Assembly (NCBI GenBank): GCA_009777825.1
Contig: WRLA01000007.1
Coordinates: 1-64,000 of the forward strand
DNA from: Bacteroidales bacterium
GTDB taxonomy: Bacteria; Bacteroidota; Bacteroidia; Bacteroidales; WRLA01
Direction: 5' to 3'
Length of the DNA: 64,000 nucleotides
Position 1 is the first letter of the stretch. The number at the start of each line of letters is the position of its first letter. Below are positions 1 to 64,000 of this stretch, piece by piece. A program made the position numbers and the translations under genes. A model generated the notes under the pieces. The model saw nothing but the letters and a program-made list of their open reading frames with translations. It was not told where the DNA came from and did no database searches.

Positions 1-199
1 TGTAATTCATTGCTACTGAGGTTGTTCCGTTATAAAAATTAGGTATAAATGAGGTTATTGCAATAACGATATAGTGTTTTACTATTCCGCATGAAAAGGA
101 TTAGGTGTCGCATTGTCGAAGTCAGGAGTATATTTTTTTGCGCTATATCATATTTATTAATCTAATTTATTCACTTTTATCTGCGTCATCTGCGTGCTT
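1..199. other. intergenic, no gene seen
   Basis: AT-rich sequence downstream of the gldFG fusion. I see no open reading frame with family features. Near 180-200 it contains the phrase ATCTGCGTCATCTGCGTGCT, which recurs around 20540 and, in related form, near 20100 and 40060. It is therefore probably dispersed-repeat sequence. Confidence 0.5.
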
Positions 200-2650
200 T
201 CAAAGCCCATACCGTCGCCTTCTAACAACACTCCAAGCGATGCCGAACAGAACAATCAGCACGATGGGCGCGACCACGTTCAGGATTTGCCAGAACAGTT
301 CGGAGGCGTTGATACGTGTTTTGTCTAACAGTCGTATTTTTATTTCGCGCGAGCGGATGGAGATAAGTCCGTCGTCGTCGGAGAGGTAACTTACGGCGTT
401 GACAATGAAGTCTTTATTGCCGAACATCTGTCGTGTGTCCTGGTCATATCCGAGTGGTTTCGGTGCGCCGTCTGTTCGGTCTAATTGGTTGCGGATGATG
501 TCGCCGTCGGAGACCACGATCATGGCGGTGGGTTTGCTCTCTTCTTTGAAACCGATGATGGGATTTTCGGTCAGTTCGGGCGCCATCCGGTTGGCGTAGA
601 GCGATTTAAAACTTCCTTCGAGCAGCACGGCTACGGGCAGGAACTTTTTGTTGTAGAGCCGTTCGTCCTGTTTTTGACGTGCCATGTTCAGGTCAACGAC
701 GACGGGCGTTCTCATGCTTCGCGAGTATGCCGACGAGGTGAGCAGGATGGTCTTTTTGATGCCGGGCGCTTCGACGGTGTCCAACGAACTGACAAACTGC
801 GTTTTCAGTGCGTTCAAGTTTCGCACGATGACATGGTTGGTGCTTGGGGTGATGAGCGGGAAGAAGTACCACGGCACTAAATTGAACTGCGGCGTATTGC
901 CCGAATAACCGGTAATCATCATGATGGGCAGGCAGTTCAGGTCGGCGATCAAGTCGTAATTGAGGCGCACGCCGTAGCCGAACAGTTGGTCTTCGAGATT
1001 CAGGTTGAAGGGCGTGGCAAGCGCAACACTTTGACTTTGAAGACTGTCCATGCTGATGCCGACGGGGTCAACGAGCCATAAGACCCGTCCGCCGTGCATG
1101 ATAAACTGGTCAATGATGAATTTGTCTTTTTCTTCAAAGGTGTGGGTGGGTTGTGCAAGGATGATGGTGTTGAATTTGTTGGTGATGCGGTAGTGGCCGA
1201 GCGAGTCTTTGGGAGTACGCTCGGTCAGTGCGTTGATATTTCCGTTAAGTTCCACTTGTTCAACGGAATAGTCTTGTAACAACGTATAGAAAATATCCAC
1301 CAAAAAGCGATCGTTCAACACGCCTTGCCCTTTGATAAGCGCCACACTCGGCTTTTGCATCCGCGACAGTTTATTGAAAGCGTTAACAAACGTATATTCA
1401 ATGTTTTGGATGGAATTGTTGATATATTCTTCCTCGCTGATGCCAAAGTCTATTTGTTCTTGTAACAGTTGCACCGGCGTTTTACGTCCTTTATAGGAAA
1501 CGAAAGCGCCGGGGAAAATAAGTTGTTGTGATACGCCGTCTTTGCCGTGTTGGGTGATGGTGGCGGGTTGTAACCCTCTTCCGTCGTCATACAGCCGTCG
1601 GTATTCGTTAATACGTTCTTCTTCGATGGGACTGTCGGAGGGATTGATAAACTCGTATTCGATGTCGGGATAATAGGCACGCAGTTCGTCGAGCATCTCG
1701 CGGGTGGCGTTGCGGAGGCGTTTATAGTTGGACGGGAAATCGCCTTCGAGATAGACTTCAACATAGATGATGTCGTCCATCTTTTTTAAAACCTTTTTGG
1801 ATGCTGTGGAGAGGGTATAGCGTTTTTCTGCCGTCAGGTCAATGCGGGTGAAGAAATAGTGTCCGATGACGTTGGTGCAAATCACAATGACGACGGCGAC
1901 GATTAACTGCGTGAGCGGACGTCTTTTTCTGGAAGTGATATTGAATTTGGTGAGCAGTAAAAAGAGGGCTATCAGACTCAGGAAATAGATCAGGTCGCGG
2001 GTATCTATGACGCCTCTACTCAACGACTTATAGTGTGCGTACATGCCGAGCGATTGAAAGAAAAGGTCAACTTTTCCAAACAAGGCAAGTCCGGAGACAA
2101 ATTCAAAGCCCATGTATAAAAACAGACACAGGAAGAGCGCCACGATGAACGAAACGATTTGATTGTCAGTTAACGAGGAGCAGAAAACGCCGATAGCCGC
2201 AAACGAGGCTCCCAAGAGCATTAACCCGATGTACGAGCCGACCGTTCCGCCGACGTCAATGTTTCCTTTCGGATAGCCGAGATAGTAAACCGAGAAAAAA
2301 TAGACCAACGTCGGCAACAGCGAGAAGATAACCAGCGAAAACCCCGACAGATATTTCGCCAACACGATTTGCGTGTCTGTCAGCGGTTTTGTGAACAATA
2401 TCTCGTTGGAGCCAATCCGTTTTTCTTCCGAAAAAGCACGCATGGTCAGCGCCGGTATCAGAAAGAGAAAGACAAAGGGCGACAGGATAAAGAGGCTGTC
2501 GAGCGTGGCGTAGCCGAAGTTTAAAATGTTGAAATCCATAGGGAAAACCCAGAGGAACAGTCCGTTGATTAAGAGAAAAACGGCTATGACGATATAGCCT
2601 ATCAGCGAGTTCAAAAAACTTTGTATCTCTTTTAATAATAAGGTAAGCAT
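200..2650 (-). CDS. GldF-GldG fusion, gliding/T9SS-associated ABC transporter protein
   Basis: An inner-membrane protein of 816 residues. Residues 1-240 resemble GldF: an ABC-2 permease with six hydrophobic segments and the motif FSEEKRIGSNEILFTKPL near residues 73-90. Residues 245-816 resemble GldG: a membrane segment near 247-268, a large extracytoplasmic part, and a last membrane helix at about 787-808 followed by RRRR. In most Bacteroidota these are two adjacent genes, gldF and gldG, working with the ATPase GldA in gliding motility. Here one uninterrupted frame covers both. The ATG start lies 15 bp after the stop of the SPOR gene, so the two are probably cotranscribed. No gldA is seen in the window. 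The family assignment is firm; the role in this organism is inferred. Confidence 0.88.
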   Translation of the reverse strand: MLTLLLKEIQSFLNSLIGYIVIAVFLLINGLFLWVFPMDFNILNFGYATLDSLFILSPFVFLFLIPALTMRAFSEEKRIGSNEILFTKPLTDTQIVLAKYLSGFSLVIFSLLPTLVYFFSVYYLGYPKGNIDVGGTVGSYIGLMLLGASFAAIGVFCSSLTDNQIVSFIVALFLCLFLYMGFEFVSGLALFGKVDLFFQSLGMYAHYKSLSRGVIDTRDLIYFLSLIALFLLLTKFNITSRKRRPLTQLIVAVVIVICTNVIGHYFFTRIDLTAEKRYTLSTASKKVLKKMDDIIYVEVYLEGDFPSNYKRLRNATREMLDELRAYYPDIEYEFINPSDSPIEEERINEYRRLYDDGRGLQPATITQHGKDGVSQQLIFPGAFVSYKGRKTPVQLLQEQIDFGISEEEYINNSIQNIEYTFVNAFNKLSRMQKPSVALIKGQGVLNDRFLVDIFYTLLQDYSVEQVELNGNINALTERTPKDSLGHYRITNKFNTIILAQPTHTFEEKDKFIIDQFIMHGGRVLWLVDPVGISMDSLQSQSVALATPFNLNLEDQLFGYGVRLNYDLIADLNCLPIMMITGYSGNTPQFNLVPWYFFPLITPSTNHVIVRNLNALKTQFVSSLDTVEAPGIKKTILLTSSAYSRSMRTPVVVDLNMARQKQDERLYNKKFLPVAVLLEGSFKSLYANRMAPELTENPIIGFKEESKPTAMIVVSDGDIIRNQLDRTDGAPKPLGYDQDTRQMFGNKDFIVNAVSYLSDDDGLISIRSREIKIRLLDKTRINASELFWQILNVVAPIVLIVLFGIAWSVVRRRRYGL

Positions 2651-2665
2651 ATTTTTTCGATTCGG

Positions 2666-3079
2666 TTATTCTTCGATTTTGGGAAATTCGATAAAGTCCG
2701 GCACAACGAAAGCGCTGGGATAGTGTGTTGCGATTTTTTTGAGACAGCCTTCGGCGTCGAGTCTTGTTCTGAAGTTGCCCACTCTGACTTTGTAGTTAGG
2801 CTCTTCAAAGGAGAGGTAGGCTGCAATGTCGGGAAAACGCGTCTCGAAAGTTCTTTTGGCGTTCGTAGCGGCTTGTTTGGAGGTGTTGCCGGAGTCGAAG
2901 AATATCTGTATCCGGAAACCGTCCATGCCGGGGTATTCTGTCATCAGTTGGGCGTGAGCGCTCAACGCCTGACGGACATTGCTGTCGGTGTTTATCTCTA
3001 CGCTGCCTTGCTGCTGCGTCCATGCCGGGTTTGTCAAACATAACCCTAAAAATAACGTTAGTGCTGCAATACGAATCAT
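2666..3079 (-). CDS. SPOR-domain secreted protein
   Basis: A small exported protein of 137 residues from the chosen ATG. The hydrophobic signal peptide (MIRIAALTLFLGLCL) ends near PAWTQQ. The C-terminal 75 residues (GFRIQIFFDSGN to FVVPDFIEF) have the SPOR pattern, a fold known to bind denuded peptidoglycan glycans. A longer reading from a TTG at 3103 is possible but would start inside the -7 box at 3101-3108, so the ATG at 3079 is preferred. It precedes gldFG by 15 bp and points toward a cell-envelope role. Confidence 0.82.
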   Translation of the reverse strand: MIRIAALTLFLGLCLTNPAWTQQQGSVEINTDSNVRQALSAHAQLMTEYPGMDGFRIQIFFDSGNTSKQAATNAKRTFETRFPDIAAYLSFEEPNYKVRVGNFRTRLDAEGCLKKIATHYPSAFVVPDFIEFPKIEE

Positions 3080-3100
3080 TTTTTCAGTTTTTATGGAGTG

Positions 3101-3108
3101 CAAAGGTA
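3101..3108 (-). promoter_or_regulatory. -7 element TACCTTTG for the SPOR-gldFG unit
   Basis: This exactly matches the Bacteroidota -7 consensus TAnnTTTG on the minus strand. It lies 22 bp upstream of the ATG at 3079 and rules out the upstream TTG start. No convincing -33 element was seen. Confidence 0.65.
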
Positions 3109-3181
3109 CGTTTTTTTTTCAATTATTTACTTCATACACCCCAAAAATAATCTTCAATTCTTCATTCTCAAAAAAATTTCG

Positions 3182-3189
3182 TACTTTTG
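3182..3189 (+). promoter_or_regulatory. -7 element TACTTTTG before tRNA-Lys and atpA
   Basis: A TAnnTTTG match ends 10 bp before the first base of the tRNA. That is the right distance for transcription to start at or just before the tRNA. atpA has no separate box in the 24 bp gap, so readthrough from this promoter is likely. Confidence 0.6.
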
Positions 3190-3198
3190 CCGCCGCAT

Positions 3199-3271
3199 GT
3201 CTCCGTAGCTCAGCTGGTAGAGCAAATGACTCTTAATCATTGGGTCCAGGGTTCGAATCCCTGCGGGGATA
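3199..3271 (+). tRNA. tRNA-Lys (anticodon CTT)
   Basis: A 73-base cloverleaf can be folded by eye. The acceptor stem GTCTCCG pairs with CGGGGAT (two G-U pairs) and the discriminator is A. The D arm contains AGCTCAGCTGGTAGAGC. The anticodon stem AATGA/TCATT encloses CTCTTAA, giving anticodon CTT at 3232-3234. The T arm is CAGGG-TTCGAAT-CCCTG. CCA is not encoded. It lies 24 bp upstream of atpA. Confidence 0.96.
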
Positions 3272-3295
3272 CTGGATAACCTTTTGATTTTTAAC

Positions 3296-4879
3296 ATGTT
3301 ACACATCAAACCCGCCGAGGTATCGGCAATTTTACGACAAGAACTTGCCGGCTTTAAGGATGACAAAGAACTTGAAGAAGTCGGAACTATTCTACAAATC
3401 GGCGACGGCATTGCCCGCGTATATGGGTTGAACAACGTCGAATCGGGCGAATTGGTTGATTTCGGACACGATGACCTTCAAGGTATTGCGCTCAATTTGG
3501 AAGAAGACAACGTCGGCGTTGTCCTTTTGGGTAGCGCCGGAGCGCTGAAAGAGGGCGACACGGCGAAACGCACCCATCGCATCGCCTCCATCAACGTTTC
3601 GGAAGGGATGTTGGGACGCATCATCAACTCTCTCGGCGAACCCATTGACGGCAAAGGCGAAATCGCCGGCGAGAAACTTTCCATGCCCTTGGAACGTAAG
3701 GCGCCGGGCGTCATTTTCCGTCAGCCGGTCAACGAGCCGCTGCAAACCGGCATCAAAGCCATTGACTCCATGATCCCCATCGGACGCGGACAGCGCGAAC
3801 TCATCATCGGCGACCGCCAAACCGGAAAGTCCACCATCGCCACCGACATCATCATCAACCAGCGCCGTTTCTACGAAGCCGGCACGCCTGTCTATTGCAT
3901 CTACGTCGCCATCGGACAGAAAGGCTCTACCGTTGCCAACCTCGTCCAGACGCTGAACGCGCACAACGCCATGCCTTACACCATTGTCGTGGCGGCGACG
4001 GCGTCCGACTCTGCCGCCATGCAGTATTACGCGCCTTTCGCCGGCGCCTCCATCGGAGAGTATTTTCGCGATACCGGACGCTCGGCGTTGATCATCTACG
4101 ACGACTTGTCGAAACAGGCGGTGGCGTATCGGGAAGTGTCGCTGTTGTTGCGTCGTCCGCCGGGGCGCGAGGCGTATCCGGGAGATGTGTTTTACCTGCA
4201 CTCCCGACTGTTGGAACGCGCCGCCAAAATCATCGCCTCGGACGAGATAGCCGCGCAGATGAACGACCTGCCCGATTGCCTCAAAGGCAAAGTGAAAGGC
4301 GGCGGCTCGCTGACAGCGTTGCCCATCATCGAAACACAGGCAGGCGACGTGTCGGCATACATCCCAACCAACGTCATCTCCATCACCGACGGACAGATAT
4401 TCTTGGAAACCAACCTTTTCAACAGCGGGATACGTCCAGCCATCAACGTGGGGATTTCCGTTTCGCGCGTGGGCGGTAGCGCTCAAATCAAAGCCATGAA
4501 GAAAGTAGCAGGCATGTTACGGCTCGACCAGGCGCAGTTCCGCGAGTTGGAAGCCTTTTCAAAGTTCGGCTCCGACCTCGACGCCTCCACCCTCGCAACC
4601 ATCGAAAAAGGACGACGCAATACCGAACTGCTGAAACAACCGCAAAACGCCCCCATGCCGGTCGAAAAACAGATAGCCATTATCTATTGCGGCATCAACG
4701 ACCTGCTGAAAGATGTTCCGGTGAATAAAATCCATGAATTTGAAAAGAACTTCCTGTCGTCCATGGAGATATTTCATCAAGACACCTTGGAAGCGTTGAA
4801 AAAAGGCATCTTGGGTGATGACGAAATCGCTGTGATAGAAAAAGTCGCACAAGAGACGGTAGAAAAATTCTGTAATTAA
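3296..4879 (+). CDS. atpA: F1 ATP synthase subunit alpha
   Basis: The alpha subunit of the F1 catalytic head, 527 residues, the normal family length. The Walker A motif GDRQTGKST is followed by [17 protein letters not shown] and the conserved [20 protein letters not shown] segment. The arginine-finger region [19 protein letters not shown] is intact. The ATG at 3296 ([13 protein letters not shown]) is preferred over a TTG 12 bp upstream. The gene follows tRNA-Lys and is followed directly by folD. None of the other ATP synthase genes (atpB, E, F, H, G, D, C) is here, which is unusual because atpA normally sits in the atp operon. Confidence 0.97.
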
Positions 4880-4891
4880 ATGGAGCGAAAT

Positions 4892-5776
4892 ATGAAACTT
4901 ATTGACGGTAAAGCCATTGCAACACAGATAAAAGAGGAGATAAAAGCGGAAGTTGCCGCCATTCTCGACGCCGACATGCGCGGTCCGCATTTAGCCGCTA
5001 TCTTGGTGGGCGACGACCCCGCCAGTCAAACCTACGTCGCCAGCAAAGAGAAAGCAAGCCGCGAAGTAGGCATGACCTCGTCCATATATAAATTCTCGGA
5101 CAAAGTCGCCGAAAAAGAACTGTTAGAGGTCATTGCATTTTTGAACGGCGATCCCGAGATAGACGGTTTCATCGTCCAACTGCCGCTGCCCAAACATATT
5201 GACGTGGATAAAGTGATTTGCAGCATTGACCCATCAAAAGACATTGACGGTTTCCATCCCGAAAACGTGGGACGGTTAGCCTCCGGCATGGAAGGATTCC
5301 TGCCTGCGACGCCCGCCGGCATCGTCGAACTGCTGCGACGCTGCGACATCGAAACGGAAGGGAAACATTGCGTCGTACTCGGCAGAAGCAACATCGTCGG
5401 AACGCCCATGGCGCTGCTCATGTCGCGCAAAGCGAACCCCGGCAACGCCACCGTTACCCTGTGCCACTCCAAAACAGCGAACCTCAAAGAGATTTGCCGC
5501 TCCGCCGACATCCTCATCGCCGCCATCGGACAACAAGAGTTCGTTACTGCAGAGATGGTCAAAGAGGGTGCCGTGGTCATTGACGTCGGCATCCACCGCG
5601 TCCCGTCGAAAGAGACAAAGTCGGGATACAGAATCGTGGGCGACGTCGCCTTTGACGAGGTGAGCGAAAAATGCAGTTTTATCACGCCTGTCCCCGGTGG
5701 GGTAGGGGCGATGACCATCGTCAGCCTGCTACTCAATACGCTGAAGGCGTATAAGGGGAAAATTTCTACAGTTTAA
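4892..5776 (+). CDS. folD: bifunctional methylenetetrahydrofolate dehydrogenase/cyclohydrolase
   Basis: A cytosolic folate enzyme of 294 residues that interconverts 5,10-methylene-, methenyl- and 10-formyl-tetrahydrofolate. Visible motifs are the substrate-site YVASKEKAS (Lys), [24 protein letters not shown], the dinucleotide-binding [14 protein letters not shown], and the C-terminal [13 protein letters not shown]. The ATG at 4892 ([10 protein letters not shown]) fits the family start and has GGAG 6 bp upstream; an in-frame ATG at 4880 directly after the atpA stop is less likely. It is probably cotranscribed with atpA. Its 3' end overlaps the convergent gene by 11 bp. Confidence 0.96.
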
Positions 5777-7253
5777 TCACCTGTGCTTTTGCTTGTTTGC
5801 AGTTATCCATTGCCATGCCAATGCGTGCGCCGATGTAGGTGGGGTCGCACACGATGAACTTTTTGCCGTCAACGATCAGATAGTCGCCGTCAACATTTTC
5901 GGGGAAACAAACCGCTGTGGATAGATGGTTGGGATAGTGTAACAATACCACTTCCAAGCCCAAGAGTTCTTTAACCAAGATGCAGTACATGATGGCGCGG
6001 TCTTTGCAGTTGTTGTAGGGATAGAAGAAGTTTTCGTCGGCAAAGAATGGGCGTTCGTAGCCGAACTGTTTGTCGTCGGTTTGGTAGTCGAAGGCGAATT
6101 GGAGGAAGGTGAGCAAGATATCGGCGGCTTCCGTTTTGCTTTTTCCCGCGATGGCGTTTTGCAGTGCGGGATAGAGTGTTTGTTTCACGGTGGCGCTCAT
6201 GCCGGCGCGCACATACACGTTCCATTCGGAGGTCAGAGGGTAGTTGTTGTAGAAATCCATCAGGTTTTGGTTGGTTTGTATGGGGGCGTGGATTTCCTGA
6301 TACAGTGTTGATGAGAAAGTCTTGGGCGTGGTGAGATTCTCTGCCAACTTGGGCTGGTTGGTTTGCCACGAAAAATAGTGTTCTTTCGGAAATTCCTGGT
6401 TGCAGATGTAGAACGATTGTCCTTTTAACTCTTTGTTTATCACGTAGTATTTCACTCCGCCGATGTTCAGGTAAACGTGTCCGTACACAGTTTGTTGAAA
6501 CGGGACGAGTAGCGCCAAACGATTGTCGGTTCGGGCGATGCGTACCTTGTATCCCGACTGCGTGAGGATAAACATTTGCAACAGGACGGCTTCGTTGCCG
6601 GTTTTGCCGAAAAACTTTTCCGACAGGGTTTTGAGCAGTTGCAGGTAGCCCCAGTCGCACAGGTTCAGTTGGTCGCGCAAGGTGAGACAGTCGTGCAGGA
6701 GCGTGTCGTATTGTTTTCCCGACAGGGTTTTCCAAGCCTGTGTTACGCTTTGTTCCGAGGCGTCGGGCAATGAGAAACGGTGGTTGTTGTCTAAGCGCAC
6801 TTTACATTCCGTATTATAAAACTGAAACGCATAGCCGGTGTGGACGGGTTCCGGCGTCGGCGTGTCCGGCGTGGGCGGGAGAATGGGCGCTACGGGTTGC
6901 GGACGCGGTTCGAAAGTTGGCAAAGTTGTTACTTTGTCGAACGGTATCGGGTCGGCGGCGGGTTTCTTGTCCGGCGCTACTATTACCGGTTTTTCCGGTT
7001 CGAGCGGCTTTGGGGCGGGAATGTCCGGCGAGGCGCTAAATCCCTCCCACGACTTTTCCAAAAACGCCGCAAACTCGGCATTGGCTTGTTCGCGAAAATC
7101 CCGAAACTCCTTCTCACTCTGCGACTTAAACGCTTCAAATTCTGCATTCATCTGCTTGCGCCAATCGTCAATTTCGTTTTGGGAAAATATTGTGCCCGCT
7201 CCGAAAAAGAGGAAAAGCAGGGTGGTGGCAATAAAAATAATTGGTCTTTTCAT
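5766..7253 (-). CDS. secreted transglutaminase-like protein with coiled-coil and proline-rich N-terminus
   Basis: A 495-residue protein with a signal peptide (residues 1-24, cleaved near IFSQ). Residues 25-75 are charged and heptad-like ([19 protein letters not shown]), probably a coiled coil. Residues 76-140 are rich in proline. The C-terminal third carries a transglutaminase-type triad: Cys in NNCKDRA, His in YPNHLSTAV and Asp in VCDPTY. It would act in the periplasm or at the surface, as a cysteine peptidase or crosslinking enzyme. It is the last gene of the six-gene operon and lies 9 bp after the small membrane protein. Substrate unknown. The transglutaminase-like call rests on the triad and its spacing, not on a search. 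Confidence 0.68.
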
Positions 7254-7262
7254 TTTATTTAT

Positions 7263-7742
7263 CTATTTAATTTGCGGTAATTTTTCAATTTCTGCCCCTT
7301 GTTCTTTTTTCCAATTTTCAACTTCCCGGACGTTTTCTACTTTCCATTCGTTTATCTCCGTTTCTTTCCTTTTTATAAAATCGTCTATATCTTCCCCTTT
7401 TTGTTTGAGCCATGTTGTTAACATACTTGTATCAACAAGAAATTTTGCCGGCTCTTTCGTTAATGTATCTACAAGAAAAACATAAACAGTGTCCCTTGAT
7501 TGCGATACGTCCGGATTACTGCCATTTTTCGACTCCTGCTCAATATAATAATGATATACCTTATAAATAGAAGGTACCGCAACAAACAAACCTGCAAGCG
7601 AAACAAGAGAAACGAGAAAGCCTATATAAGTTAATACATTACTTGTTTTGCCGCTTGTAATCGCTTTACGAAACCGGGGAACAGCCAAAAGCGCAATGCC
7701 GATAGCAATTACACTGATACCTGTAATGAAAAGTGTTTCCAT
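7263..7742 (-). CDS. small membrane protein with C-terminal coiled coil
   Basis: I do not recognise the family. The 159-residue protein has two hydrophobic segments (about residues 4-22 and 38-60), then a soluble tail. Residues 115-155 are charged with heptad spacing (IDDFIKRKETEINEWK, REVENWKKEQGAEIEK) and probably form a coiled coil. The pattern is like the [16 protein letters not shown] stretch at the N-terminus of the transglutaminase-like protein encoded 9 bp downstream, so the two may contact each other. It is gene five of the operon, 16 bp after the 554-residue lipoprotein gene. Confidence 0.6.
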   Translation of the reverse strand: METLFITGISVIAIGIALLAVPRFRKAITSGKTSNVLTYIGFLVSLVSLAGLFVAVPSIYKVYHYYIEQESKNGSNPDVSQSRDTVYVFLVDTLTKEPAKFLVDTSMLTTWLKQKGEDIDDFIKRKETEINEWKVENVREVENWKKEQGAEIEKLPQIK

Positions 7743-7758
7743 ATATTATTATGACTGT

Positions 7759-9423
7759 TTATGGCAAAGAACGGACGGCACGGACACGAAATGGGTAGAA
7801 TGTTTCATCCCAATCTTCATCACAATACTCATAACCGCCATCATAATCCTCATGCTCAAAGCACACATACACATACTGGGAAGACTGAGCGGGATATTCC
7901 GTGCTACTCCAATAGCAGTCATTATTTTTGAATCCTCCGATCTCATCTTTTTGCTCACACAAAGCGTAAAATTCTCCCATTGTCGGCAAACGCCAATCAC
8001 TAAATCCGCCGACTCTCGAAGATTCACACATACTTTTTGCAGTATTCCAATCGGCACCGCTGCTTATATCGTATTTTTGCACCATGATTCCATCGGCTTC
8101 CAATATAATGTAATCTTTTTCACTGGTCGCCTTGAAACTAATTGATTCGCCATACGCCGTACCATTGATATTTGTTGCATAAGCCCGTACAAAATAGGTC
8201 GTTTCGGTGGTCAGTTCCGATATGTTGGCGCTAAATTCTGTGTTTGTACCGGAAACAATCCGTTTTGTCGTAGCGCTTGCATCGTCTTCTATGCTTGGGT
8301 TTTGAAATGTCTTGGAGTAAACAAATCCCCTTTCCGTATAAACGGGGTCCCCTTTATTTTCAATTTTACCATTCAAAGTCGCAGCATTAGCGGTGATATT
8401 GGTAGTTGGCAATGTTGAAACAACCGGTAGTGGAGAGGATTTGCGAACACAGCGACAACGATAAGAATAGGAAGAATTGTTGTAGCCTTCACTGCCATCG
8501 GCGAAATAGATTAGGCTATAATAACTATTATAAGGAGTGCTACTCCAATAACCGGAAGGAGAAGATGTTTTAAAACCTCCAATAATTTCTTTTTTGGAAT
8601 ATAGTAATGCTAATTCCCCGATGGATGGTAAATACCAGTCGTTGTAACCGCCAATCGTAGAGGTTTGACAGGTTGTCATGGCGCTGTTCCATGTCATTTC
8701 TCCTCCCAGATCTTTGGTTTGCACATAAAGACCGTCAATAACTACGTAATCATCGTCGCTGATGGTAATTCCTGTACCATTACCGCTACCGAATACGGTT
8801 ACTAACAGTTCGGCGGTAGAACCGTCGCCGGAGGTTGTGGAACGCAATACAAGAGTTGCATAATTATCAGATATGTTGGCACTGAGCCTGTTACGGTCTA
8901 TGGTAATCACCACAGCCTCTGCTCCCAAAGCAGGCGTCGTGCCGCTCGCAGGGTCAACTTTGGTAATCCAACTTACCGCATTGGTGATTGACCACGCTAA
9001 CTCAACATCTCCGCTGTTGATGATGCTAAAACCTGCTGTGTTGTTACTCTCGTTTGACCCCATATCAATATATGCCTTATTGAAAGTGAGTTTTCCGGAA
9101 CTTTTTGTCAACGTTACAACCGCTTCTATGTCTTTACCGCTGGAAACGTCAATGCTTTGATTAGAACTTAGATAGCCTTCCTTAAAGACTTTTATCTCAT
9201 ATTTGTCAGATTTAATGGCAGAGAAATTGTACATCCCATCGCTACCGGTGATTTTTACTTCGCCTCCCGGCGTTAATAATACTGCAGCCGCGTTTATCGG
9301 CTCGCCGGTTGCCCTGTCGGTAACGACGCCGTGAATACCGCCTTGCTTGTTACTCTCTTCTTCTGTTTTGCAACCGCCAAACATTATCACGGCTGCCATT
9401 ATTAAATACAATACTTTCTTCAT
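7759..9423 (-). CDS. lipoprotein with CarboxypepD-reg-like, BACON-like and two DUF1566/FISUMP modules
   Basis: A 554-residue lipoprotein. The lipobox MFGGC is followed by KTEEES, an acidic surface-export type signal. Domains in order: a carboxypeptidase-regulatory-like beta sandwich (about 30-98), a BACON-like domain (about 105-212), a DUF1566/FISUMP module (about 225-325; GGYNDWYLPSIGELALLY, YWSST), a fibronectin-III-like segment (about 330-425) and a second DUF1566 module (about 430-554; GGFSDWRLPTMGEFYAL, YWSSTEYP). DUF1566 modules are related to formylglycine-generating-type C-lectin folds. It probably sits on the cell surface as a binding or display protein. It lies 5 bp after the preceding lipoprotein gene. 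Ligand unknown. Confidence 0.75.
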   Translation of the reverse strand: MKKVLYLIMAAVIMFGGCKTEEESNKQGGIHGVVTDRATGEPINAAAVLLTPGGEVKITGSDGMYNFSAIKSDKYEIKVFKEGYLSSNQSIDVSSGKDIEAVVTLTKSSGKLTFNKAYIDMGSNESNNTAGFSIINSGDVELAWSITNAVSWITKVDPASGTTPALGAEAVVITIDRNRLSANISDNYATLVLRSTTSGDGSTAELLVTVFGSGNGTGITISDDDYVVIDGLYVQTKDLGGEMTWNSAMTTCQTSTIGGYNDWYLPSIGELALLYSKKEIIGGFKTSSPSGYWSSTPYNSYYSLIYFADGSEGYNNSSYSYRCRCVRKSSPLPVVSTLPTTNITANAATLNGKIENKGDPVYTERGFVYSKTFQNPSIEDDASATTKRIVSGTNTEFSANISELTTETTYFVRAYATNINGTAYGESISFKATSEKDYIILEADGIMVQKYDISSGADWNTAKSMCESSRVGGFSDWRLPTMGEFYALCEQKDEIGGFKNNDCYWSSTEYPAQSSQYVYVCFEHEDYDGGYEYCDEDWDETFYPFRVRAVRSLP

Positions 9424-9428
9424 TGGAT

Positions 9429-9764
9429 TTAATTACTTTTTGTCAGTGGTACATTTGCCTCTTTCTTTTCGCCGGTTACGGCTGTAACTGTTTTGCGGTT
9501 TGTTTGATAACCGGACTTTTGCACGGTGATGGTGTACTGCATCGGGTCTAAATTGTTAAACTCGAATCGTCCGTCGGTTCCGGTGGTTTTTGTTACGCCT
9601 CCCGGCGTAAGCATTACGTTGGCGCCGGCGATTGGTTCGGCTGTTGCGTTGTCGCTCACGATGCCGTACAGGTCGGCATACAGATTACGCTCGTCTTTGC
9701 TGCATGAACTTATGGTAAGTAACAGCAGTAGTAGCACAGTCATTGATAAAATTACTTTTTTCAT
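9429..9764 (-). CDS. small lipoprotein with one carboxypeptidase-regulatory-like domain
   Basis: A 111-residue lipoprotein. The lipobox ISSC is followed by SKDER. The rest is a single beta-sandwich domain (YGIVSDNATAEPIAGANVML to ANVPLTKS). This domain is clearly paralogous to the N-terminal domain of the next protein in the operon: compare TPGGVTKTTGTDGRFEF with TPGGEVKITGSDGMYNF. It is gene three of the operon, with a 12 bp gap before it and a 5 bp gap after it. Probably an accessory of the 554-residue lipoprotein. Confidence 0.72.
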   Translation of the reverse strand: MKKVILSMTVLLLLLLTISSCSKDERNLYADLYGIVSDNATAEPIAGANVMLTPGGVTKTTGTDGRFEFNNLDPMQYTITVQKSGYQTNRKTVTAVTGEKKEANVPLTKSN

Positions 9765-9776
9765 AAGATTACAATA

Positions 9777-10589
9777 TTAAAATTTAAGACTTAACATGAC
9801 GCCGTTGCTGTATGGCGATATATATGGCGCTACACATAAATGGCTGTTACCCACCACCATTACATGTTTTTTTCCTTTGGCGGCAATGCCGTCAATCACA
9901 TTCCACACATACAATGCCGCAGCGCCTGCTATAAAGCCGTTACGCAGATTTTGCATCAGGTCGGCATTGTCAATATAGTTTTGTCGGTCTGTGGGATCGT
10001 GCGTTGTGTTGATTTTGGATTCGTAGGAGGAACGTAATCCTTCGCAAGCCACTATGCCGCCAACAAAAACCACCTCGCCCACAATAAACAAGACGCCTTT
10101 CGTCGTACTGCCTTTGTGCAACTGCGCCATACCCGGAACAAATACGCGGGGAGAAAAGGGATATTTATCATTAACATTCACCTTTTCAAAGTCGTATGTG
10201 GGATTGTGAGCCGTTTGCACCAAAAGATGTACCGTGTAGTTTCCTGCTCCGCAACGTTCACAGTATTCATCTCTGACACGCGCTTTTACAGTCAATTCAT
10301 TATTGCCGCTGACAACCGTAATAAGACCACTGTTGTTTGGGTCGATTTTGTATCGTCCGCCGGTTCCTAAGTCTGATCCGGTGATTACTAAATTCAACGC
10401 TTTGTTTCGGGCGTCATCTTCTGTCGAAGCGGATGCCTGAAAATTACGAATAGTTGAGTTATCCAGGTCGCAGTTATAGCCATTCACCCAATCGGGGCGT
10501 TCCTGTGAGGAAATGCAGGGAGTGCACTGCCCTTGCATCATACGGGGCAAGAGCAGTACCATTAGAATAATGTATAAATTCGCTTTCAT
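9777..10589 (-). CDS. secreted LPP20-like / DUF5683-like membrane protein
   Basis: 270 residues from the ATG at 10589; an in-frame TTG at 10601 is the alternative. A signal peptide ends near MMQGQCTPC. The N-terminal half (RPDWVNGYNCD, ASTEDDARNKALN) resembles the LPP20 family: a short 'W..G' segment followed by an alanine-rich helix. The C-terminal half resembles DUF5683 of Bacteroidota, with FVPGMAQLHKGSTTKGVLFI and a second hydrophobic stretch GFIAGAAALYVWNVIDGI. Envelope location is likely; function unknown. It starts 19 bp after the stop of the 204-residue lipoprotein gene. Confidence 0.62.
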   Translation of the reverse strand: MKANLYIILMVLLLPRMMQGQCTPCISSQERPDWVNGYNCDLDNSTIRNFQASASTEDDARNKALNLVITGSDLGTGGRYKIDPNNSGLITVVSGNNELTVKARVRDEYCERCGAGNYTVHLLVQTAHNPTYDFEKVNVNDKYPFSPRVFVPGMAQLHKGSTTKGVLFIVGEVVFVGGIVACEGLRSSYESKINTTHDPTDRQNYIDNADLMQNLRNGFIAGAAALYVWNVIDGIAAKGKKHVMVVGNSHLCVAPYISPYSNGVMLSLKF

Positions 10590-10608
10590 CGCTTTTTCCA
10601 ACTTTACA

Positions 10609-11223
10609 TTATTGTCCTCTTGATTCTTTCAACACTTCCTGCAACTCAGCCCGCATTTTTTCTGCGTGGTCCCGAATCTCTTCTTTTTGATTCTTGGACA
10701 GGTTGTCGGTAATTGCTTCCGCCAACTTCTGTTTGCTGATCTGAATGGCGATGTAACACTCCACATTGCCTCTCGCATCTACTCCCGAAAAGCGCAAACA
10801 AGAGTGAGACGTGTTGTTTACGACAGCCATAATGGTTTGTCGTCCCACGCCGCGGGTCTGCGTTTCGATGTCGGTGCCTTTATTGGCGCCGATGGACTCG
10901 AAGTAGTTGTCAATAAAGCCTTCGTAGGCATGTTGCATCTTTTGGCGTACCATGTTCTGTGCATTGGTTAATGCCGTTTGCTGAATGGTACCCTTCTGGG
11001 TGGATGGTCCTGAGGCAATGCCGGTAGCGGCAAAATACTCATCGGTGTCATAGACAGAACACGGCACGTCGAAAGTGTCTCCAAAGGGATTCTCCGTTTG
11101 ACTTTGAGCGCTACCCGACTTTGTCGCCACACTCGACTGACTGCTTTTGCAGCCCATAACCGTTACACCTGCCAATATCGCTGCAATAGCGATAGTTACA
11201 TAAAAATTACTACTTTTCTTCAT
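10609..11223 (-). CDS. LPP20-family-like lipoprotein
   Basis: A 204-residue lipoprotein with lipobox VTVMGC. It follows the LPP20 pattern: EYFAATGIASG, then a long helix with repeated alanines (QTALTNAQNMVRQKMQ), then CYIAIQISKQKLAEAI. The C-terminus is highly charged and helical. This is the first gene of the six-gene minus-strand operon (11223 to 5766; gaps 5-19 bp). No TAnnTTTG box lies just upstream; the nearest on this strand is at 11834, beyond the microsatellite region. LPP20-like lipoproteins often accompany envelope or curli-like assemblies, but the role here is unknown. Confidence 0.65.
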   Translation of the reverse strand: MKKSSNFYVTIAIAAILAGVTVMGCKSSQSSVATKSGSAQSQTENPFGDTFDVPCSVYDTDEYFAATGIASGPSTQKGTIQQTALTNAQNMVRQKMQHAYEGFIDNYFESIGANKGTDIETQTRGVGRQTIMAVVNNTSHSCLRFSGVDARGNVECYIAIQISKQKLAEAITDNLSKNQKEEIRDHAEKMRAELQEVLKESRGQ

Positions 11224-11260
11224 CTTTTTTTACTTTAAATTAATATTTGTGTTTATGAAA

Positions 11261-11371
11261 TGAGACGTGAGATGTGAGATGTGGGATGTGAGATGTGAGA
11301 TGTGAGATGTGAGATGTGAGATGTGAGATGTGAGATGTGGGATGTGAGACGTGAGATGTGAGATGTGAGAC
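11261..11371. repeat. tandem heptamer array (GTGAGAT-type)
   Basis: About 15 copies of a 7-bp unit, GTGAGAT, with scattered variants (GTGGGAT, GTGAGAC). The array lies 37 bp upstream of the first gene of the minus-strand operon. The same heptamer family recurs near 29669-29723 and 57371-57410, and related forms at 37902-37929 and 57080-57114. Confidence 0.9.
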
Positions 11372-11394
11372 ACAAGACTTTGAGACACAAGACG

Positions 11395-11470
11395 TTCTCT
11401 GTGTACTTCTGTGTAATTTTCATTTTTTGTTACACAGAGAGCCACTGAGAAGACACAGAGTGGCACAGAG
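11395..11470. repeat. CAGAG/CTCTG dispersed repeat
   Basis: An imperfect inverted repeat built from TCTGTGTAAT-like and TTACACAGAG-like phrases: TTCTCTGTGTACTTCTGTG on the left and ACACAGAGTGGCACAGAG on the right. Similar units lie at about 11740-11790, 55371-55428 and 57119-57232. Confidence 0.65.
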
Positions 11471-11617
11471 TTTTTAATCCTGCTAATCCTTAAATCAAGT
11501 AAATCATGGTTCAGACAATTCTTCGCTACGCTCGCAATGACGGGATGGGCATCGCGTATCGAAAAATTTACTACTTTTGCATTTTTATCTAATTGAGTGG
11601 GCGGGTGGGTGATTGAT

Positions 11618-11672
<55 letters not shown>

Positions 11673-11833
11673 AACGTTTTTTTCGAGAAAAGCAAATTTA
11701 TTTGCGATTTGAGATTGTTAGACACAAAACTATTAGACACAAGACTTTGTCTGTGAAACTCTGTGAACTTTGCGCCTCTGTGCTGAAAAAAAACAGTCAT
11801 TTTTGCAAAAAAATTATGCTATATAAGTGGGCG

Positions 11834-11841
11834 CAAAGATA
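11834..11841 (-). promoter_or_regulatory. minus-strand -7 element TATCTTTG facing the repeat region
   Basis: A TAnnTTTG match with no good gene directly downstream. Transcription from it would cross the GT tract and the heptamer array before reaching the lipoprotein operon at 11223. It may be the operon's distal promoter or the leftover promoter of a lost gene. Confidence 0.4.
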
Positions 11842-11907
11842 CAATTTTTTTAATTGGAATTAACGATTAAAATTTTTTAATCACATACAAATATTAAAAA
11901 AAAACAC

Positions 11908-11915
11908 TACCTTTG
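11908..11915 (+). promoter_or_regulatory. -7 element TACCTTTG for the HhH-TPR-rhomboid unit
   Basis: An exact -7 match 25 bp upstream of the ATG at 11941. It supports that ATG over the TTG at 11932. Confidence 0.6.
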
Positions 11916-11940
11916 CCAAACTACTTAGATATTGTGCAAA

Positions 11941-12906
11941 ATGAGCAGTTTCAGAACGTTTTTTTCGTTTACGCGCCGCGAGCAGTACGGAATCATGGTG
12001 TTATTATCCTTGATAGCGGTGATTGTGTCCGTCAATTTCTTCATACGGGAAAGTGCGCCCGCAGTTGCCGACGAAGAGGTTTTTTCGCGATGGGAAGAGG
12101 AGGTAAGGGCTTTTCAGGAACAACAGGAGATTGCCGCCGCTTACAACGATTCCGTGCGTGCGGCACGCCGACAGTACGGAAATTACAGTGATTATCAGAC
12201 ATCTAACACGAAATCTTACGAAAAGTACCAAAAATCGGAAAAGAAACTTCCCGCCCCATTCCTTTTTAATCCCAACGACGTCAGCAAAGACGACTTTGTA
12301 AAACTCGGCTTTTCGGAAAAACAGGCGGAAGGCATTGTGAAGTATCGCGAAAAGGGCGCTGTCTTTAAGAGCAAACAGGATTTTCAAAAGATATTCGTGG
12401 TTTCCGACGAGATGTATGCGCACCTCGAAGCGTGGATTACGCTTCCTGACGGGGAAACATCACCTGTCGCCGATAACGCAACAGTAGCCTCGCGGGAACC
12501 CGTTGTAGTTGAACTGAATACAGCCGACACGACCTCCTTAAAACAGATTGACCGCGTCGGAGCCTACTTAGCCCAACGCATCGTCGAATACCGGCAAAAA
12601 CTCGGCGGTTTCCACTCCGTAGAGCAGTTGTTGGAGATCAACAGCATCAACGAAGAACGGTTGTCGGTCATTGCTCCTCACTTCGTTATTGACAATGGCA
12701 AAATCGCCAAGTTGGATTTGAACAAAAGTTCTTTCAAAGATTTTACCCGCCATCCCTATTTCGAATATTATATCGTGAAAGCGATTTTTGAATATAAAGA
12801 CAAGAACGGGCGTTTTGTGTCGGTGGACGATATCCGCAAAATCCCGCTGATTTACAACGATTTATACAACAAACTAAACCCTTACTTATATGTATCTGCC
12901 AACTGA
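11941..12906 (+). CDS. membrane-anchored helix-hairpin-helix protein (ComEA-like)
   Basis: 321 residues from the ATG at 11941. A membrane helix lies near residues 18-35 (IMVLLSLIAVIVSVNFF), followed by a charged linker. Three helix-hairpin-helix units follow: FNPNDVSKDDFVKLGFSEKQ, ELNTADTTSLKQIDRVGAYL and DLNKSSFKDFTRHPYFEYYI. ComEA-type HhH proteins bind double-stranded DNA non-specifically, here probably outside the inner membrane. The gene overlaps the TPR gene by 17 bp, which suggests translational coupling. DNA binding is inferred from the family only. Confidence 0.82.
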   Translation: MSSFRTFFSFTRREQYGIMVLLSLIAVIVSVNFFIRESAPAVADEEVFSRWEEEVRAFQEQQEIAAAYNDSVRAARRQYGNYSDYQTSNTKSYEKYQKSEKKLPAPFLFNPNDVSKDDFVKLGFSEKQAEGIVKYREKGAVFKSKQDFQKIFVVSDEMYAHLEAWITLPDGETSPVADNATVASREPVVVELNTADTTSLKQIDRVGAYLAQRIVEYRQKLGGFHSVEQLLEINSINEERLSVIAPHFVIDNGKIAKLDLNKSSFKDFTRHPYFEYYIVKAIFEYKDKNGRFVSVDDIRKIPLIYNDLYNKLNPYLYVSAN

Positions 12907-14254
12907 AAAAACTAATCTCTGCTGTTATAAACTTCGCCATGTATTGTTACTGATACTGTTCGGTTTCGCTGTTTTTGTACATGCCCAATCGCCGCATATA
13001 TCGGCAAGCAAACTCAATGATTCCATGAAGAGTGTTAGAAAAATAAATATTAATGAGGCTATTCCCATAGGGAAACAAGGATTGCAGATAGCCCAACAAA
13101 CCCATGACACGCTTATGTTAGCAGCGATTTCACAAAATATAGCCGGAACATTTTTGATGATGGGCAAATATGACAGTGCCGCCATTTATGCTCAGGAAGC
13201 GATGGCGTGGTATCGTTTTTGCGAAGATGAAATGGAGATGTTATGGTGTCGTTACTATTTAGGTATAAGTTATTCTCTACAAGGACTTTACAGCGAATCC
13301 ATTGACGAATGTCAACAAATATTACAATCGCCATATATTGATACAAGCAGCAGACTATACTCGTTTGTTTTAGGTGAGTTGGGTAATGTTTACTACCGCC
13401 AATCCTTGTATGGAAAATCTGTTAAGTACTATTCCGAAGCACGTCCGTACTTTGTTGATGATACATCCCGTTTCATTTCTGCCTCTATCAATCTTGGTGC
13501 GGCATTATATGCCCTGGGGATACACGACTCGTCCATTATAGTACTTCAAGAAGGGCTTAAATATGCTGAAAAAAGTAATTGGAGATTGAAAAAAGCGGCG
13601 TTACTGACCAATTTGAGCGATAATTGGCAAGCATTAGGACGTTTTAATGACGCCATTACTTGTATAGATGAAGCCATTATGATTCGCGAAGAATCTGAAG
13701 ATTCTCTCGGATTATCATATAGTTACAGGTCAAAAGGCAATATTTTGGTTGCAAAAGGCGCTTATAATTTAGCCAGTGATTACTATTTTAGAAGTTTGAA
13801 AATTGACGAATCGCTGAATATTCCCGATAATATTGCAGCAACTTATTGCTCAATCGGCAGATGTTTGCAATATAAAAACGACCATGAAGCAGCAATGGCA
13901 TACTTCGAGCAAGGATATGACATAGCCGTCAAAGTGGGAGCAGGCGCAGCCATCGAAGCCGCCCTGAAAGGAATGGCGCTGTCGAGCATGGCTTTACATA
14001 ACACCAAGCAAGCCATTGATTTTATGGAACGTTACATCACCGTGCACGATTCGATTGTAAGCGTTGACGGCGGCGGCAACAACCTCGTCCCTGCAAATAC
14101 GTCTCCCTCATTGAAAGAACCTAAAAATGCGCTCAAGAGACTTGCTACATTTCTGGGTATTTCGTTGTTGATATGCACCGTCATCCTTCTGCTGTATCGC
14201 AACAGAAATCTAAGAACCGCCCTAAAAAGAGACGCCGATGAAAAAAATATTTAA
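12890..14254 (+). CDS. TPR protein with C-terminal membrane anchor
   Basis: A 454-residue protein. A signal peptide or N-terminal anchor (VLLLILFGFAVFVHAQ) ends near residue 33. Residues 40-385 form about nine tetratricopeptide repeats (for example AAIYAQEAMAWYRFCEDEME, GKYDSA). A single membrane helix (LATFLGISLLICTVILLLYR) lies near 417-436, followed by only 18 charged residues. The layout matches periplasmic TPR sensors of Bacteroidota that normally continue into a histidine kinase or LuxR-type output domain; here no output domain follows. It overlaps both neighbours by 17 bp. Either it is a truncated receptor or its partner output is elsewhere. Confidence 0.72.
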   Translation: MYLPTEKTNLCCYKLRHVLLLILFGFAVFVHAQSPHISASKLNDSMKSVRKININEAIPIGKQGLQIAQQTHDTLMLAAISQNIAGTFLMMGKYDSAAIYAQEAMAWYRFCEDEMEMLWCRYYLGISYSLQGLYSESIDECQQILQSPYIDTSSRLYSFVLGELGNVYYRQSLYGKSVKYYSEARPYFVDDTSRFISASINLGAALYALGIHDSSIIVLQEGLKYAEKSNWRLKKAALLTNLSDNWQALGRFNDAITCIDEAIMIREESEDSLGLSYSYRSKGNILVAKGAYNLASDYYFRSLKIDESLNIPDNIAATYCSIGRCLQYKNDHEAAMAYFEQGYDIAVKVGAGAAIEAALKGMALSSMALHNTKQAIDFMERYITVHDSIVSVDGGGNNLVPANTSPSLKEPKNALKRLATFLGISLLICTVILLLYRNRNLRTALKRDADEKNI

Positions 14255-15989
14255 CGCGGCGCTTTTCCCGCTTATTCTCCTGTGCGGCTTCTGGCTTATG
14301 GGGTTAGCCAACCTTGATTTTTCCGACTATTTACGTCCATTTGGAATATATCCGCGCACTGTTCACGGGCTTATCGGCATCATCACTTCCCCGTTTGTCC
14401 ATAGCGGTTTTTCACATCTCATCGCCAACACCATGCCATTTCTTGTTCTTGGAAGTGCGCTGTTTTACTTTTACCGCGGCATCTCTTTTCGGATTTTTGG
14501 ATTGATTTGGCTGTTCAGCGGGTTGCTCACATGGCTTACGGGGCGTCCCTCGTGGCATATTGGCGCCAGCGGCGTTTGTTATGCGCTGTTTGCGTTTCTG
14601 TTTGTCAGCGGACTTATTCGCCGAAGTCGGGAGTTGATTGCCATCAGCCTGCTCACCGTATTTCTGTATGGCGGGATGGTTTGGGGCTTTGTTCCCGAAT
14701 TTGCCGCCGCCAACGTCTCTTACGAAGCGCACGGCGGCGGATTGATAACCGGCGTGGCGCTGGCTTTGGTCTTCAGAAAAAAAGGACCGCAACGAAAACA
14801 GTATCAATGGGATGAAGAGGATGACTTCGAGTTGAAACAGAGAGTGAAAATAGTCATTGACCGCGATATTCCGTTTATACGGGGCGTTTTTGAACCTTAT
14901 GCCAACGTTGTTTACATGGAAGGAAATAGAATATCCGCCACCGACGTCTATGATGCCGACGCCCTCATCATCCGCACCCGCACAAAATGCAACCGGAAAC
15001 TGTTGGAAAACTCCGCCGTCCGCTACATCGCCACCGCAACCATCGGATTCGACCATATTGACACAGAATATTGCCGACAAAACAACATCCAATGGAGCAA
15101 CGCCGCCGGATGCAACAGCAGTTCCGTGATGCAGTATATGGCGTCCGCGCTCGCTTATTGGGCGTTAGAGAAAAATGTGGATTTGACATCTAAAACCATC
15201 GGCATCATCGGCGTCGGACATGTGGGGAAAAAGGTCGCCATGCTGGCGGATATTCTGGGAATGAACAAGTTGCTGTACGACCCGCCGCGCGCCTTAGTCG
15301 AAGGAAGTGAAGGCTTTACAAGTTTGGAGAACATCATGGAAAACGCCGACATCATCACCTTCCACGTCCCGTTGCAAGAGGGAGGTCTCAACGCCACCTT
15401 TCACTTTGCCGATGATTTCTTTTTCACCCAACTGCGGAAAAAACCTTTGATCATCAACACAAGTCGTGGCGAAGTGGTTGATACCAACGCACTTACAACA
15501 GCGTTAGAACAGAAAATCATATCGGGTTGCATCTTGGATGTCTTTGAAAACGAACCGACTGTGGAAAAGTCATTGATAGATCGCTGTTTCCTATCAACGC
15601 CCCACATCGCCGGCTACTCGGCAGATGGAAAAGCCAACGCTACCCAACATGTCGTGAAAACCATCGGAACATTTTTCGACTTCCCGCTCAAAGATTGGAC
15701 AGTTTCCTCTATTCCCCCTCCCGAATCTCCCGATATATTTTCCAATAACTACACAGGAAAAATGCTGCTTTTCTACTGTTTATTAACAAGTTACAACATC
15801 GCCGTTGACGACGCCAAACTGCGCAGCCAACCGACACGGTTTGAACATTTCCGCAATCACTATCCTATCCGCAGGGAATATTCCTCGTTTACTATACACG
15901 GGGAGCGGATTGCGCCGGATATTGGGAAGAAGTTGATAGCGCTGGGATTTCCGCCAAAATGTTCCAAAAATTTACTTGGAGATGTCTGA
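14238..15989 (+). CDS. pdxB: rhomboid protease fused to erythronate-4-phosphate dehydrogenase (PdxB)
   Basis: One frame of 583 residues. Residues 1-195 are a rhomboid intramembrane serine protease with several hydrophobic segments: HLIAN (60-64), catalytic Ser111 in GASG and catalytic His165 in YEAHGGGLITG. Residues 203-583 are a full-length PdxB, the NAD enzyme of vitamin B6 synthesis. It begins VKIVIDRDIPFIRGVFEPYA and carries IIGVGHVGKK, NTSRGEVVD, FENEP and STPHIAGYS, plus the C-terminal dimerisation part. A GTG at 14844 (residue 203) sits where free PdxB proteins begin, so PdxB may also be made separately. The join is in frame with no stop between. Overlaps the TPR gene by 17 bp. Confidence 0.85.
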   Translation: MKKIFNAALFPLILLCGFWLMGLANLDFSDYLRPFGIYPRTVHGLIGIITSPFVHSGFSHLIANTMPFLVLGSALFYFYRGISFRIFGLIWLFSGLLTWLTGRPSWHIGASGVCYALFAFLFVSGLIRRSRELIAISLLTVFLYGGMVWGFVPEFAAANVSYEAHGGGLITGVALALVFRKKGPQRKQYQWDEEDDFELKQRVKIVIDRDIPFIRGVFEPYANVVYMEGNRISATDVYDADALIIRTRTKCNRKLLENSAVRYIATATIGFDHIDTEYCRQNNIQWSNAAGCNSSSVMQYMASALAYWALEKNVDLTSKTIGIIGVGHVGKKVAMLADILGMNKLLYDPPRALVEGSEGFTSLENIMENADIITFHVPLQEGGLNATFHFADDFFFTQLRKKPLIINTSRGEVVDTNALTTALEQKIISGCILDVFENEPTVEKSLIDRCFLSTPHIAGYSADGKANATQHVVKTIGTFFDFPLKDWTVSSIPPPESPDIFSNNYTGKMLLFYCLLTSYNIAVDDAKLRSQPTRFEHFRNHYPIRREYSSFTIHGERIAPDIGKKLIALGFPPKCSKNLLGDV

Positions 15990-16123
15990 AAAGCAGATGA
16001 CAACCCTGTAAAAAAATCTAAAATTTTACAAGGCTTTAACAAGAAACAAAAACGCTCGAAACGCTCTTCCGACGATGGTGATTACTTTGAGGTAAAATAT
16101 ATCGAAGCGAGGTAATAACAACC

Positions 16124-16197
16124 TCATTCTTTTTTCCAAACCCTGTAATCAATGCCGAGGTTTTGGTAAGTTTCGGAGAGGGCTTCTTCGTTGTTGG
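16124..16197 (-). pseudogene. diverged copy of the antiporter gene's 3' end
   Basis: Seventy-four bases match the last 23 codons plus stop of the antiporter gene (17469-17542) with four differences, at 16127, 16130, 16145 and 16177. Three are third-codon changes and one gives Ala to Ser; the encoded tail ends YRVWKKE then stop, as in the intact gene. The copy begins 8 bp beyond the stop of the AAA ATPase gene, which thus lies between the full antiporter gene and this orphan tail. Confidence 0.88.
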
Positions 16198-16205
16198 GTT
16201 AGTTT

Positions 16206-17399
16206 TCAATACAACATTCCAAACATCCAAAGCGGAATTTTATTCTGAAAACCGCTTTCAACGTCATCGGCAACAACAAAGGCATTCGCGGTATTTTTAA
16301 TCTGTTCGCCTGTTTTATTTCTGCCGCCAACCTCAAAAGTATATTGGCTGTCAACAATGAAATCGCCGCTTTTTGCAATGATAACTTCGTGGTTTTCACG
16401 CATTTGATTGGCAAAAAATGTTTCGCGCAAATTGCCCTGGTTCGCATTGTTTCGGGCAAGCGAGAATACTATGTTCGTGTTTTCCAGATAGACTTTTTGT
16501 GGTTTCGACAATGCGTTTATTTTCTCTTTTTCGTCCGAAATACACATTAAAATTCCCGCTTTGTCGAGCAAATAAAGGTACTTCACTACTAATTGGCGGG
16601 CAGTTTCCATGCTCGCGCCGAGTTCCACTGTATTTGGCTGATAGGGCAGTTTTTCGGCAATGATGGCAAGCATTTTTTTTAATTTTAAGACAGTGGCGTA
16701 TTCTATTGGCTCTATGGCAGGTAAATCTTCCTCTAATGTTTTGTTAATCGCCTGCTGAACAGCATAATAATAATTTATTTTTGTTTTTTTGTAGAAAGGA
16801 TAATATCCGTTTTGAAGATATTTTTTGAACGCAGGCAAAATTTTGAGTTCAAAAATAATGCTGTTTGCAATTTCGCGATGATTTTTCAAAATATCTTCCA
16901 AAGCCAATTTGTCGAATTTATGACCATATTCATACTCCAAAAATTCACGAAACGAAAGTCCTTTGAGTTCGTATGATACCACCCTGCGGGACAAATCGAC
17001 ACTCTGTTTATAAATTTCGAGCATTGACGAACCGGTAAAAACGACTTTCAAATCGGGGAAACTGTCGTAAATGTTTTTTATTTCCCTTGCCCACGAGGGA
17101 TATTTATGTACCTCATCGAGAAACAAATGCGTACCGCCGTAAGCATCAAACTGTTGGGCTAAATCCCAGAGCGAATTTTTGGAAAACCAGATATTATCTA
17201 ACGAAGCGTATAATGCTTTTTGTTTTTCGGGAAAATTCTTTTTTATGTACTGCAAAAGCATCGTGGTTTTACCCGTCCCTTTTGCTCCACGAATACCGAT
17301 AAGGGCTTCGTCCCACGCGATATTATGGTATAAATATCTCGTAAAAGTGTCAGTTGTAGATTTCAATAGCCTGTCTGAAATGTCAATTAGAGTTTGCAT
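16206..17399 (-). CDS. AAA ATPase with DUF4143-like C-terminus
   Basis: A 397-residue cytosolic protein. Walker A is GAKGTGKTTM (about 38-47), Walker B is HLFLDEVHK, and sensor-1 is VVFTGSSM. The C-terminal third (KVYLENTNIVFSLARN, then RETFFANQMRENHEVIIAKSG) has the DUF4143 pattern, related to PD-(D/E)XK nuclease folds. Such single-gene ATPases are often accessory and mobile. It is bracketed by the antiporter gene and the copied antiporter tail, which suggests acquisition as a cassette. Function is unknown in most family members. It is AT-richer than its neighbours by eye. Confidence 0.85.
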   Translation of the reverse strand: MQTLIDISDRLLKSTTDTFTRYLYHNIAWDEALIGIRGAKGTGKTTMLLQYIKKNFPEKQKALYASLDNIWFSKNSLWDLAQQFDAYGGTHLFLDEVHKYPSWAREIKNIYDSFPDLKVVFTGSSMLEIYKQSVDLSRRVVSYELKGLSFREFLEYEYGHKFDKLALEDILKNHREIANSIIFELKILPAFKKYLQNGYYPFYKKTKINYYYAVQQAINKTLEEDLPAIEPIEYATVLKLKKMLAIIAEKLPYQPNTVELGASMETARQLVVKYLYLLDKAGILMCISDEKEKINALSKPQKVYLENTNIVFSLARNNANQGNLRETFFANQMRENHEVIIAKSGDFIVDSQYTFEVGGRNKTGEQIKNTANAFVVADDVESGFQNKIPLWMFGMLY

Positions 17400-17413
17400 A
17401 ATTTTTAAAATGT

Positions 17414-17438
17414 GTTAGTTATAACTAACGGAAAAGGT
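17414..17438 (-). promoter_or_regulatory. ATPase promoter region with a 16-bp perfect palindrome
   Basis: On the minus strand a near-consensus -7 box TACCTTTT (17431-17438) is followed at once by GTTAGTTATAACTAAC (17414-17429), a perfect palindrome, and then the ATG at 17399. The palindrome would lie at the transcript start, either as an operator or as a short RNA hairpin. Confidence 0.45.
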
Positions 17439-17468
17439 ACAAAAATATTTTGCAAGTTGAAACATTAA

Positions 17469-18992
17469 TCACTCCTTTTTCCAAACCCTATAATCAATGC
17501 CGAGGTTTTGGTAAGTTTCGGCGAGGGCTTCTTCGTTGTTGGTGATGATCAGCAGGGCGTCGTCGGGTTGCAGGATGGTATCGCCTTTGGGGATAAAATA
17601 GTCTTCGCCGCGTTTGACGGTGGTAACCAAGGTGTGTTCCGGCAATGGGATGTCCATCAGTCGGTTACCTTTTTTGAGGATACTTTCGTCTAAGGTTATT
17701 TCGGTGATGGTTGATTTTAGGTCGCCGATGTTTTCTATGTTGAAGTCGCGAAGTCGTTTGCGCCAGGTATCTTGTTTCGACAGTCTCAGCAACTTGGCTA
17801 CCGGCACGACGGTTGTTCCCTGCACCAATAACGACATCAGGGTGATGAAGAAGACGATGTTGAAAATCAAGTGCGAATATGGCAATCCGGCGGCAAGCGG
17901 CAAGGTGGCGAAGATAATGGGCACGGCGCCTCTCAATCCCACCCACGAGACGTAGAATTTGTCTTTTCGTCCCATTTTCCGAAAAGGCAACAGCGAGATG
18001 AATACCGACAGCGGGCGTGCACCCAGAATCATGAAGACGCCAATCACCAAACTGCCGAGCGCCACGGGCAACAAGTCTCGCAGATTGATGAGCAAGCCCA
18101 AGGTGAGGAACATCACCAACTGCGACAGCCACGCCAATCCGTCAAAAAACTGCAACGACGACTTTTTATGCGCAAATTTGGCGTTTCCTATCACCACGCC
18201 GGCGATATAGATAGCCAAATAACCGTTCCCTTTGATAAAATAGGTAATGGCGAAAGTGAAGATCCCGCAGGCAAACAGCAGCACGGGATAGAGTGAGTCG
18301 TTGGGTAGTTTTATTTTATTAAAAGTGCGGACGGCGAATTTCCCAAGGACAAACCCAGCTATTCCGCCAATGCCAAACTGTAGAAAAAACGACAATACCG
18401 CTCCGCCGTAGTTCGGGTCGCTGACTCCCGGATCGAGCAGTTGTATCAGAACAACGGTCAGCATATAAGCCATGGGGTCGTTGCTGCCACTTTCAAACTC
18501 CAAGAGCGGTTTCAGGTTATTTTTCAGGTTCACTCCCTTGCCGCGCAGTATGGAAAACACCGAAGCCGAATCTGTTGACGACATCACCGACGCCAGCAAA
18601 AGCGCTCCCAGAAAACTTATTTTCATGTTCGAAAACAATGGATTGACGACATAATAGATAAAAAGTCCGGTGATCAACGCCGTCAGCAGTACGCCCAAAG
18701 TTGCCAAGATAGTACCTTGCACAAATACCGGTTTGATGTCATTATATTTGGTGTCCAAGCCGCCGGAAAACAGAATCACACACAACGCTAGCGTCCCTAT
18801 TGCCTGCGCAATAGCGTAATTCTCAAACTGAATCCCATAGCCGTATATGCTTCCTGCCCCAAATATCATGCCGACGCCCAAAAAAAGCAACAACGCCGGA
18901 ATGCCAAAACGCGAACCGACCCGCGATACGGATAAACTCACGAGAAACAACACCGACAGCAACAACAACAACGACTCAATGGACACATTCAT
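17469..18992 (-). CDS. potassium/proton antiporter, CPA1 family with RCK-C domain
   Basis: A 507-residue inner-membrane protein with about 12 hydrophobic segments covering residues 1-395. The CPA-type core motifs are LASVMSSTDSASVFSIL and LEFESGSNDPMAYML. The C-terminal 100 residues (ESILKKGNRLMDIPLPEHTL to ALLIITNNEEALAETYQ) look like a TrkA-C/RCK-C ligand-binding domain. The layout matches NhaP2/CvrA-type K+/H+ antiporters. A -7 box (TATCTTTG) lies at 19015-19022. Its last 23 codons are duplicated at 16124-16197. Confidence 0.9.
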   Translation of the reverse strand: MNVSIESLLLLLSVLFLVSLSVSRVGSRFGIPALLLFLGVGMIFGAGSIYGYGIQFENYAIAQAIGTLALCVILFSGGLDTKYNDIKPVFVQGTILATLGVLLTALITGLFIYYVVNPLFSNMKISFLGALLLASVMSSTDSASVFSILRGKGVNLKNNLKPLLEFESGSNDPMAYMLTVVLIQLLDPGVSDPNYGGAVLSFFLQFGIGGIAGFVLGKFAVRTFNKIKLPNDSLYPVLLFACGIFTFAITYFIKGNGYLAIYIAGVVIGNAKFAHKKSSLQFFDGLAWLSQLVMFLTLGLLINLRDLLPVALGSLVIGVFMILGARPLSVFISLLPFRKMGRKDKFYVSWVGLRGAVPIIFATLPLAAGLPYSHLIFNIVFFITLMSLLVQGTTVVPVAKLLRLSKQDTWRKRLRDFNIENIGDLKSTITEITLDESILKKGNRLMDIPLPEHTLVTTVKRGEDYFIPKGDTILQPDDALLIITNNEEALAETYQNLGIDYRVWKKE

Positions 18993-19061
18993 GATAGATA
19001 ATTTTTTTAGTTTGCAAAGATAATAAAAAAAATGATAATACCTGGGTATTGCGTATTGCCC

Positions 19062-19278
19062 AGGGCAAACGCATTAAAAACCCTTTATATTTTCGTACAT
19101 TTTCTTTAAGTTATTAACAATCAGTTGTTGATATAATTATTTGATTATCAATTATTTATAATGGTTTCGCATTGATATTTTTCGTGCCTTTGCCTCATAA
19201 TCAACAAATTAGAAATATTATGGTACCGAAGATTTTATCGTATTTTTGCAGCATGAAAGACACGAGAATAGAGCGGAA
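19062..19278 (+). mobile_element. truncated left end of an ISAs1-like insertion sequence (copy 1)
   Basis: It begins AGGGCAAACGCATTAAAA, a likely terminal repeat, and runs through a promoter region into an ORF start at 19220 (MVPKILSYFCSMKDTRIERN). The LKDPRIER-type phrase is typical of the N-terminus of ISAs1/H-repeat transposases. The match to the second copy (55045-55261) ends abruptly after GAGCGGAA. Nothing of the transposase core remains. Confidence 0.62.
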
Positions 19279-19345
19279 TTGCCTTTCGTGCTTATGTTCA
19301 ACACGAAAGCACGAAGACAGAAAGACACGAAGATTGCTCCCTATA

Positions 19346-19446
19346 CATTTCAAATTGTCGCAAGCGGCGCATGGCATAGTGGACGGTATGTAGCGACGGG
19401 AATCCAAAGGATTCAAATGTTTATAGAAAAATGATATTCCGATTAA
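19346..19446. repeat. partial copy of the 224-bp hairpin repeat
   Basis: Starts CATTTCAAATTGTCGCAAGC and matches the first 100 bp of the copies at 20323 and 20564, then diverges after GATATTCCGATTA. It lacks the two hairpins. Confidence 0.8.
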
Positions 19447-19653
19447 AAGTCAAAATTCTTTACCACAAAGGTTCACAAAGGGTTTTCACAAAGAACACAA
19501 AGCGCTAATGACAGCGTTGTCCTTTGTGTGTCCTTTGTGCTCTTTGTGGTTAATCCACAGCACAAAAAAAGCCGCCCGAAAGCAGTTTTGGGAGTTTTCT
19601 TCATTTTTTCTCGCAGATAATAAAAAACGCAGATAACATAATGGAAAAAGTCG

Positions 19654-19661
19654 TACCTTTG
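19654..19661 (+). promoter_or_regulatory. -7 element TACCTTTG for the toxin-antitoxin remnant
   Basis: An exact consensus 23 bp upstream of the ATG at 19685. The promoter survived although the genes behind it are damaged. Confidence 0.55.
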
Positions 19662-19684
19662 CCACAAATTTTAAAAACAGAGTT

Positions 19685-19891
19685 ATGGACGGTGTTTTAA
19701 CAGCAGTGATGCCCGGAATTGCAGGTATGAACGTTATGGGTAGCAGGTTCGGCGGTCGTCTTCCCAAAGAGGAACGCCCAACGATGGCGACCATAGCGGC
19801 AATGGAAGAAACCATGAATGATATAAAAAACGGCAATGTGCAGGTTTTTTATGACGTGGACGAATTTATGAACGACCTGTTAGCGAATTAG
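19685..19891 (+). pseudogene. RelB/DinJ-type antitoxin remnant
   Basis: A 68-residue frame. Residues 30-68 (EERPTMATIAAMEETMNDIK onward, ending DVDEFMNDLL) look like the C-terminal half of RelB/DinJ antitoxins. The usual N-terminal ribbon-helix-helix part is missing and replaced by an unrelated Gly/Met-rich stretch. It is followed 1 bp later by a YafQ-like toxin fragment, the normal gene order. Probably inactivated by a deletion or frameshift, though a short peptide may still be made. Confidence 0.6.
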
Positions 19892-19892
19892 T

Positions 19893-20036
19893 ATGTTTAA
19901 AGACCATTCACTAAAAGGAAAATGGTCGGGGTTTAGGGACTTGCACATTGAGCCGGATTGGGTGCTTATTTACCGGATTGAAGGCGATTTTATATTCTTC
20001 TCTGCAACCGGTAGCCATTCATGTATTTTTGAATAA
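19893..20036 (+). pseudogene. YafQ/RelE-family toxin C-terminal fragment
   Basis: A 47-codon frame from ATG 19893 to TAA 20034-20036. It matches the C-terminal half of YafQ mRNA interferases: LKGKWSGFRDLHIEPDWVLI, then YRIEGDFIFFSATGSHSCIF. The family's catalytic C-terminal histidine region (TGSHS) is kept, but the first half of the toxin is gone. The start lies 1 bp after the antitoxin stop. Likely dead. Confidence 0.72.
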
Positions 20037-20157
20037 TTAATGACGGCGTTGTCCTTTGTGTGTCCTTTGTGCTCTTTGTGGTTATCATCTGCGAAAATTT
20101 TACACTGAGCGAAGTCGAAGTGCCTCATCTGCCTCATCTGTGTGCTTAACACAGCAC

Positions 20158-20184
20158 AAAAAAAGCCGCCCGAAAGCAGCTTTT
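20158..20184 (-). terminator. displaced copy of the lipoprotein-gene terminator
   Basis: AAAAGCCGC-CCGAAA-GCAGCTTTT matches the terminator at 20834-20860 with one stem change. The flanks ACACAGCACAAA and CTATTTTAGAATTTCAAAA are also shared. A more decayed third copy lies at 19564-19590. No gene ends beside either copy, so they are duplicated fragments. Confidence 0.6.
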
Positions 20185-20322
20185 GCCCTATTTTAGAATT
20201 TCAAAAAATCATTTATAAACCAAATGCAAAAGTACAAAATATATTCGATTTAGCACGCACTTTCGTGCTTATGTTCAACACGAAGGCACGAAGACAGAAA
20301 GACACGAAGATTTTTCCATATA

Positions 20323-20546
20323 CATTTCAAATTGTCGCAAGCGGCGCATGGCATGGCGGACGGCATGTAGCGACGTGAATCCAAAGGATTCAAATGTTTA
20401 TAGAAAAATGATATTCCGATTAACATACGACTCCGTCGGAGTCGAACGCAAATATGAATATCTTTATGCTATAAACATGTAACCTCTTCGAGGTCATTAC
20501 GCGAACATGTTGCAAAACCGCGAAATTCGTCATACAACCATCTGCG
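20323..20546. repeat. 224-bp hairpin repeat, copy 1 of tandem pair
   Basis: Contains CGACTCCG-T-CGGAGTCG (20428-20444), a perfect 8-bp-stem hairpin, and ACCTC-TTC-GAGGT (20482-20494). The 3' end is CATCTGCGT. It is repeated with a 241-bp period at 20564-20787. Confidence 0.9.
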
Positions 20547-20563
20547 TCATCTGCGTGCTTATG

Positions 20564-20787
20564 CATTTCAAATTGTCGCAAGCGGCGCATGGCATGGCGG
20601 GCGGCATGTAGCGACGTGAATCCAAAGGATTCAAATGTTTATAGAAAAATGATATTCCGATTAACATACGACTCCGCCGGAGTCGAACGCAAATATGAAT
20701 ATCTTTATGCTATAAACATGTAACCTCTTCGAGGTCATTACGCGAACATGTTGCAAAACCGCAAAATTTGTCATACACCCATCTGCG
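20564..20787. repeat. 224-bp hairpin repeat, copy 2 of tandem pair
   Basis: Nearly identical to copy 1. Its hairpin is CGACTCCG-C-CGGAGTCG (20669-20685): only the loop base differs and the stems are kept. The second hairpin ACCTC-TTC-GAGGT is also kept. Confidence 0.9.
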
Positions 20788-20833
20788 TATTTTGGCTGCG
20801 CTCAATAACACATCTGCGTGCTTAACACAGCAC

Positions 20834-20860
20834 AAAAAAAGCTGCCCGAAAGCAGCTTTT
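20834..20860 (-). terminator. intrinsic terminator of the lipoprotein gene
   Basis: On the minus strand AAAAGCTGC-TTTCGG-GCAGCTTTT is followed by further T residues (seven in all), 24 bp beyond the stop codon at 20885. A standard rho-independent terminator. Confidence 0.8.
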
Positions 20861-20884
20861 AATCTATTTTAGAATTTCAAAATA

Positions 20885-21703
20885 TTAATATTTGTAAGAA
20901 AATGTAGCCTGATTATCACCAGGGGAGAATACCAATTCATTCATTCTAATCAAAAAACAATCATTTCCGACTTTGGAAATAAACCATTTGTTAATATCTT
21001 TTGCAGGTACTTGTTTAAAGGATGCTACTCCTTTTGCAACATTGGCAGTATAGAAATCAGCCAAGTCTTCTTTTGTTTCAATTGCGGCTGCTTCTGTGGC
21101 TGAAAGCTCTACAAATAGAGATCCGGTCGTAGCAACCTCGAATGTGCCGTCAACACCTTGTGTTCCATTGGTACTGTATTTTAGTCCAACAGTAGTGTTG
21201 ATGTTTAGTCCATCTCCTTGGCTTGATCCTTTGTAAATTAATGTAAAATCTGCGCCATCTACCAAGGGAGTAACCACTATTGGCGGTACACCTCCAACGA
21301 CCTCAATCGTTGCGCTTTTAGATAGGGTAGTGTTTTTTGTGTAAGCGTCGATACAGAACGTCAATGCTAAGTCTTTACCGAGTTTTATCACTTCCGGATC
21401 GGGGAAATCAGCAGCGGTATAAGTTCTTGTCCATGATGTTTTAGAAGTAAAGGTCGTTATGGTTTCCTTATTATATTCACCGCTTCCTGCCAGTTGAACA
21501 TAAACCACAACTTCGGTTAAATCCTCATCATCAGTGGTAACCGCTACATCAAAGGTTAAACTACCCGGATTGTCCAGGTCGTAGGTAATTGAACTGGGCA
21601 TAGTAATTTTCAGACCTTCTTTGTCGTCATCATCCTTACAACCCACAAAAGTTACAGCCATCATAGTGGCTAACATCATAAAATAAATTCCTAATTTCTT
21701 CAT
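20885..21703 (-). CDS. surface-exposed lipoprotein of unknown function
   Basis: A 272-residue lipoprotein. The lipobox TFVGC is followed by KDDDDKEG, a strong Bacteroidota surface-export signal. The rest looks like beta-rich domains: residues 33-130 (ITYDLDNPGSLTFDVAVTTD) and 145-272 (DGADFTLIYKGSSQGDGLNI). I do not recognise the family. A -7 box (TACCTTTG, 21789-21796) gives a leader of about 80 nt, and an intrinsic terminator follows at 20834-20860. It is therefore a single-gene unit, and pieces of its 3' flank are copied nearby. Confidence 0.72.
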   Translation of the reverse strand: MKKLGIYFMMLATMMAVTFVGCKDDDDKEGLKITMPSSITYDLDNPGSLTFDVAVTTDDEDLTEVVVYVQLAGSGEYNKETITTFTSKTSWTRTYTAADFPDPEVIKLGKDLALTFCIDAYTKNTTLSKSATIEVVGGVPPIVVTPLVDGADFTLIYKGSSQGDGLNINTTVGLKYSTNGTQGVDGTFEVATTGSLFVELSATEAAAIETKEDLADFYTANVAKGVASFKQVPAKDINKWFISKVGNDCFLIRMNELVFSPGDNQATFSYKY

Positions 21704-21788
21704 GTTCTTGAAATTTTTAATTAAACTTTTTATTATTAAATCTATAATTCGTTATTTTTTTTGTGATACACCGATGTGTATCGAACTG

Positions 21789-21796
21789 CAAAGGTA
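21789..21796 (-). promoter_or_regulatory. -7 element TACCTTTG for the lipoprotein gene
   Basis: Exact consensus on the minus strand. The transcript start would fall near 21782, giving a leader of about 80 nt that is very AT-rich. Confidence 0.55.
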
Positions 21797-21915
21797 CACT
21801 TTTTTTTAATATCCAAACAAAATTTTTAATTTTTTAAATCTTTTTTAATCTTTAAATTTTTAAACCTTTAAATTCTAATGACTGATAATAGCAAATATCG
21901 TGCCAAAGACTGATG

Positions 21916-23472
21916 CTACAATCCCACCACCGTTATTGTTTTTCCTTTTGCTGTCTCTTTGTGCATATAGATTTTGTCGTTCCATGCGATATTGTGTCGT
22001 TGGTCGAAGATGGCGAGCCAGCCTTCGGTAGCGCCCAGGGTGTCCATGTACTGCATGGTTTGTTCGATGCCTTCGGATAGAGTTTTGTCGCCTCGTCTGA
22101 TTTTGAGTTCGATGGGGTATTTTCTTCCTTCATAGACGATGCAGAGGTCGGTGCGTCCGGAGCCTGCAGCCATTTCGCGGATAATATATCCGCCGCCGTT
22201 GAGGATTCTTTGCAGAAAAGCCATCAGAATCAGGTGCGGAGCGGCTTCCTGATATTGGTATTTCTTTTTCCAGATAGCGCTGTTCTCCCGCCAGAACTGT
22301 TGGAAATCCTGCATCAGGTAGTCCATGTCAAAGAGTCCGTTACGCAAATAGCGTGGTATCCGGTAAGGATATTTGCTCGGGTCAAGATCATTTTGATAGT
22401 TTAGCGATAAATGGCGTGCAATAACCTCTCCGTAAATGGGGTTGGAGGGCATGACTCTTCCTTCGCTTTTTATCAATCCCAAATCGCATACGTACTGATA
22501 ATCGTCGGACAGGCGGTCAATGGGCTGGTCGCCTCCCATGACCATCGGTTCAATGATTTTACGCACCCGTTCTTCTTTCAGTCGCTCGAGTAAACTGTCA
22601 ATATGGGTGTCGCGCCTGAGGATGATGGTTTGGATTGCCTCGTCAGCCAATTTTGCCGTAACCGGTTGGGTATAATCCGATTGCAGCATTTCAACAATTA
22701 CCTCACGGGCAGCGGCATTGACCAACCATGGCTGTCCTTGCGTTTGTTTATAAATAAAATCAATGGCTTCTTGCTCAAACAGTTGTCCGGTTTCTTCGGT
22801 ATGTTGTTGGTAGAGCGCTGTGATTTCTTCTTTGGTGAAGTTTTCAAGCGTATAAGTCTTTGTAACAATATTAAAAGGGCTGGCGCTACCTAAGGATTGG
22901 CTTTCGGGACGCACCTGCGCTTTATAGTCGCGGATATTTCTCATCCCCACTAATGCTATGGAGTGTACAAAGGGGATGTCGCTTCTGCTGTTATAGCCTT
23001 CCCGCAGTTGGCGCAAAAAGGTTATCAGGGTATCCTCTTTAAGACAATCCGCCTCGTCGAACAAAATGACTAACGGCTTGTCTATTTTCATGCAAAACAA
23101 AGTAAGCGACATGTTTAAAACGCCGCTGAGATAAGTGTAATCGGCATTTTCCGCAAATTTCTCCTTGTTCGGAATATTGGAGTACAATATCAGTTTTTGT
23201 AACAACTTGACAATCTCCGGAATCCCTTCCCTTACATCCGAAAAACTCTGCAAACTCTCCAACGAGCAATAGAGCGCATGGTACTTCCCTTCGGCGTTCA
23301 AACGCTCTGCCAAATCTTTCAGATAGGTTGTTTTGCCACTTTGCCGCGCCGCGTGAATGACAAAATATTGTTTCATATCAATCAATTGCTCCACGCCCTG
23401 CAAGCGCGAAGCGGCTTCTATCATATAATGTTCTGCCTTATTACAAGGACCGGATGTGTTGAAATAGCGCAT
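21916..23472 (-). CDS. AAA-like ATPase with PD-(D/E)XK nuclease-like C-terminus
   Basis: 518 residues from the ATG at 23472 (MRYFNTSGPCNKAEHYM). A longer TTG start at 23511 lies inside the -7 box and is rejected. Walker A is AARQSGKTTYL and Walker B is PLVILFDEADCL. The C-terminus has GRTDLCIVYEGRKYPIELKI, the D...ExK pattern of PD-(D/E)XK folds. This is the AAA-ATPase-like family common in Bacteroidota accessory DNA, of unknown role. It is a different family from the ATPase at 16206. Divergent from aspS, with promoters 29 bp apart. Confidence 0.85.
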   Translation of the reverse strand: MRYFNTSGPCNKAEHYMIEAASRLQGVEQLIDMKQYFVIHAARQSGKTTYLKDLAERLNAEGKYHALYCSLESLQSFSDVREGIPEIVKLLQKLILYSNIPNKEKFAENADYTYLSGVLNMSLTLFCMKIDKPLVILFDEADCLKEDTLITFLRQLREGYNSRSDIPFVHSIALVGMRNIRDYKAQVRPESQSLGSASPFNIVTKTYTLENFTKEEITALYQQHTEETGQLFEQEAIDFIYKQTQGQPWLVNAAAREVIVEMLQSDYTQPVTAKLADEAIQTIILRRDTHIDSLLERLKEERVRKIIEPMVMGGDQPIDRLSDDYQYVCDLGLIKSEGRVMPSNPIYGEVIARHLSLNYQNDLDPSKYPYRIPRYLRNGLFDMDYLMQDFQQFWRENSAIWKKKYQYQEAAPHLILMAFLQRILNGGGYIIREMAAGSGRTDLCIVYEGRKYPIELKIRRGDKTLSEGIEQTMQYMDTLGATEGWLAIFDQRHNIAWNDKIYMHKETAKGKTITVVGL

Positions 23473-23508
23473 GATGAATCTTTTAAAATGATTATGAATA
23501 AACTTTTG

Positions 23509-23553
23509 CAAAGATACATCTTTTATTGAAATTTAATTTTTTTCGTACCTTTG
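23509..23553. promoter_or_regulatory. divergent -7 elements for the ATPase and aspS
   Basis: TATCTTTG on the minus strand (23509-23516) serves the ATPase gene. TACCTTTG on the plus strand (23546-23553) serves aspS. Both overlap upstream TTG codons of longer frames and so fix the starts at 23472 and 23581. Confidence 0.65.
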
Positions 23554-23580
23554 CAATGTTTTTTCAAAAATACATCATAC

Positions 23581-25329
23581 ATGCTACGAACACACACCTG
23601 CGGAGAACTCCGCATCGCCGATGTTAATAAGACTGTTACGCTGTGCGGATGGGTACAGCGCACCCGCGACAAGGGGAAACTCATCTGGGTTGACCTGCGC
23701 GACCGCTACGGCATCACACAGTTAATGTTGGAAGAAGGCGTAAATAAAGATACCGATATTGAAACGGCACGCCATCTGGGCAGAGAGTTTGTCGTTTCGG
23801 TTACGGGGACGGTCAGGGAGCGGGAGTCGAAGAATCCGAACCTTCCCACCGGCGAGGTCGAGATTGACGTTCAACAGTTGGACGTCGTCAACGCTGCTCA
23901 AACGCCCCCCTTCACCATCGAAGACGAATCGGATGGCGGCGACGAACTGCGGATGAAATATCGCTATTTGGACTTGCGGCGCAATCCGGTGAAAAACAAT
24001 CTGATACAGCGCCACCGCGTAGGGTTAGAGGTGCGGAAATATTTGGACAGTCAAGGTTTTCTGGAGGTTGAGACGCCCTTTTTGGTCAAGTCCACGCCCG
24101 AAGGCGCACGCGACTTCGTTGTCCCTTCGCGCATGAACTCCGGCGAATTTTACGCGCTTCCGCAATCGCCCCAGACCCTCAAGCAACTGCTGATGGTCTC
24201 CGGTTTTGACCGTTATTTTCAAATCGTAAAATGTTTCCGCGATGAAGACCTGCGCGCCGACCGGCAGCCGGAGTTTACGCAGATAGACTGCGAGATGTCG
24301 TTTGTAACGCAAGAGGATGTCTTACAGACCTTTGAGGCGATGACGAACCATCTTTTCAAAACCGTCAAAGGCATCGAGTTGGGCAAATGGCAACGCATGA
24401 CCTTTGCCGACGCCATGCGCCATTATGGCAGCGACAAGCCCGATGCTCGTTTCGGGATGACCTTCGTCGAACTGACCGATATGGTGAAAGACAAAGGATT
24501 TTCCGTTTTTGACAATGCGGAAATCGTCATCGGCATCACGGCGAAAGGATGCGGCGAATACACCCGTAAGCAATTAGACGAACTGACCGACTTTGTGAAA
24601 CGTCCACAAATCGGCATGAGCGGGTTGATTTATGCCCGTTATAATGAAGAAGGTATCAAATCGTCGGTGGATAAGTTTTTCACGCCGGAAGATTTGAGCC
24701 GCTGGGCAGAAACATTAGACGCCCAAAAGGGCGATTTGATGCTGATTCTGTGCGGCGAGACCGTAAAAACGCGCAAAGCGCTCGGCGAACTGCGCCTTGA
24801 GATGGGAAAACGGTTAGGACTTCGTAATCCGAACACATACAGCCCGTTGTGGGTCGTGGATTTTCCGCTGTTGGAATGGGACGAAGAGACGCAACGCTAT
24901 TACGCCATGCACCACCCGTTTACGTCGCCAAAGCCGGAAGATGTTGCACTGTTGGAGAGCAATCCGAAAGCCGTCCGCGCCAACGCTTACGACATGGTTA
25001 TCAACGGAGTAGAGATAGGCGGCGGCTCAATTCGTATTCACGACAAGTCGTTGCAGCAAAAGATGTTTGCCGTACTTGGCTTTTCGCCCGAAGAAGCGTT
25101 GCAGCAGTTCGGATTTCTGATGAACGCCTTTGAGTATGGCGCACCGCCGCACGGAGGCATCGCGCTCGGCTTCGACCGCCTCAACGCCATGTTCGGCGGA
25201 CAGGACAGCATCCGCGACTTCATCGCTTTCCCGAAAAACAACGCCGGACGCGACACCATGCTCGACGCACCTTCCACTATTGCCGCAACTCAGTTGGACG
25301 AGTTGTGTTTATCGTTAAAAAATAAATAA
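23581..25329 (+). CDS. aspS: aspartyl-tRNA synthetase
   Basis: 582 residues from the ATG at 23581, the usual length for the bacterial-type enzyme. An N-terminal OB-fold anticodon-binding domain ([20 protein letters not shown]) comes first. Class II motif 2 is [19 protein letters not shown]. The bacterial GAD insert spans about residues 285-400. Motif 3 is [13 protein letters not shown]. It charges tRNA-Asp with aspartate in the cytosol. The discriminating residues for tRNA-Asn were not assessed. Confidence 0.97.
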
Positions 25330-25337
25330 GATAATAT

Positions 25338-27185
25338 ATGGAAATAATACAGTTTAATGAAAAGAAATGTGTGGCATGTTACTCCTGTGTTCGGAAATGT
25401 CCGGTAACGGCTATCACCATTGAACCTCAAAGCAAATACCCGTCTATCATCAGTTCGCGCTGTATCGGTTGCGGAGAATGTCTAAAAGTCTGTCCCACAA
25501 TGGCTTTATCGTTTAAAAACGCGATGGAGGCGGTGAAAAAACTGTTGGCGTCGGAGCATAAGGTCGCCGCCATCGTTGACCCCAGCATCAGCGGAGAGTT
25601 TCCCGACATCACCGACTATCGGCTCTTTGTGCAAATGATTCGTTCTCTGGGTTTTGACTACGTCATGGAGGTCTCTTTCGGCGCTGATTTGGTGGCGAGA
25701 GAGTATCAAAAACTGTTGTCGAAATTTGAAGGACTCTATTATTTTTCCACCAAATGCCCGTCGGTGTCGGCGTACATCGAAAAATATGCACCCGAAATGC
25801 TTCCTAACTTAGCGCCCATCGTGCCGCCGATGATTGCGACGGCAAAAGTGGCGCATCTTTTCTACGGCGAAGATGTTAAAATAGTATATATCGCGCCCTG
25901 TCTTTCGGCAAAACACCACATCACCCGTTTCGGCGGTGATGGGAAAATCGATGAGGTACTGACATTCAAAAAGTTACGCGATATGTTCGATGAATTTAAC
26001 ATCAAAGAGAATATTGTGGCTTACAGCGAGTTTGACGCGCCGTTAGGTTATAAGGGGGCGTTGTTCCCGTTGCGTACCGGCTTGCTGTCGGCGGGCGAGA
26101 TCAGCAACAGCCTGCTTACAGGTGAGATTGTAACTTCCGACGGAGCGGAAAATGTCATCGCTTCGGTGCAAAACTTTTTTCAACACGGGAAAGCCATCCA
26201 CCGTCATTTCGACCTCTTTTTCTGTCATGGCTGCATCGCCGGACCGGGAATGTCGTCGGAGGGCGACAAGTTTTTGCGGCATACGTTGACCGTGGACTAT
26301 GTCGCCAAACGGTTAAAAGAGTTCAATAAAGAAGAATGGAATAATAATATTGAAAAATGTAAAAATATTGATTTGACCTGCACCTTCATCAACGACGACC
26401 AACGCTTGCCGGAGCCTCCGGAAGAGGAGATACAGAAAGTTTTACAGCAAGTGCGGGAAAATATTGAGATTGACAATCAAGGCTGCGGCGCCTGCGGTTT
26501 CGACACCTGCGTGGAGTTTGCCAAGGCGGTGGCGCAAGGACTGTCGCGTCCGGATCTCTGTTCGCACTTCGCCATGAAAAATCAGGAAGTCTATATCGAA
26601 TCGCTGGAAGATATGAACAAACGCCTCACCGAAACAGAAAAAGCGTTGAAAAACTCGGAAAAGTTAGCACTCCAAAAGATGCAGGAAGCCGAAAATGCTC
26701 GTGAGACATTTAGTATCACCATTCAGGAACTCCCTGTGGGCGTGGTCATTGTGGATGCGGGATTCGACATCATCCAGTCAAATAAGATATTTGTTGACCT
26801 GCTCGGCGAAGACGCCCGGATGATCAACGACGTCATCCCCGGATTGCAGGGCGCCGACCTGAAATCATTGGTTCCCACCAACTTCTACAACCTGTTCAGC
26901 GCGGTGATGAAAAACAACGAAATCATCACCGGCAAAGATATAACCATCAACGACCATCCGTTTGACGTGTCGGTCTTTCCTGTGCAGCACTCGAAAGTTG
27001 TCGGGGCGGTGCTTTTGGACATGAGTTCGCCGCAGATGCAGCGCGAACAGATCATCCGCCGCGTCTCTCAGGCTATTGACGAAAACCTCTCCATGGTGCA
27101 ACAGATAGGATTTCTGCTGGGAGAAGGCGCCAGCACCATTGAGAAAAATCTGAACTCTATCATTGAAAGTTATAAAGAGAAGTGA
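25338..27185 (+). CDS. [FeFe]-hydrogenase-like iron-sulfur sensor with PAS domain
   Basis: 615 residues. An N-terminal 2x[4Fe-4S] ferredoxin domain has CVACYSCVRKCP and CIGCGECLKVCP. A hydrogenase large-subunit-like domain follows with altered H-cluster loops: STKCPSV (Cys140), APCLSAK (Cys188) and CHGCIAGPGM (Cys296, Cys299). Then a CODH/ACS-type FeS domain (GCGACGFDTCVEF, about 392-404), a coiled linker and a PAS domain (about 455-565). This matches the putative sensory [FeFe] hydrogenases of anaerobes, which are thought to report H2 or redox state rather than make H2. No kinase or phosphatase partner gene is adjacent. It starts 8 bp after aspS. Confidence 0.82.
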   Translation: MEIIQFNEKKCVACYSCVRKCPVTAITIEPQSKYPSIISSRCIGCGECLKVCPTMALSFKNAMEAVKKLLASEHKVAAIVDPSISGEFPDITDYRLFVQMIRSLGFDYVMEVSFGADLVAREYQKLLSKFEGLYYFSTKCPSVSAYIEKYAPEMLPNLAPIVPPMIATAKVAHLFYGEDVKIVYIAPCLSAKHHITRFGGDGKIDEVLTFKKLRDMFDEFNIKENIVAYSEFDAPLGYKGALFPLRTGLLSAGEISNSLLTGEIVTSDGAENVIASVQNFFQHGKAIHRHFDLFFCHGCIAGPGMSSEGDKFLRHTLTVDYVAKRLKEFNKEEWNNNIEKCKNIDLTCTFINDDQRLPEPPEEEIQKVLQQVRENIEIDNQGCGACGFDTCVEFAKAVAQGLSRPDLCSHFAMKNQEVYIESLEDMNKRLTETEKALKNSEKLALQKMQEAENARETFSITIQELPVGVVIVDAGFDIIQSNKIFVDLLGEDARMINDVIPGLQGADLKSLVPTNFYNLFSAVMKNNEIITGKDITINDHPFDVSVFPVQHSKVVGAVLLDMSSPQMQREQIIRRVSQAIDENLSMVQQIGFLLGEGASTIEKNLNSIIESYKEK

Positions 27186-28222
27186 TTTAGGGCAACGCTA
27201 TCAAACGAACACTTTTCATCTTCATGGAACGCTACCTGAATGGGAACATAGTAAACCGGATAATCTTTCAACAGCGAACAGAACGGCTCGGTTTTCAGGC
27301 GTTGTGCGTCTTTTTCGGTGGTAACGATAACTTTGTTTTTAGACAGGTGTAGGTTGAACTTTTTGATAATTTTCGCAACCTCTTTTTCCGTAAAACGGTG
27401 ATGGTCAGAGAATATAAAACGGCGTAAGTCAATACAATAGCCTTGTAAATGTCTTTCAAACGGATAAGGATTGGCGATACCGGCAATCATAAAGATGGTG
27501 GTAACACGTTCGGGTAAAGTCTTTTGCTGGTCGTAGATGGATACCGGTTGCAAATAGTTAATGTACGAGAAGTAGAGTTTTTGATGAGGCTGAAGGTGTA
27601 ATTTTTCTTGAATGATTTTTCTTTCAACGGAAGGCAATACGGGATTAGTCTTTGTAACAACAACAATATCAGCGCGTTTCGCTCCACGTCGAAATTCTCT
27701 CAACGACCCGGATGGCAAGATAAAGTCTTCGACATAAAGATTATAATAATCTGTTAATAAAATATTCAAAGATGGTTTTACATAACGATGTTGGAAAGCG
27801 TCGTCTAATATAATTACTTCGGGCGGTTCCGGTTTTGCGAGCAATTTGGCTATTCCTTTCGCTCTTTTTGCACAGACGGCGACGGTAACGTCGGGATACT
27901 TTGTTACATATTGCATGGGTTCGTCGCCGACGTCCAAATGGGTAGATTGGGGCGTTGCTTCGAGAAATCCTCTCGTTTTTCGTTTGTAGCCGCGACTGAG
28001 AACGGCTACCCGCTTATGCTCTTTCAACAACCGTATAAGATATTCTACCTGAGGCGTTTTCCCCGTTCCGCCCATAGAAAGATTACCCACGCTGATAATG
28101 GGAACCGGAAACTTTTTTCCCCGCAAAATCTTTCCATCAAACAACTTGTTCCGGATAACTATCAGCAAGCCATACACCACCGATAATGGGAGAAAAAATA
28201 CTATTCTAATGAGTTTCTTCAT
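27170..28222 (-). CDS. lpxK: tetraacyldisaccharide 4'-kinase
   Basis: A 350-residue membrane-associated enzyme of lipid A synthesis that phosphorylates the 4' position of the disaccharide precursor. N-terminal hydrophobic anchor (IVFFLPLSVVYGLLIVI); P-loop SVGNLSMGGTGKTP; then VAVLSRGYKRKTRG, ILDDAFQHR and LPSGSLREFRRGAKRADI, all typical of LpxK. A -7 box lies at 28243-28250. Its 3' end overlaps the convergent hydrogenase-like gene by 16 bp. Confidence 0.94.
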   Translation of the reverse strand: MKKLIRIVFFLPLSVVYGLLIVIRNKLFDGKILRGKKFPVPIISVGNLSMGGTGKTPQVEYLIRLLKEHKRVAVLSRGYKRKTRGFLEATPQSTHLDVGDEPMQYVTKYPDVTVAVCAKRAKGIAKLLAKPEPPEVIILDDAFQHRYVKPSLNILLTDYYNLYVEDFILPSGSLREFRRGAKRADIVVVTKTNPVLPSVERKIIQEKLHLQPHQKLYFSYINYLQPVSIYDQQKTLPERVTTIFMIAGIANPYPFERHLQGYCIDLRRFIFSDHHRFTEKEVAKIIKKFNLHLSKNKVIVTTEKDAQRLKTEPFCSLLKDYPVYYVPIQVAFHEDEKCSFDSVALNHFSL

Positions 28223-28242
28223 CGTCTTTTTGATTTTTTTTG

Positions 28243-28323
28243 CAAAGATAGGGAAAAAAACGTTTGGTGCATCATAAAAACCATCAAATATGAAAATTTT
28301 TTAGAAAAAATATAGTACCTTTG
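28243..28323. promoter_or_regulatory. divergent -7 elements for lpxK and cdd
   Basis: TATCTTTG on the minus strand (28243-28250) for lpxK and TACCTTTG on the plus strand (28316-28323) for cdd. Confidence 0.55.
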
Positions 28324-28372
28324 CCCCGTACATACCATTATAATAATAAATGAACACGATAAACAGGTAAAG

Positions 28373-28849
28373 ATGAAAAAAAAAATAAATATTTGTTACG
28401 AAGCATACTCCGCCTTGTCGGAACTTCCCGATGCCGACCGTCTGTTGGTTGAGCGGGCGCAGCAATCGGCAAAAGATGCGTATGCGCCCTATTCGAAATT
28501 TCATGTGGGGGCAGCGGTTTTGCTGGATGACGACACGGTCGTTACGGGCAATAATCAGGAGAATGCCGCTTATCCGAGCGGACTGTGCGCTGAACGGGTT
28601 GCCGTCTTTTACGCTTTGGCGAGTCATCCCAAAGCGGAGATAGCGGCGATTGCCATCGCAGCGTTTTCAGACGATTCTCAACTTAAAACGCCACCATTTC
28701 CGTGCGGAGCCTGTCGGCAGGTGTTAGCCGAATACGAGTATCGGCAGAAAAAGCCCATCCGCTTTATCTTCCACGCACAATCGGGAAAAACAGTTGTGAT
28801 GGAAGGCGTTGACAATCTGTTGCCGTTTCCGTTTGTGAGCGGCGGGTAG
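28373..28849 (+). CDS. cdd: cytidine deaminase
   Basis: A 158-residue homotetramer-type enzyme that converts cytidine or deoxycytidine to uridine or deoxyuridine in pyrimidine salvage. Zinc-site motifs are present: NAAYPSGLCAERVA (catalytic Glu) and PCGACRQVLAE. The start codon follows the -7 box by about 50 nt. Confidence 0.95.
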   Translation: MKKKINICYEAYSALSELPDADRLLVERAQQSAKDAYAPYSKFHVGAAVLLDDDTVVTGNNQENAAYPSGLCAERVAVFYALASHPKAEIAAIAIAAFSDDSQLKTPPFPCGACRQVLAEYEYRQKKPIRFIFHAQSGKTVVMEGVDNLLPFPFVSGG

Positions 28850-28855
28850 TAAGTC

Positions 28856-29590
28856 TTAGCGACTGATAACCAACTTTTTAGTCTCAACGGCTTTTCCATC
28901 AACTTTTATGGTGTAAAAATAAACTCCCGGAGCAAAATCCGAAATGTTGATGGTTGCTGTTCCTTCTTGACTGTCTAACGGTTGTTCATGCACGCGCACA
29001 CCCAGAATGTTGTACAGAGAAATCTGCGCATTGCTTTTATTGAGCGCGTAGTCAATCGTAACAACGGATGTCGCCGGATTGGGATACGCCTGGTTTTTGG
29101 TTATAACCGGCTCTGTAACAGACTCCTGCGCATCGCCAAACCGAACGTAAAAGACAAAATCGTCATAACCCTCTACAACGAAAGTGCAGATAACCAATGC
29201 CTGACTGTTTTCTATCCCGTTGGTGTTATAGTCTATCTTAAACACTTCAGCGCCTTGACTGGGTAGTTCTACGGGGTCGAACCTGAAATTCCACGGGAAG
29301 AGACATTCTTTCCAACAGCCACTGATGTCAATGCCATCCGTATAGCCGTCGGCGACTTCTAATATCAAATTTACGGTCTGCGCAATTTCCGACATATTAA
29401 TAACATCCGAATCAAACTCTATGAAATTTTCTTCGGTAGCCATCTCTATCACTTCGCCGGGCAGAATCTCCTTAACAAAAATTCTTTCCATTGCATCGTC
29501 CGTTCCCATTTGATTGATTTTCAACACCTGCGCAAAAGATAGCGAAGCGCAAGCACACATTGCCATTAAAAATAAAGTACATTTTTTCAT
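28856..29590 (-). CDS. secreted protein with T9SS C-terminal domain
   Basis: A 244-residue protein. The signal peptide ends at SLSFAQ. Residues 25-150 are a beta-rich domain of unknown family (EILPGEVIEMATEENFIEFD). The last 80 residues are a type A T9SS sorting domain: QAYPNPATSVVTIDY, LYNILGVRVHEQ, ISDFAPGVYFYTIKVDGKAV, ending KKLVISR. It should cross the outer membrane by T9SS and be processed by PorU, encoded divergently next door. A -7 box lies at 29650-29657. Confidence 0.82.
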   Translation of the reverse strand: MKKCTLFLMAMCACASLSFAQVLKINQMGTDDAMERIFVKEILPGEVIEMATEENFIEFDSDVINMSEIAQTVNLILEVADGYTDGIDISGCWKECLFPWNFRFDPVELPSQGAEVFKIDYNTNGIENSQALVICTFVVEGYDDFVFYVRFGDAQESVTEPVITKNQAYPNPATSVVTIDYALNKSNAQISLYNILGVRVHEQPLDSQEGTATINISDFAPGVYFYTIKVDGKAVETKKLVISR

Positions 29591-29649
29591 CGTTTTATCT
29601 ATTTTAGTTTAACATAAATTTCTGTTTATACTTTGCTAAATTGAAAGTG

Positions 29650-29723
29650 CAAAGGTACACTTTTTTTTGAGATGTGAGAGTTTGAGATGTGAGATATGAG
29701 ATTTTGAGATGTGAGATGTGGGA
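29650..29723. promoter_or_regulatory. -7 element for the CTD protein followed by a heptamer array before porU
   Basis: CAAAGGTA at 29650-29657 is a minus-strand TACCTTTG. At 29669-29723 lie about six degenerate heptamers of the GTGAGAT family (GAGATGTGAG, GAGATATGAG), in the upstream region of porU (start 29782). No TAnnTTTG box for porU itself was found. Confidence 0.55.
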
Positions 29724-29781
29724 CAAAAAGCAATAAAAACAGAGAAAACTCGTTAAAAAACAGTACATAATTATTGTCATT

Positions 29782-32700
29782 ATGGGAAAAAAAACACTTT
29801 TTTTTGTTGTTATTACGCTGGTTTTTCTATCGCTTCAGGCACAAAATATCCGTAAGCATGTTGCTTTGGAGTGGAAAATCCAACCATACGTTGAAGAAGG
29901 GAAGGAATATATCTACTTTTCAGATGCGACATATCAGACGGAGTTCGGATCTTTGCCGCTTTACAATCATCTCTTTTCGGAAGATGTGCCGGAGAAAACA
30001 GGTTCTGTTACCATCTCGAATGCCATTTTTATTCCGATGGCGTTGGAATATCTGCTGACGGAGGCAGAGAAGACGCTTATTCCCGATACGCTCTCTTACA
30101 CCGTTCAAAACATTCCGGAACGGCGCAGGAGCAATCTTTCCGTTACACTCCTCCCTTTTCGTAAAAACAGTGAAACGGGCAACATAGAACGCCTCTACTG
30201 TGCCGACATATCCGTTGATTTTAACGACACGCCTACTTCGCGGGGAGTCCCTCCGCCATTTGAATTTCCATCTCAATCGCCCTTTGCGGATGGCGACAGT
30301 TATAAGATACGCGTGGATAAAACCGGCGTCTTCAGAGTTACAGGCAAAGATTTGAAAAACATGGGCATGGAGATCGCCTCCGTGAACCCAAAAACCCTGA
30401 AAGTGCATGGCATGACGGGCGGCGTACTGCCCGATATGAACACCGAAATCCCCAATACCGGAATCCAGGAGTTAGCCATCTATGTTTACGGAGACGATAA
30501 TAGCGCTTTCGGCGAATCGGATTACATCCTCTTTTATGGCGAATCAGCACATTCGTGGACTTACGATTTGAGTAACAAGCGTTTCGAACATACCTTTAAT
30601 TATTATGACGACTACAACTACTACTTCATCACCGTCGGCGGCGCACAGGGAAAACGCATCCAAACAGTGAACAACAACAACTTGACCGAAAACGCAACCA
30701 CCGGACAAGGCGACTACTACATGTTCCACGAACAAGACTTGGTCAACGTGCTGAAAGCCGGAAGAAACTGGGTGGGCGAGAATTTCAGTTCATACAACAG
30801 AGAACGCACTTTCAGCGTCAGCGTTCCCAATGCCATCACTGCAGAGCCGTTTCTGTTGCGTTCAGGGCTTTTGACCTCATATCAGAAATTGTCCGCTACA
30901 TACTCTTACACGGTCAATGGGACGGAAGTATTAAAAACAACTGTTACGGGAAGTAGCAACAGACCGATTCGTTATAGTGTTGACAACGCCTCTTTCACTG
31001 CCCCTGCAGGAAATTTCTCATTAAAAATATCCTTTACCGGCGGAAACGGTGTAGAGGGATGGTTAGACTTTTTTGAGATACAGGCGCGGCGCAACCTTAC
31101 CTACAACGGCGGACAGATGAGTTTCCGAGACGCGAAAACAGCCGCTCCCGACAAAATTACCAAATTCAACCTGCAAAACACATCATCGCAAACAACGGTA
31201 TGGGATGTAACTGATTTTTATAACGTTACCAAAATGGCTATCGAAAATAACGGACAGTCGTTCAAAGCCAAGACCGATGTACTGCGGGAGTTTATCGCCT
31301 TTGACAACAGTTATGAAATACCCACCTTCATCGGAAAAATAGCGAAACAAAACCTGCAAGGTGCACGCAACATACAAAGCGTTATCGTGGCGCACCCCGA
31401 CTTTTTCGACGAAGCAAAGAAAATCGAAGAGGAACATCGCAACAACCTCGGACTGAAGACGATGTTGGTCTCTACCGAACAGGTCTATAACGAGTTTTCA
31501 TCCGGACGACAAGACGTCGGCGCCATACGCGACTTTATGCGCATGCTACATCTCACCGCCGCCGAAACCTCTCCGCCGGAATACTTGCTGCTGATTGGCG
31601 ACGCCTCGTGGGATTATAAAAACACCATCAAACAATCCACCTTTGTCCCTGCATGGAGTAGCAGGTTGTTAGTTGCTGGAACAGATAACATAGATTATGA
31701 ATACGTTCTTGTTGGCGACGACTTTTTTACATTATTGGACGACAACGAAGGAAGTAATTTGAGACAATGTAGCGGATTGCCCGACATCGCCGTAGGGCGA
31801 TTTCCCGTAAACAACGCCACCGAAATGCAGAATGCTGTAAAAAAACGACTGCATTACACCAGCGGCGCTCCCGAAACAATGGGGGCATGGCGCAACGTCA
31901 TCACACTCCTTGCCGATGACCCTGATGATAGAGACAATAATCCTGAATATATGCGGGACGCTTATGCGGAAAGTTGCGAAGAACATGAGAGCGTCATCAT
32001 GTCATTATTTTCCGAAGCCGTGATGGAGAAAATATATGCCGATTCCTACAAGCGCGTGGTCTCGCCGGGCGGCGTGCGCTATCCCGACGTCAATAAAGCC
32101 TTAACGACCCGCGTCAATCAGGGAACACTCATTTTAAACTATGTAGGACACGGAAGCAAAACGCGCTGGTCGCACGAAGCACTCTTGGATGTTCCGGATG
32201 TGAGCCATTGGAAAAACCCCAATAGCCTACCGTTTGTCATCACCGAAACGTGTACCAATTCTCCTTTCGATGATTACGAAGTAACCACGCACGGAGAACA
32301 CATGTTTCTGCGACCCGACGGAGGCGCTATCGGCGTACTTGGCTCTACCAGAGAAACAAATAATGGTCCTAATAACAAATTAGCGAATGCACTGTATCAA
32401 GCCATGTTGCCGTCGGAAAGCAATAACCATAAGGCAAAAAGCATCGGAAAGGCAACCATGGCAGCAAAACAGAAAAATTCGATGGACAATAACGCTCAAA
32501 AATATATTTTACTCGGCGACCCTGCCCTGACGTTGTCTTTTCCAAAATACACTATCGCATGTACGGAAATCAACGGGAAGAATGCCACTACAACCATTGA
32601 TACCATCAGCGCACTGACCATTGCCTCCTTCAAAGGAGAAATCCGCAACTTAGACGGTAGCCTCAAAAGCGACTTCAACGGCATGGTCTATCCAACCGTG

Positions 32701-33633
32701 TTCGATAAGGAAATAACCACAAAAACGCTGGGACAAATCTCTCCTTATACAATCTTTCCCTACAAAATATGGAAAAGCATCATCTTCAAAGGCGCCGCTA
32801 AAGTCGAAAATGGAAAGTTCTCCTTCGACTTCTTCGTGCCGAAAGATATTGACTATGACTATGACTTCTCCAAAGTTTCCTTCTACGCCTCCGACGAAAC
32901 CAAGAAAACAGACGCCAACGGCGTATTTTCACGCTTCGTCGTCGGCGGACTCAACCCCAACGCCCCCATTGACACCATCCCGCCCACGATACAACTCTTT
33001 ATGAATGACATCCATTTCGTCTCCGGCGGATATACCAACGAAAACCCCGTTCTGTTAGCCCTGCTCTACGACGAAAGCGGCATCAACGCCACCGGCTCCA
33101 GCATCGGACATAACATCACCGCCATCTTAGACGGCGACGTCAATAACGAAATGAACCTCAACAACTTCTACCAAACCGACGCCAACGACTACAAAAGAGG
33201 TAGCGCCGCATTCCCACTTTACGACCTGTCGGAAGGCGAACATACCATCACTGTACGGGCATGGGATTCGTACAACAATTCGATAAAAAGCAGCATCACT
33301 TTCGTGGTCGTCAACTCCAACAGGTTTGTCATGCGCAATTTATACAATTACCCCAATCCGTTCCAAACATCCACCAACTTTGTATTTGAACACAACGCCT
33401 CCGACGAGACGTTAGAGGTCAACATCCGTATTTTCGACCTGACAGGACGCTTGGTACGCGAAATTCAACAATCCATCTACGCCACCGGCTACCGCACGCC
33501 CCCCATCCAATGGAACGGCGATACCGGCGGAGGCTCCCCCATAGCCGGCGGTTACTACATCTACCAACTCACGGTAAAAACCTCGACAGGCGCTACGGAG
33601 AGGAAGTCAGGGAAACTCGTTATTGCGCGATAG
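29782..33633 (+). CDS. porU: type IX secretion sortase PorU (C25-type peptidase)
   Basis: A 1283-residue surface protease that removes T9SS C-terminal signals and attaches cargo to the cell surface. A signal peptide ends near LQAQ. A gingipain-type C25 domain covers about residues 530-920: LLLIGDASWDYKN, DIAVGRFPVNNATE, catalytic His790 in NYVGHGSKTRW and Cys824 in TETCTNSPFDD. C-terminal Ig-like and sorting-type domains follow (LYNYPNPFQTST, FDLTGRLVREI, SGKLVIAR). Other PorU proteins are roughly 1100-1300 residues. Usually porV is adjacent; here two M6 protease genes follow instead. Confidence 0.9.
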   Translation: MGKKTLFFVVITLVFLSLQAQNIRKHVALEWKIQPYVEEGKEYIYFSDATYQTEFGSLPLYNHLFSEDVPEKTGSVTISNAIFIPMALEYLLTEAEKTLIPDTLSYTVQNIPERRRSNLSVTLLPFRKNSETGNIERLYCADISVDFNDTPTSRGVPPPFEFPSQSPFADGDSYKIRVDKTGVFRVTGKDLKNMGMEIASVNPKTLKVHGMTGGVLPDMNTEIPNTGIQELAIYVYGDDNSAFGESDYILFYGESAHSWTYDLSNKRFEHTFNYYDDYNYYFITVGGAQGKRIQTVNNNNLTENATTGQGDYYMFHEQDLVNVLKAGRNWVGENFSSYNRERTFSVSVPNAITAEPFLLRSGLLTSYQKLSATYSYTVNGTEVLKTTVTGSSNRPIRYSVDNASFTAPAGNFSLKISFTGGNGVEGWLDFFEIQARRNLTYNGGQMSFRDAKTAAPDKITKFNLQNTSSQTTVWDVTDFYNVTKMAIENNGQSFKAKTDVLREFIAFDNSYEIPTFIGKIAKQNLQGARNIQSVIVAHPDFFDEAKKIEEEHRNNLGLKTMLVSTEQVYNEFSSGRQDVGAIRDFMRMLHLTAAETSPPEYLLLIGDASWDYKNTIKQSTFVPAWSSRLLVAGTDNIDYEYVLVGDDFFTLLDDNEGSNLRQCSGLPDIAVGRFPVNNATEMQNAVKKRLHYTSGAPETMGAWRNVITLLADDPDDRDNNPEYMRDAYAESCEEHESVIMSLFSEAVMEKIYADSYKRVVSPGGVRYPDVNKALTTRVNQGTLILNYVGHGSKTRWSHEALLDVPDVSHWKNPNSLPFVITETCTNSPFDDYEVTTHGEHMFLRPDGGAIGVLGSTRETNNGPNNKLANALYQAMLPSESNNHKAKSIGKATMAAKQKNSMDNNAQKYILLGDPALTLSFPKYTIACTEINGKNATTTIDTISALTIASFKGEIRNLDGSLKSDFNGMVYPTVFDKEITTKTLGQISPYTIFPYKIWKSIIFKGAAKVENGKFSFDFFVPKDIDYDYDFSKVSFYASDETKKTDANGVFSRFVVGGLNPNAPIDTIPPTIQLFMNDIHFVSGGYTNENPVLLALLYDESGINATGSSIGHNITAILDGDVNNEMNLNNFYQTDANDYKRGSAAFPLYDLSEGEHTITVRAWDSYNNSIKSSITFVVVNSNRFVMRNLYNYPNPFQTSTNFVFEHNASDETLEVNIRIFDLTGRLVREIQQSIYATGYRTPPIQWNGDTGGGSPIAGGYYIYQLTVKTSTGATERKSGKLVIAR

Positions 33634-33717
33634 AGATTTGCAATGCTTTGTATATATAGATATTTTTATCATAACACATTCATTAACAACGATATAAATT
33701 TATAAAATATTAATAAC

Positions 33718-35910
33718 ATGAAAAAACTTTTTCTCTTCATCGTATTTGCTTGGGCGTATGGATTCTCTTCTTACGCCTATTACGAAAAAAATTATCCCAT
33801 CACGGTAACGCAGCCCGATGGCATGGAAGTACACTGTTTCGCCACCGGCGACGAATTTTACCACTGGGTACACGACGAAGACGGATTTACCCTCATCCGC
33901 GACCTGCAAACAGGCATTGTGGTCTATGCCAAATTGGAAAACGACGAGTTGGTCTCGACCGGCTATCGCGCCGGCAGCGTTGACCCTGCGACAATAGGAT
34001 TGACGCCATGGCTGAACATCTCTGTCGAAAAACGGCAACAACTACGCGCCGACTTTTTCAAAAACGCCCCCGAAAAACCGGTTGTAGAGACGTACGGCCG
34101 TGCGTCTCCACAACCCGACCAACCCCCAAGAGGCGGATGGAACAACGGAACGATCAACAACTTGGTGATTTACATCCGCTTTTCCGACGAGAACGAGTTT
34201 CCGCCGGAAAAAGCCGCTAAGTACGACGGTTTTTTCAACAAAGACGAACCAGGACAGACCTCCATGTATGCCTACTATAAAGCGGCTTCGCTCGACCGGA
34301 CGTTTATTCCATCTACTTTTTACCCTATAAACACGGAAAACGCCATTACCTCATACCAGGACATCTACCCACGCGGTTACTACCAACCCTACAACGCCAC
34401 TTCTAACCCTATCGGCTACACCGACGACCTGGAATCATGGTTCAGAGGACATCAAGCGTTTAGACGCGCCATTGAGTTTGTAGCCGACGAAGTACCGGAA
34501 GACTTAGACCTCGATTTTAACAACGACGGGCTGGTGGACAACATCTGCTTTATCGTGAGCGGCGCTGCCGGCGCATGGTCGTCGTTGCTGTGGCCCCACC
34601 GCTTCTTCCTAATGGCTGCCGAAGAAATATACATCAACGGCGTAAGAGCGTGGGATTACAATCTGCTCATCGAAAAACATTTAGACGGAGCAGGAACCAG
34701 CGTTTTAGCACACGAAATGTCGCATACATTAGGCTCTCCCGATCTGTATAGATACGAATATAACGGCACTCCTGTCGGCATCTGGGACTTGATGTCGGAC
34801 GACCAAAACCCGCCCCAATCCATGACGGCGTATATGAAATGGAAATATGGCGGTTGGATTGACGACATCCCCACAATCACCGAAAGCGGAAGTTATACCT
34901 TACATAATGTATGGACAGAGAGCAATAATGCCTACAAAATCGCTTCGCCCAACTCGTCCACAGAGTTTTTTGTGATAGAATATCGCGATAACAGCGTTTA
35001 CTGGGATTCGAAATTGCCGGGCAGCGGCTTGATTATATATCGTATCAATACCAAGTGCGATGGAAACGCCGACGGTCCGCCCGACGAAATCTATATCTAC
35101 CGTCAGGGCGGAAAGAGCAACATGGCTAACGACGGAAACCTCAGCGGCGCCTATTTCTCGCTAGAGTCAGGACGCACGGCGTTTAACAATGTTTCCAATC
35201 CCTCGTGCTTTTTGTCCGACGGCTCGCCCGGCGGCATCGCCATTAACATCACCGAACCACGAGGCGAAACCATGACCTTTAACGTTGACTTCTCGATGGT
35301 AAATACGGAAATCCAAGTTACGCCCGAAAAACTGACCTTCGCCAATATTCCCCTCGGAACAACCTCCGAACCGCAAACCTTTACCGTTATCGGAACGAAC
35401 TTGAAATATGACCTCTTATATGCAAAAACCGGCGACAACAGTAATCTCTTCGCCATCGAAGAGATTGACTGGAACCCCGCCACCGGCGGAACACTCTCCA
35501 TACGATATACGCCGACATCCACCCAAATAAACACAGCAAGACTCGTCTTCAAGTCTATCGGCGCAACCTCGCAAGAAGTATCATTAATAGCACAGGGAGC
35601 CACCGTAGCCATCAACGAACAGGACGTTGCGGATGGCATTACGATATATCCCAATCCGACAACGGGATTGTTAACGATATGCGATATGCGCAATTCCCCT
35701 CCTCTGGAGGGGGCAAGGGGAGGCACGATATGCGACGTTGTAATATTCGATGTTTTGGGTCGTACCGTAGGGGCGGCCCTGGCGGTCGCCCCTGACGGGA
35801 CGCATCAATCACAAATCGAAATGGATATTTCGTATTTGCCCACCGGCATCTATTTTGTGAAAATCCAAACCGAAACCGACGTGGTTGTGCGGAAAGTAAT
35901 TAAACAATAA
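33718..35910 (+). CDS. M6-family metalloprotease with T9SS C-terminal domain (paralogue 1)
   Basis: A 730-residue secreted protease. Signal peptide 1-20. The N-terminal domain (VHCFATGDEFYHWVHDEDGF) is followed by the M6 catalytic domain with zinc site HEMSHTLGSPD (His332, Glu333, His336). Then a beta-rich domain, a segment near 540-640 (LTFANIPLGTTSEPQTF) and a type A CTD (ITIYPNPTTGLLTI, IFDVLGR, LPTGIYFVKIQTETDVVVRK). Two repeat-derived inserts interrupt the CTD. It is followed 28 bp later by a close paralogue, so a tandem duplication. Likely a PorU substrate. Confidence 0.88.
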   Translation: MKKLFLFIVFAWAYGFSSYAYYEKNYPITVTQPDGMEVHCFATGDEFYHWVHDEDGFTLIRDLQTGIVVYAKLENDELVSTGYRAGSVDPATIGLTPWLNISVEKRQQLRADFFKNAPEKPVVETYGRASPQPDQPPRGGWNNGTINNLVIYIRFSDENEFPPEKAAKYDGFFNKDEPGQTSMYAYYKAASLDRTFIPSTFYPINTENAITSYQDIYPRGYYQPYNATSNPIGYTDDLESWFRGHQAFRRAIEFVADEVPEDLDLDFNNDGLVDNICFIVSGAAGAWSSLLWPHRFFLMAAEEIYINGVRAWDYNLLIEKHLDGAGTSVLAHEMSHTLGSPDLYRYEYNGTPVGIWDLMSDDQNPPQSMTAYMKWKYGGWIDDIPTITESGSYTLHNVWTESNNAYKIASPNSSTEFFVIEYRDNSVYWDSKLPGSGLIIYRINTKCDGNADGPPDEIYIYRQGGKSNMANDGNLSGAYFSLESGRTAFNNVSNPSCFLSDGSPGGIAINITEPRGETMTFNVDFSMVNTEIQVTPEKLTFANIPLGTTSEPQTFTVIGTNLKYDLLYAKTGDNSNLFAIEEIDWNPATGGTLSIRYTPTSTQINTARLVFKSIGATSQEVSLIAQGATVAINEQDVADGITIYPNPTTGLLTICDMRNSPPLEGARGGTICDVVIFDVLGRTVGAALAVAPDGTHQSQIEMDISYLPTGIYFVKIQTETDVVVRKVIKQ
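35675..35793. repeat. in-frame heptamers and two hairpin elements inside the CTD of M6 paralogue 1
   Basis: Two CGATATG heptamers (35675-35688) are followed by the hairpin CCCCTCC-TCT-GGAGGGG (about 35696-35712) with GGGGAGG beyond it, then one more CGATATG. At 35769-35793 lies a second hairpin, AGGGGCG...CGCCCCT. The reading frame stays open through all of it. Confidence 0.85.
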
Positions 35911-35938
35911 AAATAAATAAATAAAAAGTTTTAGAGTT

Positions 35939-38107
35939 ATGACAACAACATTTACAAAAAATGCAAAACAAATCCTTGCAGGATTGTTTTTGGTATGCCT
36001 TTGCCTTTGCGCAAATGCAAGTTATGTAGAAAAATTCCCCATCACGGTAACACAGCCCGATGATGGAACGGTAGTATCCTGTTTCGCCACCGGCGACGAA
36101 TACTACCACTGGGTACACGACGAAAACGGATTTACCCTCATCCGCGACCCGCAAACAGGCATCGTGGTCTATGCCACATTGGAAAATGACGAATTAGTCT
36201 CCACCGGCTATCGCGCCGGAAGCGTTGACCCCGCCGCAACAGGATTGCAGCCATGGACGATTATTTCGCCGGAAAAACGAATGCAGATTCGGGAAGACTT
36301 TTTGAAAAAAACACCGCCAAAACCGGTAAACCCCGGTTACCAACCCCCAAGAGGCGGATGGAACAACGGAACGATACAAAACCTCGTGATCTACATCCGT
36401 TTTTCCGACGAAACCGAATTTCCACCCGAAAAAGCCGCCATCTACAACGACATGCACAACAAAGAAGAAGAAGGATACCCTTCCATGTATTCGTATTTCA
36501 AAGCCGTTTCCAATGAAAAAACATTCATCCCCACCACTTTCTACCCCGTAACTTCCGGTGACCTCATCATCTCATATCAGGATATCTACCCCCGCTCCTA
36601 CTTCCAACCCTACTCCACATACAACCCCGACGGATACCAAGGCGGCGACAACGGAGACGAACGCACCGAGAGAGAACACCAACTGCTCGCACGCGCCGTC
36701 GAAGCCGTAAAACATGAAATCCCAACAGACTTAGACCTCGACTTCAACAACGACGGCTTCGTTGACAACATCTGTTTTATTGTAAGAGGCGCTCCGGGCG
36801 ATTGGGCAGTATTGCTGTGGCCCCACCGCTGGGCGTTATACTCAGAATACGTAACCATCAACGGAAAACAGGTTTGGGATTTTAATATGCAGATAGAAAC
36901 GCATTTGGATGGCTCCAGCGCCAGCGTATTGTCGCACGAAATGTCCCATACGCTAAGTTCACCCGACCTGTATAGATACCAATACAACGGCACGCCCGTC
37001 GGACAGTGGGACTTGATGGCAAGCAACACCTCCCCGCCGCAATCCATGACCGCATGGATGAAATACCAATACGGCGGCTGGATTGACAACATCCCCACCA
37101 TCACCGAAACCGGAACCTACACCCTCAACAACGTATGGTCGGAAACCAACTATGCCTACCGAATAGCCTCGCCCAACTCATCTACAGAGTTCTTTGTGGT
37201 GGAATATCGCGATAAAAACGTGTACTGGGACTCGAACTTGCCAGGCAGCGGACTGCTTATATACCGTATCAATACCAAGGAAAACGGAAATGCCCAAGGT
37301 CCGCCGGACGAACTCTATATCTACCGTAAAGGCGGAACCAGCAATATGGCTGATGACGGCGATATTAAAAACGCTTTCTTCTCGGAACAGTCGGGACGTA
37401 CGGCGTTTAACAACTCGTCCGATCCACCGTGTTTTTTATCCAATAACCAACCCGGAAGCATTTACATCTCCAACATCAGCGCCTCAGGCGGAGAAACCAT
37501 GTCGTTCTACGTTGACTTCTCCATGGCAAATACGGAAATCCACGTTACGCCCAACGAACTGACCTTTGCCAATATCCCCGTTGGAACAACCTCCGAACCG
37601 CAAACCATCACCGTCTCCGGCACAGATCTGACACATCCCATCCTCTACGAAAAAAGCGGCACCAACCACGAACTCTTCACCATCGAAGAAACCGACTGGA
37701 ACCCCGAAACCGGCGGAACACTCTCTGTTACATTTATGTCGGAAGCAGCCAAGATATACACCTCCAAAATCGTCTTCAGTTCCTTAGGCGCAGTGTCGAA
37801 AACAGTAACGTTAAAAGCACAAGGAACCACCGTAGCCATCGGCGAACAGGATGCGGCGGATGGCATTGCGATATATCCCAATCCGACGACAGGATTGTTG
37901 ACGATATGCGATATGCGATATGCGATATGCGACGTTGCAATATTCGATGTTTTGGGACGTATCGTAGGGGCGACCCTTGCGGTCGCCTCTGACGGGACGC
38001 ACCAATCGCAAATCGAAATGGATATTTCGTATTTGCCCACCGGCATCTATTTTGTGAAAATCCAAACCGAAAATAACGTGGCAACGAAAAAGGTAATTAA
38101 AAAATAA
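35939..38107 (+). CDS. M6-family metalloprotease with T9SS C-terminal domain (paralogue 2)
   Basis: 722 residues, closely similar to the upstream gene over its whole length. Signal peptide ends near CANAS. The zinc site is HEMSHTLSSPD (His333, Glu334, His337), with Ser replacing Gly at the position after Leu. The same downstream domains and a type A CTD follow (IAIYPNPTTGLLTI, IFDVLGRIVGATLA, LPTGIYFVKIQTENNVATKK). Its CTD carries four heptamers where paralogue 1 has a longer insert. Secreted by T9SS; substrates unknown. Confidence 0.88.
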   Translation: MTTTFTKNAKQILAGLFLVCLCLCANASYVEKFPITVTQPDDGTVVSCFATGDEYYHWVHDENGFTLIRDPQTGIVVYATLENDELVSTGYRAGSVDPAATGLQPWTIISPEKRMQIREDFLKKTPPKPVNPGYQPPRGGWNNGTIQNLVIYIRFSDETEFPPEKAAIYNDMHNKEEEGYPSMYSYFKAVSNEKTFIPTTFYPVTSGDLIISYQDIYPRSYFQPYSTYNPDGYQGGDNGDERTEREHQLLARAVEAVKHEIPTDLDLDFNNDGFVDNICFIVRGAPGDWAVLLWPHRWALYSEYVTINGKQVWDFNMQIETHLDGSSASVLSHEMSHTLSSPDLYRYQYNGTPVGQWDLMASNTSPPQSMTAWMKYQYGGWIDNIPTITETGTYTLNNVWSETNYAYRIASPNSSTEFFVVEYRDKNVYWDSNLPGSGLLIYRINTKENGNAQGPPDELYIYRKGGTSNMADDGDIKNAFFSEQSGRTAFNNSSDPPCFLSNNQPGSIYISNISASGGETMSFYVDFSMANTEIHVTPNELTFANIPVGTTSEPQTITVSGTDLTHPILYEKSGTNHELFTIEETDWNPETGGTLSVTFMSEAAKIYTSKIVFSSLGAVSKTVTLKAQGTTVAIGEQDAADGIAIYPNPTTGLLTICDMRYAICDVAIFDVLGRIVGATLAVASDGTHQSQIEMDISYLPTGIYFVKIQTENNVATKKVIKK
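37902..37990. repeat. in-frame (CGATATG)4 and hairpin element inside the CTD of M6 paralogue 2
   Basis: Four perfect CGATATG units (37902-37929) encode MRYAIC-type sequence. At 37966-37990 lies AGGGGCGACC-CTTGC-GGTCGCCTCT, a 10-bp stem with one G-T pair. Both are in frame. Confidence 0.9.
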
Positions 38108-38111
38108 TTAT

Positions 38112-38119
38112 TACCTTTG
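38112..38119 (+). promoter_or_regulatory. -7 element TACCTTTG for the peptide transporter
   Basis: Exact consensus 5 bp after the stop of the M6 gene and about 60 bp before the ATG at 38182. The transporter gene therefore has its own promoter. Confidence 0.55.
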
Positions 38120-38181
38120 CCCCCTAAATTTTTATTGCAAAACCTAATATTAAATAAGTATAAATTAAATTCTAAAGTTTT

Positions 38182-40011
38182 ATGTTGAAAAATCACCCTA
38201 AAGGATTATTAGTAGCCTTTTTCACTAACATGGGAGAGCGCTTTGGTTTCTACACCATGATGGCTATTTTGGTACTGTTTCTGCAAGCCCGCTACGGACT
38301 TTCAGCGGCAGCCGCCGGAGATTATTACAGTTGGTTCTACTTTGCCATCTATGCCCTGGCGCTGATTGGCGGTATGCTTGCCGACTGGACGAAGAAGTAT
38401 AAATTAGTCATTCTGCTCGGACAGATTATCATGTTCGCCGGCTATGTTCTGATAGCCGTTCCGAATTTGCCTTTGTCGCTCGCTCTGGCAGGACTCTTTA
38501 CCATTGCACTCGGAAACGGTCTGTTTAAAGGAAACCTGCAAGCCGTTGTCGGCCAACTGTACGATGATGAAAAATACAAAGCGCTGCGCGACAAGGCGTT
38601 TATGATTTTTTACATGGGCATTAACATCGGTGCTTTCTTTGCACCATTCGTCGCAACAGGCATTCGCGGATGGTGGCTGAAAACACACGGCTTTGAACAT
38701 CATGGCGGGCTGCCCGCACTCTGCCATCAGATGATAGACGGAAGCATCACCTCCGAAAACACAACCCAACTGCAAGAATTGGCGAATAGCGTCATGATAA
38801 ATAAAGAACCCGTAACCGATTTAACCGCTTTTGCCCAAAATTATATAGACGTCTTTTCAAGAGGTTACAACTGGGCGTTTGCCATTGCCGCCGGCGCCAT
38901 GATCCTTTCCTTGATTGTATATGTCATTTTCAATAAAATGCTGCCCAACAAAGAAAAACAGGCCGTGGAAGTAAAAGAAAAAACAGCAGATGTTAAATCC
39001 TCCAAGAAAACCTGGGGATTGGTACTTGCTTTCGGCTTAATGGTAATTACCAGCGTGCTGGTGCATGTAATCGGCATGATCACCAACATCGGCGATTTAG
39101 ATTACAAATTAGGCTTGGCAATCGGTCTGTTTGTGGGATTTGTAACCTACATGTTCTCCATCTCCACCAAAGAGGAAAAACCGAGAGTGGGCGCATTGAG
39201 TTTGGTTTTTGTTGTGGTCATTTTCTTCTGGATGTCGTTCCACCAAAACGGATTAACCCTAACCCTGTTTGCACGCGACTATGTAGTAACGAAAGTATCA
39301 CCGTTCACTTTCCTGTTTTTCAACTTGGAATCCATCCTTTGCGTCATCGCAACGATTGCAGGCGCTGTGCTTGCCCTCAATGGCAAAGGAGTCAAACAGC
39401 GGATATCCGGCTCTATTGCGTTCCTTATATGTGGAGCGGCATGTTATTATTTCACAACGACGTATTCCGCCACAAACAACCCCATCGGTCCCGAAGTATT
39501 CCAATCGTTCAATCCCCTCTTCATCGTAGCGCTTACGCCGTTGGTCATGGGACTGTTCAGTTGGTTGAGCAATAAGCAAAAGGAACCGTCCACCCCGAAA
39601 AAAATCGGTTACGGGATGATTATCGCATCTCTAGGCTTTGTCATCGTATTGATAGCCTCCTTAAAACTTGTCTCCCCCTATCTATTGGACGGAAAAGTTC
39701 CTACCGAAGATATGCGCGTATCGCCCTACTGGCTGATGAGCAGTTACTTAATCCTTACCATTGCGGAACTGTTTTTAAGTCCGATGGGCTTGTCTTTCGT
39801 CTCGAAAGTGGCTCCGTCGCGCTTCCAAGGATTGATGCAAGGCGGCTGGCTGTTAGCAACGGCAATAGGTAATAAACTGTTGTTCGTAGGCAGTTTGATG
39901 TGGGGTAGAATAGACCTTTACATGCTCTGGGGCATCTTCATCATCTGCTGCATCCTGTCGGCGCTGTTCATCTTCTCCATCATGAAAAAATTAGAGGCGG
40001 CGACAAAATAA
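38182..40011 (+). CDS. POT-family proton-dependent oligopeptide transporter
   Basis: A 609-residue inner-membrane protein with about 14 hydrophobic segments. The POT signature near the N-terminus is FFTNMGERFGFYTMMAIL, with the conserved ERF(G)Y proton-coupling motif. FMIFYMGINIGAFFAPFVA follows in helix 4-5. It imports di- and tripeptides with protons. Its position behind two secreted proteases suggests uptake of their products, which is an inference from gene order only. A composite hairpin terminator follows at 40054-40090. Confidence 0.92.
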   Translation: MLKNHPKGLLVAFFTNMGERFGFYTMMAILVLFLQARYGLSAAAAGDYYSWFYFAIYALALIGGMLADWTKKYKLVILLGQIIMFAGYVLIAVPNLPLSLALAGLFTIALGNGLFKGNLQAVVGQLYDDEKYKALRDKAFMIFYMGINIGAFFAPFVATGIRGWWLKTHGFEHHGGLPALCHQMIDGSITSENTTQLQELANSVMINKEPVTDLTAFAQNYIDVFSRGYNWAFAIAAGAMILSLIVYVIFNKMLPNKEKQAVEVKEKTADVKSSKKTWGLVLAFGLMVITSVLVHVIGMITNIGDLDYKLGLAIGLFVGFVTYMFSISTKEEKPRVGALSLVFVVVIFFWMSFHQNGLTLTLFARDYVVTKVSPFTFLFFNLESILCVIATIAGAVLALNGKGVKQRISGSIAFLICGAACYYFTTTYSATNNPIGPEVFQSFNPLFIVALTPLVMGLFSWLSNKQKEPSTPKKIGYGMIIASLGFVIVLIASLKLVSPYLLDGKVPTEDMRVSPYWLMSSYLILTIAELFLSPMGLSFVSKVAPSRFQGLMQGGWLLATAIGNKLLFVGSLMWGRIDLYMLWGIFIICCILSALFIFSIMKKLEAATK

Positions 40012-40304
40012 CGATTCAGAATAATATCATTGAGCGTGCCTCAAAAGTATTTTAGTGCGCAGATAACGCAAATTGCGTCATCTGCGCACTTTTAAAACAT
40101 CGGGTGCATTTTCGGAATGACAATCAATGGCTTATAAAAATGGGATGAGGAGGGGGTAGAACTATATATATTACATTTTGACGATGGCGAAACCGTAAAG
40201 AAATTTAACATAACTGTAAAACTACGAATATCGCATCGCTGTTTATCTCTCACAACTGTATAAGCAGGGATTTGTGAAGAACAAAGCAAGACATTCGTCC
40301 CCCC
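40012..40304. other. intergenic with terminator, otherwise nothing recognised
   Basis: About 290 bp. Apart from the hairpin at 40054-40090 there is a 34-codon plus-strand frame (ELYILHFDDGETVKKFNITV and on) that matches nothing I know and has no start context. Confidence 0.5.
40054..40090 (+). terminator. composite hairpin terminator after the peptide transporter
   Basis: AGTGCGCAGAT pairs with ATCTGCGCACT, enclosing ACGCAA/TTGCGT as a second nested stem, followed by TTTAAAA. It is perfectly nested apart from single-base bulges. Its arms also resemble the dispersed CTGCGTCATCTGCG repeat, so it may be a repeat used as a terminator. Confidence 0.65.
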
Positions 40305-40529
40305 TTAATATTCATCTTCGTGAAAGAAAAAATCGTCTTTGGTCGGATAATCGGGCCAAATATCTTCGATACGTTCATATATTTCACCTTCGTCCTCTTC
40401 CATCTCTAACAGATTTTCCATCACGCCTTGAGGTGCGCCGGAGCGAACAGCAAAATCAATCAATTCTTCACGAGTGGCAGGCCACGGAGCATCCTCTAAT
40501 TTCGACGCAAGTTCAAGTGTCCAGTACAT
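40305..40529 (-). CDS. DUF2795-like small protein
   Basis: 74 residues from the ATG at 40529 (MYWTLELASKLEDAPWPATR). A longer frame from 40610 begins upstream of the -7 box TACTTTTG (40554-40561) and is rejected. Features: PATREELIDFAVRSGAP, a run of acidic residues (MEEDEGEIYERIEDIWPDYP) and the C-terminus DDFFFHEDEY. It resembles the short DUF2795 proteins widely kept in Bacteroidota. Function unknown; probably cytosolic. Confidence 0.7.
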   Translation of the reverse strand: MYWTLELASKLEDAPWPATREELIDFAVRSGAPQGVMENLLEMEEDEGEIYERIEDIWPDYPTKDDFFFHEDEY

Positions 40530-40688
40530 TTTATTCTGTTTTAAAAATTTTTGCAAAAGTAAAATTTTTTTTGATTGTACGGGTGAAAAAAAATAAAAAT
40601 ATTTTAACACTTTCGGTATTTGAAAATAATGTATCTTTGCAGTGGATAATAACGACGTAAAAATTGCATTAAATAAAAAAAATAATGT

Positions 40689-40952
40689 ATGATGAATACC
40701 ATTAGAGTAGAAGTGCTTAATCCCAAAAGTATATCATTACTTAAGGAATTGGAGAAATTGCAGCTAATAGCCATTTGCAAAAGTAAAAAGGTTAAAAGTC
40801 AAAGCGATGATTTTATAGATTTAGTACAAAAAATTCGCTTAAAATCGCGTAATGTACCAAGTTTGGAGGAAATTACAGCAGAAGTCGAACAACAAAGAAA
40901 CGAAATGTATGCCATTTCTGTGGAAGAAAACAAAGATCATCATAGATACTAA
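40689..40952 (+). CDS. antitoxin-like small protein, no toxin partner seen
   Basis: 87 residues (or 86 from the second ATG at 40692). N-terminal VEVLNPKSISLLKELEKLQL, then a charged middle and EEITAEVEQQRNEMYAI. This layout resembles small antitoxins found before PIN or RelE toxins in Bacteroidota, but the next gene is a DUF2461 protein. A -7 box (TATCTTTG) lies at 40632-40639. The assignment is tentative. Confidence 0.5.
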   Translation: MMNTIRVEVLNPKSISLLKELEKLQLIAICKSKKVKSQSDDFIDLVQKIRLKSRNVPSLEEITAEVEQQRNEMYAISVEENKDHHRY

Positions 40953-40965
40953 GGAATAGAATATT

Positions 40966-41619
40966 ATGAACACCTCCACCGTATTTAATTTTTTAGAGCA
41001 ACTATCGCGCAATAACAATCGTGAATGGTTTACCGAGCATAAGGCGTTGTATCTGCAAGCCAAAGAAGAAGTAGAAAAGATCATTCACGCCGTCGGACAA
41101 CAACTTGTCGAGATAGACCCTGCATTGCAAGGATTTACCGAGCCGTCGCAGGTCTTGTTCCGGATTTACCGCGACGTCCGTTTCGCAAAAGACAAACAAC
41201 TGTATAAGACGCACTTCGGATGTTTCTTCGCATCGGGAGGCAAAAAAACGGAACTCGGCGGATACTACCTGCATCTCCAGCCTCAGAACTCGTTTGTCAG
41301 CGGCGGCGTCTGGTGTCCGCAACCGGCTGTCTTGAAGAAGATCCGCCAGGAGATTTTGTACAACACGGACACGTTTCTGCGCATCTTCAATGCACCCGCG
41401 TTTAAAACCTTCTTTCCGAAGTTAGACGAAGAAGATATGCTGCAACGCATCCCAACAGGATTCCCGACCGACTTTCAACACGGACACCTCCTGCGACATA
41501 GACACTATACCGTCTCCACGCCATTAGCCGATGATGTTGTCGTTTCGGATAAACTGATACCCAATATAATACAAAGGTTCAAGGCGATAAAGCCGTTTAA
41601 TGCTTTTCTGAATCTTTAA
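40966..41619 (+). CDS. DUF2461 (TIGR02453) family protein
   Basis: 217 residues. Family phrases seen: FLEQLSRNNNREWFTEHK at the N-terminus, LFRIYRDVRFAKDKQLYKTH, and GGYYLHLQPQNSFVSGGVW. These proteins are widespread and of unknown biochemical role. It starts 13 bp after the antitoxin-like gene and is probably cotranscribed. Confidence 0.88.
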   Translation: MNTSTVFNFLEQLSRNNNREWFTEHKALYLQAKEEVEKIIHAVGQQLVEIDPALQGFTEPSQVLFRIYRDVRFAKDKQLYKTHFGCFFASGGKKTELGGYYLHLQPQNSFVSGGVWCPQPAVLKKIRQEILYNTDTFLRIFNAPAFKTFFPKLDEEDMLQRIPTGFPTDFQHGHLLRHRHYTVSTPLADDVVVSDKLIPNIIQRFKAIKPFNAFLNL

Positions 41620-41633
41620 TGGTATCATAAGTT

Positions 41634-43556
41634 TTATTTTTTCGTTATCTTCCTCGTTATAACACCTTCGCTGGTTTTAATATTGATGAAGTAAACCGCG
41701 GTGGGCAAATGGAAGATGTCGAATGTGGTTTGGCGGGTCTCAAAGACCATTTTGCCGCTCATGTCGAATAATTGAATCTTTTCGACGTCGGCTCCCACAT
41801 TCTGAATAACGACTTTTCCGTCAGTCGGGTTGGGATAGATGTAGGCGGTTGTTGACATCTCTTCTATCCTTTCCGGCGTTCCCGTCAGTGTTATTTCATA
41901 TTCTAAGGTGTCTTTGGCAAAAGTCGGAAAATAGGCATTAGTCATCCTGCAACGCAAATATTTTCCGGTAAGATCTTGTTGGATAGGTTTAAAGAGTCCA
42001 TCTTCTCCTGATAAGTCAACCCACAACTCCTTATCTTTTTTACCCTCTTTCCAGAATATGCGCCAGTGAAATTTAGTAATAGAATTGACAATCATGTATT
42101 CTGCAGTCAGGTCTATGTTTTCTTTATAATCTACCACACCGCCGAAACACATTTTTTGAGGACTATAAATGAATGTTTGCATAATAGTATCGGTGTTTAA
42201 CACTAATTGAGAAAACAGCATACGGTTCTTTGAGCAATTCAAATATTCCAAGGGACAATTTTCAATAGAACTCCGCAACTCTTCCAATAAATTATCGGAG
42301 CAATTCAACTCTGTAAGTTCTATATTTTGTTTAAGATCTATGGTCTCAATATTATTTGTGGCAAAATTCAACGTTTGCAGTTTGGTATTTTTTGTAACAT
42401 CCAATCTCGTAAGAGAATTTTCCGAACAATCAAAGTCAATCAAATTCACGACGTTACCTATTTCAAGGGTCAGAATTTGGTTCGTACCACAATAGAGCGT
42501 CGTTAATTTGGTGTTTTTCGAAACATCCAATCCTGATAGCCAGTTATGAGAGCAATCGAGTTCAATCAAATCAACGGCTTTATTTACGTTAATCGTGGAA
42601 ATTTGGTTATTATTACAGTAGAATGTCGTCAATTTGGCGTGTTTTGAAACGTCTAACTCCATCAGCAAATTGTACGAACAGTCCAGTTCAACCAAATCAA
42701 CGGCTTCGCTGACATCAAGCGCACCAATTTTATTGTTGCTGCAATTTAAGAATACGAGATTCGTATTCCCACTGATGTCTAATGCCGACAATTTATTGCC
42801 GCTGCAGTTCAACGATGTTAAAAGAGGATTGTCGCTGATATTCAAGTTGACAAGGCTATGAATCTCGGAAGCCTTAAAATCTGTCAGGTGATTGTTCTCA
42901 CAGCGAACGTTCGACAGATTCGGATTGCTGTTTACGTCGAGCAGCGTTATTTGATTGTCATTGCAATAGAGCATCGTTAATCCGGGACATTGGCTTACGT
43001 CCAAATCTGCTATGGCGTTTTTTGAACAGTCCAAACTCACCAATTTCACATTAGTGGTTAAATCTAAAGTTGTTACATTAGTCTTCTGACAGTACAACGT
43101 CAACAAAGCCCCTGCACCGGTTACATTGATCGATTGCAACGGGTTGTTATCGCAAGCGAGGTGATTTAAGTAGGCATTTGCGCTTACGTCAATGACAGTA
43201 AGTTTGTTGTCGTAGCAATGGAGCGTCTCCAAGTGTGTCCATTTTGCGCCGTTCAACTGTCCGGCAACACCCTTGTCGCCACATTCGATTTTGGCTATAC
43301 GATAATAATTATCCTCGTATAATTTCCATGTAAATCCCGTTGCTTTGGGAATCCAGGCGTCGCTGCCATTCCAATTTAGCGTGTCGCTAAGTTGCAATCC
43401 GAGACACTCGGCATTGATTTTTCCTGTTACACCCGACGGCTGACGAAGAAAAATGCGCATTCCTTCCTTGTCGTCCGGATGGTAGGTAAAACTTTGCCCC
43501 ACTGCGTAAAAGCCCGTGAGTATCAACACAATAACAAACATAAAAAGTTTCTTCAT
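41634..43556 (-). CDS. leucine-rich-repeat protein with T9SS C-terminal domain
   Basis: A 640-residue secreted protein with a signal peptide at 1-20. Residues 100-450 form about 16 leucine-rich repeats with a 21-residue period of the type LDVSKNTKLTTLYCGTNQI, with a recurring Cys in each strand. A linker domain (about 470-550) follows, and a type A CTD ends the protein (AYIYPNPTDGKVVIQNV, LFDMSGKMVFE, ITRKITKK). The architecture suits surface adhesion or protein binding; the ligand is unknown. A -7 box lies at 43599-43606. Confidence 0.88.
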   Translation of the reverse strand: MKKLFMFVIVLILTGFYAVGQSFTYHPDDKEGMRIFLRQPSGVTGKINAECLGLQLSDTLNWNGSDAWIPKATGFTWKLYEDNYYRIAKIECGDKGVAGQLNGAKWTHLETLHCYDNKLTVIDVSANAYLNHLACDNNPLQSINVTGAGALLTLYCQKTNVTTLDLTTNVKLVSLDCSKNAIADLDVSQCPGLTMLYCNDNQITLLDVNSNPNLSNVRCENNHLTDFKASEIHSLVNLNISDNPLLTSLNCSGNKLSALDISGNTNLVFLNCSNNKIGALDVSEAVDLVELDCSYNLLMELDVSKHAKLTTFYCNNNQISTINVNKAVDLIELDCSHNWLSGLDVSKNTKLTTLYCGTNQILTLEIGNVVNLIDFDCSENSLTRLDVTKNTKLQTLNFATNNIETIDLKQNIELTELNCSDNLLEELRSSIENCPLEYLNCSKNRMLFSQLVLNTDTIMQTFIYSPQKMCFGGVVDYKENIDLTAEYMIVNSITKFHWRIFWKEGKKDKELWVDLSGEDGLFKPIQQDLTGKYLRCRMTNAYFPTFAKDTLEYEITLTGTPERIEEMSTTAYIYPNPTDGKVVIQNVGADVEKIQLFDMSGKMVFETRQTTFDIFHLPTAVYFINIKTSEGVITRKITKK

Positions 43557-43661
43557 AACTAAATATTTTTAAAATTTATATTCAACAAAAACTGTTAGCA
43601 AAAGTACAACTTTTTTTTAAAATAAAAACAAAAAAAAAATTTTTTTTTAGGTTGGGGAAAT

Positions 43662-44012
43662 TTATTTCTTAATCAGTGCCTTCACCGGATTGAAAAACCG
43701 CTCAATCAGCCGCAGATCCTCCGTGATGATTTTGTCGGTGTTTGGGCGCTCTCCTCCGACACGATGCTCAGGAAGGCTTCGCCGACGGTGATGTGCTGGT
43801 TCTTCTGCCACGGTTGGGTCATGGAGACCTTGCCGGCGTCGGCGCTTTTGAAGACGTATTGCAGTTCCCACTGATTAATCTGCGATTGCAACGCTTCATA
43901 AGCGCCTGATAACGAAGATAAAAGTTCTTTCTCCTTCTCGTCGGATTGCTGTTGGAGGTCGAAGATATTTTGCTCGTACTGCGCGATGGTGAGCGCGATG
44001 TTAGAGAAATGT
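43662..44012 (-). pseudogene. HlyD-family membrane fusion protein remnant
   Basis: Minus-strand pieces of an HlyD-type adaptor. A coiled-coil part (YEQNIFDLQQQSDEKEKELL) leads into the lipoyl/beta-barrel part INQWELQYVFKSADAGKVSM, then KNQHITVGEAFLSIV. A frameshift near 43745 moves the C-terminal piece (EDLRLIERFFNPVKALIKK) into another frame. The N-terminal membrane helix and half of the hairpin are missing. The partner ABC transporter is absent. Dead gene. Confidence 0.62.
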
Positions 44013-44052
44013 TAATACAATGCGTTGATATTCAGATTTTTTAAGAGAGCAG

Positions 44053-44166
44053 TTGCCGGGCATTGTCGTAAGAACGCCCATCGAAGAAGTCATAGACGCC
44101 GAAAAACTGCCCATCTGTCGAAACCACATTGAGAGCGGCACAACAGAACGCGTTGCCGGAAGATAG
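44053..44166 (+). pseudogene. unidentified 37-residue C-terminal fragment
   Basis: An open stretch ending in TAG reads PIEEVIDAEKLPICRNHIES, then GTTERVAGR. It has protein-like composition but no start, promoter or recognised family. It lies between HlyD debris and the acyl-CoA synthetase gene, so it is probably another broken gene. Confidence 0.3.
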
Positions 44167-44208
44167 GATTTTTTTCGGCGGAAGTTGTTTTACGGTGGCG
44201 GAAGTGGT

Positions 44209-45999
44209 TTAAGAGAGTCCCACGCCACCACCGTTACCGAACATTTTCCGGATATTTTTCTTATAGATATCTTTCACCAAATTTCGTTTTACTTTCAATG
44301 TCGGCGTGAGAATGTCGGTCAGTTGCGACCATTCGTCGGGGATGAGGTCGAATTTCTTAATCTGTTCAGTATCAGCGAAGAACTCGTTATACCTGTTGAC
44401 CTCTTTGGCAAAGCGTTTGATGACGTCGGGATTTTTCACAATGGCTTCGGGTGTTGTGAAGATGATGTCGTGGTTGGCGCACCATGTAGTCAGGAAAGCA
44501 AAGTCGGGTGAGATGAGCGCCGCCGCGAATTTCTCACCTTCGCCGACCACCACGATGTTTTCGATGAATGGTGATTCCGAGAATTTCTCTTCGATGAGTT
44601 GCGGATTGATATACTTCCCGAACGACGTTTTGAAGAGGCTTTTCAGTCGTCCGGTGAGGATAATTTGACCTTTTTCGTTGATATGTCCGAGGTCGCCGGT
44701 ATGGAGCCATCCGTCGCTGTCTATGACGGATCGTGTCAATTCTTCGTCCTTATAATAGCCAATCATGACGTTGTGTCCGCGACAGCATACTTCGCCGTTT
44801 TCGGCAATTTTCACCTCTGTTCCGAGCAACGGGAACCCTACGGTTCCGGCTTCGCGTCCGTTTTTCTCACGGCAACTTACTGCCAGCACGGGGGAGGTTT
44901 CGCTTAGTCCGTATCCTTCATAGATGGGCATCCCGATGGCAGAGAAAAACGAAGCCAACCGTGGCTGAATGCTGGCGCCGCCCGAAACGATAATGTCGAA
45001 ATTGCCGCCGATGTTTTTTCGTATCTTCTTGTAAACCAGGATGTCGGCTATCTTATGTTTGAAATTGTACCACCATGTTCGGTCGTGGTCTTGGATTTTA
45101 TATACCAACGCCAAGGCGACCGCCCAGCGGAAGAGGTTTTTCTTCAACGCCGGCAGATTGTTGCTCGAAATATAGATTTTGTCATAGATTTTTTCCAACA
45201 TGCGAGGCACGGTGGTCATCATCGTCGGCTTGACCTCTTTGAGGTTTTCGGCGATAGTGCCCAGATTCTGAGCGTAATAGAGCGACATCCCAAGATATTG
45301 ATAGAGAAAGACCATCATTCTTTCATACGCATGGCACAGAGGCAGAAAACTTAAAGCGATGTTCGACCATTTTGCCGGTATTCTTTCTAAACTAAGAATC
45401 TGATTTACAATGTTACTGTGCGACAGCATGACACCCTTAGGCGTGCCGGTCGTTCCCGACGTATATATAATGGTAGCGCAGTCGGAGGTTTTCACCTGCG
45501 ACTTCCTTTTTTCCAACTCCTCCGCATGAGGTTTCGTTTTGCCGAGTTCGAGCAACTGTTGGAAATAGGGGAATTTTTTGCGGTCAATAAAAGTGTAAAT
45601 GTGCTTTGTTACGGTAAGTTTGGACAAGATATTTTCTATCTTTTCCATCACCTCGCCACCTTCCAAGATGATCATTTTCGCCTCGCAGTGGTTTAAAATG
45701 TATAAATAATCCGCCTCCGTGATGGTCGGATAGATAGGAACGGTAACGGCGCCTATCTGCATGATAGCCATATCCAACATGTTCCATTCGGGGCGGTTGT
45801 TGGCGATGATAGCAACTTTGTCGTCGGGCGCAATACCCAACTCTATCATCGCGTAACTGAGGTCTGTAACGGCGTCAATATACTCTTGCAACGAATATTT
45901 CTGCCACTCTTTGCCCTGCTTTCCGGCTAAGGCAACTTCCTGATTTGGAAATTTTTCTTGATAATTTTCTAAAATATCAAATAATCTACTGATTTTCAT
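44209..45999 (-). CDS. long-chain acyl-CoA synthetase (AMP-forming)
   Basis: A 596-residue adenylate-forming enzyme. The AMP-binding P-loop is IIYTSGTTGTPKGVMLSHSN. GYGLSETSP and DGWLHTGDLGHINEKGQI are further family motifs, with the C-terminal lysine region at GRLKSLFKTSFGKYINPQ. It activates fatty acids to acyl-CoA at the inner membrane for lipid synthesis or degradation. Minus-strand -7 box TATCTTTG at 46034-46041. Confidence 0.92.
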   Translation of the reverse strand: MKISRLFDILENYQEKFPNQEVALAGKQGKEWQKYSLQEYIDAVTDLSYAMIELGIAPDDKVAIIANNRPEWNMLDMAIMQIGAVTVPIYPTITEADYLYILNHCEAKMIILEGGEVMEKIENILSKLTVTKHIYTFIDRKKFPYFQQLLELGKTKPHAEELEKRKSQVKTSDCATIIYTSGTTGTPKGVMLSHSNIVNQILSLERIPAKWSNIALSFLPLCHAYERMMVFLYQYLGMSLYYAQNLGTIAENLKEVKPTMMTTVPRMLEKIYDKIYISSNNLPALKKNLFRWAVALALVYKIQDHDRTWWYNFKHKIADILVYKKIRKNIGGNFDIIVSGGASIQPRLASFFSAIGMPIYEGYGLSETSPVLAVSCREKNGREAGTVGFPLLGTEVKIAENGEVCCRGHNVMIGYYKDEELTRSVIDSDGWLHTGDLGHINEKGQIILTGRLKSLFKTSFGKYINPQLIEEKFSESPFIENIVVVGEGEKFAAALISPDFAFLTTWCANHDIIFTTPEAIVKNPDVIKRFAKEVNRYNEFFADTEQIKKFDLIPDEWSQLTDILTPTLKVKRNLVKDIYKKNIRKMFGNGGGVGLS

Positions 46000-46107
46000 A
46001 GGTTTTTATTTTTAATCGTAAAAAAATAGATTGCAAAGATACATATTTTTTCGGTTAAGAAAAAGTTTGAGGCTCTATTATTTTTATTTTTTAACGCAAA
46101 GTGGTTA

Positions 46108-47040
46108 TCAATTACCAAACGTCGGTCGCACCCATGCGTCGGGGTAGCCGAGGTTTCGGATCTCTTTGCAGCGGGTGTCGGCTTCTTCGCGGGTGGCGAA
46201 GTCGCCCGACAGGTAGTGGTACAGTCCGTCTGCCATGCGGTATTTTTTCAGGTTGGGGATGTTGCTGAAATCGCTCACGGGGCTATCTTTTTCCGAAGTC
46301 AGAACTTGCACTGTGAACGATGTTATCTTTTCGGGAATCGCTTCCACCGGAGTGCCGATAGGCATGTTTCTTGATTTGTTGTACGTGTTCAATTCTTGCA
46401 GCAGGTGGATTATCTCGTTGGTTTTTGTTTCTAACAGTTGTGCGGTGCCTTCGTAGTTCGTTTTGTAAAAGGCTATTTCGTTGAGGAGTGAATCTCTGCC
46501 GGCGGTTTTGAGGCTTCGTTGTTGGTCGGCGTACCCTTTTTCATCTTCACAGCGTTGTATCTGCAAGTTCAGGTCGTCGTAGGCGAAGCGTTGTTCTTTG
46601 ATTTCGAGGTCTAAAAATCGTTGATAATGTTTAAAGTGCCGGATAGCGGTTTCGGGCATGTTGTTCCTGAAATAGGCGATTCCCAGATAATAGTAGGCTT
46701 TTGCGGGCGCTTTATCGGATGTAGCGGTGTTTTTGTAGTACAGTGTTACATTTTTTGTCGCGGTCGAGCGTGTCAAATAGTAGATGCAACTGTCGTACAT
46801 GGAGGAAGTGTAGTAGTAACACATTCCGACGCAATAGTTCCAGTTAGAATTGTCGGGATACGCCTGCTGTAAGGATAAAAAATGAGGCAACGCCAAATGA
46901 TAACGCTCTTTTTTAAAATGTTTTTTCCCTTCTTTGAAGATCTTTTGCTCTTCAAAATTCACGGCATACGAAACATTTACAAAACTGATAATCAAAACAG
47001 TAAGAACAAATAGAGCCTTTTTAACAGATATTTTCGTCAT
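46108..47040 (-). CDS. secreted TPR protein with C-terminal SPOR-like domain
   Basis: 310 residues from the ATG at 47040 (MTKISVKKALFVLTVLIISF); the ATG at 47064 is only about 6 nt from the predicted transcript start. A signal peptide ends near SYAVNFEE. Residues 25-170 hold three or four tetratricopeptide units (HFLSLQQAYPDNSNWNYCVG, KAYYYLGIAYFRNNMPETAI). The C-terminal 70 residues (ITSFTVQVLTSEKDSP to YPDAWVRP) fit a SPOR domain. Probably a periplasmic, peptidoglycan-associated scaffold; partner unknown. Confidence 0.75.
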   Translation of the reverse strand: MTKISVKKALFVLTVLIISFVNVSYAVNFEEQKIFKEGKKHFKKERYHLALPHFLSLQQAYPDNSNWNYCVGMCYYYTSSMYDSCIYYLTRSTATKNVTLYYKNTATSDKAPAKAYYYLGIAYFRNNMPETAIRHFKHYQRFLDLEIKEQRFAYDDLNLQIQRCEDEKGYADQQRSLKTAGRDSLLNEIAFYKTNYEGTAQLLETKTNEIIHLLQELNTYNKSRNMPIGTPVEAIPEKITSFTVQVLTSEKDSPVSDFSNIPNLKKYRMADGLYHYLSGDFATREEADTRCKEIRNLGYPDAWVRPTFGN

Positions 47041-47078
47041 AATTTTTATTAAAACATTTAACATTTATAAAATGGGGG

Positions 47079-47124
47079 CAAAGATACGGAAATTTTTATA
47101 TTTTGCGGAAAATTATTAATTTTG
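47079..47124. promoter_or_regulatory. divergent -7 elements for the TPR-SPOR and agmatinase-family genes
   Basis: TATCTTTG on the minus strand (47079-47086) and TAATTTTG on the plus strand (47117-47124), only 30 bp apart. They decide the starts at 47040 and 47161, each with a leader of about 30 nt. Confidence 0.55.
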
Positions 47125-47160
47125 CGGACACTTATGTTAAATGGGCTAAATATTTCAAAT

Positions 47161-48183
47161 ATGGTTTCTGATATTCACAATTTTGACCCTACCGCTGTAG
47201 CGGTGCCGAACGGCAACTTTTTCGCTTTTCCATACAGTGTGGAAGATGCTGATATTGTGTTGGTTGCGGTTCCTTGGGACGTTACGACGTCGTTCCGGGC
47301 TGGGACGGCATTAGGTCCGAAAGCCATCATTGCGGCGTCGGGACAGATGGACTTGTTCGATTTTAAAATTCCGGACGCATGGAAATTGAAAATCGCAACA
47401 TCGCCTTACAGCGCTGAGTTGGAAGAACATAGCGCGGACTTGCGGGTGATTGCCGAAAAAATCATCCAAGCGCAGGAAAAAGGCGAAACGGTGGACATGG
47501 CGACGGAACTCGCGATGGTGAATAAAGCGTGCGAAAGCCTCAACAAGTTGGTTTACCGTAAGACGACGGCGTTGCTGGAGCAGAAAAAGTTGGTCGGCGT
47601 TGTCGGTGGCGAACACAGCGTTCCGTTGGGTTTCATTCAGGCATTGGGCGATTATCATCACAATTTCGGCATTTTGCATATTGATGCGCATGCCGACTTG
47701 CGACAAGGTTACGAAGGGTTTGACTATTCTCACGCTTCTATCATGTATCACGCAAGTCGTTGTAAATCAGTGTCAAAAATCGTTCAAGTCGCTGTTCGTG
47801 ATGTCGGACATCACGAGGTTGAATACGCTGCCTCGCATCCATCTATCAAACAGTTTCCCGATGTCGTTTTAAAGGAAAACATCTTTAAAGGCTTTACGTG
47901 GCAGCAACAATGCGAACAAATCGTGTCGGAACTTCCTGATAAAGTGTATGTTAGTTTTGACGTTGACGGTTTATTGCCGTCGCTCTGTCCTGCAACGGGA
48001 ACGCCCGTCCCCGGCGGATTGTCGTTCGACCAAGCGATGTTCCTCATCGAAACGCTCTGCCGGTCGGGAAAAACCATCATCGGTTTCGACCTCTGCGAGA
48101 CCGCTCCCGACGAGTATGACGCCATCATCGGAGCCAATGTGCTGTTCCGGTTAGCGCTATTCATGTATCAATCGAATCGGTAA
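47161..48183 (+). CDS. agmatinase/arginase-family ureohydrolase
   Basis: 340 residues from ATG 47161 (MVSDIHNFDPTAV); ATG 47134 is the alternative but would leave almost no leader. Manganese-site motifs: GGEHSV, HIDAHADLR and SFDVDGLLPSLCPATGTPVP. The enzyme hydrolyses a guanidino compound to urea and an amine; which one (agmatine, arginine or formimidoylglutamate) cannot be told here. It is followed 17 bp later by a symporter gene, which may bring in or export a related compound. Confidence 0.87.
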   Translation: MVSDIHNFDPTAVAVPNGNFFAFPYSVEDADIVLVAVPWDVTTSFRAGTALGPKAIIAASGQMDLFDFKIPDAWKLKIATSPYSAELEEHSADLRVIAEKIIQAQEKGETVDMATELAMVNKACESLNKLVYRKTTALLEQKKLVGVVGGEHSVPLGFIQALGDYHHNFGILHIDAHADLRQGYEGFDYSHASIMYHASRCKSVSKIVQVAVRDVGHHEVEYAASHPSIKQFPDVVLKENIFKGFTWQQQCEQIVSELPDKVYVSFDVDGLLPSLCPATGTPVPGGLSFDQAMFLIETLCRSGKTIIGFDLCETAPDEYDAIIGANVLFRLALFMYQSNR

Positions 48184-48200
48184 AAACGGGAACGGCGCGT

Positions 48201-49172
48201 ATGAGAAAAATCGGAATTGACGGTTTTGTTGTAGCGTTGATATGCGCGGTGTTGGTAGCATGGGCTTATCCTGCGCTCGGCGTCATGACGTCGCCCGTTT
48301 CGTTGGGTCTCATCACCGACGTTGGCATCGCCGGCATCTTCTTTTTCTACGGCTTGCGCATCAATCCGGCGCAGATGCGCGTCGGCGTCTTAAACTGGAA
48401 ATTGCACATCCTGATACAGTTGACCACCTTCGTACTCTTTCCCATCTTGATTTTTTCGGCGATGCTTTTTGTTCCGGAAGCGAAAAGCAGCCTTTTGTGG
48501 GTCGGGATTTTCTACGTGGCGGCGCTTCCTTCGACGGTCTCGTCGTCGGTGTTGATGGTCTCTATAGGACGCGGCAACATCCCCGCTGCCATCTTCAACG
48601 CCTCGCTCTCCAGTATTCTGGGTGTGCTGTTGACGCCGCTGTGGATGCGCTTTTTCCTCACGCAGGCAACGCATGGCGGGATAGCGAGTTTCAACGACAT
48701 TCTGTTGCGTTTGCTGTGGCAAATTGTGTTGCCGTTGACGGTGGGATTTCTGCTTCATCGAATCCTGTCGAACTTTGCTGAAAAATATAAAAACTATCTT
48801 CGGCTTTTTGAAAAAACTGTCATCGTGCTGATTGTCTATACGGCGTTCTCCAGATCTTTCGCCGAAGGCATCTTCTTGGATTACAGTTTATGGACGATTT
48901 TCGGCGTCGCCTTCGGGATGTTGCTCCTTTTCACGGTGATTTACTGGACGCTGAAGTTAATCTGCAAACTGCTTCGTTTCTCCCTCGAAGACAGCATCAC
49001 AGCGCTCTTTTGCGGTTCCAAAAAATCATTGGTACACGGCTCGGCGATGGCGAAAGTCCTCTTTCAAAACATCGCATCTTCGGGACTGTTGCTGATGCCG
49101 ATTATGATGTATCATATTTTACAGTTAATCATTGTCGGCGTGATTGCGGTGAAATTGTCGGGAAGGAAATAA
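48201..49172 (+). CDS. bile acid:sodium symporter-like transporter (SBF-like, YfeH type)
   Basis: A 323-residue membrane protein with nine or ten hydrophobic segments. Family phrases: ITDVGIAGIFFFYGLRINPA, YVAALPSTVSSSVLMVSIGR, GNIPAAIFNASLSSILGV and FCGSKKSLVHGSAMA. This is the SBF_like branch of the BASS superfamily; the substrate is not established. Probably cotranscribed with the ureohydrolase gene. Confidence 0.88.
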   Translation: MRKIGIDGFVVALICAVLVAWAYPALGVMTSPVSLGLITDVGIAGIFFFYGLRINPAQMRVGVLNWKLHILIQLTTFVLFPILIFSAMLFVPEAKSSLLWVGIFYVAALPSTVSSSVLMVSIGRGNIPAAIFNASLSSILGVLLTPLWMRFFLTQATHGGIASFNDILLRLLWQIVLPLTVGFLLHRILSNFAEKYKNYLRLFEKTVIVLIVYTAFSRSFAEGIFLDYSLWTIFGVAFGMLLLFTVIYWTLKLICKLLRFSLEDSITALFCGSKKSLVHGSAMAKVLFQNIASSGLLLMPIMMYHILQLIIVGVIAVKLSGRK

Positions 49173-49260
49173 AATTGATACATTGCATACAACTATTTAA
49201 AAAATAATCGTACATTTGCACCACAAATATTAATAATTATTAATTTAAAATTTTAAACGT

Positions 49261-49557
49261 ATGTCAGAATTTACGAACAATGAGCAAAGCGCTCCAAATC
49301 AAACAATTATCATTAATCAGCCGCCGGCAAAAAAGAAAAATGGCTTAGGAACGGCAGGTTTTGTATTAGCCTTAATCGGCTTAGTTTTCTGTTGGCTTCC
49401 CGTGGTGAACTGGATTCTATGGGCATTGGGATTTATTTTCTCTTTAATTGGGGTCTTTAAAGCTCCGAAAGGACTTGCCATTGCCGGTCTTATCATTTCC
49501 TGTATTGGGATAATTTTGATATTAGCCGTTGTTGCAGCACTTATGGCTGCATTCTAA
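49261..49557 (+). CDS. small DUF4190-like membrane protein
   Basis: 98 residues: a hydrophilic N-terminus with PPAKKKNGLGTA, then two membrane segments (GFVLALIGLVFCWLPVVNWI and LAIAGLIISCIGIILILAVV). The Gly-rich 'G.AGF.L...G' pattern is that of DUF4190-like proteins. Own -7 box (TACATTTG, 49211-49218) and a terminator at about 49583-49617, so it is a single-gene unit. Function unknown. Confidence 0.75.
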   Translation: MSEFTNNEQSAPNQTIIINQPPAKKKNGLGTAGFVLALIGLVFCWLPVVNWILWALGFIFSLIGVFKAPKGLAIAGLIISCIGIILILAVVAALMAAF

Positions 49558-49582
49558 TCGCGAAATTAAAGGTTTTAAACGT

Positions 49583-49617
49583 AAAGAGGCTGTTTTAAAA
49601 GGCAGTCTCTTTTTTTT
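49583..49617 (+). terminator. intrinsic terminator after the DUF4190-like gene
   Basis: AAAGAGGCTG and CAGTCTCTTT form an imperfect stem around TTTTAAAAGG, followed by a T tract. Ends the small membrane-protein transcript before the MoxR gene. Confidence 0.7.
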
Positions 49618-49673
49618 AATTAAAACACCCCATTACATACTAAAACCACCCTTTCCACCGTTAAAAAGCCATT

Positions 49674-50666
49674 ATGATACAAACAGACATTAAAGAATTA
49701 AACGAGAAAGTTCAGAGAGAAAGCGAATTTATTGATCTCATTCGCTTGGAGATGGACAAGGTGATTGTCGGTCAGAAATACATGGTTGAACGTCTGCTTA
49801 TTGGACTTCTTTCCAACGGGCATATCTTGCTGGAAGGCGTTCCGGGATTGGCTAAGACGCTGGCAATTAATTCGTTGGCGCGTATTATTGATGCCAAGTT
49901 CAGCCGTATTCAGTTTACGCCCGACCTGTTGCCCGCCGACTTGATAGGAACGATGATTTATTCACAGAAAAACGAAGACTTCGTGGTACGCAGAGGTCCC
50001 ATCTTCGCCAACTTCATCCTGGCGGACGAAATCAACCGCTCACCGGCAAAGGTGCAGAGCGCCCTGCTCGAAGCCATGCAGGAGCGTCAGGTAACCATCG
50101 GACAGAACACCTTCAAACTCGAAGAGCCGTTTTTGGTCATGGCGACCCAAAACCCGATAGAACAGGAAGGAACCTACCCGTTGCCCGAAGCGCAGGTTGA
50201 CCGTTTCATGCTGAAGGTGGTCATTTCGTATCCCAAGAAAGAGGAAGAGAAACTCATCCTGCGGCAAAACATCCGCAACGAGTTTCCGCAGACAACCGCC
50301 ATCCTGAAACCCGAAGACATCCTGCGCGCCCGTGCTTTCGTGCGCGAGGTTTATTTGGACGAAAAAATCGAAAATTACATCACCGACATCGTCTTTGCCA
50401 CGCGCTATCCGAAAGAGTACAAACTCTCCCGCTTCGAAAACATGATTTCCTACGGCGGCTCGCCCCGCGCCAGCATCAGTATGGCGTTGGCGGCGAAGGC
50501 GTTTGCGTTCATCAAACGACGCGGCTACGTCATCCCCGAAGATGTGCGCGCCGTCGCCCACGACGTCCTGCGCCACCGCATCGGACTCACCTACGAAGCC
50601 GAAGCCGAAAACGTAACAACGGAAGACATTATCGTCGAGGTGCTCAATAAAATAGAAGTGCCGTAA
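49674..50666 (+). CDS. MoxR-family AAA+ ATPase
   Basis: 330 residues. Walker A LLEGVPGLAKT, Walker B FILADEINRSPAKVQSALLE, sensor-1 FLVMATQNPIEQEGTYPLPE, and the arginine-finger segment VDRFMLKV. MoxR ATPases act as chaperones that mature metal-binding or vWA proteins. It is followed 39 bp later by the usual partner, a DUF58 protein gene. In Bacteroidota the two normally start the bat aerotolerance operon. Confidence 0.93.
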   Translation: MIQTDIKELNEKVQRESEFIDLIRLEMDKVIVGQKYMVERLLIGLLSNGHILLEGVPGLAKTLAINSLARIIDAKFSRIQFTPDLLPADLIGTMIYSQKNEDFVVRRGPIFANFILADEINRSPAKVQSALLEAMQERQVTIGQNTFKLEEPFLVMATQNPIEQEGTYPLPEAQVDRFMLKVVISYPKKEEEKLILRQNIRNEFPQTTAILKPEDILRARAFVREVYLDEKIENYITDIVFATRYPKEYKLSRFENMISYGGSPRASISMALAAKAFAFIKRRGYVIPEDVRAVAHDVLRHRIGLTYEAEAENVTTEDIIVEVLNKIEVP

Positions 50667-50705
50667 AATCCAATTATTCAATTAATCACCTTTCATAATT
50701 GTTCC

Positions 50706-51581
50706 ATGGATGCTGCCGAAATAGTAAAAAAAGTACGGAAGATAGAGATAAAGACGCGCGGACTCTCCAACCAGATTTTCTCCGGAGAGTACCACAGCGT
50801 CTTCAAAGGACGCGGGATGTCGTTCAGCGAGGTGCGCGAGTATCAGTATGGCGACGACATACGAAGCATTGACTGGAACGTAACGGCGCGGATGAACCAC
50901 CCGTACATCAAAATCTTTGAAGAAGAACGCGAACTGACGGTGATGCTGCTGATTGATGTCTCAGGCTCCAACGACTTCGGCTCGGGAAACCAACTGAAAG
51001 CGGAAATGGTTACGGAGATAGCCGCCGTCTTAGCCTTTTCGGCTATCCAGAACAACGACAAAGTGGGCGTGATTTTCTTCAGCGACAATATCGAAAAGTT
51101 TATCCCGCCCAAAAAAGGAACAACGCACATCCTGCGTATCATCAGAGAGTTGGTGGATTTCCGCCGCACCAGCAACAAAACCGAAATCGCCGAAGCGCTG
51201 AAGTATTTTACCAACGTGGTGAAGAAAAAATGTACCGCTTTCCTCATCTCCGACTTCATTGACGAAAAATACGAAGACGCGCTGAAAATCACCAACCGCA
51301 AACACGACCTCATCGCCATCCAAGCCTTCGACCACTTGGAACGGGACCTCCCCAAAGCCGGATTAGTGCGCATGAGAGACGCCGAATCCGGAAAAAGAAT
51401 GTGGATAGACACCTCCAACGCTACCGTGCGACGCCACTATTCCGAATATTTCACCCAATTCGACAAAAACCTGCACGAAACCTTCAAACGCTGCGGCGTG
51501 GACTTCGCCACCGTCTGCACCAACCACGACTACGTCCGACCGCTGATCAACCTGTTTAAGAAACGGGAAAGACGGGCGTGA
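50706..51581 (+). CDS. DUF58 family protein with vWA-like fold
   Basis: 291 residues. FKGRGMSFSEVREYQYGDDI and SIDWNVTARMNHPYIKIFEE are the DUF58 signature. The following MIDAS-type motif is LLIDVSGSNDFG. It is the usual MoxR partner. The expected batA-batE genes do not follow; the next gene lies on the opposite strand 141 bp away. Confidence 0.92.
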   Translation: MDAAEIVKKVRKIEIKTRGLSNQIFSGEYHSVFKGRGMSFSEVREYQYGDDIRSIDWNVTARMNHPYIKIFEEERELTVMLLIDVSGSNDFGSGNQLKAEMVTEIAAVLAFSAIQNNDKVGVIFFSDNIEKFIPPKKGTTHILRIIRELVDFRRTSNKTEIAEALKYFTNVVKKKCTAFLISDFIDEKYEDALKITNRKHDLIAIQAFDHLERDLPKAGLVRMRDAESGKRMWIDTSNATVRRHYSEYFTQFDKNLHETFKRCGVDFATVCTNHDYVRPLINLFKKRERRA

Positions 51582-51722
51582 TTGAGTAACTGAATAACGG
51601 AGTATCTGGGTAGCCGTTCCAACTGCTAAAACAACTTTTTCTTCCCGTTTTTCCGCTTTTATCTACCGTTTTGCCTAATGCGTAATTTGGGTTAAAAATA
51701 ATACGCAAAAATACACAGAATT

Positions 51723-52250
51723 TCACGCCACCTCCTGTCTCATTTCTTGCTTGATAAACAACGGGAACTTTTCGTAAACATAGGCTTCCTTATCTTGAAC
51801 GGAGGTAAACAATGTTTGTGCGAGTTGCATCCCGTTGTCGGTGGGGGCAAGTTCCTGACAAGATTGCGTGATGAGGGCTAAGACCAGCGCTCGTGCGCCT
51901 TTTGTACATTCCCACGCCCGCTCGCTGACATAGAGTTGCTGGGTGGTGTTGTGTTCAAACTCTTCCCGGATGGTTCGGAAAAGCGCCGCTTGAAGTTGCT
52001 GCACAGTCATCTCCGGAAGAAATGTCCGCATGACCAAGCCTTCCAATTCGATGCGTTCAATGTAGAGGATGATGCGCTCGTAGGCTTGTATCTTGAGCGC
52101 CATAAGCTGTTGCGTGTCGCCGGTTGGCTTTTCCTGAGCCGGTTTGCACAGCAACAAATCTAATTTTCTATTCAGAAAGTAGAACGATAAAAGTATCACG
52201 GCAGAGGTTAAGACGGCTACTGCGATGATTAGGATGATGATGGGATTCAT
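51723..52250 (-). CDS. membrane-anchored protein of unknown function
   Basis: 175 residues with one N-terminal membrane helix (IIILIIAVAVLTSAVILLSF), then a soluble helical domain: ALKIQAYERIILYIERIELE, TIREEFEHNTTQQLYVSERA. I have seen this pattern in uncharacterised Bacteroidota proteins (possibly DUF7935), but I am not sure of the family name. It has no clear operon partner. Confidence 0.62.
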   Translation of the reverse strand: MNPIIILIIAVAVLTSAVILLSFYFLNRKLDLLLCKPAQEKPTGDTQQLMALKIQAYERIILYIERIELEGLVMRTFLPEMTVQQLQAALFRTIREEFEHNTTQQLYVSERAWECTKGARALVLALITQSCQELAPTDNGMQLAQTLFTSVQDKEAYVYEKFPLFIKQEMRQEVA

Positions 52251-52287
52251 ATTTTATTATTTTAATATCGTCGGTAATGATAGTATT

Positions 52288-52884
52288 TCACACATTAAAA
52301 ATATCATTCATATCTATCATATAGTTATTGAATACATGAACGGGTATTTTTTTTTCTGTTTTTCCAAATTCGTAAAGGGTGCCTGCATCATATTTTCCAT
52401 CTTCCTGTAATATAAAAACTGTAATAGCTTTATCTTTCGGATGGGCAATCCAGTACTCTTTTACTCCATGCTCTTGATATAATATAAATTTATCGTGCAT
52501 ATCTTTTTTGGCAGTAGAAGGCGATAGCACCTCGACAATCATATCGGGCGCACCACAACAGCCCAGGTCATCAATTTTTGATACATCGCAAATAACACAA
52601 ATATCCGGCTGAACAACAGTATAAATTTTATCATCTTCGGTTTCTCCGTTTTTTGGAAAACGAACGTCAATGGGCGCATGGCACACTAAACACCGTGCGT
52701 GATTTCTTTTAATAACCAATTCTAACTGAAAATAGATATTATCATTGATTCGTACATGTGCCCATTTAGGAGCCGGCGACATCAAATGAATAAATCCATT
52801 TATCAGTTCGCGTGATTTATCGTCTATCCACGTTAAATAATCGGCGTAAGAGTAACGTTTTGTCAGGTCTAATACTAATTCCAT
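52288..52884 (-). CDS. Uma2-family (DUF820) endonuclease-like protein
   Basis: 198 residues with a PD-(D/E)XK-type core. N-terminal YSYADYLTWIDDKSRELING, then VVQPDICVICD, GAPDMIVEVLSPSTAKKDM and EHGVKEYWIAHP. The Asp, the Glu of VEV and the following Lys fit the family active site. Biological role unknown; such genes are often mobile or multicopy. -7 box TACTTTTG at 52907-52914. Confidence 0.87.
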   Translation of the reverse strand: MELVLDLTKRYSYADYLTWIDDKSRELINGFIHLMSPAPKWAHVRINDNIYFQLELVIKRNHARCLVCHAPIDVRFPKNGETEDDKIYTVVQPDICVICDVSKIDDLGCCGAPDMIVEVLSPSTAKKDMHDKFILYQEHGVKEYWIAHPKDKAITVFILQEDGKYDAGTLYEFGKTEKKIPVHVFNNYMIDMNDIFNV

Positions 52885-52951
52885 AAATTACGTTTTTAAG
52901 TCGCTGCAAAAGTACAAATAAATTCCCAACCGACAAGTTTTTTGTTCTGAA

Positions 52952-53563
52952 TTACCCCCCAACGCACCGTCCCGTATCCTCGATCAGTTCTTTCACCCAA
53001 TGGTGCGGAATTTCGACGGGATGGAAGTGTAATAGTTTGTCTATCAGCATTTCCGGATTGTCTTCGACGATGATGTTGAGGCGATGTTCCTGTCGTAAAA
53101 ATCCTTCTGTTACCATGACGTCCAAGAGGTGGAGGAGGTGGCCGAAGTAGTTGTTGACGTTGTAGAGCGCTAAGGGTTTGTTGATGGTGTTCAGTTGGAA
53201 TCCGGTCAGCACCTCGCTGATTTCGTCGAGAGTTCCGAAGCCGCCGGGCATGGCGATGAAAGCGTCGGAGAGTTCCATGATTCGTTGTTTGCGTTGGTGC
53301 ATGTCGTCCACTGTTATCATCTCCGTAATGCCGGAATGGGCGATATCCTTCGCCGCCAAAAAATGCGGTATGACGCCGACAACGCAGCGACGGTGTTTCA
53401 GCATCTCGTCGGCAATAATGCGCATCAGTCCGATGCTGCCACCGCCGAAAATCAAATCCAATTTGGCTTCCGCCATCTGTGCGCCCAAAAGAGCCGCCTG
53501 TTCTCTATATACGGAGAGTTTTCCCATTGAGGAACCACAAAAAATGCCGATGTTTTTTATCAT
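52952..53563 (-). CDS. LOG family protein (TIGR00730-like nucleoside 5'-monophosphate phosphoribohydrolase)
   Basis: 203 residues. NIGIFCGSSMG at the start, LIFGGGSIGLMRIIADEML in the middle, and the hallmark MPGGFGTLDEISEVL. Enzymes of this family split nucleoside monophosphates, releasing base and ribose 5-phosphate; the substrate in this organism is not known. It begins 6 bp upstream of the radA stop on the same strand, so it is probably cotranscribed after radA. Confidence 0.9.
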   Translation of the reverse strand: MIKNIGIFCGSSMGKLSVYREQAALLGAQMAEAKLDLIFGGGSIGLMRIIADEMLKHRRCVVGVIPHFLAAKDIAHSGITEMITVDDMHQRKQRIMELSDAFIAMPGGFGTLDEISEVLTGFQLNTINKPLALYNVNNYFGHLLHLLDVMVTEGFLRQEHRLNIIVEDNPEMLIDKLLHFHPVEIPHHWVKELIEDTGRCVGG

Positions 53564-53569
53564 AATTTT

Positions 53570-54931
53570 TTATCTGAATAATTTTTTTGCAATCTCATCC
53601 ACCTTAACGACGGGAATGATTTCGATTCCGAAGCGATCGGAGAGGTTTTTGATGCCGTGTTTTGCCACGAAAATACGGTCGAATCCGATTTTTTCCGCTT
53701 CGGCGATGCGCATTTCGATGCGGTTGACCGGACGTATCTCGCCGCTCAGTCCTATCTCCCCCGCGAAGCAATCTTTTTGTCCTAACGGAATGTCCACCGA
53801 CGAGGATAGTATGGCGCAGACGACCGCCAAGTCCGCCACGGGATCGTCCACGCGCAAGCCGCCGGCGACGTTCAGAAAGACGTCTTTGGTGTTAATCCGA
53901 AACCCGCAACGTTTTTCCAAGACCGCCAACAGCATGTTCATCCTTCGCACATCGAAACCCGTTGCGGAGCGTTGCGGCGTCCCGTAAGCCGCCGTTCCGA
54001 CAAGCGCCTGCATCTCAATCAACAGCGGGCGCATGCCCTCCATGACGGTAGTGATGGCAACGCCGCTGATAGGCTCGTCCCGGTGCGAAATCAATATTTC
54101 CGATGGGTTGTGTACCTCGCGCAGTCCGTTGTGTTGCATCTCGAAGATTCCCAGTTCGTTGGTCGAACCGAAACGGTTTTTCATGGAGCGCAGGATGCGG
54201 TAGCCGTAGTTGCGGTCGCCCTCGAAGTAGAGTACGGCGTCCACGGTGTGCTCCAACAGTTTTGGTCCGGCGATGCTGCCGTCTTTGGTGATATGTCCGA
54301 TGAGAAAGACGGGGACGTTGGCGCTCTTGCACCACTGCTGCAAAATCGAAGCGCACTCCCGGATTTGTGAGATGCTGCCCGACGACGAATCAATGAAAGA
54401 GGTGTTGAGCGTCTGTATGGAGTCAATGACAACCATCTGTGGCGCAAAGGAATCCAAATGGAGCAAGACGTTTTCGAGGGAGGTTTCGTTGAGGATGTAG
54501 CAATGTTCATTGCTGATGCCGATTCTGTCGGCACGCATCTTAATCTGTTCGGCGCTCTCTTCGCCCGACACATACAGCACCCGCAATCCCTTGCAGCGCA
54601 ACGCTATCTGCAACATCAGCGTGGACTTCCCGATGCCCGGCTCACCGCCCACCAATATCAATGATCCGGCGACCAAGCCGCCGCCCAAGACTCTGTCCAA
54701 CTCTACGCTTCCGGTCGCTACCCGCGCGTTGTCGGCGTTTTCAATCTGCTGAACGGCTACGGGGGCGGCAATCGTCTGTTTTTTTCCGACGGGCAAGTCG
54801 TAGCGCTCCGTTCGCTGAATCACCTCCTCCTGATAGGTATTCCACTCTCCGCACGACGGACAGCAGCCTATCCACTTCGACGCCTTAGCCCCGCAGGCGG
54901 AGCAAAACCATGCTGTTTTTATTTTTGACAT
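53570..54931 (-). CDS. radA: DNA repair protein RadA
   Basis: 453 residues. An N-terminal zinc finger CSACGAKASKWIGCCPSCGEW; a RecA-like ATPase with Walker A GGEPGIGKSTLML; the RadA-specific motif KNRFGSTNELGIFEM; and a C-terminal Lon-protease-like domain (GGLRVDDPVADLAVVCAILS). It drives branch migration in recombinational repair. -7 box TACTTTTG at 55005-55012. Standard length, nothing odd. Confidence 0.96.
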   Translation of the reverse strand: MSKIKTAWFCSACGAKASKWIGCCPSCGEWNTYQEEVIQRTERYDLPVGKKQTIAAPVAVQQIENADNARVATGSVELDRVLGGGLVAGSLILVGGEPGIGKSTLMLQIALRCKGLRVLYVSGEESAEQIKMRADRIGISNEHCYILNETSLENVLLHLDSFAPQMVVIDSIQTLNTSFIDSSSGSISQIRECASILQQWCKSANVPVFLIGHITKDGSIAGPKLLEHTVDAVLYFEGDRNYGYRILRSMKNRFGSTNELGIFEMQHNGLREVHNPSEILISHRDEPISGVAITTVMEGMRPLLIEMQALVGTAAYGTPQRSATGFDVRRMNMLLAVLEKRCGFRINTKDVFLNVAGGLRVDDPVADLAVVCAILSSSVDIPLGQKDCFAGEIGLSGEIRPVNRIEMRIAEAEKIGFDRIFVAKHGIKNLSDRFGIEIIPVVKVDEIAKKLFR

Positions 54932-55044
54932 AGTGATTCAATTACATTTGTTCCCATTTTACGGTTGTTTTTTACTATTGCGTCCATAAGTCAAAATTTT
55001 TCTGCAAAAGTACGAAAAAAATCACATGACGTAACTATGCGTTT

Positions 55045-55261
55045 AGGGCAAACGCATTAAAATCTCTCTGTTTTTTCTTGCCTTTTCTTTAAGTTATTAA
55101 CAATCAGTTGTTGATATAATTATTTGATTATCAATGATATATATTTGTTTTGTATTGATATTTTTCGTACCTTTGCCTTATAATCAACAAATTAGAAATA
55201 TTATGGTACCGAAGATTTTATCGTATTTTTGCAGCCTGAAAGACCCGAGAATAGAGCGGAA
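55045..55261 (+). mobile_element. truncated left end of an ISAs1-like insertion sequence (copy 2)
   Basis: Begins AGGGCAAACGCATTAAAA and is highly similar to 19062-19278. It includes a consensus -7 box TACCTTTG (55168-55175) and an ORF start at 55203 (MVPKILSYFCSLKDPRIERK, then KLHPLL), a few codons longer than copy 1. LKDPRIERKK is the classic ISAs1-family N-terminal phrase. The rest of the transposase is absent. Confidence 0.65.
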
Positions 55262-55370
55262 GAAATTGCATCCGTTATTATCTCCCTACCTTTACTTTAT
55301 TTTTTCTAATCTCAATCATCTTGTTATTCAATCTTTTCATTTTACAACGGAAAATACCCACTCTGTGTTG

Positions 55371-55428
55371 AAAAAAATATTCAGCACAGAGGCACAGAGT
55401 TCACAGAGTTCACAGAGTTGCACAGAGA
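55371..55428. repeat. CAGAG dispersed repeat
   Basis: Repeated CACAGAG and TTCACAGAG phrases, related to those at 11395-11470 and 57119-57232. Located just after the stop of the subtilase gene. Confidence 0.7.
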
Positions 55429-55437
55429 AATTCGTGG

Positions 55438-57240
55438 CTAATTCTTCACGAATTTAGCGCATCCGACCATCCCCTCGTCATCGTAAAAGTGGATGACATA
55501 CATTCCGGCTCTAAGTTCCTGTGTAGCAATCGTATAGTGATATTTTTCGAGTAATTGTTCAGCGACAAGTCGTCCGGAGAAGTCATAGAGCAGCGCTTTT
55601 TCCAAATGATATTGCGATTTTACGGTGAGCAATCCGGAAGCCGGATTGGGATAGACGAGGATATTGTTGCACTTGGAATGTCCCGGCACGGGCAACGATT
55701 TCAACGTCTTATTAAAGTCGGGTATTCCGTAACCCATTTGATATGAAGGATTTGCGTAAAGATTTGCCGAAGATTCGATGAGTGTTTTCAGTTTTTCCGG
55801 CGGAGTAAAGGGCGAGGCTTGCAAGAGGCAGGCAACCATTCCGCACACGATAGGGGAGGAGTAGGAAGTTCCGCTGCCGGAGATTATCGCTCCTTGGGCG
55901 TTGATGATGGTAGCGTCGGCGCCTCGCGCCATGACGTTGGGCTTCTGTTCGCCTGCGGCGTTGGGACCGATGGAACTGAAGGATGCGTATTGTCCGTTTT
56001 GTTGCACGGCGCCCACGGTGAGCGCTTCGGCGACGTCGGCGGGCGTTCCTATCCAGCGCCATGCAACGTTGTCGCCTTCGTTGCCGGCAGAGGTGCAGAC
56101 GAAGATGCCGCGCTCGACGGCTTTCCGTGCGCCGATGGCGGCGATGGTGGTACGTCCGTCCATGTCGGAATAGGTGTGGCTCATGGTCGGGTCGTCGTAT
56201 TTGGTATATACTAAGGAGGAGTTGATGAGGTCGGCGCCGATGCTGTCGGCGGTCTCGGCGCCGATGACCCACGTGTATTCTTCGATAAGGTATTCCGAAA
56301 GTGTGTTTTCGGTACGGAACAGACAGTAACTCGCTTTGGGTGCCGTGCCAACCATCCGGTTTGGAAGATATGCCGCCATGCAGGAGAGTACGGAAGTTCC
56401 GTGTTCCGTTATGCCGGAGCGGTAAATATCGCCGCCCGGCTCGATAAAATCTTTCGCCATCAACAGCCGTCCACTTTCGTACAGGTGGGCGAAGGCGTCG
56501 ATGGTGTTCACGTTACAGAACCCGCCATCCAAAACAGCGATGAGAACGCCCTCGCCATCGTATCCTTTGTTATGGAGTGCGATGCCGTTAAGTTGTTCAA
56601 TCTGGTCGGAGGCGTTGCCGTAGAATTGGAACGCTGATGACACAGATGATACTGATTCACACTGATTTTCATATTGTTGATAGGTATATTTACATCTGTG
56701 AAAATCCGTGTCATCTGTGTTATCCGTGTTCCCCTCTCTTCCTCTTGGGTGGGCTACCAACACCACTCTCTCCACGCACCCCAACGTTTTGATGTCGTCT
56801 ATGGCAGCGTCGTCATCGCAATCTACGAGGACGCAGTTCAGCCATTTGCTTGGGAATAAGATGGTGGCACCTTTGTCTGCAACTTGTTGTATATAAGCCG
56901 GATTGACGGGCAGGTCATCGTCGGAAAGTAGGATTTCAAACTTATACCTGCGCTCGAGCGCCCGTTCCGATAGAAACTGCGAGGGAGCGTCTAACTGATA
57001 CGGCGTTCTGTCTTTGTCTTTGAAGTGGACGGCGTATTTTTGGGCAATCGCCGCTTGCGACAGGAGGAGGAGAAGAATTGCGATGTGCGATATGCGATGT
57101 GCGATGTGCGATGGGAAGCCTCTGTGTAACTCTGTGCACTCAGTGTCTCTGTGCTGCTTTTCCCCCTTCGGGGGAACAAAAAGGGGGTTTTTCAACACAG
57201 AGACACAGGGGACACAGAGGTTCACAGAGATTTTTATCAT
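55438..57240 (-). CDS. subtilisin-family (S8) protease with T9SS C-terminal domain
   Basis: About 600 residues from ATG 57240; a GTG at 57258 would add six. The signal peptide core (ILLLLLSQAAIAQ) comes only after about 55 residues of repeat-derived sequence. A propeptide-like region (KYAVHFKDKDRTPYQL) follows. Catalytic residues, numbered from the GTG: Asp244 (AVLDGGF), His286 (EHGTSVLSC), Ser465 (SGTSYSSP). Residues 173-212 before the catalytic domain are an in-frame palindromic repeat. The C-terminal CTD has ILVYPNPASGLLTV, LYDFSGRLVAE and FVKN. It lies 22-40 bp after the double subtilase gene. Confidence 0.85.
   Translation of the reverse strand: MIKISVNLCVPCVSVLKNPLFVPPKGEKQHRDTECTELHRGFPSHIAHRISHIAILLLLLSQAAIAQKYAVHFKDKDRTPYQLDAPSQFLSERALERRYKFEILLSDDDLPVNPAYIQQVADKGATILFPSKWLNCVLVDCDDDAAIDDIKTLGCVERVVLVAHPRGREGNTDNTDDTDFHRCKYTYQQYENQCESVSSVSSAFQFYGNASDQIEQLNGIALHNKGYDGEGVLIAVLDGGFCNVNTIDAFAHLYESGRLLMAKDFIEPGGDIYRSGITEHGTSVLSCMAAYLPNRMVGTAPKASYCLFRTENTLSEYLIEEYTWVIGAETADSIGADLINSSLVYTKYDDPTMSHTYSDMDGRTTIAAIGARKAVERGIFVCTSAGNEGDNVAWRWIGTPADVAEALTVGAVQQNGQYASFSSIGPNAAGEQKPNVMARGADATIINAQGAIISGSGTSYSSPIVCGMVACLLQASPFTPPEKLKTLIESSANLYANPSYQMGYGIPDFNKTLKSLPVPGHSKCNNILVYPNPASGLLTVKSQYHLEKALLYDFSGRLVAEQLLEKYHYTIATQELRAGMYVIHFYDDEGMVGCAKFVKN
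56630..56737. repeat. in-frame palindromic element inside the subtilase gene
   Basis: A left arm (GATGACACAGATGATACTGA) and a right arm (GTGTCATCTGTGTTATCCG) are inverted around a spacer of about 45 bp. Read on the minus strand it encodes GNTDNTDDTDFHR and later CESVSSVSSAF. The frame stays open. It lies between the propeptide and catalytic domains. Confidence 0.82.
57080..57232. repeat. heptamer and CAGAG repeats at the subtilase N-terminus
   Basis: A GCGATGT/GCGATAT heptamer array (57080-57114) is followed by a CAGAG-type inverted repeat (57119-57232) whose centre carries CCCCCTTCGGGGG. Together they supply the first 50 or so codons before the signal-peptide core and most of the gap to the upstream gene. 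Confidence 0.75.
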
Positions 57241-57280
57241 GGTCATCATTAAAATCACGCTAAAATCACAGTTCAGACAA

Positions 57281-60259
57281 TTAATTCTTTATCACTTTCC
57301 GTGTTACCACATTGTTTTCAGTTTGGATGCGGAGGAAATAGACGCCGGCGGGTAAATGCGAAATGTCAATGGAGATGGGATGTGAGATATGCGATGTGAG
57401 ACGTGAGACATTTCTACCAAAGACATCAAATATTTCGACACTCTCAACTCTCAACTCTCCACTCTCCACTCTCAACTCCCCGCTCGTCGGATTCGGATAT
57501 ATTATAATAGAAGACCCATCAGCAATCTCCGATATTGAGACCAATCCGGCGGCTTTGGCAAAGTCGGGGATGCCGTAGCCCATTTTCGGGGTTGGGTTGT
57601 TGTAGTAGTTGGCTGATTTTTGGATCATGTCGCGCAGTTCCATGGGGTTTGTGTCGGGGAACATTTGCAAGAGGCAGGCGACCATTCCGGCGGTGATGGG
57701 CGACGAGAGCGAGGTGCCGCTGGCGGTATAAAGCCCTTCATTGTCAATGATGATGGGGCAATTTTGTCCGCGTGCCATGGTATTGGGTTTTTGGTCGCCG
57801 GCGGCGTTAGGACCGATGGAACTGAAATAGACATATTGTCCTTGATTGTTGACGGCGCCCACCGTCAGGATGTCGGAAGCGTCGGCGGGACTGCCGATCC
57901 ATTGCCATGCCGGTTCGTCGCCGGTATTTCCTGCCGAGACGCAGACGAAGATGCCGCAGTCAACGGCTTTTTGTGCTGCGATGGAGGAGACGATGGTTTT
58001 CCCGTCAATGTCGCTGTAGGTATGGTTCATGGAGGTGTCGTCGAAGTCATGATATCCCAAGGAGGAGTTGATGACGTCGGCGCCGATGCTGTCGGCGGCT
58101 TCGGCGCCAAAGACCCAGTTATATTCCTCTATGGGATATTCCGTTTCGGCGTCTTCGGTGCGGAAAAGGGCGAAACTTGCGTTTGGGGCGGTTCCGATCA
58201 TCGTCCCCGACCAGTATGAGGCGATACACGACATGACTAAGGTGCCGTGTGCGTTCAGCGTTGCGTCATAGACGTCTCCGCCCGGATTGGCGAAGTCTTT
58301 GGTCATGATAAGTCGTTCATTCTCATAGACATGGCTGAAAGCGTTGATTTGGTTGGCGATGGGGAATCCGGCGTCCAAAATCGCTATGAGTATATCTTCG
58401 CCCTGATAGCCGGCTTCGTGCAGCGGTATTCCGTTGAGTTGACGGATTTGTTCGTCGGCGTAGCCGTAAATAGAGGCTTGAGGTTGTTGTTCAATGAGTT
58501 CCGGCGCTGTGGTCAGGAGCGGTTTTACACTTTTGGAAGTGGGCGCGTCGCCGGGTTTTACAAAGATGACCGTATCAACGCAAGCGAGGTTTTCGATATT
58601 TTCTAACATCACCGAATCGGGAATCCGTGCCAAAGCGCAATTAATCCATCTGCTTGAGAATAAGAGTTCTGCGCCTTCGGTTTTTACCTGTTCGATATAA
58701 TCGGGATTGACGGGGAGGTCGTCGTCGGTGAGCGAAATGTTGAATTTTGCTCTGCGGTCGAGCGATTTTTGCGACAAGAAGGCTAACGGTTCGTCAATAG
58801 AGTAGGGGGAGTCGTTTTTATCCGTAAAATGGATGGCGTAGAAATGATTGGTGATGACGGGCGGTTCCGGCGGCTCCGGCGGGTCGGGCAGCAGGCTCAA
58901 AGCCATGTCGAAGTCGGGGATGCCGTAGCCCATCTTTATTGTCGGTGTATTATAATTGTTGCCGGTTTGTTCGATAAAAGATTTTAACTCAACCGGTTTC
59001 ACGTGCGGCTTTGCCTGTATCAGACAGGCGACCATTCCGCAGGTGATGGGAGAGGCGAAAGAAGTCCCGCTGAGGTACGAAATAGTGTTGCCATCCGCAT
59101 ACGTGGCGCAATCGTAACCTTGCGCCATGGTATTGGGTTTCTGTTCGCCGGCGGCGTTAGGTCCTATGGAACTGAAATAGACGTAATCGCCATCTTCGTC
59201 AACAGCGCCTACCGTGAGGACGTTGTTGACGTCGGCGGGCGTGCCGATCCATTTCCACGATGGGTCGCCGCCGCTGTTTCCGGCGCTCACGCACACAAAG
59301 ACTCCGCGCTCAATGGCTTTATTGGCTCCGATGGCGGCTGCGGTGGTTTGTCCGTCCATATCGGAATAGTCCCAATTCATCGTTGGGTCGTCGTAGTCGT
59401 GATAACTTAAAGAGGTGTTGATGATGTCGGCGCCGATGCTGTCGGCGGCTTCGGCGGCGGCGACCCAGTTGTACTCTTCTATCAGATATTCCGAATCAAC
59501 GTCTTCGGTGCGGAAGAGGCAGCAGGTGGCTTCGGGAGCGGTGCCGATCATCTGATTAGGGACATACGCCGCCATACACGAAAGGACGGCGGTACCATGA
59601 TAGTGTGTGTTGCTGTAAACATTTCCTCCCGGATTAACAAAGTCGCGGGTCGCCAAGATGCGCTCTTCTCCAAACAGCGGGTTAAAGGCATTGATAGTGT
59701 TGACTTTATCGAAACCCGAATCTAAAACCGCTATCACCACGCCTTCGCCTTTATAGCCTTTGTCGTGGACGGCGATGCCGTTGAGTTGCGCAATTTGGTT
59801 GTGGGCTTGTCCGTACTCCGACCTCGAAGAGGAGATTTTGGAAGGAGTGCGACGAGCAACTCCGTATTTGTTCTTAGACGTCTTTATCTTTTTTCCGCCC
59901 TCCGGCTTCACGAAAACGACATGGTCAACGCAATCCAGCGCCGTTATTTGCGGTAGGATTGTGTTGGCGGCGTTGACTACGGCGCAGTTGAGCCATTTGC
60001 TTGTGTATAAGACCGTTGCGCCGACGTTTTGCAGTTCTGCTACGTAAGCGGGATTGACCGGCAGGTCGTCGTCGGTGAGTTCTACCTCAAACTTCTCTCT
60101 GCGTTCCAGCGCCCGCTGAGATAAAAACGCTTCCGGATGGGAAAGAGTGTAAGGCGTCCCGACTTTGTCGGTAAAATAAACGGCGTATTTCTGGGCAAAC
60201 GATACAAACGGTAAGCCGAAAAATGCGATGAACAGAAGTAAAGTGAAATTTTTCCTCAT
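57281..60259 (-). CDS. double-domain subtilisin-like protease with T9SS C-terminal domain
   Basis: 992 residues from ATG 60259 (MRKNFTLLLFIAFFGLPF); a longer frame from 60367 starts upstream of the -7 box and is rejected. It contains two complete S8 modules, each with its own propeptide-like region (QKYAVYFTDK; FYAIHFTDKNDSPYSI). Triads: Asp180, His221, Ser400 and Asp629, His671, Ser850. A Pro-rich linker (PDPPEPPEPP) joins them. The CTD (IIIYPNPTSGELRVES, IFDVFGRN, LPAGVYFLRIQTENN) carries repeat arrays. Both modules look active. It resembles the next gene downstream. Confidence 0.88.
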   Translation of the reverse strand: MRKNFTLLLFIAFFGLPFVSFAQKYAVYFTDKVGTPYTLSHPEAFLSQRALERREKFEVELTDDDLPVNPAYVAELQNVGATVLYTSKWLNCAVVNAANTILPQITALDCVDHVVFVKPEGGKKIKTSKNKYGVARRTPSKISSSRSEYGQAHNQIAQLNGIAVHDKGYKGEGVVIAVLDSGFDKVNTINAFNPLFGEERILATRDFVNPGGNVYSNTHYHGTAVLSCMAAYVPNQMIGTAPEATCCLFRTEDVDSEYLIEEYNWVAAAEAADSIGADIINTSLSYHDYDDPTMNWDYSDMDGQTTAAAIGANKAIERGVFVCVSAGNSGGDPSWKWIGTPADVNNVLTVGAVDEDGDYVYFSSIGPNAAGEQKPNTMAQGYDCATYADGNTISYLSGTSFASPITCGMVACLIQAKPHVKPVELKSFIEQTGNNYNTPTIKMGYGIPDFDMALSLLPDPPEPPEPPVITNHFYAIHFTDKNDSPYSIDEPLAFLSQKSLDRRAKFNISLTDDDLPVNPDYIEQVKTEGAELLFSSRWINCALARIPDSVMLENIENLACVDTVIFVKPGDAPTSKSVKPLLTTAPELIEQQPQASIYGYADEQIRQLNGIPLHEAGYQGEDILIAILDAGFPIANQINAFSHVYENERLIMTKDFANPGGDVYDATLNAHGTLVMSCIASYWSGTMIGTAPNASFALFRTEDAETEYPIEEYNWVFGAEAADSIGADVINSSLGYHDFDDTSMNHTYSDIDGKTIVSSIAAQKAVDCGIFVCVSAGNTGDEPAWQWIGSPADASDILTVGAVNNQGQYVYFSSIGPNAAGDQKPNTMARGQNCPIIIDNEGLYTASGTSLSSPITAGMVACLLQMFPDTNPMELRDMIQKSANYYNNPTPKMGYGIPDFAKAAGLVSISEIADGSSIIIYPNPTSGELRVESGELRVESVEIFDVFGRNVSRLTSHISHPISIDISHLPAGVYFLRIQTENNVVTRKVIKN
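57371..57480. repeat. in-frame heptamer and GAGAGTTGA arrays inside the CTD of the double subtilase
   Basis: 57371-57410 is a GTGAGAT-type heptamer array read as RLTSHISHPIS. 57439-57480 is a 13-bp type array of ACTCTC/AACTCTCC units read as SGELRVESGELRVES. Both lie in the sorting domain and keep the frame. Confidence 0.85.
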
Positions 60260-60293
60260 AAAAAATACTTTTTTAGTAAACAATATTACGCTG

Positions 60294-60301
60294 CAAAAAT
60301 A
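60294..60301 (-). promoter_or_regulatory. -7 element TATTTTTG for the subtilase pair
   Basis: A TAnnTTTG match 35 bp upstream of ATG 60259. It probably drives both subtilase genes. Confidence 0.55.
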
Positions 60302-60375
60302 CAACTTTTTGTTGAGATATGAGATTGTCCCCAGAGCAAGGCGTTCAGACAATATCATAGTCATCATTTTTCCCC

Positions 60376-60711
60376 TTATTCAATTATTACTATCGAAACG
60401 CCCTTGAACCCTGCCTGTTCGAAGAAATGGTGTGCCGAATGGTTGTTCTTACCGCTTTCCAAAAAGATGAACTTGGCGCCCCACACCTTTATTTCCGTTT
60501 CTATCCAGCCGAGCATCGCTTCGCCAATTTTTTGTCCTCTCAGCGGAGCGTCAACCACAATGTCGCACAGTATCACAATCTTTGTCTCTGGGTATAACTG
60601 AACCAATGCCAAGGCGATGACGGCATCATCCCGACGGGCTATGGCTAATTTCGTGAAAATATCGAAACTGTCGAAATCACTGTGCAACGCAGCGGAAAAC
60701 TCCTCTTGCAT
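60376..60711 (-). CDS. GNAT-family N-acetyltransferase, short form
   Basis: 111 residues. The acetyl-CoA-binding motif A is DIVVDAPLRGQKIGEAMLGW (RGQKIG), followed by FIFLESGKNNHSAHHFFEQA and a C-terminal strand (GVSIVII). Most family members have about 140-150 residues; the first strand and helix appear short or missing, so it may be N-terminally truncated. Substrate unknown. No TAnnTTTG box upstream. Confidence 0.72.
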   Translation of the reverse strand: MQEEFSAALHSDFDSFDIFTKLAIARRDDAVIALALVQLYPETKIVILCDIVVDAPLRGQKIGEAMLGWIETEIKVWGAKFIFLESGKNNHSAHHFFEQAGFKGVSIVIIE

Positions 60712-60827
60712 GATTGTCTTTATCTCTGTTTAGGTCATGATTTTGCATGGCAGGTAAGTTTTCACGACCATATCATACGAGATAAACTCAATGTATCGCA
60801 AAAAATATGGAAGTGTTTTAAAGGAAA

Positions 60828-60843
60828 TGGCATGATTTTTGCA
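60828..60843 (+). promoter_or_regulatory. candidate sigma-54 (-24/-12) promoter
   Basis: TGGCATGATTTTTGCA has GG and GC separated by exactly 10 bp, matching the sigma-54 pattern TGGCAC-N5-TTGCA. It lies 43 bp upstream of the TPR gene start at 60886, and no TAnnTTTG box is present there. No RpoN or activator gene is in the window. Confidence 0.5.
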
Positions 60844-60885
60844 CAACTCTTAAAAATTGAAATGGACTAAACTAATAATAAAATA

Positions 60886-61875
60886 ATGAATACCATGTTT
60901 AAAAAAGTAACAACAATTTTTACGATTATTTTCTATGCATGCGCGCTGAATGTCGCTGCACAGTCGGCTGAAGAAGCCTATGAGTTATACCAAAACGGTA
61001 TCAAAGCGGTAGAAACCAAAGATTACGAAACCGCCATCAACGAATTATCCGCCTCGTTGACCATGTATGAAAAGATGAGCGATCTCGAAGGCATCGAAGG
61101 CGCGGAGACCGTCATAGAGAGCGCCAAGCAGGCGTTGGCTCAGACGTACTACGCCTACGGGATGGAGTTGTATCAGGAGAAGAACTTCGACAAAGCGCTC
61201 CTCCGCTTTAAAGACGCGGAAGAGTGCGCCAAGAACAGCGACAACGACGACATCGCCACCAAAGCGTCGAACTACGTCGGGCGGGTTTATATATCCAAAG
61301 CCTCGGCAACGTTCACCGACAAGCAATACGACGAGACCATCGCCGCCGCCGACGCCGTCCTGAAGATGGAGAGCGAAAACGAAACTGCCTACTTCTGGCG
61401 CGGACGCGCATACAAAGAGAAAGGCGACCTCAACAAAATGAAAGCAGACCTCGACAAGTGCATGGAACTCACCCAGGGCGACGAACAGAAAGCGACAACC
61501 TACGCCAACGCAGCAAAAATCGCAAGTTCCGCCTACATGAGCGCCGGCACCGACGCCATCAAAAACAAAAAATACACCGAAGCCATCACACACTTGGAAA
61601 CAGCCGCATCCTACCCCGAGTCCAACGCCAACATCTATTATTACATGGCATCGGCTTACAACCTATTAAGCAAATGGAATGACGCCATTACCGCCGCCAA
61701 CAAAGCGCTTTCGATGGAACTGAAAGACCCCTCCGCCACCTATTACGAACTCGGCAAAGCATACGAAGGACTCGGCAAAAAGTCCGACGCCTGCACCGCT
61801 TATAAGAAAGTAACCGCCGAGCAATATAAAAAAGTCGCCGAATACCAGATGCAGACTGTGCTGAAGTGTAATTGA
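60886..61875 (+). CDS. secreted TPR protein
   Basis: 329 residues. A signal peptide ends near NVAAQSAEEAYE. The rest is tetratricopeptide repeats, roughly seven: YELYQNGIKAVETKDYETAI, YGMELYQEKNFDKALLRFKD, AYFWRGRAYKEKGDLNKMKA, YYELGKAYEGLGKKSDACTA. Probably periplasmic and a protein-protein scaffold; no catalytic domain. Second ATG at residue 4 is an alternative start. The candidate sigma-54 promoter lies just upstream. Confidence 0.82.
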   Translation: MNTMFKKVTTIFTIIFYACALNVAAQSAEEAYELYQNGIKAVETKDYETAINELSASLTMYEKMSDLEGIEGAETVIESAKQALAQTYYAYGMELYQEKNFDKALLRFKDAEECAKNSDNDDIATKASNYVGRVYISKASATFTDKQYDETIAAADAVLKMESENETAYFWRGRAYKEKGDLNKMKADLDKCMELTQGDEQKATTYANAAKIASSAYMSAGTDAIKNKKYTEAITHLETAASYPESNANIYYYMASAYNLLSKWNDAITAANKALSMELKDPSATYYELGKAYEGLGKKSDACTAYKKVTAEQYKKVAEYQMQTVLKCN

Positions 61876-61887
61876 TCCCTTACAAAA

Positions 61888-62001
61888 TTACTTTGCATAC
61901 GCCACCGCTCGTGTTTTGCGGATGACGGTGGTTTTGATTTGTCCGGGGTAGATCATTTCGTCTTGTATTTTCCTGACTTCGACACCATCAGAAAGTTTTT
62001 T
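61888..62001 (-). pseudogene. ribonuclease Y (rny) 3' fragment
   Basis: A 37-codon minus-strand frame ending in TAA reads [20 protein letters not shown], then RAVAYAK, the conserved C-terminus of RNase Y. Upstream of [10 protein letters not shown] the similarity stops. The rest of the gene is absent from the window, so this is a stranded 3' end. Confidence 0.75.
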
Positions 62002-62223
62002 TCAACGTGCGCAAGTAATTGATAATAATATGATTACTCTTTGCACCCTTTGCATTTTCTTTGTGCCTTTGCGGTAAAGAAACTCTTTTTCGGCACTCTT
62101 TACAAGCTCGGAGGAAATGTCTCCATTTGTATTTTCGATAATTATTTAATTGATTTAGATAATATTTTCGATATTTTTTACCCGTCCTTTTTTTATTTTG
62201 TTATGTAATTAAAAAAAAACATG

Positions 62224-62231
62224 TACATTTG
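62224..62231 (+). promoter_or_regulatory. -7 element TACATTTG for recQ
   Basis: A consensus -7 box 21 bp upstream of the ATG at 62253. Confidence 0.55.
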
Positions 62232-62252
62232 CATTTAAATTACTTATCAAGT

Positions 62253-64000
62253 ATGTCAAAAAATACTGAAGAGATAGACTTGCACAAAATGCTGAAAAAG
62301 CATTTTGGCTTCAACAGCTTCAAAGGAAATCAAGAAGCTGTGATACACAATGTGTTGTCGGGAAAGGACACATTTGTCATCATGCCCACCGGCGGTGGGA
62401 AGTCCATGTGTTACCAACTCCCGGCGCTGATTTCGGAAGGGACAGCCATCATTGTCTCACCGCTTATCGCCTTGATGAAGAACCAAGTGGACATGATTCG
62501 CAACTTCGGAACGGAAGAGGGCGTCGCCCATTTTCTGAACTCCCTGCTGTCGAAGCAGGAGATAGCGGAGGTGAGAGACGATTTGACGTCGGGAAAGGTA
62601 AAACTGCTCTACGTCGCACCGGAATCGCTGCACAAAGAAGAGAATGTGGAACTGCTACGCTCCATTAAAATTTCGTTCTACGCCATTGACGAGGCGCACT
62701 GCATCTCGGAATGGGGGCACGACTTCCGACCGGAGTACCGAAACCTGTTTAACATCATCCAAAATATCGGACATCAGGTACCCGTCATCGCCCTGACCGC
62801 CACGGCAACTACGAAAGTACAGTTCGACATCCAGAAAAACCTTAACATCCTGGATGCCACCGTTTTCAAATCGTCGTTCGACCGCGCCAACCTCTATTAC
62901 GAAGTCCGCCCCAAATCAAAAGACGTCTATAAAGATATTATCCGTTTCATCACGCAGCACCACGGGAAATCGGGCATTATCTACTGCATGAGCCGTAAAA
63001 AGGTGGAAGAACTTGCAAAAATATTGCAGATAAACGGTATTAAGGCGCTACCGTATCATGCCGGATTGGATGCCATCACACGGCGCACCAACCAAGATGC
63101 GTTTTTGATGGAAGACGTTGACATTATCGTCGCTACGATAGCGTTCGGCATGGGGATTGACAAGCCCGACGTCCGTTACGTCATCCATCACGACATGCCC
63201 AAAAGTCTCGAAGGCTACTATCAGGAGACCGGACGCGGCGGCAGAGACGACGGCGAAGGCTTGTGTATCGCCTACTACTGCTACGACGACATGCTGCGGC
63301 TAAAAAAATTCCTCAAACAGAAAAAGATAGCCGAACAGGAAATCAACGAACAACTGCTCGAAGAGACCATCGCTTTCTCCGAAAGCAGCATGTGCCGACA
63401 CAAAATGCTGCTACACTATTTCGGCGAAACCTACAAGAAAGATAACTGCGGCGCCTGTGATAACTGCCTCAACCCCAAAGAGAAATTTGAAGGGAAAGAA
63501 CTCATCGAAATGATTTTGAAAGCCGTTGAAAGCATCAAACAACTTTATAAAGAACCTTACGTTATCAATATATTGCTGGGCAAGGCGACCGGCAGCATCA
63601 AAGAGGTCAAACACGACAAGTTGGAAATCTTTGGCGACGGCGCCGATTATGATGAACGTTTTTGGAGTTCCGTCATCCGACAAGCCATTGTGTTAGACTT
63701 CCTTACAAAAGACGTCGAGAACTACGGACTGCTCAAACTGACAAAAAAAGGAGTAAATTTTTTGAAAAAACCAATTAGCGTTATGTTAACAAAAGATAGA
63801 GATGAAGAAATAGACGGCGACGACGACGTCATCGCCGCAGGAGGCGCAATGAAAGGCTCATCGGCAGATAATGAACTTTTTATACTGCTAAAAGATTTAC
63901 GGAAAAATGTATCCCGTAAAGAGAATCTCCCCCCGTTTGTGATTTTTCAGGACAACTCCCTCGAAGAGATGTCCATCCAGTACCCCATCACCATGGAGGA
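62253..64000 (+). CDS. recQ: ATP-dependent DNA helicase RecQ (3' end beyond window)
   Basis: 582 codons are visible and the frame is open at the window edge. Superfamily 2 helicase motifs: FKGNQEAVIHNVLSGKD (motif 0), MPTGGGKSMCYQLPA (Walker A), YAIDEAHCISEWGHDFRPEY (Walker B and aromatic loop), LTATAT, and YYQETGRGGRDD (motif VI). The RQC zinc-binding cysteines follow (SSMCRHKMLLHYF, CGACDNCLNP). It unwinds DNA in 3' to 5' direction in recombination and repair. An HRDC domain may lie beyond the edge. Confidence 0.96.
   Translation, partial: MSKNTEEIDLHKMLKKHFGFNSFKGNQEAVIHNVLSGKDTFVIMPTGGGKSMCYQLPALISEGTAIIVSPLIALMKNQVDMIRNFGTEEGVAHFLNSLLSKQEIAEVRDDLTSGKVKLLYVAPESLHKEENVELLRSIKISFYAIDEAHCISEWGHDFRPEYRNLFNIIQNIGHQVPVIALTATATTKVQFDIQKNLNILDATVFKSSFDRANLYYEVRPKSKDVYKDIIRFITQHHGKSGIIYCMSRKKVEELAKILQINGIKALPYHAGLDAITRRTNQDAFLMEDVDIIVATIAFGMGIDKPDVRYVIHHDMPKSLEGYYQETGRGGRDDGEGLCIAYYCYDDMLRLKKFLKQKKIAEQEINEQLLEETIAFSESSMCRHKMLLHYFGETYKKDNCGACDNCLNPKEKFEGKELIEMILKAVESIKQLYKEPYVINILLGKATGSIKEVKHDKLEIFGDGADYDERFWSSVIRQAIVLDFLTKDVENYGLLKLTKKGVNFLKKPISVMLTKDRDEEIDGDDDVIAAGGAMKGSSADNELFILLKDLRKNVSRKENLPPFVIFQDNSLEEMSIQYPITME

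Follow-up and report, generated by a model that had tools for sequence, protein, structure and literature searches.

In-frame heptamer repeats and hairpin elements in the T9SS sorting domains of a Bacteroidales genome

In an uncultured Bacteroidales-type MAG (2.48-Mb, 90 contigs, 69% complete), dozens of secreted proteins carry short repeats and hairpin elements in frame in their sorting tails, and essential cell-wall enzymes contain them as well. Two paralogous metalloproteases, P1 and P2, encoded on a stretch of 64,000 nucleotides that we call the window, are one instance of this genome-wide pattern. We consider it somewhat more likely than not that mobile or slippage-born repeats persist where extra peptide is harmless, with the C-terminal sorting domain (CTD) as their main safe haven.

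Repeats in the sorting domains of P1 and P2

P1 and P2 end in T9SS type A sorting domains, an assignment based on TIGR04183/PF18962 scores above the cut-off together with the CTD fold. Within the CTD we distinguish site 1, between PNPTxG and xFDxxGR; site 2, between GR and DISxLP; and site 0, the upstream linker. The features of the locus, in window coordinates, are:

29782-33633, + strand: porU, the T9SS sortase expected to cut such CTDs (NF033707, 1136.7 bits), directly upstream of P1
33718-35910, + strand: P1, M6-family metalloprotease with T9SS type A sorting domain, 730 aa (ORF; Pfam PF05547, PF18962)
35644-35907, + strand: P1 CTD, 264 bp (TIGR04183, E 4e-12)
35675-35681 and 35682-35688, + strand: P1 site 1, two CGATATG units
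35690-35725, + strand: P1 site 1, C-tract hairpin insert, core CCCCTCCTCTGGAGGGG at 35696-35712; together with flanking bases it occupies the place of one further heptamer unit of P2
35726-35732, + strand: P1 site 1, third CGATATG unit, 3' of the hairpin
35767-35793, + strand: P1 site 2, GTAG-tagged hairpin (REP) GTAGGGGCGGCCCTGGCGGTCGCCCCT
35939-38107, + strand: P2, M6-family metalloprotease with T9SS type A sorting domain, 722 aa (ORF; Pfam; NCBIfam TIGR03296, TIGR04183)
37871-38104, + strand: P2 CTD, 234 bp (TIGR04183, E 5.6e-15)
37902-37932, + strand: P2 site 1, (CGATATG)4 plus CGA, coding for ICDMRYAICD, a predicted strand-turn-strand
37964-37990, + strand: P2 site 2, GTAG-tagged hairpin (REP) GTAGGGGCGACCCTTGCGGTCGCCTCT
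41637-41840, - strand: CTD without repeats at sites 1 and 2, an internal comparison of equal site-1 length
57284-57502, - strand: further CTD with a GAGAGTK heptamer array at site 1 and CTCACAT-type repeats at site 2

The arrangement described in the earlier note, with four CGATATG units in P2 and, at the equivalent CTD site of P1, a C-tract hairpin preceded by two such units and followed by a third, can be read directly from the sequence, as can the related hairpins further on in both paralogues. Its statement that all of these elements keep the frame also holds, both ORFs being open. By alignment, site 1 of the P1 CTD exceeds that of P2 by 30 bp, a 37-bp C-tract hairpin segment lying opposite one further 7-bp unit of P2; gain of 37 bp or loss of 7 bp alone breaks the frame, and the two together restore it. 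In shuffled sequence the C-tract hairpin pattern gave hits in 0 of 100 shuffles and the GGGGCG hairpin pattern in 2 of 100, and the count of CGATATG dimers (8 matches) was never reached.

Two further claims hold in part. The C-tract hairpin, which gives P1 an extra 10 aa, and the site-2 hairpins do add peptide, but the P2 heptamer array does not: lengthening of the CTD by this array was ruled out by alignment, in which the repeat-free CTD of the window and Flavobacterium CTDs match its site-1 length. Similarly, separate events at one point of the two paralogues are borne out for the C-tract insertion but not for the heptamer arrays, which are common to other CTDs and may have been inherited or converted rather than gained independently.

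Other repeats occur elsewhere in the window. TGAGATG-type arrays lie at 29666-29720, directly 5' of porU (29782), and at 11261-11370, where ~15.7 units cannot be read through on that strand because the unit holds TGA. A TGCGATG array (57079-57113) directly precedes the signal-peptide-like stretch of the next gene, with similar arrays at C15:36246 and C15:38697 elsewhere in the genome, and a 241-bp tandem duplication, 97% alike, spans 20319-20788.

Distribution across the genome and its relatives

The earlier note had staked its reading on the elements occurring elsewhere in the genome, and they do. TIGR04183 matches 130 times, and among the 58 CTDs of xFDxxG[RK] type elements are present at site 1 in 42, at site 2 in 32 and at either of these equivalent sites in 45; translation of the CTD matches shows the site-1 and site-2 peptides to be largely repeat-derived. 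A REP also lies immediately 5' of PNP in 21 of the 58. Heptamer units in CTDs include CGATATG, GAGAGTK, GAGTTAC, CAGAAAG, AATCGSA, CTCACAT, CAACTTT and TGTAACG, and CTD hairpins comprise GTAGAGACG..CGTCTCTAC, GTAGGGGCG.., CGTC dimers and C-tracts.

Genome-wide we counted 72 CGATATG-dimer matches, 29 GTAG-REPs, ~33 CGTC-REP loci and 19 C-tract sites. CTD modules make up 1.65% of the genome, and on that base they are over-represented as locations of CGATATG arrays (18 of 40, 27x), GTAG elements (15 of 29, 31x), CGTC elements (9 of 33, 17x) and C-tract elements (4 of 19, 13x); binomial P values for this enrichment overstate the number of events because copies are partly related by descent. Period 7 stands out among tandem repeats: a fixed 464-kb sample holds 28 arrays of this period and 0 to 4 each of periods 4-6 and 8-11, and 8 of 29 period-7 arrays lie inside a CTD, CTDs being 1.3% of that sample.

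The hairpins fall into several families. Twenty-nine copies of GTAGAGACG N10 CGTCTCTAC, whose inner stems vary in sequence and in most cases are self-complementary, are short palindromes with GTAG at one end and are thus GTAG-REPs, as are the GTAGGGGCG hairpins of P1 and P2. The sequence CGTC-ATTGCGGG-CTTGA-CCCGCAAT, found at 42 places and several times as inverted pairs ~41 bp apart, qualifies as a CGTC-REP, an assignment that covers other CTDs and genes and not the P1 and P2 hairpins. A search for a RAYT dedicated to the GTAG hairpins did not find one: this 69% complete genome has two Y1 transposases, and the flanking sequence that was read contains no GTAGAGACG hairpins; given the incompleteness, a RAYT may be missing from the assembly. 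At L260:1380-2180 lies an IS200-like transposase gene with AGGGCAACGCCCT-type palindromes on its flanks, perhaps a REPtron of another family. In 12 of 88 cases a REP has a heptamer array no more than 30 bp away, compared with 2.4% of random positions, which suggests that REPs and heptamer arrays nest at tolerant spots.

Outside CTDs, in-frame inserts interrupt three enzymes. That of MurE (~54 residues) combines a CGATATG-type array, a CACAGAG-type repeat and a C-tract hairpin; that of MurG (~45-50 residues) a CACAGAG-type repeat and CGTC-type palindromes; and that of UvrA (~23 residues) contains a CGTC-REP. In comparisons with PDB structures each appears as a single alignment gap with homology on both sides. 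MurE and MurG are uninterrupted at the insert points in two genomes of the same genus (G001, G002), so the insertions either postdate the split or were lost there. By inspection, a C39-type ABC exporter, a CoaX-like protein and an esterase are further candidates. A 9-mer repeat, CACAGAGTT, occurs at window positions 55385-55427, and a related repeat is found in the MurE and MurG inserts. A MurD-like ORF (L187:8485-9282, 265 aa) has several heptamer inserts and apparently lacks its N-terminal half, by pseudogene formation, deletion or misassembly.

No period-7 arrays were present in the CTDs sampled from G001 and G002. Site-1 heptamers do occur in other Bacteroidales families, as TTCAAAG-type (G047, G156, G349), AATTGAG-type (G218) and AATTAAA-type (G362) units, which suggests recurrence across families in what is a small sample drawn with a query that favoured such CTDs. 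Several near-alike, CTD-like short ORFs of ~200 bp (VYSNPTNGQLRVESGAWRIEK...) are scattered over G001 contigs C16, C111, C25, C89, C22 and C96.

Coding constraint and predicted structure

The GAGAGTK arrays carry a probable trace of selection on reading frame. Within CTDs, K is G at all 10 positions where T gives a TGA stop in frame, while 21 of the 29 other positions have T; outside CTDs it is T in 36 of 40. This purging of in-frame GAGAGTT stops, together with the finding of just one clear out-of-frame CTD array, in a broken gene, is in keeping with the expectation of the earlier note that the elements are not equally common out of frame within genes, but survivorship accounts for part of the bias, since it is intact ORFs that searches find. 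The exceptional array (G000:C68:5272-5457) has 2 heptamer units rather than 4.

Site 1 is 18 aa long in nearly all heptamer CTDs, whichever the unit, and by alignment this length equals that of the repeat-free window CTD and is ungapped, save one residue, against Flavobacterium CTDs. With lengths equal with and without repeats, the arrays therefore fill the normal beta-hairpin rather than extend it. In the AlphaFold2 model of P2 the heptamer peptide is predicted to form two strands (26-31 and 36-42) joined by a short turn, with a mean pLDDT of 86, and the best Foldseek matches of this model are the T9SS CTDs 8glk and 8gl6; in that of P1 the C-tract peptide is modelled as a low-confidence loop linking those two strands. 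A heptamer repeat gives one 7-residue cycle, identical in all three frames, and this cycle, being frame-independent and fitting the hairpin, would make heptamers a recurrent raw material for it.

In Ohno's oligomer-repeat model of coding sequences, a base oligomer of a length not divisible by 3 reportedly encodes a single periodic peptide whichever frame is read. PMC3654881 cites this model. We put forward, tentatively and as less probable than its converse, that different 7-bp repeats independently became the CTD beta-hairpin in several Bacteroidales lineages, a present-day origin of coding sequence of the kind Ohno described. His model concerned ancient genes, whereas the sampled CTDs of G001 and G002, both of the same genus, lack the arrays found here.

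Origin and persistence of the repeats

The presence of the elements, their enrichment and frame, the purging of stops, the matching site-1 lengths and the empty same-genus MurE and MurG sites are all direct observations. The explanation we favour adds a process to them. Two kinds of repeat would spread in the genome, hairpins (GTAG-REPs, CGTC-REPs and C-tract) presumably by mobility and period-7 microsatellite arrays presumably by slippage, while selection would act as a filter, removing insertions that break the frame or sit where the protein is intolerant. New sequence could be accommodated at three places of the CTD: the tip of its hairpin (site 1), a loop (site 2) and the linker that precedes it (site 0). 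In studied T9SS cargo the sortase PorU removes the CTD after export, and this cleavage is our reason for regarding the CTD as a haven for repeats, PorU probably acting likewise in this organism. At site 1 the heptamer arrays would have become the beta-hairpin itself, the 7-residue cycle fitting strand-turn-strand and units that read as stop having been mutated. Shuffling by gene conversion probably contributes too.

This safe-haven reading must be tempered on several counts. CTD element counts are not counts of independent insertions, because CTDs share ancestry: core identity is 0.707 within a site-1 class (S1) compared with 0.657, and there is an association between the S1 and S2 classes (p 0.02), both of which count against independent insertion. 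Array density in CTDs appears to be above that of intergenic DNA, exceeding what tolerance alone predicts, and a transposase flanked by the hairpins was not found among the two Y1 transposases of this 69% complete genome.

We regard as unlikely an alternative in which a few CTD modules gained repeats once and spread mainly by duplication and gene conversion, recombination between the repeats having multiplied and reassorted them on unrelated passenger proteins. Cores of the same class are more alike, the 20 S1-S2 class combinations are as expected from shuffling, and P1 and P2 share identical codons at 0.86 of identical residues in the CTD compared with 0.69 in the body. However, cores average only 67% identity, and only 71% within a class; a C-tract insertion into a heptamer array, as in P1, was found in no other CTD; and MurE, MurG and UvrA, which are not CTDs, hold like element types in frame.

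Phase variation is a far less probable account. Gain or loss of one 7-bp unit, 7 not being a multiple of 3, would shift the frame, remove the sorting signal and so toggle secretion or surface anchoring; perfect arrays such as that of P2 exist, and the CTD at C68:5272 is out of frame with 2 units instead of 4. That array belongs to a gene already broken, however, many arrays are imperfect, and phase variation was set aside as the main explanation on the near-constant 18 aa of site 1 in array CTDs. Least probable by our estimate is that the loaded genes are pseudogenes or products of contigs misjoined at repeats: the fragmented and incomplete assembly, contigs that stop at a repeat (C73) and the apparently truncated MurD ORF are in keeping with it, but a single open frame is kept at dozens of loci, in-frame stops are purged and homology continues on both flanks of the MurE, MurG and UvrA inserts.

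Returning to safe-haven persistence, the known systems it recalls each differ from the present one. Rickettsia palindromic elements (RPEs) are hairpins that have entered many unrelated genes without breaking the frame, and the peptide they add is compatible with function (review, PMC10969869). The comparison with RPEs drawn in the earlier note is apt as a description of behaviour, in-frame hairpin insertion into unrelated protein-coding genes being found here in CTDs, MurE, MurG and UvrA, with empty same-genus sites for MurE and MurG. RPEs are ~150 bp long, whereas the hairpins here are ~27-70 bp, belong to several families, are mixed with heptamer arrays and are concentrated in one domain type; the P1 and P2 elements are not assigned to any RPE family, the comparison being one of CGTC tag and structure with the published description.

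Di Nocera 2013 (PMC3733652) identifies the R. conorii elements RPE-4 and RPE-6 as CGTC REPs and describes intragenic REPs, uvrA being among the genes concerned. CGTC-REPs have a CGTC or TGTC tag, an 8-9 bp stem starting AT, a loop of 4-5 nt and head-to-head dimers; Bacteroidetes are listed for CGTC and not GTAG repeats, and copies are mostly extragenic (PMC3733652). Here GTAGAGACG..CGTCTCTAC and GTAGGGGCG.. bear the GTAG tag and CGTCATTGCGGG.. bears the CGTC tag, in head-to-head dimers, but CTD modules hold 15 of the 29 GTAG elements. Heptanucleotide repeats are over-represented in Beggiatoaceae, Cyanobacteria and Xanthomonas (PMC4679880, PMC4692102), likewise as period-7 tandem arrays with many copies per genome; there a single unit dominates and the repeats lie mostly between genes, whereas this genome has many different units, a good number of which are coding and match the demands of a protein fold. 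We found no report of heptamers, palindromic elements or repeat concentration in T9SS sorting domains in literature that was covered in part and included few subscription journals.

Since the repeats settle in frame in genes, repetitive DNA turns into protein sequence, as with the Rickettsia elements. If our reading is right, this one genome would provide dozens of tests of that process, including one site filled by various repeats, unfilled CTDs, purging of stops and essential-enzyme inserts absent from same-genus genomes. Peptides such as ICDMRYA and ESGELRV in sorting domains would then have to be recognised as repeat-derived, which calls for caution. The in-frame phenomenon known from Rickettsia would also reach into the Bacteroidales, where repeats would probably find refuge in a secretion signal that is cleaved off.
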